The notes under the pieces are model-generated. The model was not told the origin of the DNA, searched no databases, and saw only the letters and a program-made list of their open reading frames with translations. From Methanobacteriota archaeon (GTDB lineage Archaea > Thermoplasmatota > Poseidoniia > Poseidoniales > Poseidoniaceae), in assembly GCA_011526375.1 (NCBI GenBank), contig WTIT01000113.1, positions 1-37,768 of the forward strand: 37,768 nucleotides of DNA, read 5' to 3'. This document shows, piece after piece, positions 1-37,768 of the stretch (position 1 is the stretch's first letter; every line of letters begins with the position of its first letter). A program made the position numbers and the translations under genes.

Positions 1-468
1 ACTTGTAAACTATCGGTCTCGAGTTGTATTTAGGATTGGAAGTATCTGCCTCCCACATTCACACGCGATTTCCAACGCATGCTACTCTTTGACAGTCACG
101 TGGTCATATCATGTACGGTTACGGGACTTTCACCCTCTATGGATGTGCCATTCCAGGCAACTTCACCTTCCATGACTTAGACAAAAGACTGCCAACCACA
201 TCTCCCTCACTTTCGTTTCGGGATTCGGCTTGTCCTATTCCGTGTTCATTCGCCACTACTTACGGAATCTCTATTGATTTCATTTCCTCCTCCTACTAAG
301 ATGCTTCAATTCGGAGGGTTCCCCATCGCATCGCGATTATTCGGGAAGTCCCATTCGGCAATCTGCGGATCCATGGTATTCATGCACCTCCCCGCAGCTT
401 ATCGCAGCTTGTCACGACCTTCATCGGCACTCGAGCCGAGCGATCCCCCAGTTGGGTTGTAGCATCAC
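1..468 (-). rRNA. 23S ribosomal RNA, 5' part (truncated by window edge)
   Basis: The minus strand matches the conserved 5' region of large-subunit rRNA. Landmarks include GATGAAGGTCGTG followed by AAGCTGCGATAAGC around 390-425, the GGAGGAAATGAAATCAA block near 278-297, and GAGACCGATAGT near the window edge. These correspond to roughly the first 460 bases of E. coli 23S. The 5' end is placed near 468 from the archaeal-style opening that follows GATGCTACAACCC; it could be off by about 10 bases. The rest of the gene lies beyond position 1. No 16S rRNA or tRNA precedes it, so the gene is not in a classical rRNA operon. Open frames here, such as 111-299, are spurious. Confidence 0.95.
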
Positions 469-610
469 ATGTATGTTACCACACCATGCGAGTAACCCTT
501 CGGTATCTAATTCATGCCAATTCGGCTTCCACAGAAGACCATCTCCTCTGGGATGGTCCTCCTCAGCCCTTCCCCTGACATAGGCATGCCAAGGTGCTAA
601 GCAAGCAACC
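469..610 (-). other. 23S rRNA leader with a 7-bp hairpin
   Basis: This is the non-coding stretch between the probable promoter and the mature 23S 5' end. It contains a hairpin with arms GACCATC (537-543) and GATGGTC (552-558) and an 8-base loop. Archaeal 23S precursors usually form a long processing stem between 5' and 3' flanks. The 3' flank is outside the window, so I cannot test that pairing. I looked for a tRNA here and found none. Confidence 0.45.
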
Positions 611-623
611 GACCTACCTCCTG

Positions 624-636
624 TATATGAATAAAT
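624..636 (-). promoter_or_regulatory. Probable TATA box for the 23S rRNA gene
   Basis: On the minus strand the sequence is ATTTATTCATATA, an AT-rich archaeal TATA-like element. It sits about 160 bases upstream of the mature 23S 5' end, which would start transcription near 600-606. It is the only good TATA candidate between the upstream protein gene and the rRNA. The assignment rests on position and composition only. Confidence 0.45.
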
Positions 637-660
637 CGGTTTGTGACCTTGTTTTGACCG

Positions 661-707
661 GTAAAAAAATAGTCACGTGCCACGTTTTTTAGATTTTTAG
701 AAAAATC
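661..707 (-). terminator. Probable terminator of the zinc-ribbon/TPR gene
   Basis: Downstream of the stop at 725, the minus strand has a perfect 7-bp inverted repeat (GATTTTT 692-698, AAAAATC 701-707). A run of seven T's (plus-strand A's 663-669) follows about 25 bases later. T-rich tracts are the usual archaeal termination signal. Placement between this gene and the rRNA promoter makes sense, because both genes are transcribed in the same direction. Confidence 0.4.
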
Positions 708-724
708 ACAGGAATTAGCCAAAA

Positions 725-2047
725 TCACAACAATCTTGCTAAATTTTCATCAACTATTGAATCTCCTTTGAACATCGTTAATTTAGCCTTGGCATTTACA
801 CTCTGTCCAAGGCTCACTAAAGCGGCGGCTTCCAAGTTTGCGCCCTCAATTGAATTTGGGTGTTTCGTGTTGTGCACTTGTATGATCTTCATAGCCTTTT
901 CAGACCGGCCGCTTACAAGCAATGCATGAGCAAGATTGAGCAATATGGTTGATTCTTCAGGCGCTGATTTTGCGGCTTCTCTTAACGCCAAAATTGCTGA
1001 TTCAAATTGAGAATTAGCCATCATTTGGTTCGATTCGTCGTCATCCTTAGCCATTTCAATCGCCCTTTGTAGCAACGCTAAGCCATAGTTGTTGTAAACA
1101 GATGAATCACCCGGCATCCTAGAGGCTATTTTTTGGAATTTAATCGCTGCCTCGGCCCAACTATTTTTGGCGATTGCAAAATATCCCAACTCTAAATCCT
1201 CTCGACACTCTGGATTGTTAGATAAATCAACATCTAGAGCTCTTGCTGGATGAAGTTCGAGTGAAAGAACACTAGATTCGTCCATATTGTGCGAGATGGT
1301 AGTTTGTACTGGATTGGTTTGTTGATGATCAAAAACTACAACATCCTCTTCATATTGATGTACTACCTCGACCACCTCAGATTTTGTGGCATAAATTTCC
1401 TCAAGATTTGCCTCAGATGCAGAAATTCTCCATTCCTCTGGAATCTCATCAATGCCGTTATCGGGAATTTCAAAATCGCTAGGCAAACCACTATGATTGG
1501 AGGCCTCAACAGATTCTAATGGCTCGATTATTGGTTGAATTCTAGGAACCTTAGGCCGACTAATGATGATTTCTGGTAATGCATCATCAGTATTTTCCAA
1601 AATTGTGGGTTTTGGATTATTTGGTTGCATTTGGGCTTCTTGATTGACTTTTACATCTTTGGCCTCGCTTTTTGCCGTATTTTCACCAGTAGATGCAAGG
1701 CTTTGGCTCACCAATGGCTGATTTTCAAAAGGGATACCATCTGCATGACTTCCTATGCCAAATGGCAACCTTGAAACTTGAACGTTAGATTCTCCAGAAA
1801 ATCCAAACGGCAAACTACCGTCAGTAACAGTGTTGTTAATTGGATTGTTAGACACAGTTTCTGATTCATCAACCGAACCCTCTAACTCATGCCACGACTC
1901 GGCTGCGTCATCCAACCCCGGAATTTCTTTCGGTAGATCATCTGTGTGTGAATCTGCAATTGATAAATCGACCAAATTCTGACTTCCGCAAGCTGGGCAA
2001 GAAATTGCATTGAGTGACAGTAACCCACAGATGCTACATTCAAACAT
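725..2047 (-). CDS. Zinc-ribbon protein with acidic linker and C-terminal TPR repeats
   Basis: A 440-residue protein of unknown function. Residues 4-20 form a four-cysteine zinc ribbon (C4, C7, C17, C20). Residues from about 25 to 280 are acidic, rich in Ser, Asn, Glu and Pro, and look disordered. Residues from about 283 to 430 contain at least three TPR-like helical hairpins, a protein-protein interaction fold. There is no signal peptide or membrane segment, so it is probably cytoplasmic. The zinc ribbon may contact nucleic acid or protein; this is inference. It is the last protein gene before the 23S rRNA on this strand and is separated from the upstream permease gene by a hairpin terminator. 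The start fits because the zinc ribbon begins at residue 4. Confidence 0.85.
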   Translation of the reverse strand: MFECSICGLLSLNAISCPACGSQNLVDLSIADSHTDDLPKEIPGLDDAAESWHELEGSVDESETVSNNPINNTVTDGSLPFGFSGESNVQVSRLPFGIGSHADGIPFENQPLVSQSLASTGENTAKSEAKDVKVNQEAQMQPNNPKPTILENTDDALPEIIISRPKVPRIQPIIEPLESVEASNHSGLPSDFEIPDNGIDEIPEEWRISASEANLEEIYATKSEVVEVVHQYEEDVVVFDHQQTNPVQTTISHNMDESSVLSLELHPARALDVDLSNNPECREDLELGYFAIAKNSWAEAAIKFQKIASRMPGDSSVYNNYGLALLQRAIEMAKDDDESNQMMANSQFESAILALREAAKSAPEESTILLNLAHALLVSGRSEKAMKIIQVHNTKHPNSIEGANLEAAALVSLGQSVNAKAKLTMFKGDSIVDENLARLL

Positions 2048-2095
2048 GACCAGACCTAATTAAACCAACACCACATTGGCTTTCAAGTGTACGCT

Positions 2096-2118
2096 AAAAA
2101 GATGAACAAAATGTTCAT
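2096..2118 (-). terminator. Hairpin terminator after the permease gene
   Basis: The perfect inverted repeat ATGAACA-AAA-TGTTCAT (2102-2118) overlaps the permease stop codon. On the minus strand it is followed directly by CTTTTT, which is the form of an intrinsic terminator. It would separate the permease gene from the zinc-ribbon/TPR gene. The half-site TGAACA/TGTTCA also occurs at the start of the permease gene (3839-3850). Confidence 0.5.
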
Positions 2119-3851
2119 TCAGACTCCGATGCGCCAATTACGGCACCCTTTGCTTTGGATAGTTTAGAACTGGCTAAATCTTTGAGTTCATCCAAATCAT
2201 GGTCAACGAGTGAGTCAGCTAGATTTTTCCCCTTTGCTCTACCTCTGTATACTTGGTAAATTATACCAATCATGGTAATGCCGAGAAGCGCTAATTTCCA
2301 CATCATTCCTCCGCCACCAACGGCATAGACAAGGACCATGTATAGCGTGACTATTGCGGTTGTTAGAATCATCATTGGGAAACCTGCTTTGAAGAATTCA
2401 TTGAATGAAACAGGGTATCCTGCTTCCTCTGACATTCCTGCCATAACTACGTTTGCTGAGGCTCCGATTAAAGTCCCATTACCACCCAAACAAGCACCAA
2501 ATGCTAAAGCCCAAATTAGCGGACCAAGTTCGACATTGGCTCCTTGGGAAATTTGTAGCACGATTGGAATCATGGTTGCTGTATATGGAATGTTGTCAAT
2601 GAACGCTGATGCAATTGCTGAAACCCAAAGTAAGATTACCATTGCCGCAGTTAATCGAATGATTCCATCATCACCTTGCGGGAACCATACAATTGCTTGT
2701 TCAACATATTCGCCGATGAAGTTGATAACTCCCATGTATTGGAGAGAATGAACTAGTACAAACAGACCGGCAAAGAAAAGCAGAGTCGTCCATTCCACCT
2801 CTTCCAGAGGCTCATCCAACTCATGTCTGTTGGTAGCTAGAAGCATCAATACAGCCCCACCCAATGCAATCCATGAAACAGGCATGTGGGTAATTGGGTG
2901 CAAAAAGAAACCAAGGATAACTAATCCAAGAATGAAGCCACTTGTTGTTAGCATCTTGTAGTCCTTGATGCCATATTTTGCTTCTAACTCAGCAACATCA
3001 CGAATTCTCTTTCCAGAGAATTCATCCCTGTACATCCATTTCAATAACATGAATGCAGGAACAACAGTCATTAGAATACCAGGTGCCATTTCAATGATAA
3101 AATCGTTGAAGTTTACTCCCTCACTTGCAAGTTCAGCATACTTACCGCCTTCTGTACTTTCGATAGCATCTGGAGATAAACCGGAACCAATCATAATGTT
3201 TGGTGGGTCGCCAATCATAGTTGCAGCACCACCGATATTAGAGAACAGAACCTCTGCAATCAGTATAGGAACTGGTTGTAAATCCAGTACTTTTGCCAAT
3301 TGTATCGTGACCGGCGTCAGGAGGAGAACAGTGGTAACATTGTCCAAAAATGCTGAAAGAACTGCTGTTACGATACACAAAATAACGACTAACGACCATA
3401 TCGAGCCTTCACTCTTTTTGTATGCCTCAACAGCGAACCACTCAAACACACCTGTATGAGATATGACCCCGACCATAACCATCATACCGAGTAGAAGTCC
3501 AATGGTTTCCCAATCGATCATTGTTGTAACTGCCTTCAAACTTAACGCGGGTTCGTTGGTGAAATAGTTCAATGCAATTACAGCAGTTAACCCACCCAAA
3601 GCCGCAGCGAGAGTTCTGTGTACGGTCTCGAAAATTATCAGGATGTAGACACAGATTAGAATTGCTAAGCCAACGCCAATTGCAGTATTTTTCATACCAT
3701 CTTTGATAGTTAATGTAAGGTGTAAGTCATCATCACCAGAACCAGCAGCAGTTGTATGTCCAATTATCGATAGACAACCAACCACCAATAACAGAGTAAA
3801 TGCAATTCTTTTTGAACGACTGTTTCGGTCTACTAAATTGAACATGTTCAT
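2115..3851 (-). CDS. ArsB/NhaD/P-protein superfamily ion permease
   Basis: A 578-residue integral membrane transporter with about 11-13 hydrophobic segments. Two related internal motifs, SAFLDNVTT and SAFIDNIPYTATM, are the paired Asp-Asn signatures of the ArsB/NhaD (ion transporter) superfamily. An early FETVHRTLAAALGG stretch resembles the P-protein branch. Known members exchange Na+ and H+ or export anions such as arsenite; the ion used here cannot be read from sequence. The N-terminus carries a signal-like hydrophobic stretch followed by a polar Gly/Asp patch, and the C-terminus is charged and cytoplasmic. The start at 3851 is followed two codons later by another ATG (3845), which has a better-spaced AAGGGAT Shine-Dalgarno-like sequence. 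The gene may be read with the YhbY/rnp4/adk cluster upstream. Confidence 0.88.
   Translation of the reverse strand: MNMFNLVDRNSRSKRIAFTLLLVVGCLSIIGHTTAAGSGDDDLHLTLTIKDGMKNTAIGVGLAILICVYILIIFETVHRTLAAALGGLTAVIALNYFTNEPALSLKAVTTMIDWETIGLLLGMMVMVGVISHTGVFEWFAVEAYKKSEGSIWSLVVILCIVTAVLSAFLDNVTTVLLLTPVTIQLAKVLDLQPVPILIAEVLFSNIGGAATMIGDPPNIMIGSGLSPDAIESTEGGKYAELASEGVNFNDFIIEMAPGILMTVVPAFMLLKWMYRDEFSGKRIRDVAELEAKYGIKDYKMLTTSGFILGLVILGFFLHPITHMPVSWIALGGAVLMLLATNRHELDEPLEEVEWTTLLFFAGLFVLVHSLQYMGVINFIGEYVEQAIVWFPQGDDGIIRLTAAMVILLWVSAIASAFIDNIPYTATMIPIVLQISQGANVELGPLIWALAFGACLGGNGTLIGASANVVMAGMSEEAGYPVSFNEFFKAGFPMMILTTAIVTLYMVLVYAVGGGGMMWKLALLGITMIGIIYQVYRGRAKGKNLADSLVDHDLDELKDLASSKLSKAKGAVIGASESE
3839..3850. 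repeat. 12-bp perfect palindrome at the permease start
   Basis: TGAACATGTTCA is a perfect palindrome across the first codons of the permease gene. The same half-sites, spaced by three bases, recur in the hairpin at the gene's end (2102-2118). It may be an operator, or simply the consequence of coding Met-Asn-Met. Confidence 0.35.
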
Positions 3852-3884
3852 CCCTTAAACCGCTCCAATTGTAATGAATCTTTG

Positions 3885-3905
3885 AGCATTGTGTATGAAA
3901 ATGCT
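3885..3905. repeat. Inverted repeat AGCATT-N9-AATGCT upstream of the permease
   Basis: This 6-bp inverted repeat overlaps the stop of the YhbY gene and lies about 45 bases before the permease start. It closely resembles the element at 14684-14701: both read AGCATTGT, then a GAAA-containing spacer, then ATGCTAAT. It could be a regulator site or a weak terminator. The evidence is limited to these two copies. Confidence 0.35.
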
Positions 3906-4170
3906 AATGTTTCCACAATACTCCAACATTGCCTCTTGATGAAACCAGTGTTGAATTTGTTGATTCTGCAAGATGCGTCCAGACATTTTTTACATCGTCT
4001 TTTTGGAATAAACCTCGATTAATCTTGATTTTGACTATTGACTTAGTTGTTAGCTGATCGGTGATTTCGGCGATTAAATTCTCGGTAATACCTGACTTGC
4101 CAACCCTAATTGTCGCTTTTAAATCCCTTGATAGCGCTAATTTTTTGATATCTTTGGGAACTTCAGACAT
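3904..4170 (-). CDS. YhbY/CRM-domain RNA-binding protein
   Basis: An 88-residue protein covering one complete CRM (YhbY) domain, a fold that binds ribosomal precursor RNA or group II introns in known relatives. It shows the KKLALSRDLKATIRVGKSG opening with the Gly-rich GKSG loop, then the ITENLIAEI helix and the IVKIKINRG strand. I chose the ATG at 4170 over a GTG at 4179 because AGGAGTGAT precedes the ATG at good distance. The gene overlaps the end of rnp4 by 8 bases, so the two are translationally coupled. Pairing with an RNase P subunit fits a role in RNA maturation or ribosome assembly, but the direct target is not known from sequence. Confidence 0.88.
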   Translation of the reverse strand: MSEVPKDIKKLALSRDLKATIRVGKSGITENLIAEITDQLTTKSIVKIKINRGLFQKDDVKNVWTHLAESTNSTLVSSRGNVGVLWKH

Positions 4171-4507
4171 TTGAATCACTCCTATGAAACTTAGGCCCTC
4201 CGCCTAATCGCTTAACAAAATTACATGTCAAACAGGAAATTATTGTTTGACCATGTTTTATCCTAACCCTTGTATTGGTTACATTACGTAATTTTTTACA
4301 TTGCTTGCAAAATAATAAATTAACTTCCTTAGGCATTTTGAGCCGATGCTTTCTGTTCAAAGCTAACAATTTACTCAATGCATTTTTCTTTAGTTCAATT
4401 GAACTTTCTTGATTATCATGAATCAGAGAAATAAGTTCGCTTTGCACCTTTGCTGAATGCTTTTTCCGGTGGTCACGCGATTTCTTGTGCGACCTACGGT
4501 AACTCAT
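4163..4507 (-). CDS. rnp4: RNase P protein component 4 (Rpr2/Rpp21 family)
   Basis: A 114-residue subunit of archaeal RNase P, the enzyme that trims tRNA 5' leaders. The N-terminal 60 residues are basic and helical. The C-terminal zinc ribbon has C67, C70, C92 and C95, followed by the typical RLGGGPKFH end. The length fits the family. Its Shine-Dalgarno sequence GGTGAT (4511-4516) overlaps the stop codon of adk, which lies just 4 bases upstream, so translation is probably coupled to adk. The downstream YhbY gene overlaps its end. Confidence 0.92.
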   Translation of the reverse strand: MSYRRSHKKSRDHRKKHSAKVQSELISLIHDNQESSIELKKNALSKLLALNRKHRLKMPKEVNLLFCKQCKKLRNVTNTRVRIKHGQTIISCLTCNFVKRLGGGPKFHRSDSNV

Positions 4508-4511
4508 CTAA

Positions 4512-5147
4512 TCACCTTGACAACGCTTGCAATATATCATTGGTAATCTGATCGATGACTCTGTCTCCGTCTATCCTGTGAAATATACCTTTATTCTCAT
4601 ACCAGTCTGCCAAAGGCGAAGTTTGTTCATGATAAGCTGACAACCTCTGTAGTACAGTCGACTCATTATCATCCGCTCTTCGCTTCATTTCGGTACCACC
4701 GCATTCGTCGCACACGCCATCAACACTTGTCGGATTGAAGCTGTCATGATATACCGCACCACATGATGCGCATGAGTATCTTCCACAAATCCGGTCCACA
4801 ATTCTCTCATCCGGGACTTCAATCGCAATGACATGGGTAACTGTAGTTATATTTGCGAGTGCTTCAGCTTGCGGCACTGTACGTGGAAAACCATCAAACA
4901 TAACACCATTTATTGCATCCGGTTCTTGTACTCTTTCTTTGATCAAATCAATAATTATCGAGTCCGGTACTAATTTACCTGCATCCATGTATTGCTTCGC
5001 GGCGAGTCCGGTCTGGGTGCCGTTTTTCACTGCTGCCCTCAACATATCTCCGGTGGAAACTTGAGGTAAGCCAGTGGAATCAGTAATTCTAGCGGCTTGA
5101 GTACCTTTACCGGCACCAGGCGGTCCAAACAAAACTATGCTGCTCAT
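4512..5147 (-). CDS. adk: Adenylate kinase, zinc-LID form
   Basis: A 211-residue enzyme that interconverts ATP plus AMP with two ADP in the cytoplasm. Visible are the P-loop GPPGAGKGT (residues 8-16), the AMP-site motif DGFPRT (85-90), and an extended LID with zinc ligands C126, C129, C146 and C149. This is the long bacterial-type adenylate kinase rather than the short archaeal AdkA type, so an ancient transfer is possible. Length and motifs are complete. It lies 37 bases after the subtilase gene and 4 bases before rnp4, in one direction, probably as one transcript. Confidence 0.95.
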   Translation of the reverse strand: MSSIVLFGPPGAGKGTQAARITDSTGLPQVSTGDMLRAAVKNGTQTGLAAKQYMDAGKLVPDSIIIDLIKERVQEPDAINGVMFDGFPRTVPQAEALANITTVTHVIAIEVPDERIVDRICGRYSCASCGAVYHDSFNPTSVDGVCDECGGTEMKRRADDNESTVLQRLSAYHEQTSPLADWYENKGIFHRIDGDRVIDQITNDILQALSR

Positions 5148-5184
5148 AGTTGACCGACTTATTCATCTAATTTCAATGTACCAC

Positions 5185-8100
5185 TTATCGTTGGTTCTTA
5201 TCGAGCCACATTTGACCGTAGGCGTTCCATTGCTCCATTGACCAGCCAGGAGGCAGACCGGTGGCTGGAAGCGGAGGTGGAGTAGCTGGTATTGTTGTTG
5301 ACGGAACAGTTTGTGGGGCAGGTTGTGGGACAGGTTGCGGAGCAGGTTGTGGTAATTTTGGGACGGATTTTTGTGGAGCTACGGGAGGCATTCCACTTGG
5401 AACTTGCCCTAACGGTGGCAGACCTGCTGGCGGCATCCCTGCTGGTGGCATTCCAGCGGGAGGCATACCCAACGGAGGTAGTCCAACCGGAATAGGATTT
5501 ACACTAGGAGGTGGAGTGAATTGGTCAGCCATTGATTTTGCTAATGCGGCTGCTATTTCTTCTTGAGATACCGAGCCGCTGGTCATATCATCTTGTGATA
5601 AACCAATATCTAGGGCTTTGTCCCTTCTACTACTAGCATCAGGTAGATTACCATATGCATCTGCACTTACTAACTGTGTTCCGTCATCTTCGGTAGAACC
5701 GGAATTTCGCATTTTACGTGACAAAACCAAAATTACTGCTGCCAACGCACCTAAGATCAATACAGAAACATACCATGGAACAATATTGAACAAGCCTTTG
5801 TTACCCTCAGCTGGTGATGAAGAAGTTTGTAGGTTGAAACTAGTAACTTCCTCGCCCTCCGATTCCAAGGTTACAATGAGCGTGTACGGTCCACGCTCGA
5901 CGCTATCTTTGGGACTCACTTCAACTGTGACGGATTGTACTTGCCCAGGGCTAATGTCAACAGTTTCTGGTGTGACTGCAGGCCGCCATCCGTCAATCAA
6001 GTTGCCAGCATCATCGACGATCTTTACAGAGAGTTCTCCTTGTAGGACTACATTTCCATCATTTCTAACTTCTATAGTGGTTGATTGACTACTCCCTTTG
6101 GGAACACTTTGAAGTGGTTGGAGAACCTCATCATTGAGAGTTATGTTACCGAAAGTAGATTCTGATACCTTCACGTCCAAAATAACTGTTTCATCGATTT
6201 GTCTATCTCCATTCGTTGCGGTGACTGAGATCGATATCTTGAACGCACTATCGGTGACATCTTGATTGATTGGTGGGATTATACCCAACTTGACAGTTTG
6301 ATTTTCGCGAGGATCCAATTGAGTCACTGGATTGGCAAAACCAACAATCCAACCATCGGGTGGCAGGGAATAGGACCACTCCAAATCAGCTACCGAATTG
6401 CCGTCGTTAGAAATAATAAAATCGGCATATGAATAGTCATCACTTAGCACACAATCGATGATTTCTGGAGATTCTAGATCAATAGATAACTTATCGATGA
6501 TTACCAATCTTGTGTTGTTGCTAACATAATCAAAATTAGACACCTCTGCCTTGATGTTAAACAAATTGAAGTCGCCCTCTAGAGAAGACACAGGCGATGC
6601 TATGATGATTTGTATCGATTCAGTTTGACCTGCAGGAACTATCACTGGAACTTCATTACTGTAGAATAATCCATCATATACCAAATCAACATACCAACTA
6701 GGGTTTGAAGGTTGGACGATTACATCTAAAGAAATATCAACATTGCCTAAATTAATTACCTGGTATTCCAGAGTAACTTCTTCTCCACTATCGATCATGA
6801 CATCTCTGACCTGAAGATTAGTACCTACATCCATGCCGTTGTTAATCAAATTAGTTGTATATAGCGACAATTCATCAACCTCAACTGTAACAGATTGAGA
6901 ATAATTTAGCGTCAAGTCAGTCGAGGATGTAACGTAACACTGTATGGTATCTTCAAAACCAGAGGCTGGGCTACCTTGTGATATTTCAGGGACAAAAATC
7001 CTCACTGGCATAGAGAGATATGTTCCGATATCCAACGGCTCAAAGTCCAATGAAGAGGAGTTTGAATTACCAAGCATAATCTGCCATAGATTCTCAGAAA
7101 AACACTCAACCGAATATTGAGCTTCTGAGTTTCCTGTATTCAAAGCAGATATTGCAAACGAAGCTGATTCACCAGGCAATGCAGACAGGCCATTAGTACC
7201 GCTAACTACGATTTTCACATCATCAACTTCGTCGATGATTATGGTTAATCGGATAGAATGTGAGACTGTCGGTTGAGTTTGATATGCGACTGTCACATCA
7301 ACATAGAAGGTACCAGAACGGGCATATCTTGGATTGTTAGGATCATCCAAATTTGCATTAAGATTGTCGAAAATTAGGGAAACTTGAATGTCATCACCCG
7401 ATTGACCTTGCGGCGAAAGTTGGTAAGGTCCAGTTTGAGATACTCCCTTCTGCCAATTGTCCTCTGGTGAGATAAAGTAGTTGAATACCGGATGTTTTTC
7501 TTGTACATTGGTGTATGATAATGTAACCATCTCTGTCCCTGTACCTTCATTTCTAATCGATATTGGAATATTGATTTCTGTCTCATTCCTCACATCAAAG
7601 ACATTTATTGCCGCCTGTTGACGGTCTTCTTCGCTTGTCGGAATATTGCCTTCACCATCAAGCGGTATAACCCGAACTCCCAAGGCGGTAACTTCAATTT
7701 CGATTTCTAAAACGTTGTTATTTATTCCAGATGATTCATCATTCATCTCATTTAGAACATTATTTGTATCTAAAGTTAATTTTAGCGTATGAAGCCCAGT
7801 TGTCGAAAAAGAGTGAGTTGTTATTTTTGATTCTATACCACTTGATGCAACGCCATTTGATTGGCCTTGAAACAAAATAGTTCCCATTGTTAGATCCTCT
7901 AACTTCCAGTCAAAACTTCCTGCATCAGCAGTACCTTGATTCATCCATGAGACCCTAACTGAAACAATGTCGTTTTGCAGTGGCGATTCTGAGGAGAGGA
8001 ATATTGAATCAGAAAAAGCATAGATATCTGGACGGGCGACTATTGAGGCATCTCCAGTCATTACTATACTGAAATCTTGATCAACACCTCCTCTATGAAT

Positions 8101-10239
8101 AACTTGAACCAACCATTGACCGGAGTTGGTTAGCGAACCGGAAGGGATGCTAATTCTCTCCACGTTGTTTTTTGTATCACTTGACACTCCAATGACTGAA
8201 TAACCTCCATTGAAATTATTGCCATTATATTGGTTGCCATCTGGATCAAAAACTATCAAATCAAGGTCATTAATCAACTTAGCATCTGATTGTGATGATG
8301 TGGCACTGCCTGCTTCATCATTCCATGCTAGAGTTATTTCTAGACCGTGTGTTATATCTAAATTCAGTTCGTACAGTAGACCAAATGACGGTTGAAGTGT
8401 CTTTCCATCGTCATAATAGGTAGCCAACTGGGTAGCACCATCCATTGGCATGACGGTGTTTTCTATGTTTAATTGACCCCAACCTTCCTGATTATTTGGC
8501 ACATCTAGAGCACCTAAATCCTCGGCTCCGTTTATCATTGCTGCCTTAATTAGTGACGCTGAAGGAGATGAGATGCCTACTTGCTCTCGCAGATATTCCC
8601 TCGTAAGCGCAGCGAGTCCTCCAGCAACTGATGCAGATTGTGATGTTCCGGACAAAGACATATACAGCGGGTCTCCGTTACCATGGGTTCCGCTTCCACA
8701 GGCAAAGCCGCTTGGGTTTCTCGCTTCTTCTGCTCTTCCAGAACAAATTTCGATTCCAGGCGCGACAACGTCTGGCTTAATTCTGCCATCCATCGTCGAG
8801 CCATCCCTAGAAATCGCGTCAACTGCTCCTTGTGGTGTAGTACCACCGGTACCTGTGGTGCTAACACCGACTGAGAGTACATTCTTTGCTGTCGCAGGGG
8901 TCGTTACCATCGAACTACCAGTCCCGTCCCAATCACCGACAGAGAAAATGGGCAGAAGACTACGTTCATCTTTGACAAATTGGTCAACCGACCTAGAGTC
9001 CGCGGTATACTCGCCTTCGCTGCCAGATAAGCCCCAGGCATTGATAGCAATACGAGCGGTTTTCTGCTTTGCGTCTGCTAATAAATCATAGATTGAACCC
9101 TGTCTACCAAATGTTCCAGTAGGGTCATACTCCAAAGCATACATTGTTACTGAAGCTGCTGGAGCAATACCTTTGGTTGACGAATCGCTTGAACCATCGC
9201 CAATCGCCGTCAGGGTTACGTGGGTTCCATGCCCTCCATTCGAGTCTGCTGGTGAAGTATCCAGGCCAAATTGTGTGTAAATAGCTGCAACTCTACCTGC
9301 GATATCTGGATGGTCACGGTCTAGGCCAGTATCAGCAATAGCCAACATCTCACCAGAGCCATCTAAAGTGAATGAAGCATCAGCATCAAGGGAAACCACG
9401 CCAGATATTGCTCTAGCTACTCCGTTGTGAACTTCCATCGAAGATGTTGGTTCAATCCAAAGAATTCGCCCATCTCTGGCCGCGTTGAATAAAAATTCCT
9501 CACTATCACGCATTTCGACTTGACACATTGTGAAACCACACCAAGCATCATTTGCACCGAACCGTACCAAGTCTAGAGCAAGTTCTTCGTATCCACCATA
9601 ACCCAAGTCGCTTGCTGGAATTATTGACACAGTCGTGTACACATTATCGTACAGTAAGCTCGGATGCAAACGATAACCTGGCTGAACATTACCGACGTAA
9701 CGGATTAGTTCAGAGTTGGTAAGAATATCAAGTGTATTTGTATGGGTTGGTAAAATTCTTACAATGAAGTTCCCTTCGCCAAGTATATCCAGAACTGTCA
9801 AATGACCAGCTTCTTCTAATTCTGTTATTAACTGATAATCGTAATCGTGAAACTGAATGTACTTCATCCCAGTTACATCATAGTCATTATAGTTAACATA
9901 AGAAAGCGGAATAGTAGGAAATTCATCTGCTAATGGGTCAAACGATCCATGCGCTAAGTTGAGTAGTCCAGATAATTCTCTTATTGAGTGTCCAGTTTGG
10001 CTTTCACCTGAGATTAGATTCCAATGACTTTCAGAGTTGGAGAGTCCGTTGATTGAGTTGAGTTCACTCGAAGATTCAATGCTCGATTCACCAACCAAGA
10101 CATTACTATTTACTAAAGGTGAAAATGAAATCCCGAGAAGCAAAATAATCCCGATTAGGACCTGCCTCGGCTTCAGCATATACTGGGGAAATCTGTTAGG
10201 TTTTTGAAAACAACCGTTATATGTGGAGAAATTGCTCAT
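5185..10239 (-). CDS. Giant membrane-anchored subtilisin-like protease (S8, KP-43-like)
   Basis: A 1684-residue exported serine protease. A hydrophobic signal segment lies at about residues 24-45, then a propeptide-like region. The catalytic domain has Asp303 (IADTG), His337 (GGHGTH), oxyanion Asn400 and Ser533 (LSGTSQS). The following beta-sandwich contains INDLDLIVFDPDG, as in KP-43-type subtilases. About 700 residues of CARDB/Ig-like repeats then form a stalk, ending in one membrane helix (about 1489-1507). The cytoplasmic tail carries GMPPA repeats (1586-1622), a Pro-Gln repeat (1630-1646) and a closing PPGWSMEQWNAYGQMW motif. The protease should face outwards and cut environmental protein. 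The start overlaps the GAPDH stop by 4 bases (ATGA). An internal ATG at 10179 would give a more compact signal peptide; neither start has a clear Shine-Dalgarno sequence. Confidence 0.9.
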   Translation of the reverse strand: MSNFSTYNGCFQKPNRFPQYMLKPRQVLIGIILLLGISFSPLVNSNVLVGESSIESSSELNSINGLSNSESHWNLISGESQTGHSIRELSGLLNLAHGSFDPLADEFPTIPLSYVNYNDYDVTGMKYIQFHDYDYQLITELEEAGHLTVLDILGEGNFIVRILPTHTNTLDILTNSELIRYVGNVQPGYRLHPSLLYDNVYTTVSIIPASDLGYGGYEELALDLVRFGANDAWCGFTMCQVEMRDSEEFLFNAARDGRILWIEPTSSMEVHNGVARAISGVVSLDADASFTLDGSGEMLAIADTGLDRDHPDIAGRVAAIYTQFGLDTSPADSNGGHGTHVTLTAIGDGSSDSSTKGIAPAASVTMYALEYDPTGTFGRQGSIYDLLADAKQKTARIAINAWGLSGSEGEYTADSRSVDQFVKDERSLLPIFSVGDWDGTGSSMVTTPATAKNVLSVGVSTTGTGGTTPQGAVDAISRDGSTMDGRIKPDVVAPGIEICSGRAEEARNPSGFACGSGTHGNGDPLYMSLSGTSQSASVAGGLAALTREYLREQVGISSPSASLIKAAMINGAEDLGALDVPNNQEGWGQLNIENTVMPMDGATQLATYYDDGKTLQPSFGLLYELNLDITHGLEITLAWNDEAGSATSSQSDAKLINDLDLIVFDPDGNQYNGNNFNGGYSVIGVSSDTKNNVERISIPSGSLTNSGQWLVQVIHRGGVDQDFSIVMTGDASIVARPDIYAFSDSIFLSSESPLQNDIVSVRVSWMNQGTADAGSFDWKLEDLTMGTILFQGQSNGVASSGIESKITTHSFSTTGLHTLKLTLDTNNVLNEMNDESSGINNNVLEIEIEVTALGVRVIPLDGEGNIPTSEEDRQQAAINVFDVRNETEINIPISIRNEGTGTEMVTLSYTNVQEKHPVFNYFISPEDNWQKGVSQTGPYQLSPQGQSGDDIQVSLIFDNLNANLDDPNNPRYARSGTFYVDVTVAYQTQPTVSHSIRLTIIIDEVDDVKIVVSGTNGLSALPGESASFAISALNTGNSEAQYSVECFSENLWQIMLGNSNSSSLDFEPLDIGTYLSMPVRIFVPEISQGSPASGFEDTIQCYVTSSTDLTLNYSQSVTVEVDELSLYTTNLINNGMDVGTNLQVRDVMIDSGEEVTLEYQVINLGNVDISLDVIVQPSNPSWYVDLVYDGLFYSNEVPVIVPAGQTESIQIIIASPVSSLEGDFNLFNIKAEVSNFDYVSNNTRLVIIDKLSIDLESPEIIDCVLSDDYSYADFIISNDGNSVADLEWSYSLPPDGWIVGFANPVTQLDPRENQTVKLGIIPPINQDVTDSAFKISISVTATNGDRQIDETVILDVKVSESTFGNITLNDEVLQPLQSVPKGSSQSTTIEVRNDGNVVLQGELSVKIVDDAGNLIDGWRPAVTPETVDISPGQVQSVTVEVSPKDSVERGPYTLIVTLESEGEEVTSFNLQTSSSPAEGNKGLFNIVPWYVSVLILGALAAVILVLSRKMRNSGSTEDDGTQLVSADAYGNLPDASSRRDKALDIGLSQDDMTSGSVSQEEIAAALAKSMADQFTPPPSVNPIPVGLPPLGMPPAGMPPAGMPPAGLPPLGQVPSGMPPVAPQKSVPKLPQPAPQPVPQPAPQTVPSTTIPATPPPLPATGLPPGWSMEQWNAYGQMWLDKNQR
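5302..5484 (-). repeat. Degenerate tandem repeats encoding the Pro-rich protease tail
   Basis: At 5374-5484 a 15-base unit repeats about seven times and encodes Gly-Met/Leu-Pro-Pro-Ala/Leu. At 5302-5352 shorter units encode Pro-Gln-Pro-Ala/Val. They sit in the cytoplasmic tail of the subtilase. Such repeats can change copy number by slippage. Strong antisense open frames across this region result from the skewed composition and are not genes. Confidence 0.85.
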
Positions 10240-11276
10240 AAAATATTGTTGTATTTAGCGATTGATTGGTCAGTTTTTGCGACCGAAGCCAGCCAATCCG
10301 ATTCGGTGCCCATCAGCGCTCTAATCGCATCGACATTCTCCGGAATGACATCTGACTCTTGGTGAATCGCTTGGAAGTAATATAATGTGTTACCTTCTAA
10401 TTTCACACCATCACGCCAAACAAAAATTTCATGCAAGTCACCCCACTTTCTCCCAATATCTCTAGCGTACTCCATAACTTCTGCAGTTGTTGTTATACCA
10501 GTTTCACCACCATCCATCAAAATAATTCTTGGTTGTTTAGACCACATATCAATGACTGATTCAGTGGTTAGGCCATGGCCATCGGGCAATTGTGCAACAA
10601 TAACGTGGACATGCATTATGGTCGTTGGAACAGCAACGGCCATCGAGTTTATTGAAATTTCAGGCTTCACCGTCATTACATCAGGCCCGTGATGGGAAGG
10701 AACTTTCAAAACAGGCTTGATGGCATTTATTGGACCCTTGCTAGAGTCGCCAGGATCTGCTGCTCTACGAATCATAGTACATTCAACCGAAAGTTTACCA
10801 CAGTGATTGTACAAAGGCACTAGCGTTCTAGACAAACCTGTTGTATTGCAGGAGACTACTCTCGTGCCATCGGCATTTAGATTCTCAGCGTGGTTAGCAG
10901 AAGAAGTGTAAGACATTCCCGTCATTGCATGTTTTTCTCCTCCTTGGAAAATCCATTTTACTCCTGCTGATTGATATTTGTCTAAGTTACTCGCACCTAC
11001 TTTTCCTGGAGAGCAATCTATCACTATATCGGCAACTTCTAACAAATCAGTCAAGCCACCATGACATTCATATCCTGCAGACGCAAATGCGGCGATTTTG
11101 TCTGAATCGTCATAGGTACAATAAATTGGATATCCTTTCCTAACCGCTAAATCGCAACCGAATGCTGGCCTGGTTTTTGTCACACCAACAATTTCCATGT
11201 CATCTTGTGCATCAACTGCATCCGCAACTCTCTTTCCAATTGTACCGTATCCATTGATAGCGACCTTGATTACCAT
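10236..11276 (-). CDS. gap: Archaeal (type II) glyceraldehyde-3-phosphate dehydrogenase
   Basis: A 346-residue phosphorylating GAPDH of the archaeal class, converting glyceraldehyde-3-phosphate and phosphate to 1,3-bisphosphoglycerate, or the reverse in gluconeogenesis. The NAD(P)-binding motif NGYGTIGKR opens the protein. The catalytic Cys143 lies in SCNTTG, and RRAADPGDSSKGPINAI followed by SHHGPDV matches the archaeal family. The ATG at 11276 is preceded by GTGAG at Shine-Dalgarno distance. A longer frame from a TTG at 11327 adds 17 residues with no family support. Its end overlaps the subtilase start by 4 bases. Its promoter lies in the 128-base gap shared with the divergent GXGXG gene. 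Confidence 0.93.
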   Translation of the reverse strand: MVIKVAINGYGTIGKRVADAVDAQDDMEIVGVTKTRPAFGCDLAVRKGYPIYCTYDDSDKIAAFASAGYECHGGLTDLLEVADIVIDCSPGKVGASNLDKYQSAGVKWIFQGGEKHAMTGMSYTSSANHAENLNADGTRVVSCNTTGLSRTLVPLYNHCGKLSVECTMIRRAADPGDSSKGPINAIKPVLKVPSHHGPDVMTVKPEISINSMAVAVPTTIMHVHVIVAQLPDGHGLTTESVIDMWSKQPRIILMDGGETGITTTAEVMEYARDIGRKWGDLHEIFVWRDGVKLEGNTLYYFQAIHQESDVIPENVDAIRALMGTESDWLASVAKTDQSIAKYNNIL

Positions 11277-11374
11277 AATCTCACAATTCCCTGTCGATAG
11301 AGAACATCTATTAACAAATCGTATCAATTATGAAATGAAAAAAAGTGTCTTGGATATCTGAATATTAAGAAGAG

Positions 11375-11384
11375 TATATGTTTA
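11375..11384 (+). promoter_or_regulatory. TATA box of the GXGXG gene
   Basis: TATATGTTTA is centred about 25 bases before the ATG at 11405. That spacing predicts a leaderless or almost leaderless transcript, and no Shine-Dalgarno sequence is present. The 128-base divergent gap (11277-11404) must also hold the GAPDH promoter on the other strand, for which I see no convincing box. Confidence 0.5.
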
Positions 11385-11404
11385 TCCTACTGTGACAGAG
11401 TAAT

Positions 11405-12970
11405 ATGGCGGATACACTAGATGTGGTGGCACGGTCATTCAACATCAACAATAAACTAGGACCTAAACTAGAAGCCGCCGCCGAACAAAATGCCATCTTA
11501 CGAATAGGATGGACTAATGCTGGCGACCCAGTGCCTAAAAACGGCGAATTGGGATTGTGCCCCGGAATCCCAAAAGGAGCAAAGATACGGGCGCTTGGAA
11601 CCCTAGGGTCATGGACTGCGGCATTTGGTAAAGGCGGGGTTTTCACCATCCAAGGTGATGTTGGATCGTTTTTGGGAGCTGCCAATAATGGTAACCAAAT
11701 CACATGTGAAAGATCCGCTGGAAATTATGCGGGCTTCGCAATGTCCTCAGGTAAAATATCAATTTTAGACGGATGTGGTGACGATTTAGGTTCATGTATG
11801 TCTGGTGGTTTGTTAGCTGTCAGAGGCAATGCTGGACTTAGAGTTGGAGGTGGCATGACCGGAGGAATTATTGTCGTCGATGGCGATATTGGAAATGATC
11901 CGGGTGCTGGAATGACTGGTGGTAAAATCATTGTCAATGGAAGGTGCCCTAATCCACCTGAAGGAGTTGTACTAAGACCAATAACAGATTCAGAACTAGT
12001 CGAACTAAACAAAGAAATCGATGACAAAAATTTCCAGATACCCAATGATTCAGTTTGCTTAGAATCTAGCGGGGAGCAAAAAAATAACAATCATAGCGTT
12101 GTTTCTGCTGGTGATTTATCCATGATTGGTCTAGTTCCATCCGGACAACCAAGAAATATGTTCTATTCTACATGTGATACTGTTGCCTTACTCGGAGAAC
12201 GTGCTGAATCTAATACTCCGATTGCTCTTCCACTGCCAATTCTACCACACATTACTGATGGAAATATCCTTGTCAACAAGAAAAAGCCATCAAAACTTGT
12301 TGAAACCCAGCCATTTGTTGTTACGCATAATCCAAGAACTGTTGATTTCATTTCAGTCGAGATGAATAATCTGACCCACTGCACAGACGCCTTATCAAGC
12401 AGTGGCGGTGCGGTTGTTAATTTGATGAAAATGCCAAGTATGGATGCTGAAGAAATAGACGGCATGCTGGTTGCTATCAGATCTTTACTTGGCCAAGAAA
12501 AACCATTCGGCTTTGCTGATGGAGTAGGGCGAATAGAAGCCCTGCACAAATCATCCTCATACCATAACGCAGACATTTCAATATGCATTATCGAAGATGA
12601 GAGTGGAATTTCTGAATCTGCAAGTCTACCATTAATTGGCAGAAGTAACAAGGCAAATTTGGAAAACACCTACACAGACAGTGGAATTGAATTAGGATTT
12701 TCAGCGAATGCAGAGGACATAGCTAAGTTACGAGCATCTGGGCTAAAATTCGTTTGTTGCTCATCACCAAGTGACAGTTATGATGAGATATCAAACTGGT
12801 TGGATGAAATTCAGTCTAAATTGTCAACTATTTTACAAAACCTTGGACTCGAATCAATTGATTCCTTAAGTAGACAAAACCTAAGAGCGCTGGATTACGA
12901 AACGGCAGCTGTTAGTGGTTTGAGATTATCTGGGTATGAAAGACCACTCCCGCACTGGTTTGCAAGGTAG
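11405..12970 (+). CDS. GXGXG (glutamate synthase domain 3-like) protein with divergent C-terminal half
   Basis: A 521-residue protein. Residues of about 60-185 form the glycine-rich GXGXG beta-helix seen in the alpha subunit of glutamate synthase and in formylmethanofuran dehydrogenase subunit C, with repeats such as GGGMTGGIIVVDG and GAGMTGGKIIVNG. Residues from about 230 to 521 are less clear. Segments such as ELGFSANAEDIAKLRASG and the closing LGLESIDSLSRQNLRALD recall the synthase FMN-binding barrel and its end, but the iron-sulphur cysteine cluster is missing. Partner genes for the amidotransferase or an intact FMN domain are not nearby. It could be a GltB relative with altered chemistry or a structural scaffold. 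The reaction is unknown. PheT follows 8 bases downstream. Confidence 0.75.
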   Translation: MADTLDVVARSFNINNKLGPKLEAAAEQNAILRIGWTNAGDPVPKNGELGLCPGIPKGAKIRALGTLGSWTAAFGKGGVFTIQGDVGSFLGAANNGNQITCERSAGNYAGFAMSSGKISILDGCGDDLGSCMSGGLLAVRGNAGLRVGGGMTGGIIVVDGDIGNDPGAGMTGGKIIVNGRCPNPPEGVVLRPITDSELVELNKEIDDKNFQIPNDSVCLESSGEQKNNNHSVVSAGDLSMIGLVPSGQPRNMFYSTCDTVALLGERAESNTPIALPLPILPHITDGNILVNKKKPSKLVETQPFVVTHNPRTVDFISVEMNNLTHCTDALSSSGGAVVNLMKMPSMDAEEIDGMLVAIRSLLGQEKPFGFADGVGRIEALHKSSSYHNADISICIIEDESGISESASLPLIGRSNKANLENTYTDSGIELGFSANAEDIAKLRASGLKFVCCSSPSDSYDEISNWLDEIQSKLSTILQNLGLESIDSLSRQNLRALDYETAAVSGLRLSGYERPLPHWFAR

Positions 12971-12975
12971 GTGAG
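12970..12975 (+). promoter_or_regulatory. Shine-Dalgarno site of pheT, overlapping the upstream stop
   Basis: GGTGAG begins on the last base of the GXGXG gene's TAG stop and ends 3 bases before the pheT ATG. It fixes the pheT start and suggests translational coupling between the two genes, as also seen for adk and rnp4. Confidence 0.65.
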
Positions 12976-12978
12976 ATA

Positions 12979-14670
12979 ATGCCAACAATATCTGTAAACC
13001 AAGATTTGATAACAAAATTACTGAATGTGCATGGATTAAAGCATGATGTTGAGGAATTGTCGGACCAATTACCATTGCTTGGTACAGACATTGATCGCTG
13101 TGATGAAGATACTCTGGACATCGAAATTTTCCCTAATCGACCGGATCTGTTGTCTGGAGAAACTTTATCGCGAGCGATTAGAAGTTTCATTCACCATCAA
13201 AATTCGGGACCTGATTTACCAGTAAATGAGGGTGATGTAGTAATTAGCGTAGACCCTGAATTAAAGGATATAAGGCCAATAATTCTTGGTGCTGTAGTCA
13301 AAAATATTGATTTAGAAAAACTGGGCATCGATGCAGATGATTTCATAAAATCACTAATGGATCATCAAGAAAAACTACATTTTGCCTTGGGCAGAGGTAG
13401 AAAAAGAGCCTCAATTGGCGTTCATGACCTTACAACAATAACCCCACCGTTCCGTGTCAAAGCAGTATCTGGTGAACAACAATTTGTCCCCTTAGCAATG
13501 GATAAACCAATGAGTATCAATGATATTCTACTAAACCATCCAAAAGGAATTGACTATGCTCATTTGTTGGATGGTTATGACAAATTTCCTGTGATAGTTG
13601 ATTCTAAAGAAAATATACTTTCATTCCCTCCAATAATCAATGGTAATCACACTACTGTGACATCTTCAACCAAAGATTTCTTCATTGATGTCACCGGTTG
13701 GGATTTCCGTTCTTGCGAAGCATCCCTAATGTTAGTCGCCTTGCAACTACAAGAACTTGGAGGCACTATTGAAACTGTCACAATAACCGACTGTGATGGT
13801 GTTACCAAGCAATTCCCCAATGGTAATTCTGTTGAACATGTACTACCTACAACAATGCTTGATGGTTTACTGGGTAGAGAACTAAATGAACAAGAATTAA
13901 CCAAATCAATTAATCGAATGGGTGGACGGTTTATTTCCCGTGATTCAAAAGAGATTAAACTTGCAATGCCTAGATGGAGATTTGACATTTTGCATCCGGT
14001 AGATTTGGTTGAAGATATCGCCATAGGACATGGTTTCGAAGATTTAGGCGAGGATATTCCACGCTCACCAATGACAGCAAGACCAAGAACTGATAATAAT
14101 CTACTCCGCAGAATAAGAGATTCCATGCAAGGTTTGGGAATGATGCAGATACAGTCGCTCACCCTGTCTAATGATGACGATCAATTTAGGCTTGTAAGGT
14201 GGAATAATGTCGGTGAAGTTACCAGAATAACTAATCCAATTACCATTGACCATACGCTACTACGCCAATATCTGCTACCGGGATTATTACGTTTATTATC
14301 CTCAAATAGACACCATGATTTGCCTCAAAGCGTATACGAATTAGGAACTGTAGTAAGAGACCACAAAAATTCATCAAGGCTTGCTTTTTTAGTGGCCGAA
14401 CGAACCGGTGGATTTGCTTCAATTAGAGGGAGAATTCAAGCATTTTTGCGAGATATAGGTGCTAGTGCATATGAGATTCAACCATTGCCCGATAATGATG
14501 GTCCATGGCTGGCTGGCAGGGCTGCAAAAGTAATTGTTAATGGCAACCACATTGGCTGTTTTGGCGAGATAGATCCTCATGTCGCAGAGCATTTTGAATT
14601 GAAGGTGCCGATGAATGGAGCAGAATTTTGCTTACAAGAATTAGCAAATTCAATTCCTGACCCTGTTTGA
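12979..14670 (+). CDS. pheT: Phenylalanyl-tRNA synthetase beta subunit
   Basis: A 563-residue beta subunit of the alpha2-beta2 enzyme that charges tRNA-Phe in the cytoplasm. The length fits the archaeal/eukaryotic form, which lacks the bacterial N-terminal tRNA-binding extension. The IEIFPNRPDLLSGE motif (about residues 48-61) is diagnostic. A B3/B4 region and a B5 domain (about 280-355, including RWRFDILHPVDLVEDIAIG) follow, then the catalytic-like core. The start is fixed by a GGTGAG site overlapping the previous stop. The alpha subunit gene pheS is not in the window. Confidence 0.95.
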   Translation: MPTISVNQDLITKLLNVHGLKHDVEELSDQLPLLGTDIDRCDEDTLDIEIFPNRPDLLSGETLSRAIRSFIHHQNSGPDLPVNEGDVVISVDPELKDIRPIILGAVVKNIDLEKLGIDADDFIKSLMDHQEKLHFALGRGRKRASIGVHDLTTITPPFRVKAVSGEQQFVPLAMDKPMSINDILLNHPKGIDYAHLLDGYDKFPVIVDSKENILSFPPIINGNHTTVTSSTKDFFIDVTGWDFRSCEASLMLVALQLQELGGTIETVTITDCDGVTKQFPNGNSVEHVLPTTMLDGLLGRELNEQELTKSINRMGGRFISRDSKEIKLAMPRWRFDILHPVDLVEDIAIGHGFEDLGEDIPRSPMTARPRTDNNLLRRIRDSMQGLGMMQIQSLTLSNDDDQFRLVRWNNVGEVTRITNPITIDHTLLRQYLLPGLLRLLSSNRHHDLPQSVYELGTVVRDHKNSSRLAFLVAERTGGFASIRGRIQAFLRDIGASAYEIQPLPDNDGPWLAGRAAKVIVNGNHIGCFGEIDPHVAEHFELKVPMNGAEFCLQELANSIPDPV

Positions 14671-14683
14671 ACACACAAAACAT

Positions 14684-14701
14684 AGCATTGTTTGAAATGC
14701 T
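14684..14701. repeat. Inverted repeat AGCATT-N6-AATGCT before the 816-residue membrane protein
   Basis: A perfect 6-bp inverted repeat in the 49-base gap after pheT, centred about 28 bases before the next ATG. It resembles the element at 3885-3905, including the flanking GT and AAT bases. It may be a regulator site overlying the promoter, or a weak terminator without a T-run. Confidence 0.35.
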
Positions 14702-14719
14702 AATCTTCATCCACCAAAC

Positions 14720-17170
14720 ATGCGCAGATTAGCAGTATTACTTGTAATACTAATTTGTGCAGCCTCACCGTTGATGGCACTTTCCAGTGCCAACTCGAAA
14801 TCCACCAGTGATTTGCTCGATGTACAATCAAGTGGTGAACACATTATTCACCTAGGGGAAACTATTGAAGCGATTATAACTGTCAAGAATCAGGGTAGTG
14901 ATACTACGATTATCGACTTTTCATATGAATTACCAGGCAATATTTCAATATCTAATTTGCCTAATGATTTTACTTTAGTTTCAAATCAAGTAAGACAATT
15001 TAGGTTTTACTTTTCATGTGATGATTTTGCATCTTACAACACTGTACTAGCTTATGTAAACATCACTTCAGACATGGATTCAATTATCTACGCAAATGAA
15101 TTCACCCTAATTATTTCGAGACAATCTGACCTTAGGTTTGGAGTAACCGAAGATTCAGAATTCATCGTAGACCCTGGCCTTCGTACCAATTTGGCAGTTA
15201 ATATGACAAATTTTGCTCAATTCGATGATGATGTAAGTTTCTCAATCACCACTAATTCAGGCTGGACATGGGGATGGGATATGGACTATGTTGAAAATGG
15301 GAAAGCAATCGAATCTATCGAAATTGGCGAATTAATATTCGCTAGATTATGGATTGATATCCCCAAAGTTATCGATTCTAACCCATTGTATTTGTCGGGA
15401 CCGAGGTTTTCACTCACTGCAACATCTAGTTTAGACCGTGCAGAAGTAACATGGAGTTTTGATTTGCTGATGTCTGAATTTCGTAATGTGACACTGGATT
15501 CAAGGGGAGAGGACTTACAACTTGACCCAGATTCAAATGGAAGATTGCCAATAACTATCAAAAACTCAGGTAACATAGAAAATAGATATGATTTAGAGTT
15601 ACAGATTGTTGATGAATTTGGAACCATAGTAGACAGCATACCTGCCTCTGACCGTATCGAATATCAAGGATGGATAGTGGCTATTTTTGGTGGCTATGAA
15701 GATGAGTTAATCATTCCAACCAACAAAAGAACCTTTGAAATTGGATTCCAGTCACCTAATCAAAATCAAGGTAAAATAGATGTTAGACTAAGCATTATTC
15801 CTGTTGGAGCCATCACAAGAACAATTCAAATTGACTTGACATCCGAAATAATATGGAATCGAGATTTTGCTACGGATTTGGTATCGCAAGAATGTACAAT
15901 ATTACCAACAGAAAGTTGTAATCCCATATTTAGAATAACGAATAATGGCAATTATCAGGATATATTTCGAATTGAGGCAGTTCAAATTCCAACATTTGTA
16001 ACCCTAGAAAATGGTCAGATATCTCTAGAAATACCCAAAAACACCTACGTTGACATCACTGACATCACAATTACTGCTATTGAAGGTGTAGAAGCATTTT
16101 CTAATTCACAGGTAATTTTTAATGTCCAACCAGTAGGAATTACAAATGCTGTACAAACTGTTGCCTTCGATGTAGTTATAGCACCAAAAATTGATTGGTC
16201 AATTCAAGATTTGACTGAAGAAAATGATGCACTAGGGAGATTTAATATCGCCATGACTCTGCGAAACAACGGTAATGCAGCAGATGGTATAATTGTTCAA
16301 TTGCAATGTTCCCATTACACACCTATGACCCTCATACCACCTACTAATTCTGTAACTGAACCAGGTGTAGAGTTCCCTCGCTCATTTGAAATAAACGACA
16401 TTGATTTTGGCTCAAACTTCACCGTCCGTGCTTGGGCAGAAATCCCCACTGATCAAAACAGTAATGGAACGATGTACCTTAATATCAGCATTAGGTCAAG
16501 TTTTTCTCCCGATGAACCAATATCATTCACCACTGCAGTTGATTATGTAGGCGTGCCTTGGCAAGTAGAATATACTAAAGAGACAGATGAAGGATTTTCA
16601 GAGATACTCTCGACAACAGTTGAATTTGTATATGCGTGGAAATGGATTTTACTATCGATCTTAGCCTCGACATTGATAATTGGGAAAGCATTTTTCGACA
16701 GAAGGGATAGAAATCAACAAATGGAATTTATCAATCAATTAGGCAACCAATCTAGTTCACCCCAACAGGATGATTGGATGGCTAAATTCAGCAAAAAAGT
16801 TGAAACAGATACAGTAATTCAATCACCAACAATTTCTCCAGAAAATTTTACCCGAGGATTTCAAAGTAAAAGTTCTGGTCAAAAACCCATCACTACGCCA
16901 GTCGAAGAACGTTTACGTGATGCAGCTAACCTAGTTCTTGATACACATGACAAATCAACTGTCGTCAAGGAAGCAGATGAGCTACTTGATTCGATCACAA
17001 TTACTGGTATCAACTCCCCTGCACAGGAAAACACGAAATTGGAAATGAAAGATTACAATCCAAATATGACTGAAAGAAGCGACCCTCAAAATTTGCTCAA
17101 TGAAAAAACTAGTAGCCAAGAGTACACAAAGAAGGTTCCTCTACCAGAAAACGATGATTTAGATTTTTGA
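14720..17170 (+). CDS. Exported Ig-like repeat protein with one C-terminal membrane helix
   Basis: An 816-residue protein of unknown function. A signal peptide occupies about residues 1-23. About 600 residues of beta-rich repeats follow, with the recurring pattern of CARDB/NPCBM-like Ig domains (for example HLGETIEAIITVKNQG and FRITNNGNYQDIFRIEAV). A single membrane helix lies at about 640-657, followed by a 159-residue charged cytoplasmic tail rich in Gln, Ser, Asp and Lys. It is most likely a surface stalk or adhesin-like protein exposed outside, architecturally similar to the subtilase stalk but without a protease domain. The gene lies between pheT and rnhB, 6 bases before rnhB, so it may be co-transcribed with rnhB. 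It appears leaderless. Confidence 0.82.
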   Translation: MRRLAVLLVILICAASPLMALSSANSKSTSDLLDVQSSGEHIIHLGETIEAIITVKNQGSDTTIIDFSYELPGNISISNLPNDFTLVSNQVRQFRFYFSCDDFASYNTVLAYVNITSDMDSIIYANEFTLIISRQSDLRFGVTEDSEFIVDPGLRTNLAVNMTNFAQFDDDVSFSITTNSGWTWGWDMDYVENGKAIESIEIGELIFARLWIDIPKVIDSNPLYLSGPRFSLTATSSLDRAEVTWSFDLLMSEFRNVTLDSRGEDLQLDPDSNGRLPITIKNSGNIENRYDLELQIVDEFGTIVDSIPASDRIEYQGWIVAIFGGYEDELIIPTNKRTFEIGFQSPNQNQGKIDVRLSIIPVGAITRTIQIDLTSEIIWNRDFATDLVSQECTILPTESCNPIFRITNNGNYQDIFRIEAVQIPTFVTLENGQISLEIPKNTYVDITDITITAIEGVEAFSNSQVIFNVQPVGITNAVQTVAFDVVIAPKIDWSIQDLTEENDALGRFNIAMTLRNNGNAADGIIVQLQCSHYTPMTLIPPTNSVTEPGVEFPRSFEINDIDFGSNFTVRAWAEIPTDQNSNGTMYLNISIRSSFSPDEPISFTTAVDYVGVPWQVEYTKETDEGFSEILSTTVEFVYAWKWILLSILASTLIIGKAFFDRRDRNQQMEFINQLGNQSSSPQQDDWMAKFSKKVETDTVIQSPTISPENFTRGFQSKSSGQKPITTPVEERLRDAANLVLDTHDKSTVVKEADELLDSITITGINSPAQENTKLEMKDYNPNMTERSDPQNLLNEKTSSQEYTKKVPLPENDDLDF

Positions 17171-17176
17171 GATAAC

Positions 17177-17896
17177 ATGATAGAAATTGGCATTGATGAA
17201 GCGGGCAGAGGACCTGTGATTGGCCCACTTGTGGTTTGCAGTGTAGCAATCCCAAAATCTGATATCGGCCTCTTAGTCGAGATTGGAGTCAAGGATTCAA
17301 AAGATTTAACGGCAAAAAAACGCCTAACGATAAAAGAATGGTTTATCGAAAACTGTGACAAAAAAGGGTGGAGATATTCATTGATCTATTGTTCACCTGA
17401 GAGAATAGATGAAGCTGTATTTAGCAAAGGGCTAAACATTTTAGAAACTGAATTATTTGCCGAGTCAATCAATGGTCTTAGAGTAAATACTGAAGGCGAA
17501 GTAAATATTACCTGTGATGCTTGTGATGTTGATGAGTTACGGTTTAGCCGAAGGGTCATGCAACTGATAGATGGATGGCCATGGGATAATTCCGTTTTGA
17601 GTAGTTATCACAAGGCTGATGAGAACTATCCAATAGTTGGAATGGCTAGTATACTTGCAAAAGAGGCGAGAGATGCAGCAATAAAATCAATCGAAGAAAA
17701 TGTTGGTTTTCCGATAGGTTCTGGTTACCCTAGCGATAAGAAGACTATTGATGCTGTTCGAAAAATGATTAATGGAAAACCCCATGATCAGTTGAGGTGG
17801 TCATGGTCGACTGTCAAGCGGATTTGGAGTGAGAAATACACATCTGAAATCCCCAAGAGGGCGATTGAAAGTGGCAATCAAACCACCTTATTTTAA
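17177..17896 (+). CDS. rnhB: Ribonuclease HII
   Basis: A 239-residue nuclease that cuts the RNA strand of RNA-DNA hybrids and removes misincorporated ribonucleotides. The N-terminal GIDEAGRGPVIGPLV carries the catalytic Asp7-Glu8 pair and the GRG substrate-sensing motif. IVGMASILAKEARD and GSGYPSDKKT are further family blocks. Length is as expected for archaeal RNase HII. It starts 6 bases after the stop of the membrane protein gene; the GAG before the ATG is a weak ribosome site. Translation is probably coupled to the upstream gene. Confidence 0.94.
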   Translation: MIEIGIDEAGRGPVIGPLVVCSVAIPKSDIGLLVEIGVKDSKDLTAKKRLTIKEWFIENCDKKGWRYSLIYCSPERIDEAVFSKGLNILETELFAESINGLRVNTEGEVNITCDACDVDELRFSRRVMQLIDGWPWDNSVLSSYHKADENYPIVGMASILAKEARDAAIKSIEENVGFPIGSGYPSDKKTIDAVRKMINGKPHDQLRWSWSTVKRIWSEKYTSEIPKRAIESGNQTTLF

Positions 17897-17940
17897 CCAC
17901 TCAATTCATGAAGTATCGGCCATAGGGTTGTTTGTTTGAC

Positions 17941-19653
17941 ATGGATTGGTCTCCGGATGAAAAAACAGAAACCATGCTTTGGCATATGGCTATTCAAAAT
18001 GCAATTGAATATTCAGGTAAAGCTGCACCTGGTTCGGTTATTGGGCGAATAATGAGCATGAGGCAAGATTTGAGACCTCATGGCAAAATTTTGAGCCCTT
18101 TGATTGCACAAAAAGTCTCCCAAGCAAATAGCTTGGCCAGTGAACAAGGGCTTGATTATTTGAGAAAAATACTCGCTGAAGAGGCTCCCGAATTGTTAGA
18201 AGAAAGGGAAAAGCAAGTCAAACGTGAGGGGCTGCCGGAATTAAAAAATGCAGAACAAGGCAAAGTTGTTTTGCGATTTGCCCCTAATCCAAACGGGCCA
18301 CTATCTTTTGGCCACGCAAGGGGTATTATAATCAATGGAGAATATGCCAAAGAATACAACGGCGAACTTATACTGCGGTTTGATGACACCGATACGACAG
18401 TAAAACCACCTCTCTTAGAGGCATACGAGACAATTCAAACGGAAGCAGAGTGGTTACTTGGATTCAAACCACAAAGAGTAGTTATTGCTAGTGACAGAAT
18501 TCTAGAATATTACCACCATGTAGATTTAATGCTCGATGGAAAATTCGGTTATGTGTGCCAATGTAGCGCAGAGGATTTCAGAGAATTCAGAGTGAATAAA
18601 ACCAACTGCCCTTGCCGTGATAATGATGTTCAGTTGAATCAAAAATTGTGGTCTAAAATGCTTGACGGAACGTTCCAACCTGGTGATGCAGTTGTAAGGG
18701 TAAAAACCGATATGTCTCTAAAAAATCCGGCATTAAGAGATTGGCCAGCCCTTAGAATTCAAGACACTGTTGCTAACCCACATCCACGGCCAGAGATAGG
18801 TTCCAAATATCGCGTTTGGCCATTGTTAGATTTTCAAAGTGCGGTTGAAGACTATTTACAAGGTGTAACGCACATAATTCGTGGAAAAGATTTGATGGAT
18901 TCTACCAGAAAACAGACTTTGTTGTACCAACATTTTGGTTGGAAATACCCCGAAACAATGTATTGGGGTCGAGTCAAAGTTCACGAGTGGGGTGGATTTT
19001 CAACCTCACAAATGCGTCAAGATATCGAATCAGGAAAGTATACCGGTTGGTCAGACCCAAGGCTTCCAACCATTGCTGGATTGAGTGGTACCGGAATACA
19101 AGCTGCAGCGTTGCGAAACTTCTGGAAAGAGTTAGGCGTTACTCAAAAAGACATAGCGGTTCCACTCGCAACATTGTATTCACATAATATCAAGGTAATC
19201 GACGATGATGCACCCCGTATTTCATTCATCAGGAATCCTGTTGAGATTGATATACAAGGTACTGATGAACTAGAAATTGTTGTGCCCAGACATCCCAATA
19301 ACAAACAACTGGGAACTCGTAACATCAACTTAGATAGTAAAACGATTTATCTAGAACAAGAAGATTTAGCGCACAATGAATTAAGATTGAAAGAATTTGG
19401 AGACTTTGTTATCGGCGGCGAGGTTGCTAAACTGGTTTCTAAGGACCGAAGTGATAAGCGGAAAATTGTCCACTGGGCATCAAAAGATAGTAGTCAGGAT
19501 GCTCAGTTAATGTTGGTTTCCAACGGAGAATTGACATCGATTAAAGGGAAACTAGAGAGTCATAATTTGCCTATTGGAACTCCTGTTCAAATCGAAAGGA
19601 TCGGTTATGGAATTATCTCAAAGCCTGATGTTGTAACATTCACCCATGATTAG
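17941..19653 (+). CDS. gltX: Glutamyl-tRNA synthetase, archaeal type
   Basis: A 570-residue class I synthetase charging tRNA-Glu. Residues 113-128 hold the nucleotide-binding region with FGHARG as the HIGH equivalent. A CxC...CxC zinc knuckle lies at C207, C209, C223 and C225. GKYTGWSDPRLPT is the archaeal/eukaryotic GluRS/GlnRS-branch signature. The second signature loop reads FSTSQMR (353-359), so Gln357 sits where relatives usually have a Lys. The C-terminal 180 residues form the beta-barrel anticodon domain. I chose the ATG at 17941 over a TTG 9 bases upstream. A CBS gene follows 20 bases downstream on the same strand. Confidence 0.93.
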   Translation: MDWSPDEKTETMLWHMAIQNAIEYSGKAAPGSVIGRIMSMRQDLRPHGKILSPLIAQKVSQANSLASEQGLDYLRKILAEEAPELLEEREKQVKREGLPELKNAEQGKVVLRFAPNPNGPLSFGHARGIIINGEYAKEYNGELILRFDDTDTTVKPPLLEAYETIQTEAEWLLGFKPQRVVIASDRILEYYHHVDLMLDGKFGYVCQCSAEDFREFRVNKTNCPCRDNDVQLNQKLWSKMLDGTFQPGDAVVRVKTDMSLKNPALRDWPALRIQDTVANPHPRPEIGSKYRVWPLLDFQSAVEDYLQGVTHIIRGKDLMDSTRKQTLLYQHFGWKYPETMYWGRVKVHEWGGFSTSQMRQDIESGKYTGWSDPRLPTIAGLSGTGIQAAALRNFWKELGVTQKDIAVPLATLYSHNIKVIDDDAPRISFIRNPVEIDIQGTDELEIVVPRHPNNKQLGTRNINLDSKTIYLEQEDLAHNELRLKEFGDFVIGGEVAKLVSKDRSDKRKIVHWASKDSSQDAQLMLVSNGELTSIKGKLESHNLPIGTPVQIERIGYGIISKPDVVTFTHD

Positions 19654-19673
19654 GAAGTAATAAATCTCGAGAC

Positions 19674-20108
19674 ATGCACGACGATGCAATGTCAACCGAT
19701 ACTAAGACTGTTGCAGATCTAGACCTAAATGATGAACATATCACTGCAGGAGTGAGTGATACACTACAAGAGGCTGCTCGAAGATTACTAACTGTTCCTG
19801 GCGGCATACTCATTGTTTTAGATGATAACTCTAAGGTCAAGGGAGTAATTGGATACAAGCAGTTATTAGTCGCTATCGACAAAGAAATCGATACAAAAAC
19901 CGCAACTTGTGGTGAGCATATGGAAATGGATTTCATGGAAATTAAGCTTACTGAAGAGTTGTCGAGCGTCCTAAAGAATATCAGAAAGAGGTCTCCACAA
20001 GCAGTTGTTGCAGTAGATAATAATGGTGACTTTAGTGGTTATTTTTCACCTAGTGATTACAAAGAGAGTAGAGCAATTGTAAGATCTCTCAAGCGTCTAA
20101 AGTTGTAA
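19674..20108 (+). CDS. CBS-domain pair protein
   Basis: A 144-residue protein made almost entirely of two CBS motifs, about residues 10-70 (TLQEAARRLL...GVIGYKQLL) and 80-140 (ELSSVLKNIRKRS...GYFSPSDYKES). CBS pairs usually bind adenine nucleotides and regulate a partner; no partner domain is attached. An alternative ATG at 19689 would drop five residues. It follows gltX closely. Its TAA stop touches the stop of the convergent membrane protein gene with no base between them. Confidence 0.85.
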   Translation: MHDDAMSTDTKTVADLDLNDEHITAGVSDTLQEAARRLLTVPGGILIVLDDNSKVKGVIGYKQLLVAIDKEIDTKTATCGEHMEMDFMEIKLTEELSSVLKNIRKRSPQAVVAVDNNGDFSGYFSPSDYKESRAIVRSLKRLKL

Positions 20109-22163
20109 CTAACCAACAATTTTGATAGTCTTACCACAGCCAGAACAGGTTATCTTTAGTGGGCGTTCTTCGCTTAACACCGGAATTGGAGTTGCACATG
20201 CTGGGCAATTGACAGTTGGGATGCTAACAGTAGCAGGAGTCTCTTGCGCAACCATGGCCGGCTGTAATCTTCTGGGACTAACAAACGCAGTAAGTATCCA
20301 CAAAACTGAGGCACCACCTGATGCTCCAAAGACAAATAAAGGCGGATAAGCAAAGACATAGACTAGTGCAGCAATAGGCAGTAATGTCAATTCGAGCATC
20401 AAAAATCTCCTGTGTTTATTCTTAGTTATTGAAAGTGAGAAAAACAATCCTGCAAAAATTATTACCAATGTAATGATAGTCAATGGCATTGGCCCAAACA
20501 ACAGATTATCATTTGGCTGGATAATTAGTGTAAAACCTTCATCTAACGTGGTTGAGGTTGATTCCATTTTGATTACTTCGCCCCATGGATACCTCGAATG
20601 GGAAAATGAAATTGCCTCGGTTTCTAATAGTTCAGCATCACCAAATGATGTTAAAACCGATGATGTAGCCTCAACTATTATTGTATAATCTTGCCACAAT
20701 GCTGCGGTTTGGGTTGAGGTGAAACTACGTAAAACATCTACTTGCTGTCCACTTACTAGTGTTTGTAGTGTGGAAAATGTAATTGATAATGGATGATTAA
20801 CAACTCTTGTTTCACCCATCAAATCAACAGAAATTGATATCGTATCAAAATCACTCGAGTCGCCGATTAGCTTCTCGCTCTGTATCTGCATGCCGTTTAT
20901 ATCGCTCATGTAGGTTCTGTATCTTGACTTCATCTCCCTTTCAAATTGCTCTTTCTCAACATTTTCAATATCACGACTTTCTCTATTTTCTTCAGTAACT
21001 CCGCCTGGATTCCAACCAAACAGTACAGAGGTTGATGAGAGATCATTATCACCGATGTGATCCATACCCCACCGCATCCAAAACGCCATTTCTCCATCGA
21101 TATCCAAAGTGGTTGTTCGCGCCATCTTTAGGTTGCCATCATCGCTTGATAGGTCGATAATTTGGGTAACAGTTAACGGGCTTCCAACACCACTTGTCCT
21201 AAGCGGTTCATCTTGGGGATAGAAAGTACCAGTGCCACCACCAGTATCAGTTACTTCGAAACTAAATTGCGCTGACCCCTGTATTAGTGGACCACTTGAT
21301 TGCAAATTTAGCCTAATCGAAACATCGATCAGATTTGTTCCAGTTTCGGCACCTAACCATGTCCATGTTACTACGATAGAATCGCCACGTTGAGTTTCGA
21401 TTGGATCTCCATCTACCTTCAAACCATCAACAAACATTTCGATAGAGTCAGAATATGCTAGAGCATCTAGACCAAATGGTGAATCTAATACTGCGGAAAG
21501 ATAAATGTCACTACCCTCGATTTGTGGTTCATCTATTGATAATTCCATCAGCGGGATCTCTGCTGATACGCTGGAAGGGAATTCTTCGGAGCCCCACAGA
21601 AATTCCAATTCAGCATCTCCTCCGGGCACATTGAATATCACTGACCGGGCACTAAGCTCCAGCTCTATTTCACTAGATGCTGATACAGACATCTCATCGA
21701 CAGGTATTGTAAACTCAATTTGACCCTCTCCTTGGGCTAAAACTGATGATTCAAAGTTAGTTGAATCTGAAAATACTTGTGAGCCTATTTTCACTGTTGC
21801 TGTCGCATTTATCTGAGCGCCTCCAGCATCACTTACTCGATAGTTTATGATAAAACTCCAGTCTGATTCAGGAATTGCACCTGGCCAAACACGCCCCAGA
21901 CTCCACACCCCAACGGTTTCTTGAGAAGTGATGGAGTTAGCGATTACTGCATTACTCGAATCTTCGACTAAAAGCTGAGAGAATGGTGACAGTTGTCCGG
22001 TTGAGCCACCAATAAGATACAATTCCACCGGGTGGGCATCATCACAACAAACAACGGTTGATTCTGCTTCTACTGCGTTGATAAATGATGAAGAAAAAGG
22101 AATAGATACTAGCATCAATACAAGAATGAACTGTGTCATCCGCCCGAAGAATCTGTCCAACAC
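20109..22163 (-). CDS. Exported membrane protein with C-terminal zinc ribbon
   Basis: A 684-residue protein of unknown function. A signal peptide (about residues 9-33) leads into about 500 residues of beta-rich extracellular sequence. Two or three membrane helices lie at about 555-630, and a cytoplasmic tail ends in a zinc ribbon (C653, C656, C673, C676). The start is taken as the GTG at 22163 because GGTAGGT precedes it; the ATG at 22139 is an alternative that keeps the whole signal peptide. The arrangement of an outside sensor-like domain, a membrane anchor and an inside zinc ribbon suggests signalling or assembly, but this is inference. Its promoter would lie in the 81-base gap 22164-22244. 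Confidence 0.8.
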   Translation of the reverse strand: MLDRFFGRMTQFILVLMLVSIPFSSSFINAVEAESTVVCCDDAHPVELYLIGGSTGQLSPFSQLLVEDSSNAVIANSITSQETVGVWSLGRVWPGAIPESDWSFIINYRVSDAGGAQINATATVKIGSQVFSDSTNFESSVLAQGEGQIEFTIPVDEMSVSASSEIELELSARSVIFNVPGGDAELEFLWGSEEFPSSVSAEIPLMELSIDEPQIEGSDIYLSAVLDSPFGLDALAYSDSIEMFVDGLKVDGDPIETQRGDSIVVTWTWLGAETGTNLIDVSIRLNLQSSGPLIQGSAQFSFEVTDTGGGTGTFYPQDEPLRTSGVGSPLTVTQIIDLSSDDGNLKMARTTTLDIDGEMAFWMRWGMDHIGDNDLSSTSVLFGWNPGGVTEENRESRDIENVEKEQFEREMKSRYRTYMSDINGMQIQSEKLIGDSSDFDTISISVDLMGETRVVNHPLSITFSTLQTLVSGQQVDVLRSFTSTQTAALWQDYTIIVEATSSVLTSFGDAELLETEAISFSHSRYPWGEVIKMESTSTTLDEGFTLIIQPNDNLLFGPMPLTIITLVIIFAGLFFSLSITKNKHRRFLMLELTLLPIAALVYVFAYPPLFVFGASGGASVLWILTAFVSPRRLQPAMVAQETPATVSIPTVNCPACATPIPVLSEERPLKITCSGCGKTIKIVG

Positions 22164-22244
22164 AGACCTACCACAAACTCATGGCTCATAATTTACACTA
22201 TCATGTGTGAAGCAAAATAGTCTATTCATGCGTGGGTTTGAATC

Positions 22245-22601
22245 TTAGAGCGCTTTCTCTAGTAAGTTACCAAGTTCTTTCTCGAATAAGGATACTAGAG
22301 CTTCTCCGACTTCGCCTTGTAGATCATCTGGAAGCAGTCGTAATCCTAGCCTTGTTGCGGCTCTTGTTGCTTTCAATTCTGCATATATCGATCGTGCTTT
22401 AGATTGGAAGTAATATGATACCGCTTCCTTAATTTCGGCCTTAAGATCTGGGTCGGCTTCAACCTTATTCCTAATATGAGTTTTCAATTCATCCTTGACT
22501 ATGTCTCTGAAGGCTTCTATAACTAAGTCTTCTGTGGACATTAAGTCCTTGATTTGGTCTTTGATGCTACCAGTTAGCAATCTCTCGATGGCCATGACCA
22601 T
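22245..22601 (-). CDS. Small all-helical protein of unknown function
   Basis: A 118-residue protein I do not recognise. It is predicted almost entirely helical and highly charged, with amphipathic stretches such as LVIEAFRDIVKDELKTHI and EALVSLFEKELGNLLEKAL. It has no signal, cysteine motif or membrane helix. An in-frame ATG at 22595 is an equally good start. It follows the RecJ-like gene by 37 bases on the same strand, in the S15 cluster. In many archaea the gene after recJ in this cluster is a KEOPS component (Pcc1), but this protein shows no Pcc1 features. Confidence 0.75.
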   Translation of the reverse strand: MVMAIERLLTGSIKDQIKDLMSTEDLVIEAFRDIVKDELKTHIRNKVEADPDLKAEIKEAVSYYFQSKARSIYAELKATRAATRLGLRLLPDDLQGEVGEALVSLFEKELGNLLEKAL

Positions 22602-22638
22602 GCGAAGTAGCCATACTGTTTGAAATCATCGTAGGTGA

Positions 22639-23538
22639 TTATGATAGTTTTCCTTCGGAAATCAAACCTCTTAGAACGCTTGCTGCATGAGATTTACTAG
22701 TATCTTTTTCACTAGGCCAAAGAGATTTAACTCGATATATCTGACTGTGCAAATCTGCTTCATTCTCGCTAATCACTATCCTAAACCACAGTAGTTCTTC
22801 TAACCGTGGAGTTGATATTTTACCGTCCGACAAAGTTGGCAAGACAAGTTCACTCATTGCTTGTTTTCTTTGGTCAAAATCCATTTTGGACCACTTTTTT
22901 GTCAGTCTATTTAGTAAACTTGTAGGGAAATTAGGTATCATTTCGGTATCTGGATTATTTATCTCTGGCAGTGGCAAAACTCGTATTGAACCTTCATTTT
23001 GTAGGATGTCTCTAATTTTGGTATAGACAGGATCATATGAATTATCCAGTGATTGACGCAACCATTGACCACTTCCTGATAGGGCTCTAAGCCGTCTAAC
23101 TCGTGGGCCATTGGGAGCAATAATCGATGCGATTGCTGCACATTGAATTACCACATCAAGGGCTCCATTATGCTGCTTTTCCGAATTAGGATGAGAAACT
23201 GAAACCGACAAGGGAACGATTCTTACTCTACCTTCATCGTCAATTTGTTCTTGATCCCAAGTTTCCTCAAATTGTTCTATACTTATTACAAGCTGAGACG
23301 AAGTTGAGAAATCATATTGCTCTCCCTTAGGTTGGTGGGCAACCGATTGCAGAATCTTACGGGTGTAGGGAATCTTGGAATCAATCATTGCTGATTCTAA
23401 AAATGCCAATGAAACAATACTATCGAGGTCTGCTGTAGCAAAAATTGCCACATTGTTAGATTTGGTGATCTTCTCTGTTACCGAAATTATTCTGTCTTTT
23501 GCATGACGGAATAAATCAGTTTCGAGTAAATCTTCCAT
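22639..23538 (-). CDS. Degenerate RecJ/DHH-family-like protein beside S15 (possible Cdc45-type homologue)
   Basis: A 299-residue protein. The N-terminal region AIFATADLDSIVSLAFLESA (residues 31-50) resembles DHH motif I, keeping Asp37 and Asp39. The expected motif II (QLVISIEQ, 82-89) lacks its Asp, and the place where the DHH triad should occur reads SVSHPNS. A helical C-terminal half follows. In many archaea a RecJ-like nuclease that partners GINS in the replicative helicase complex is encoded next to S15, as here. I infer an inactivated RecJ/Cdc45-like protein, but the sequence match is weak. The ATG at 23538 is preferred over an upstream TTG at 23547. Confidence 0.6.
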   Translation of the reverse strand: MEDLLETDLFRHAKDRIISVTEKITKSNNVAIFATADLDSIVSLAFLESAMIDSKIPYTRKILQSVAHQPKGEQYDFSTSSQLVISIEQFEETWDQEQIDDEGRVRIVPLSVSVSHPNSEKQHNGALDVVIQCAAIASIIAPNGPRVRRLRALSGSGQWLRQSLDNSYDPVYTKIRDILQNEGSIRVLPLPEINNPDTEMIPNFPTSLLNRLTKKWSKMDFDQRKQAMSELVLPTLSDGKISTPRLEELLWFRIVISENEADLHSQIYRVKSLWPSEKDTSKSHAASVLRGLISEGKLS

Positions 23539-23561
23539 AGTAATCAAGCAACCCGTTAGGA

Positions 23562-23575
23562 TGCTGTCTACAGCA
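23562..23575. repeat. Short palindrome between S15 and the RecJ-like gene
   Basis: TGCTGT-CT-ACAGCA is a perfect 6-bp inverted repeat with a 2-base centre, in the 48-base gap between the S15 stop and the next start. It lacks a following T-run, so termination is doubtful. It may be an mRNA stem separating the two reading frames. Confidence 0.3.
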
Positions 23576-23586
23576 GGCTATAAGAA

Positions 23587-24045
23587 TCACTCGACCATTA
23601 GTCTTAGTTCATCTCTCTTGTATCGCCAATCTGAAGGAAGTTTACCTTCTGTAATGTAGTACTTTGCGAGTTTTCTAATCTTGGCTTCGGTTAATTCCAA
23701 TGACCTTTTGTTGTGAATGTCCTTATGATTACCACTGCCGAGGTGTTCGATTATTCGCACTGCTTGTCTCATCAAGTTCATCATATCTTCGGGGTATGTA
23801 CCACCAATGTTGTTTTCAGCAAGAATTGTTCCGATTCTCTTGCCGGTAACTAGTCTGACATTTGGCACTGCATGCTGATCTCTTAACACGGTACCGATTT
23901 GTGCGGTTGAATGACCAGCTTTGCCCATTTCAACGACTAGTTTTACAACTTCATCGGAGTTGGTATTGGACCATTCTGGAGCCTCTGTAACATATGGCTT
24001 AGAGGAGCCGCTTTTTCCTTTTCTTGACTTGTACATACGTGCCAT
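23587..24045 (-). CDS. rps15: 30S ribosomal protein S15 (archaeal S13e type)
   Basis: A 152-residue small-subunit protein. It begins MARMYKSRKGKSGSSKP, typical of archaeal/eukaryotic S15/S13e, with the conserved GHSTAQIGTVLRDQ segment and an S15-type helical bundle that binds 16S rRNA. The start is the ATG at 24045; a GTG three codons upstream has no support. The stop codon of an 11-codon open frame (24047-24082) lies one base before this ATG. It leads a run with the RecJ-like and 118-residue genes downstream, and follows arcS by 77 bases. Confidence 0.95.
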   Translation of the reverse strand: MARMYKSRKGKSGSSKPYVTEAPEWSNTNSDEVVKLVVEMGKAGHSTAQIGTVLRDQHAVPNVRLVTGKRIGTILAENNIGGTYPEDMMNLMRQAVRIIEHLGSGNHKDIHNKRSLELTEAKIRKLAKYYITEGKLPSDWRYKRDELRLMVE

Positions 24046-24046
24046 G

Positions 24047-24082
24047 TTAACCACTCAAGCACCCTTGCGACTTGCCTCTCAT
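24047..24082 (-). other. Possible 11-codon leader ORF ahead of S15
   Basis: On the minus strand an ATG at 24082 opens MRGKSQGCLSG, and its TAA ends one base before the S15 ATG. The sequence GAGTGGTTAA occurs just before both this ATG (24085-24094) and the S15 ATG (24047-24056), a 10-base direct repeat with 38-base spacing. It could be a translated leader coupling to S15, or a chance frame. Confidence 0.3.
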
Positions 24083-24122
24083 TATTAACCACTCCGCATG
24101 TTAGCAGTTATTGGACTATTTG

Positions 24123-25898
24123 CTACAACCGTTGATGTCCCTTAGCAAGCATACCAGGTGTTGTTGACCATTCCCATCCCGATGCTACGGCTCTTGCTAA
24201 TCCTACAGGTTGGCCATTTTGCAAAACCAATAAGTCGTCACCAGAATTAATACCAGCGTCATAACTTTCCAGTATATTAGAAAAAATGTCACCTTTCCAT
24301 GAAACCTCGGAGTTCAGATGTATCTGTCTTAATGATGAATTCGCTGAAATTAGCGGAATTGAAGATTTCGCCAACGAAAATCCCCTCCGATCATTAGACC
24401 AAAGTGCAATCTGTTTACCCTCAAGCTCGATTCGCCAGAATGGTGGTTTCCCACGGATACTAACGTTCTCAAGCCAAAGATCGTTTTCCATCTTGTAACG
24501 GGCAATACTAGCGAAGTTATCTAACAATATCTTGTGATGTTTGCGATTTCTTGTGACATGCTGTTTGCTGACCTCAGCGACTGTAGTGCGTAAATTCTCC
24601 AGTGCTTCACGTGAAGTCGCAGATTTTCCGACTCTTGTTTCGAAGTAGTTGATACCGGGTAAATCAAAAGACATAGAGGAATGGTTAATCACTGTGTGAT
24701 AGTTATTACTCTCAAGCAAGGATTTCAACATGTGGCTAGTGCGTTCTATCTCATCTAGACTCCACTCACCTGTTACCGGAATGTCATAATGCGAAGCAGG
24801 CCAGGTTTCCTCTAAATCTCTTGGAACCAATCCCAAAGGCGAGGTTACCATTACTTCGTGGAATGCACTATGCCCTATAGCATCCAGGAACTTTCTGTGT
24901 GATTTTGACATCCTGTACGGCTTTCTTGCTGAACATGGCAGTAACATCAGAACATTATCTAGACCTTCAGGTGGTTGATATTCATCTGTCATGAAATCAA
25001 CCCACTTTGATACCACTGGATTGCTAAGAGATGTGTGAGAATTGCAATGTAAAATAGTGCTCTTATCTACATGAGAAATTCCGATATTGGTATTTTCCCT
25101 CGTTAATTTATCATGGTAGCGAAGGTGCTCAACTAAACTGGGGCTGTTTAGTGATTGTTGCTCGACAAGTGTTCTGAGAGTTCCGTCCGCAAGCCTTGCT
25201 TTTACCTCATTAATGGCTGACTTCCAGTGGATAAGTTGAGACTCCAAGTCAGCTTCTTCACCTGAGGATGAAACCAAGTCTCGAGGCCCAGCAGCGGTTA
25301 AGAGAACATTTGATGCTGTGCATTGCCGTGATCTAGATAAATCAAAAATATCAACTCCAAACCAAACAAGAACAGCTAAATTATCTGGTCCGCCGATGCC
25401 AGGAGTCCAGATTAATGAGCCTGGAAATCTATGTTTAATGGTAACTAGGGCATCAACAAGTTTGCCTTGTTGTGAAGCAAGTTGAGGTGCGTCTACTAAA
25501 ACTACTATGCTTGGTTCAGTTGCTAAATTTAGTAAAGAAGAATCATGATTCAACCTTTGCCATGAAATCGGTAATAGTCCGCCATGGCCAGCAGCCTCAC
25601 CAGCATCTGCCTCATCAAGAGAAGGTGGTAGAACATGACCTATTTTAGTTTCATAAATTGGTGAATTTTCTGTAAAATTCGGAGGAGACAATGGTAAGTT
25701 AGCAGTTACTGTTAGGGTTTGAGGGATTTCGTTGTTTGTTGATGCATTGAATGGTGTGATTTGAGCGTTAGTTTCACAATCCCCGTCCAGACCAATCAAA
25801 CAGGGAGTTGTTGCCAGTGGTGATTTTCTATCACCCAAGGCCCAACTTCTCGCATACATGTAGCGATGAATTACTGTACGACCTAATTCATTCGCCAT
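24123..25898 (-). CDS. arcS: Archaeosine synthase (TGT-like, DUF5591 and PUA domains)
   Basis: A 591-residue tRNA-modifying enzyme. ArcS helps convert preQ0, inserted at position 15 of archaeal tRNAs, to archaeosine. Residues of about 1-260 are TGT-like, with DNLAVLVWFGVDIFDLSRS. The diagnostic PCSARKPYRMSKSHR motif (321-335) of the ArcS core follows. The last 75 residues form a PUA RNA-binding domain ending GQPVGLARAVASGWEW. The length fits full-size ArcS. The primary transglycosylase (TgtA) gene is not in the window. The 79-base gap 25899-25977 holds divergent promoters for this and the plus-strand membrane protein gene. Confidence 0.92.
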   Translation of the reverse strand: MANELGRTVIHRYMYARSWALGDRKSPLATTPCLIGLDGDCETNAQITPFNASTNNEIPQTLTVTANLPLSPPNFTENSPIYETKIGHVLPPSLDEADAGEAAGHGGLLPISWQRLNHDSSLLNLATEPSIVVLVDAPQLASQQGKLVDALVTIKHRFPGSLIWTPGIGGPDNLAVLVWFGVDIFDLSRSRQCTASNVLLTAAGPRDLVSSSGEEADLESQLIHWKSAINEVKARLADGTLRTLVEQQSLNSPSLVEHLRYHDKLTRENTNIGISHVDKSTILHCNSHTSLSNPVVSKWVDFMTDEYQPPEGLDNVLMLLPCSARKPYRMSKSHRKFLDAIGHSAFHEVMVTSPLGLVPRDLEETWPASHYDIPVTGEWSLDEIERTSHMLKSLLESNNYHTVINHSSMSFDLPGINYFETRVGKSATSREALENLRTTVAEVSKQHVTRNRKHHKILLDNFASIARYKMENDLWLENVSIRGKPPFWRIELEGKQIALWSNDRRGFSLAKSSIPLISANSSLRQIHLNSEVSWKGDIFSNILESYDAGINSGDDLLVLQNGQPVGLARAVASGWEWSTTPGMLAKGHQRL

Positions 25899-25977
25899 AG
25901 TTAGCGCTGATGCTATTCGTACAAGAATAATTCCTTTTGAACCCTAACTTCAAACATAACAAACTAGACGCCGTGCC

Positions 25978-28161
25978 ATGGAGGGTCGTACTAGAACGCT
26001 GATTGTCACCCTTCTGGTTCTGTTTACTGCAACCTATGTACAGGTTGATTTGCTTGACAGGGCCGATGGTTCTACACTTGAAGAATTTGAGATTGCAAGT
26101 ACTATTCCACCACAGACTACTCATGAATGGGACATCGTATCAGGAAATTGGTACAGCATCCAAACCAACTGCTTGTCATGTACTTCTGAACTATTCATTA
26201 ATGATGTCATGATACAATCCGAGCAGATTAATTACTCTGGTCAAATCAACGAAAATGGCAAATTAAGACTCGTTATAGATAATCCACAGGCAGAAAATTT
26301 TGCTATATCAGCCATAGTAGATGTAACTGACAACCATCCAAACACTAGACCAGGCCCACAGACAGAAATACAACTATCAAGTGTTTATCATTGTAATGAA
26401 CTTGATGATTGCATTGACAAACAATCTCCAATTTTAGCCGGTCTCCAGTCGCCAAACCAAACCACCCAGTCAATCAATGGCGTTCTAGAAAGTCAACAGA
26501 AAGATCACTTTGGTTTTGCAGTAACTCAGGGGCAAACTATTGAATTAAATTTGGAACATGTGAATTCTGACATAGAAATTAAATCATATTTTCAGAATGA
26601 AACTAATGAGTTTGAAATTGTCAACAATTTAACTTCTGATTCGACATCTAACAATAAAGCAAATCCAAACTTAATCTATGTCAACATCAATGAAGATGGG
26701 CGATTAATAATTAGTGTATCATCAGAAACTGTAGATACCATTTGGTCAGTTGGAATAATAGTCTACAACCAATCACAAACTAGTGTGATTCAATTAACTG
26801 AGGCTAAGGAAATTCTCGGTCACGCAACAAAAACCATAGTTATCGAAATGAATGATACAACAGCAATAAACCTGCAGCCAAATATTTTTGACGTCAACTA
26901 CACGTATCAATCACTGGTAAATTCAGAATGGATCTTCTCTGGTAATGGTGTATTAATTAACGATGTGGATAACTTCATTTTTCCGCTACCGGGTAGTACA
27001 GCAACTATGCTAACAATTTCGGCAAATGTGTTCCACATAGATTTGACTAGTACTAACTTTGACGACATTAATAGCGGCTTAGAAGCCCCTTCATTGCCGC
27101 CCATTCTTGCCTCGACAAATAATTCATCGTGGCCTGTGCTAGATGTTCAAGGTCCGAACAGAATCGGAGAATTTACTCACTCAGTTGGAGATTCAAGTGA
27201 TGTTTACAGAATTGAGATTGACGCCTGGGAAGATTCGATTCATTTCGTCAAAATTGATATTGAGGGTGATATCAACTCCTTTGAGATAGAGTTGATTGAA
27301 AAAGACCAAAATGATTGGTCTGAAGTTGAATCTAAGACGAAGACCATAACACTAGGTAAATTGACTGTGGCATTAGAGTTATCAAGAGGAACTCATTTCT
27401 TCAGAATTTCAATGCTCAACGCTACAACGAACACCGCATGGGGCGAATATTCTGAACCAACAAAATACACGATAATTACCACATATGAATTGGTCGATGA
27501 AGGTGAAGAACCTTGGTTTCCACCCGACGAAAATGCCAAAAAATGGGGCAATGTTGCTCGTTGGGTAATGGGCATTCTGTTCTTAGTTCCAGCGCTTTAT
27601 CTAGTGATTACGCAAACTAGAAAGAAGAACTACGCAAAAGAGATGTCATCCAAGAAACAAAGGCTACAATGGCTAAAGTCAAGACTTGATGAGGGGATCA
27701 GTCCTAAACAAAATCGTCGTGAATTAGCTAAATCATTGGATGCAGTTGCTACCTTGGACTGGGATGATGCTTGCCAAACATGGGGAGAAGCAGACATATA
27801 CTATCGAACAGAAAATGTTGCTATTGCTTGTTGGAGACTAGATCCAAGAATTGCCGAAGACTCTGAATCATGGCCAATCATTGTTGGAATATACATTGTT
27901 AGCGGAAGTTGGGAAATAGCTGCATTAAGACTTGATTCTCCGGAGGGACAAGCGTGGGAGATAAAATCCGTAACACCTAGGTTCCTTCACGGAGGCTATG
28001 AGGTATTTCTTGACACAATGTTGGAAGGCAACAAAACATTCCTGTCTCTAGAATTGGTTGGCTCCGCTAATTCTGTAGATATCGAATTGAATGGTCGATT
28101 GAATGGTGAACCATTTGCCTGTAGGGCAGCAAAGACCCTGTATAGGGACGAAGAAGAATAA
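25978..28161 (+). CDS. Membrane-anchored exported protein with large cytoplasmic C-terminal domain
   Basis: A 727-residue protein of unknown function. An N-terminal hydrophobic segment (about residues 7-22) acts as signal or anchor. About 500 residues of Asn/Thr/Ser-rich beta sequence follow, including PPC-like stretches that recall bacterial pre-peptidase C-terminal domains (weak). A second membrane helix lies at about 527-548. The last 179 residues form a soluble, Trp-rich cytoplasmic domain with segments such as ATLDWDDACQTWGEADIYYR and SGSWEIAALRLDSPEG. Its composition suggests a folded, possibly ligand-binding domain, which I cannot name. The start has no Shine-Dalgarno site. Its TAA stop abuts the dnaJ stop directly. 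Confidence 0.8.
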   Translation: MEGRTRTLIVTLLVLFTATYVQVDLLDRADGSTLEEFEIASTIPPQTTHEWDIVSGNWYSIQTNCLSCTSELFINDVMIQSEQINYSGQINENGKLRLVIDNPQAENFAISAIVDVTDNHPNTRPGPQTEIQLSSVYHCNELDDCIDKQSPILAGLQSPNQTTQSINGVLESQQKDHFGFAVTQGQTIELNLEHVNSDIEIKSYFQNETNEFEIVNNLTSDSTSNNKANPNLIYVNINEDGRLIISVSSETVDTIWSVGIIVYNQSQTSVIQLTEAKEILGHATKTIVIEMNDTTAINLQPNIFDVNYTYQSLVNSEWIFSGNGVLINDVDNFIFPLPGSTATMLTISANVFHIDLTSTNFDDINSGLEAPSLPPILASTNNSSWPVLDVQGPNRIGEFTHSVGDSSDVYRIEIDAWEDSIHFVKIDIEGDINSFEIELIEKDQNDWSEVESKTKTITLGKLTVALELSRGTHFFRISMLNATTNTAWGEYSEPTKYTIITTYELVDEGEEPWFPPDENAKKWGNVARWVMGILFLVPALYLVITQTRKKNYAKEMSSKKQRLQWLKSRLDEGISPKQNRRELAKSLDAVATLDWDDACQTWGEADIYYRTENVAIACWRLDPRIAEDSESWPIIVGIYIVSGSWEIAALRLDSPEGQAWEIKSVTPRFLHGGYEVFLDTMLEGNKTFLSLELVGSANSVDIELNGRLNGEPFACRAAKTLYRDEEE

Positions 28162-29280
28162 TTACTTTCGGCGATTCACAGCATCCTGTTTGATTGTATC
28201 CTGTAGTTCTTCGTCGGTGTAAGTTTGTCTGCTAGATTCTAATTGCTTTATCTCCGATTTACTAACCTTCTTGGGCATTTGTAACTTGACTAGAACTACT
28301 ACATCCCCTCTTCCTGAACCTCGAATTCGTGGCAGTCCTTTGCCTCTAATCTCTATTGTTTCTCCGGAGTTAGTTAGTTTAGGAACTACAATCTTTAGTT
28401 CACCGCCATCAATGTGTGGCAAAATTATCGTTTTACCAAGCACCAAATCTGTGTATGGCAAAGGCAATGACATAATTAAATCTGCACCAGATCTTTCGAA
28501 CCAATCATGTTGCTCCACCTCAATTTCAATGAATAAATCACCATTTTCACCCCTACCGCGCAGCGCAGGTTCGCCTTTACCTCTCATCCTTAATCTGGTA
28601 CCATCCTCAGCACCTTTGGGGATGTTGAAGCGAAGTTTTGTCTCTTTGAGTTGTTGTCCACTTCCTTTACATGATTTACATTTTGTTTTGATTATCTGTC
28701 CCATTCCCGAACAACTTGGACAGTCACGGATTACATCCTGGACAAATGGCCCTACTTGCTGTCTTGCCCTTATTTTTCCCTGACCGCCACAATTACTGCA
28801 TGAAATAATATCACCATTTTCCGCCCCTGTTCCACTACAATCCTCACAAGACGTAGGCAGTTCTAATTCTAATTCTTCACTTGTACCCTCGAATACCGAT
28901 TCCAAATTTACGCTGTATCGAAAAATCACATCATTACCACGATTTCTAGACCGTCTAGAACCTCCTCCAAAAAAACTTGAAAAGAAGTCTCCACCCAAAA
29001 TATCCTCTAGATTAATGTTAAACGAACCACCGCCAAACCCACCAAATGGTGAACCACCGGGTGTATTATGACCAAATCGGTCATACATTTGGCGCTTTTC
29101 AGGATCCGATAAAACTGCATATGCCTCTTGGATTTCCTTGAATTTGTCTTCAGCGTCATCCTCAGTACTACGGTCAGGGTGAAACTTTCTCGCTAGGCTT
29201 CTAAAGGCATTTTTCAAGTCTTTTTCGTCTGCTGACTTGTCAACACCAAGAACTTCGTAGTAATCGCGTTTATCCGTCAT
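28162..29280 (-). CDS. dnaJ: Chaperone DnaJ (type I Hsp40)
   Basis: A 372-residue co-chaperone that stimulates DnaK ATPase activity and delivers unfolded protein. The J domain carries His34-Pro35-Asp36. A Gly/Phe-rich stretch spans about 70-115. Four CxxCxGxG repeats (C145/C148, C161/C164, C187/C190, C201/C204) bind two zincs, followed by the substrate-binding barrels. The start has a strong AAGGGGGA Shine-Dalgarno site. An 8-bp inverted repeat sits just upstream (29293-29329). dnaK and grpE are not adjacent, unlike in many prokaryotes. dnaJ in archaea is generally thought to derive from bacteria. Confidence 0.96.
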   Translation of the reverse strand: MTDKRDYYEVLGVDKSADEKDLKNAFRSLARKFHPDRSTEDDAEDKFKEIQEAYAVLSDPEKRQMYDRFGHNTPGGSPFGGFGGGSFNINLEDILGGDFFSSFFGGGSRRSRNRGNDVIFRYSVNLESVFEGTSEELELELPTSCEDCSGTGAENGDIISCSNCGGQGKIRARQQVGPFVQDVIRDCPSCSGMGQIIKTKCKSCKGSGQQLKETKLRFNIPKGAEDGTRLRMRGKGEPALRGRGENGDLFIEIEVEQHDWFERSGADLIMSLPLPYTDLVLGKTIILPHIDGGELKIVVPKLTNSGETIEIRGKGLPRIRGSGRGDVVVLVKLQMPKKVSKSEIKQLESSRQTYTDEELQDTIKQDAVNRRK

Positions 29281-29292
29281 ACGAGTCCCCCT

Positions 29293-29329
29293 TGATGTTG
29301 TGCCGTACCAATATTACCTTTCAACATCA
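29293..29329 (-). promoter_or_regulatory. Inverted repeat upstream of dnaJ (possible operator or mRNA stem)
   Basis: The arms TGATGTTG (29293-29300) and CAACATCA (29322-29329) form a perfect 8-bp inverted repeat with a 21-base middle. On the dnaJ strand the middle contains GGTAATATTGG, a TATA-like stretch. The Shine-Dalgarno site follows the repeat directly. It could be a repressor site flanking the promoter or, if transcribed, a hairpin just before the ribosome site. Confidence 0.45.
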
Positions 29330-29335
29330 CGGAAA

Positions 29336-30289
29336 TCATAGCACATCTAAACCGCAATTGTCACAAAACCTGTCCCCTGACTTGATTGGATATCCACAAC
29401 CCCTACACCTTGGTCCTTGTTGAGGTGTTGGCTGGGCGAAACTAGGTGGATTACTAGAGGGAAGCATAGCCATTGATTCCAAGGTTTGCTTTCCCAACAT
29501 GTTGTTATTTGGTGGTGCGAACGCAGAATAATTCTTCTCTTGGTGAAGTGTTTTTTCATTGTTGGCGACTTCTTCGATGGTAGATTCTTGGGCATAATCA
29601 TCGACATAATTTGACTCTGGCCCTATTTCAACTTCATTTCTCTCATACGTAATCGGTGCTTGAGGTTTCTCAGCTTTAACCGGTGCTGCTTCTGAAGCAG
29701 CCTTCAAGGCAGAAATACGCTTTTGTTCTCTTGACTCTCTGGCAGACGAGCTACTAAAAACTCCAGTCACAAAGTCAAGAAATTTATCCATCGGGCTTAC
29801 TTTTCGCGTAGCACCAATCGTAGACTTAATTTCTTGTTCATCAAAATTCGATTCGCCAGACACCCTTCGAGTTGCTTCAATCACGCTTTTTGACTCGTTG
29901 AGCATAGACACCTCTACCTTATTCTCATCTGACAGCTCCATTTCTGGTGCTTCAGTTGAGATTTGGGATACTCCGGCAGAAAGATTTGTTTGGTTGCTGA
30001 TTTCACTTGGAATCTCAACATTAGTTTGCCAAACTCCGCTTTCCTCGGCTGCATACGCACTTTTCATTTTCTTCATTACTTTTGAGCGTCGATACTCATA
30101 ATCTCTTACTATGTTCGATCGACGATAAATAATGACACCAATAAAGACACCTAGGAGATAATATGGAATCATTAGTAACGGTTCAATATCAAAAATGTCC
30201 CTTAGTGGAGTAACGACTACATGGGTAAATACCAGTAACAGAACTGGTAAAACAGACACGCTGTTTGAACTCAGTGACTTATTTCCCAT
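29336..30289 (-). CDS. Membrane protein with disordered middle and C-terminal zinc ribbon
   Basis: A 317-residue protein of unknown function. Two membrane helices lie at about residues 10-50. A basic stretch (RRSNIVRDYEYRRSKVMKKM) then leads into a long disordered, acidic cytoplasmic region, which contains a small internal duplication (ATRRVS and ATRKVS). The C-terminus is a zinc ribbon (CRGCGYP and CDNCG). The ATG at 30289 is preferred because AGGTGAGG (30293-30300) is its Shine-Dalgarno site; a GTG inside that site is an unlikely start. The gene follows the glycosyltransferase stop by 28 bases and precedes dnaJ by 55 bases, all on the same strand. Confidence 0.82.
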   Translation of the reverse strand: MGNKSLSSNSVSVLPVLLLVFTHVVVTPLRDIFDIEPLLMIPYYLLGVFIGVIIYRRSNIVRDYEYRRSKVMKKMKSAYAAEESGVWQTNVEIPSEISNQTNLSAGVSQISTEAPEMELSDENKVEVSMLNESKSVIEATRRVSGESNFDEQEIKSTIGATRKVSPMDKFLDFVTGVFSSSSARESREQKRISALKAASEAAPVKAEKPQAPITYERNEVEIGPESNYVDDYAQESTIEEVANNEKTLHQEKNYSAFAPPNNNMLGKQTLESMAMLPSSNPPSFAQPTPQQGPRCRGCGYPIKSGDRFCDNCGLDVL

Positions 30290-30317
30290 TGCCCTCACCT
30301 TATGATGTTGTACATGA

Positions 30318-31373
30318 CTAATTTACATTACCATTATTTGTTTCTCGGTCATTAAATGAGCGTGACTTACCAATAACTCCGTAAACAAGGCCAACTGAAA
30401 AAAATACATGTAATATTATCATACATATCGGTATGCCAATAATCATCGTAACATCTCGTCTTAAAACCGTAAATCTAACACCCTCAAAAAATAACACAAC
30501 TAAGTATAGCAATCCTGGCATATACCAATAATCTTGTTCACTAATTAGAAGCGTCACTGTAAGCAGTAAGCCAAACCAAGGTAAAAACTCTCTCATACTT
30601 GCCCTTGTATGATGTTTTTTGAGTAATTTTGTACGCCAGAACCCATAACGAAAACTCATCTTTATCCAACTAATCAAGGAAGTTCTTTTGGCCATTTTTA
30701 CTGAAACCTCATCAGTTCGAAATAACTCATATCCAGCATTTATCAACCGCATAGATAAATCACTATCCTGGCTGGTAATGAAATTAGTATCCCAACCACC
30801 AATATCCTCTACCGCCTTCCTTGAGTGTAAACAAAATGCTGGTATCTTTGTTTTTTCAGTTCCAGAAAAATTCTCAAACTGACCACCTCCACTACCCAAT
30901 GGAGAGGATAAAGTATCTTCAATCCATGATTCTACAATTCCTAGATTTCCCTCTCGAGTAACCACTTTTACTCCAATGGCTCCGATTGGCGATTCGGTTG
31001 AGGCTTGCAAATCGGTCAGTTTGTTGACTAGCGTTTCAACATGGGTTTTGGTCACAGTACAATGTCCAATAATCTCTAGCAAATATTCTGTGGAATCTGG
31101 AACTAATTCGAGAGCCAAATTTCTAGCCTCGGCCACGTACTTCCCAGGATTATCATAGATGCTGATCTCCGGCGCATTCGGACTATTATTTGCAATATAT
31201 TCCTCAACAACAGCCTTAGTCGAATCTACTGATCCCCCATCTAACACCAATATTTTGTGCCGGCTGTGAGGATATGTTTGTTGAGATAGTGAAGTTAAGC
31301 ATTTGATGATTGTTGACTCTTCGTTCAATACCGGAATAACAGACACTACCATTGGCATAGTTTGGTCTGCCAT
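30318..31373 (-). CDS. Family 2 glycosyltransferase with C-terminal membrane helices
   Basis: A 351-residue membrane-associated glycosyltransferase, similar in layout to ExoA-like enzymes that add sugars to polysaccharides or lipids. The GT-A fold opens with VSVIPVLNEESTI. LDGGSVDST (44-52) includes the nucleotide-binding Asp. SQDSDLSMRL is the acceptor-side acidic motif, followed by FRYGFWRTKLLKKH before two or three membrane helices at the C-terminus. A GGTGGGGC sequence precedes the ATG. The neighbouring gene 30 bases downstream is the zinc-ribbon membrane protein, and the upstream 88-base gap is divergent with the UPF0201 gene. Envelope glycosylation is likely; the sugar and acceptor are unknown. 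Confidence 0.9.
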   Translation of the reverse strand: MADQTMPMVVSVIPVLNEESTIIKCLTSLSQQTYPHSRHKILVLDGGSVDSTKAVVEEYIANNSPNAPEISIYDNPGKYVAEARNLALELVPDSTEYLLEIIGHCTVTKTHVETLVNKLTDLQASTESPIGAIGVKVVTREGNLGIVESWIEDTLSSPLGSGGGQFENFSGTEKTKIPAFCLHSRKAVEDIGGWDTNFITSQDSDLSMRLINAGYELFRTDEVSVKMAKRTSLISWIKMSFRYGFWRTKLLKKHHTRASMREFLPWFGLLLTVTLLISEQDYWYMPGLLYLVVLFFEGVRFTVLRRDVTMIIGIPICMIILHVFFSVGLVYGVIGKSRSFNDRETNNGNVN

Positions 31374-31461
31374 GCCCCACCATCGTCCTGTTTGTTTTCA
31401 TACTTACTGAGTTAAGGCCGGAAATAAACAGTTTGAAGAGTAAAGCAAACTTAGCCGTTAT

Positions 31462-31977
31462 GTGACTGAAAGCAGAATACTCCTCAACGGAATCGATGAG
31501 GGGATAAGTATCACTATTTCATCAAAAGTATGTGGGCCAGAATCGCCACAGTTAGTGTTGACAAGCATTCAAAATATATTTCCAGACTTTACAACTCCCA
31601 AAGAAATCGAAGAGCCGAATTTTGGCAATCCGTCAAATTATGAATTCCTACAGGAAAATGTCTCTTTGAATAATTTTCTTACAATGATTAGACAACAAGC
31701 TATTTTAGATACAGCACTGGATGTTTTGAGCATGAATTTAGACGGTGATACCACAACTTTCCAGATATTGAGACAGGCTGCTATTGCTAGCAAAGTTGCT
31801 TTCAATTTAACAGAAAAAAATCCGCTTGGCGGGGTAATTCAAGTAACCTTAACTGGTGAGAATCTTGAAACTTGGATTGAATCTGCTACCTGGCACAAAG
31901 GCCGAGATACTGTACCTCGAAAGATAAATGATGACAGAACGATGGACAAAGATGGAAAAGCATCTACCTGGCATTGA
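31462..31977 (+). CDS. UPF0201 (DUF54) family protein
   Basis: A 171-residue archaeal protein of unknown molecular function. Family blocks visible are LTSIQNIFPDF near residue 40, SLNNFLTMIRQQAILDTALD (68-87), FQILRQAAIASKVAFNL (100-116) and the ATWHKGRDTVPRK segment (142-154). The start is a GTG, because no in-frame ATG precedes the conserved region. The extreme C-terminus reaches into the convergent Pcp-Nudix gene, with 14 shared bases. Structures of relatives resemble RNA-binding folds, so a role in RNA metabolism is possible but unproven. Confidence 0.82.
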   Translation: MTESRILLNGIDEGISITISSKVCGPESPQLVLTSIQNIFPDFTTPKEIEEPNFGNPSNYEFLQENVSLNNFLTMIRQQAILDTALDVLSMNLDGDTTTFQILRQAAIASKVAFNLTEKNPLGGVIQVTLTGENLETWIESATWHKGRDTVPRKINDDRTMDKDGKASTWH

Positions 31978-32989
31978 TTTCGTTCAAAATTTTGGCCGCA
32001 ATTTCATAATCTGCTTGAGCGAGATTAATCCCGTCAATATCGTTGAACCAGCCAATTTCTTCGTGTGATGTCCACCTAGAATTTGGCGACAAATCTTTGG
32101 AAAAATCCATCGATACTTCGATGATTTTCAGATTAATGGCGAACTCTGAATATTCATGATAGACGCTAGAGACTAGTCTTTTTGGTGAAACATCCCAGCC
32201 AAATTCTTCTTCAATTTCTCTAGCAATTGCCTCATATTCTGATTCACCAGGTTCGATTTTGCCGCCCGGAAATTCCCACACTCCTGGCATCTCAGAAGTT
32301 GTATTTCTTTTTGCAAGCATTATTTTATTTTCATTCACCAATAATGCGCCGACCACATCTATGACCGGCTTGAATAGAATTCTTCCAATTATCTTTTTCA
32401 AAACATTAATTGAATCTCGGACCGGAACAATCTCTTCTTTCGGGAAATGAATGAAACAAGCATTAGTTGATTCACTAGAAGTCTTATTTTCCAATGATTC
32501 TAATGTTCGGTAGTATGTTTCATTGCACAAATACGTTCCAGCATCATTTGACAATATGATTTCTTCAAGCGGTGGATGAGTCAGTGATTTGGCAAATGTT
32601 TTGTCGACATGTAAATCGGTTTTGCCAATTAATGTAGCTTTCAATTGGCGACCTGAGTTATCAGGAATTCTCATGTCTAATTTGTTTTGCGCAGTTAACT
32701 CAAACCTTATTTTCTCACAAGATTCACACAAGCCCATGTGGATAATTAAGTCCCAAGTATCTCCGCTATCCAGTCTTTTTGCGGCAAACCTAGAGCCAAC
32801 TTCATCCACCGTCAACAACTGTTTTTCTAAGTATACCTCCATACTCCCGTTGCCACTAACACTCGACCTACTATCGTGCCATGGATCTTGGATAGTTAAT
32901 CTCGATTCGATTTGTTGTAGAATAAGTTGCGAGACATTGGTTTCGTTTGTTCCGAATGGTTCAAAGCCTGTTAACAAGATTCGCCCCAT
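31964..32989 (-). CDS. Fusion of pyroglutamyl-peptidase and Nudix hydrolase
   Basis: A 341-residue two-domain protein in a single uninterrupted frame. Residues of about 1-205 are a pyroglutamyl-peptidase I domain (LTGFEPFG; catalytic Glu97, Cys155 and His181; NKLDMRIPDN), which removes N-terminal pyroglutamate. Residues of about 208-341 are a Nudix domain of MutT type with a complete box: Gly243, Glu249, then REIEEEFGW at 257-265, preceded by PGVWEFPGG. All catalytic residues of both halves are present, so both may be active. MutT relatives hydrolyse damaged nucleotides; the substrate here is unknown. Both domains are usually stand-alone genes. The 89-base gap upstream is a divergent promoter region. 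Confidence 0.92.
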   Translation of the reverse strand: MGRILLTGFEPFGTNETNVSQLILQQIESRLTIQDPWHDSRSSVSGNGSMEVYLEKQLLTVDEVGSRFAAKRLDSGDTWDLIIHMGLCESCEKIRFELTAQNKLDMRIPDNSGRQLKATLIGKTDLHVDKTFAKSLTHPPLEEIILSNDAGTYLCNETYYRTLESLENKTSSESTNACFIHFPKEEIVPVRDSINVLKKIIGRILFKPVIDVVGALLVNENKIMLAKRNTTSEMPGVWEFPGGKIEPGESEYEAIAREIEEEFGWDVSPKRLVSSVYHEYSEFAINLKIIEVSMDFSKDLSPNSRWTSHEEIGWFNDIDGINLAQADYEIAAKILNEINAR

Positions 32990-33020
32990 GATTATTCCAA
33001 TATGTGGTAACTTTTGACCT

Positions 33021-33032
33021 GTTTGTATACAT
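33021..33032 (-). promoter_or_regulatory. Probable promoter of the Pcp-Nudix gene
   Basis: ATGTATACAAAC on the minus strand lies about 37 bases upstream of the ATG at 32989. The divergent 33079 gene has GTTATATTG near 33040-33047, about 36 bases before its ATG. These are TATA-like elements in an 89-base divergent gap. Confidence 0.35.
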
Positions 33033-33078
33033 CCATGGGTTATATTGACATGTAGAACTTCATAGCGACGTATGAGTC

Positions 33079-33423
33079 ATGATGGCCGAGTCAAATTTTG
33101 TCGAACCTAAAACCGAGACCAATAAAGTGGTCACGGGGTTCAAAGTATTTCGACAAATCTGGAAGGAAATGACTCTCGGCGTTGGATTTTGGGGTGCACT
33201 GCGCCCAATTGTCGCAGCATTAATTGCCGCAGTACCATTCCTATTTTTGGGTCAGCATTTCAACAGAAAACATCAGAAAGGACTCGATTTTGCTTTATTA
33301 CAAATCCCTCTAGCACTCACTGTTGTGCTTTGGTTTGTTTTGTGGGCTTATTCGATATTTGATGCATGGAGAGATGCGACTAGATTTGTTGCCGATAAGA
33401 ATATTCAAGGCAACCAAATTTGA
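33079..33423 (+). CDS. Small membrane protein, unknown function
   Basis: A 114-residue protein with two clear membrane helices (about residues 43-58 and 72-92) separated by a short basic loop (QHFNRKHQKG), and a soluble acidic N-terminal 30 residues. I do not recognise a family. Two consecutive ATG codons are possible starts (33079 and 33082). Its last 19 bases overlap the end of the convergent zincin lipoprotein gene. The neighbourhood gives no function. Confidence 0.75.
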   Translation: MMAESNFVEPKTETNKVVTGFKVFRQIWKEMTLGVGFWGALRPIVAALIAAVPFLFLGQHFNRKHQKGLDFALLQIPLALTVVLWFVLWAYSIFDAWRDATRFVADKNIQGNQI

Positions 33424-34196
33424 TCGGTAACCGCAATTTCACCACTCAACATTCCAGATAGGTCATTCAAATCATCATTATCAAATTCATCAGGTAATTC
33501 TCCTGTTATGATATTGCCTAAGTTTGCTGATTCAATCGCCCAGTACATAACAGAATCTTCATTATTAGAGTGACCTGGATGGTCTTTATCTTCATGGTCA
33601 ACTGGGGATTTGTATACTAGGTTTACTAGACCAAGTAAATGCCCGAACTCGTGAACCAGGACACTATTTTCTATCTCCTCTGCAGATGGCCTGCTAAATA
33701 TAGGCCCTTCAGCATCTTCCACTGTATCTTTGAATATGGCGACTGTTGAAGCATCAACTGCAACACCAAGGACATCATCATTACTGTACTCGGAGGAGGG
33801 GAATAGAGCTTGCCAGTAAAGAGTTGAACCAGTTTGTGGCTGGTTAGATTTGTGTTCCCAAGCCTTTTCTCTTACGTCATTTGCTGTCCAACTACCAGAA
33901 TGTTCAAAATTAGTTTCAGTCAACTCAATCTGAATACCATTTGGTTTATCACAAACTTCCTGTAACCTAGTTTTTAACAAGTTTACCGAACTTTGTTCAG
34001 GCATGTAACCTGGTTCATAATCAATTTCGACAACCATAGAGGTATATTTCGCCGAACTTAAGCATGCTAAGGTTAAGCCTCCTGGAATACCCTTTTTGTC
34101 TCCTGATTCAAATATATCATCACCTAGACACCCAGACATTGTTGAACAGACCATCAACAAACCAAGCATTACCGGAATGAAACCACTCTTGCCCAT
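33405..34196 (-). CDS. Zincin-type metalloprotease lipoprotein
   Basis: A 263-residue exported lipoprotein. The N-terminus has a hydrophobic signal ending in a lipobox-like MSGC with Cys23. The zinc motif HEFGHLLGLVN (182-192) keeps His182, Glu183 and His186 of metzincin-type proteases, but residue 192 is Asn where the third His is usual. His201, His206 and His209 lie shortly after, before a probable Met-turn at Met217 (SVMYW), so one of these may be the third ligand. Extracellular proteolysis is likely. The gene follows the 146-residue unknown and the calcium-repeat giant on the same strand. Confidence 0.85.
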   Translation of the reverse strand: MGKSGFIPVMLGLLMVCSTMSGCLGDDIFESGDKKGIPGGLTLACLSSAKYTSMVVEIDYEPGYMPEQSSVNLLKTRLQEVCDKPNGIQIELTETNFEHSGSWTANDVREKAWEHKSNQPQTGSTLYWQALFPSSEYSNDDVLGVAVDASTVAIFKDTVEDAEGPIFSRPSAEEIENSVLVHEFGHLLGLVNLVYKSPVDHEDKDHPGHSNNEDSVMYWAIESANLGNIITGELPDEFDNDDLNDLSGMLSGEIAVTDQIWLP

Positions 34197-34229
34197 GTTA
34201 AGACCAACCAGTTAACATTGAAAATATTG

Positions 34230-34670
34230 TCACCATTCTTCTGGTACTTCAAGCGGGGAAAATAATTGTCCAGGAGACTTGATGTTAGCCAGTTTTTCTC
34301 TTACTAAGTGCTCCCACATTCGCAGCGCAGACACACCGTCAAGCAGGTTCATTTCTGTTTCTACCATAGTTACTCGCACCAGGGTTTCTAGGATATCCAT
34401 CCTATCTTCATCAACCACTGATAGTATCTTGTTGATATCCAATGATGATTGCTTATCATCATGAGTTGGCATATCAATTGGCCATTGATTGACTACTTTA
34501 TCTGGCAGTATCATGCCAGTTTCTGCAGCATGATTGGTTAGTGAATCCAACATTGGACTCAACATATTTTGGATAACCATGCTGACTTCGATAATCGGCA
34601 TATTCAGTTGTTTGATTAAGTTGACCATACGCTCTTGCAAAGTAACTAGTCCGTCCACTGCATCAGACAT
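34230..34670 (-). CDS. Helical protein of unknown function
   Basis: A 146-residue, mainly helical, acidic protein with no recognised family, signal or membrane helix. Its Shine-Dalgarno GGTG precedes the ATG. It starts 11 bases after the stop of the calcium-repeat giant and ends 33 bases before the zincin lipoprotein gene, so the three probably form one transcript. Segments such as DGLVTLQERMVNLIKQLN and ILETLVRVTMVETEM look like helical packing surfaces. A cytoplasmic partner role is possible, but unsupported. Confidence 0.72.
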   Translation of the reverse strand: MSDAVDGLVTLQERMVNLIKQLNMPIIEVSMVIQNMLSPMLDSLTNHAAETGMILPDKVVNQWPIDMPTHDDKQSSLDINKILSVVDEDRMDILETLVRVTMVETEMNLLDGVSALRMWEHLVREKLANIKSPGQLFSPLEVPEEW

Positions 34671-34681
34671 GATAACACCAG

Positions 34682-37600
34682 TTAACCTGTTTGCCTTGAA
34701 TCGTACCTTATCGGCGAGGAGTCGCCTCTAAGTCCATCCTCTTCATCATCATTAACCTCAAACCAGTCAACAATCCAATCTCCATCTGTATCCCAATTTA
34801 TTGGGCTACTTCCTTCGGCTAGATGATCATCATCAAAGTCCATCAAATACCAGCCATACTCGTGTTCCCCAACGGCTCTCACTGGCGCAGTTTGTGGGGA
34901 ACTAGCGTAGTATATTTCCCATTGGTCAGTCTGCGAACCTGAGACTAGTAACTCATCATCTGATGTGTCTAAGGTTAGGAAATCATTGTCATTATCATTG
35001 ATTATCAGCACATATCTGAAATCCGATGACGATTGTTTGTCCATTTTCATGTAATTGGTCGATGCTTCTGCTGGTGTTCCAAGACCCAAGGTGTATCCTC
35101 TGAATTGCCACCATTCTTCAACAGGATTACCTTGATACAATAATGGCGCTAATCTAACAGCATTTGGCGAGGTTAAATCTTCGTCAGTAAGCATGTAGAA
35201 CTCTTGGAAATTAGTGTATGGCTCGTAACTACACCCTGCCCCGGAGCAATCATAGTTCCCGTCATTATCTGGGTCGTAGTTTGCATCAACTGGGTCTGCT
35301 GGGTCTAAGGTGAACCAAGTATACTCTAACTCTGGCCTAGACAGAATTCCAGAATCGGAAGACAAAGGTAAGCATGAAACTGTATTTGTATCACATTCAC
35401 CGCCAGTTAGAGAATCAATCCAAACAACTTTTATTTGTAGGTAGGATGAAAAGTTATCATTTGATTCATTCCACCCCATTTTGTATTCATACCAATCTGG
35501 TAACATATCTCCATCTGTATCGTTATCGGTTGGGTTGATTCCATATTTGAAGACCTCACGACCATCGCTTAAATTGTAATCAATTTGGTGAGAAACAACT
35601 AAACCGCCGCTTAGTTGAGTGATATAAGTAACAGAATCTCCATCTGTATCGTTCAAGTCTGGCCTAGTATTATTATTCCATTCCATTAAGTTAGTGAATG
35701 GTAATGAGCCTGGACCAGGTTGTATTACAACTCCGCTAGGAACAAAGTTTCGCTCATCCCAAATTCCCTGCTCAGCAGGAATATCAAGTGACTTCCTGTC
35801 ATACCATCCATCACTATCTCCATCATAGTTAACATCGTGTGGATTGATTGGATTGGCTGCCCAATGATCTTGAGTGGTAACATCAGGCATGCCATAAATT
35901 GCATAACAATATTCCCAACCATCAGGGATTGAATCACCATCTGAATCTGTGCTTGTAGGGTCTGCAACTCCTATTAATGTACGATTAAAGTTGTTAGAGT
36001 CATATGAATTGATTTTTTCCATGCGCTCTGCACTGTCTTGACTCTTGGAGGTAAAATCATTGTATAATGCGTTGGTTGCTTCAAAGTATGTATAACCCAA
36101 TTCTTCGATGTAAGCGTTAATTGCATCGTCACCGAAGCTAAGAATTCCAACTTCTTGTGGAACCGTATTCCGCTCTGAGTATTTACCCCATGTCCTAGAT
36201 TCCCACTCTCTCAAGTTAGAAAACCTCTCCTCGAGAGAAATGTTGCCATCACCATCACAATCAAAACTGTCGCCATCACTATCTAGCAACACGTCACCAT
36301 CAATTAGCGGGTTTATACTCCACAGGTTATTTTCCAAATCCCATTCGGCGAACCAATACTCAAACCCGTCATACATCCCATCACCATCAGTATCAGGGTT
36401 TGTCGGATCGGTGATTCCCATCAAGATAGAAATAAAGGCATTAGCGGGCTCTCCGTTCTGCCATTCATTAAAATCATTGAGTAATCTCTTTCCACGAGTT
36501 TCCTTGGAGATTAACATGTTGAACATTCGTTGTGTTTTTTCTGTCGGTTGTAGTAGGTCACCGTCAATATGCAGCAGTGGAGCATCGGATGGATGGTCAA
36601 TTCCATTGTCTGGATTCGAAGTAACAAGAGCGAATTCTTGTAAATCCACTAACCCATCCTCATCTGAGTCAAATAGGCCATCACCTGGAACTAATGGGTT
36701 TAGAGTCCATGTCTGTGCAGAAGAGTTCCATGTCGTGAATAGTAATTCAACGCCATCTATAATTCCATCACCATCTGTATCGACATTATTTGGGTCGCCA
36801 GTTATTCCCGTAAGATTTCTTTGAGTTGCGTTAACAAATGAACCAAATGAAAGGTCTGTTTGAATGCCAGCCCACGCTTGGAAAGTGTAAGCACTACCAA
36901 TAGTAGTCACAAACCATTTTGGAGAAGTACGTTCATCATCTGCCTCGGTAAGTAATGGGTCTATTGCATTGTATTCTTCCCAATTAGTCATACCATCATC
37001 ATCTGCATCTTGCCACCTATCAGCTGGCTGTAACGGATTCAAAGTCCATTCGTCTTGTAGCACATCCCACCTTGAAAACCATATTTCCCAGCCATCAGGC
37101 ATCCCATCATCATCTGAATCAGCATTAAGCGGATCAGCAGCACCCATATCGAGTGGATTTTGTGTTGCTAAATATGACCCAGCAGCGCGGTCATAAAACG
37201 ATGCTTCGGGTTGTCCGTTGGCATTTACATTATCAAATAAATCAGTTGAGAAACCAAATGGTAAATTGTCGAAATCTACCGGGTCATCTTCATTGAATAA
37301 ATCATATCTTAGGTGGTATTCAAGATAATTAACAAACGCCTCGTTAGGTTGTAGTATACCGTCTCTATCTATATCGTAACCATCGTTGTCAGGATTATTA
37401 AACGCATCAGAGCCATTTAGCGGGTTGATTCCAACCCTGCTAGGATTCCAGTTACAAGAGTAAGAGGCTTCCCAACCATCCGGCAGTGAATCACCATCTG
37501 AGTCGATATTGTTTGGATCGGATTCACTCCAATTTTCTGCGTATGTAATGTTCTCACCATGCGACTCTAAGAGGAGACCCTCCATTGCTTGATATTTCAA

Positions 37601-37768
37601 TTGGCTCCATTGGTATTCGCAGAGATTTTGCAAACCGTCACCATCTGCATCCCAATTAGCATCTTCTGGCCTATTGGGGTCGAGCGACCAGTTGTTGCCT
37701 CCGGTAAATGTCGAGCCAACCCAACGACGATTCTTTATTTCCCAGCCATCAGGCATTCCATCGCCATC
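34682..37768 (-). CDS. Giant calcium-binding (thrombospondin type 3-like) repeat protein, 3' part
   Basis: The C-terminal 1028 or so codons of a surface protein whose 5' end lies beyond the window; the frame is open to the last base. About seven modules of roughly 120-150 residues each carry Asp-rich loops such as DSDDDGMPDGWE and a second loop such as DADDDGMTNWEEY, with the tail WTLNPL between them. These are typical of calcium-binding thrombospondin type 3 or dockerin-like loops. No membrane helix or sorting motif is visible at the C-terminus, which ends SSPIRYDSRQTG. It is likely secreted or held on the envelope by its missing N-terminal part. The next genes downstream are a small unknown and a zincin lipoprotein. 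Confidence 0.85.
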   Translation of the reverse strand, partial: DGDGMPDGWEIKNRRWVGSTFTGGNNWSLDPNRPEDANWDADGDGLQNLCEYQWSQLKYQAMEGLLLESHGENITYAENWSESDPNNIDSDGDSLPDGWEASYSCNWNPSRVGINPLNGSDAFNNPDNDGYDIDRDGILQPNEAFVNYLEYHLRYDLFNEDDPVDFDNLPFGFSTDLFDNVNANGQPEASFYDRAAGSYLATQNPLDMGAADPLNADSDDDGMPDGWEIWFSRWDVLQDEWTLNPLQPADRWQDADDDGMTNWEEYNAIDPLLTEADDERTSPKWFVTTIGSAYTFQAWAGIQTDLSFGSFVNATQRNLTGITGDPNNVDTDGDGIIDGVELLFTTWNSSAQTWTLNPLVPGDGLFDSDEDGLVDLQEFALVTSNPDNGIDHPSDAPLLHIDGDLLQPTEKTQRMFNMLISKETRGKRLLNDFNEWQNGEPANAFISILMGITDPTNPDTDGDGMYDGFEYWFAEWDLENNLWSINPLIDGDVLLDSDGDSFDCDGDGNISLEERFSNLREWESRTWGKYSERNTVPQEVGILSFGDDAINAYIEELGYTYFEATNALYNDFTSKSQDSAERMEKINSYDSNNFNRTLIGVADPTSTDSDGDSIPDGWEYCYAIYGMPDVTTQDHWAANPINPHDVNYDGDSDGWYDRKSLDIPAEQGIWDERNFVPSGVVIQPGPGSLPFTNLMEWNNNTRPDLNDTDGDSVTYITQLSGGLVVSHQIDYNLSDGREVFKYGINPTDNDTDGDMLPDWYEYKMGWNESNDNFSSYLQIKVVWIDSLTGGECDTNTVSCLPLSSDSGILSRPELEYTWFTLDPADPVDANYDPDNDGNYDCSGAGCSYEPYTNFQEFYMLTDEDLTSPNAVRLAPLLYQGNPVEEWWQFRGYTLGLGTPAEASTNYMKMDKQSSSDFRYVLIINDNDNDFLTLDTSDDELLVSGSQTDQWEIYYASSPQTAPVRAVGEHEYGWYLMDFDDDHLAEGSSPINWDTDGDWIVDWFEVNDDEEDGLRGDSSPIRYDSRQTG

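Follow-up and report, generated by a model that had tools for sequence, protein, structure and literature searches.

A degenerate RecJ/Cdc45 orthologue with eroded nuclease motifs and no DHHA1 domain beside the S15 gene of Poseidoniales

The window analysed here is the whole stretch of 37,768 nucleotides of contig WTIT01000113.1, from a Methanobacteriota archaeon of the order Poseidoniales. On its minus strand, an open reading frame starts with an ATG at 23538, ends with a stop codon at 22639 and encodes a protein of 299 amino acids (22639..23538, stop included). The gene of ribosomal protein S15 (23587..24045, minus strand; NF006331, E 1.9e-55) lies directly upstream. S15 is adjoined on its other side by an archaeosine synthase-like gene (24123-25898, minus strand), whose product carries DUF5591 and is a divergent form, scoring 245 bits against the ArcS equivalog cut-off of 440. 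A preliminary description of this DNA, made from the letters alone, had placed an eroded RecJ-like gene at 22639-23538. These coordinates were right, and the strand is added here. It had also suggested that annotation might overlook the protein. Consistently, the protein had no match above cut-off in Pfam or NCBIfam, and Pfam matched none of the 45 family members scanned.

The reading frame is a real and constrained gene, because it is a conserved single-copy frame with low dN/dS. By profile search, a homologue was found in 96 of 119 genomes of the class (about 100 Poseidoniales were sampled), and all sampled Poseidoniales carry the RecJ-like gene except one genus, g2. The named relatives with a homologue are Poseidoniales, or Marine Group II, for example the MG-II chromosome CM001443 and Candidatus Poseidonia alphae. 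The single-copy homologue is free of internal stops in 37 of 40 close relatives, and dN/dS between close pairs is about 0.03-0.13, which indicates purifying selection. A decaying pseudogene or a chance reading frame, which the deletion of the gene in two lineages might bring to mind, is already refuted by this conservation, with an intact single-copy frame in 96 genomes, and the confident predicted fold also speaks against it.

The AlphaFold model of the window protein (built with 45 sequences) reached a pLDDT of 90 and a pTM of 0.90. When it was compared with the PDB by Foldseek, the top 43 matches were all RecJ, GAN or Cdc45. The best match was Pyrococcus RecJ (5x4i, E 3.8e-7, probability 1.00), followed by GAN (5ghr/5ghs), the archaeal ternary complex 7e15, the Methanothermobacter RecJ-Cdc45 and M. 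jannaschii RecJ2. Further down the list came Cdc45 of the human, Xenopus and yeast CMG, and then bacterial RecJ; Cdc45 of the human replisome (7pfo) matched at E 8.6e-4. A library of viral structures yielded nothing beyond distant phage RecJ. The model and the Foldseek matches showed that the DHH Rossmann-like core is present, and no other family matched better. A PDB sequence search with the family profile returned chance matches only (MthK, E 0.17), and a weak match to GMT-wHTH (E 0.14) was discarded.

Profile comparison gave the same answer. The family profile scored 33.5 against the profile of S15-adjacent Thermoplasmatota RecJ, whereas column-shuffled controls gave 15.5 ± 2.4 and none of the 60 scored as high; the alignment was collinear, from 11-260 of the query to 11-282 of the 460 template columns. 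The N-terminal part alone scored 30.5 against the RecJ profile, versus 11.9 ± 2.4 after shuffling (0 of 100). Residues 1-185 (22984..23538, minus strand) form the DHH-domain core according to the predicted secondary structure and this alignment, with strands at residues 30-35, 58-63, 83-87, 105-107, 110-115 and 122-127 and flanking helices. The RecJ relationship that the preliminary description had suggested was thus borne out by both structure prediction and profile comparison.

The position of the gene is conserved as well. S15 was found at 78 of 80 named Poseidoniales loci, in every case preceding the RecJ-like gene on the same strand; at the two other loci the contig starts at or inside the RecJ-like gene. 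The gap between the two genes is below 300 bp in 71 loci (usually 50-100 bp) and about 1.05-1.1 kb in seven (L152, L155, L156, L157, L158, L163 and L176), where a gene has possibly been inserted. About 24 other Thermoplasmatota have, directly after S15, a RecJ of about 405-468 amino acids; its motifs are canonical in nearly all of them, L119 being a clear exception. Pfam detected DHH and DHHA1 in 18 of the 19 such proteins scanned and DHH_CID in 13 of them. Since fold, profile similarity and synteny agree, our results supported the view that the window gene occupies the S15-RecJ position as a degenerate orthologue of RecJ/Cdc45. Two genera of a sister family of the same class (g12 and g68 of family f3) keep the canonical RecJ at S15, and no genome carries both the eroded and the canonical form. 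Because of this mutual exclusion and the canonical RecJ of the sister family, the erosion can be placed on the Poseidoniales branch. In another Thermoplasmatota family (f5; L098, L099, L102, L112 and L113), S15 is present and no RecJ was seen among the reading frames of at least 90 amino acids directly downstream of it.

The metal-binding active site has been lost. In the window protein, motif I is reduced to A36-D37-L-D39-S (23419..23433, minus strand) at the place of the canonical HYDxDG, with the DxD retained, and profile and family alignments put Glu88 (23275..23277, minus strand) at the position of the motif II Asp. Motif III has no DHH triad. These are the three features that the preliminary description had read from the sequence, a DxD kept and the motif II Asp and the DHH triad lost. 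Across 91 family members, D37 occurs in 59, D39 in 9 and both in 7, and 44 have an Asp at the motif II position. Could the protein still be an active, very divergent DHH phosphoesterase? The D37 and D39 of the window protein and the Asp at motif II in about half of the family would fit this reading. However, D37, D39 and D88 occur together in 0 of 91 members, the DHH triad and the GGGH motif are each found in 0 of 91, and the half of the active-site groove that DHHA1 provides is gone. We consider residual activity of this kind highly improbable; judged by its sequence, the window protein is not a nuclease.

The DHHA1 domain, which binds single-stranded DNA, is wholly missing. The window protein stops where the canonical DHHA1 (about residues 351-446) would begin. 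Pfam found no DHHA1 domain in any of the 45 family members, and the C-terminal half did not match the DHHA1 profile (100 of 100 shuffles scored as high). Residues 186-299 (22642..22983, minus strand) are almost all-helical in the AlphaFold model; from residue 206 onward the chain is helical save for one three-residue strand, and this part has no beta sheet. Compared with the central CID/linker region of RecJ, the C-terminal half gave a weak score of 16.5, versus 12.4 ± 2.0 for shuffles, 6 of 100 of which were as high, and the Pfam DHH_CID was undetected in the 45 members scanned. The model and the profile alignment suggest that these helices are a probable equivalent of the CID/linker. There is no split or hidden DHHA1 gene downstream: the next reading frame, about 40 bp past the stop (22245..22595, minus strand), encodes an unrelated all-helical protein of 116 amino acids. 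This conserved downstream protein has a mean column identity of 90% in Poseidoniales and matches no family; AlphaFold gave three long helices with a low pTM of 0.43.

In two lineages the gene is absent from the S15 locus altogether. In g67, a genus of the sister family, the next gene after S15 is the methyltransferase-like one that in g68 comes after RecJ. In g2, which belongs to Poseidoniales, S15 runs directly into a converging membrane-protein gene. The flanking genes are intact at these loci (L295-L299 in g67, L300-L303 in g2). Profile search of the g2 and g67 genomes found no RecJ elsewhere, only NrnA-like and AlaRS-type DHHA1 matches. Two independent lineages thus appear to have deleted the gene cleanly at this locus, an apparent outright loss, though a relocated copy may have diverged beyond sequence recognition. 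MCM is present in both g2 genomes examined, and one of them has a Gins51-like match. Since g2 is without the gene and yet has MCM, the RecJ-like protein is not indispensable within Poseidoniales. This absence in two related lineages, the missing DHHA1 and the poor conservation of the DxD across the family were not part of the preliminary description.

Putative replication partners are encoded in the same genome as the window protein. MCM was found in 38 of 40 relatives. The Pfam model Gins51_C missed GINS in Poseidoniales genomes. A search profile built from Thermoplasmatota Gins51 matched about half of the genomes (21 of 40), including that of the window, where a divergent Gins51 candidate of 351 amino acids was detected (E 2.1e-8). 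At its B-domain-like C-terminus there is a weak match (E 0.0044), short of the cut-off, to the PSF1 C-terminal domain family. This candidate gene lies near an EF-1 alpha-like gene (L248 1486-2541, minus strand, on contig C141). The co-occurrence with gins genes that the preliminary description had pointed to is therefore seen in the window's own genome, together with MCM. No canonical RecJ was found elsewhere in Poseidoniales genomes, only NrnA-like, exopolyphosphatase-like and N-terminally extended DHH proteins. The two other DHH proteins of the window's genome were considered as the main RecJ, and neither is RecJ/GAN: in one of 465 amino acids the DHH domain is preceded by an N-terminal extension, as would fit the NAD-binding-fused type, and one of 337 amino acids looks NrnA-like. 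A third DHH-type protein of about 350 amino acids, in genomes of the same genus, is also of a different kind.

The strongest conservation within the family lies away from the catalytic positions. The near-invariant residues are E48 and D53 in helix alpha2, Y58 and R60 in strand beta2, G157, W159, D165 and D169, and in the C-terminal part S242, R245, E247, E248 and W251, within the block S-T-P-R-L-E-E-L-x-W-x-R (242-253). None of them is a catalytic position, and the metal ligands drift among the 91 members. In human Cdc45, the B-domain of the GINS subunit Psf1 binds the edge strand beta2 of the DHH domain and its flanking helices (PMC4873980). GAN binds Gins51 essentially as Cdc45 binds Psf1, and the CID of Cdc45 binds MCM (PMC5484177). 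Several of the near-invariant residues map to this alpha2/beta2 edge, whose strand in the window protein is YTRKIL (residues 58-63; 23350..23367, minus strand) with invariant Y58 and R60. A GINS-facing edge that is nearly invariant and metal ligands that drift are what is expected of a scaffold holding GINS to MCM, which is not proof of such a role.

A RecJ-derived protein could also have been repurposed for a role outside replication, for example one related to RNA or the ribosome. Its neighbours are S15 and the archaeosine synthase-like gene, the near-invariant block at 242-253 is new and unlike canonical RecJ, and MCM persists in the genus that lacks the gene. However, RecJ/GAN proteins with a proven or predicted part in replication are encoded in the same S15 neighbourhood in many archaea (PMC3307487), the invariant parts of the protein include the GINS-facing edge, and searches of Poseidoniales genomes gave no other candidate for RecJ/Cdc45. 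The S15 neighbourhood by itself is no evidence for a replication role. We regard such a repurposing as unlikely, although it is the most probable of the alternatives.

The window protein is best explained as a nuclease-dead RecJ/GAN orthologue without DHHA1, and we consider it likely that it acts as a minimal Cdc45 scaffold. A RecJ/GAN gene sits beside S15 in most archaea; in the ancestor of Poseidoniales it would have lost its metal-binding active site and the C-terminal, ssDNA-clamping DHHA1, leaving a nuclease-dead DHH core with a helical extension. The edge strand of the DHH core would dock the B-domain of Gins51, and the helical extension, serving as a CID, would contact the MCM ring. In this way the protein could brace GINS on MCM and contribute to helicase activation without cutting or threading DNA. 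The preliminary description had named it a candidate Cdc45-like replication factor. The degenerate RecJ/Cdc45 orthologue in this proposal stands on fold, profile and synteny, whereas the replication role is one that we infer.

Proteins of this general kind are already known. The archaeal RecJ/GAN beside S15 (arCOG00427, for example T. kodakarensis GAN) shares the fold, the place after S15, the single copy and the collinear profile with the Poseidoniales protein, which is about 150 amino acids shorter, has no DHHA1 and no DHH triad, and does not conserve motif I and the motif II Asp in its family. Inactivated RecJ orthologues near S15 have been described in Halobacteria (arCOG00428), Desulfurococcales (arCOG00432) and Thermoproteales (arCOG05692), where they are thought to be structural parts of the replisome (PMC3307487). 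Poseidoniales are a different lineage and, because their sister family keeps an active-type RecJ, their protein was inactivated independently. DHHA1 core elements are predicted in arCOG05692 (PMC3307487), in contrast to the Poseidoniales protein. The GINS-bound RecJdbd of Sulfolobus (arCOG05902) is a degenerate RecJ derivative (PMC3307487), reported to consist of the C-terminal DNA-binding part, its nuclease domain missing or deteriorated, whereas the Poseidoniales protein has kept the DHH core and lost the domain that binds DNA. Eukaryotic Cdc45 likewise has a dead DHH core and a helical middle region, and presumably the same function as a GINS/MCM brace. Unlike the Poseidoniales protein, Cdc45 (566 amino acids in human) still has a DHHA1-like domain, and its CID is complete, including a three-stranded sheet. 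The new points are the Poseidoniales case itself, a truncation that removed DHHA1 but spared DHH, opposite to that of RecJdbd, and the apparent outright losses. None of the papers searched reported these points or mentioned Poseidoniales with Cdc45, and the one match for Marine Group II with RecJ was off-topic.

In the model of Makarova et al. (2012), all archaea have a RecJ/Cdc45 homologue in their replication machinery; its nuclease activity is dispensable, whereas DHHA1, its DNA-binding domain, is probably crucial (PMC3307487). An abundant marine archaeal order appears to keep the opposite part. We give an even chance to the further proposal that CMG in Poseidoniales works with the DHH core and helical extension alone, and that Cdc45 is dispensed with entirely in g2 and g67. 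If so, nuclease activity and the ssDNA-clamping domain would both be unnecessary for the conserved function, and the two losses would contradict the view of RecJ/Cdc45 in all archaea. Active, dead and truncated, and apparently absent forms make up a natural series, so which piece of Cdc45 the CMG needs becomes directly testable. The analysis also gives a probable function to a protein unmatched by any family model. In another Thermoplasmatota family, one genome (G040) has a full-length S15-adjacent RecJ (L119 2935-4230, minus strand) that is eroded, with 'SARTVAS' at motif I and neither DHH nor GGGH. From its motifs, this looks like a further independent inactivation.
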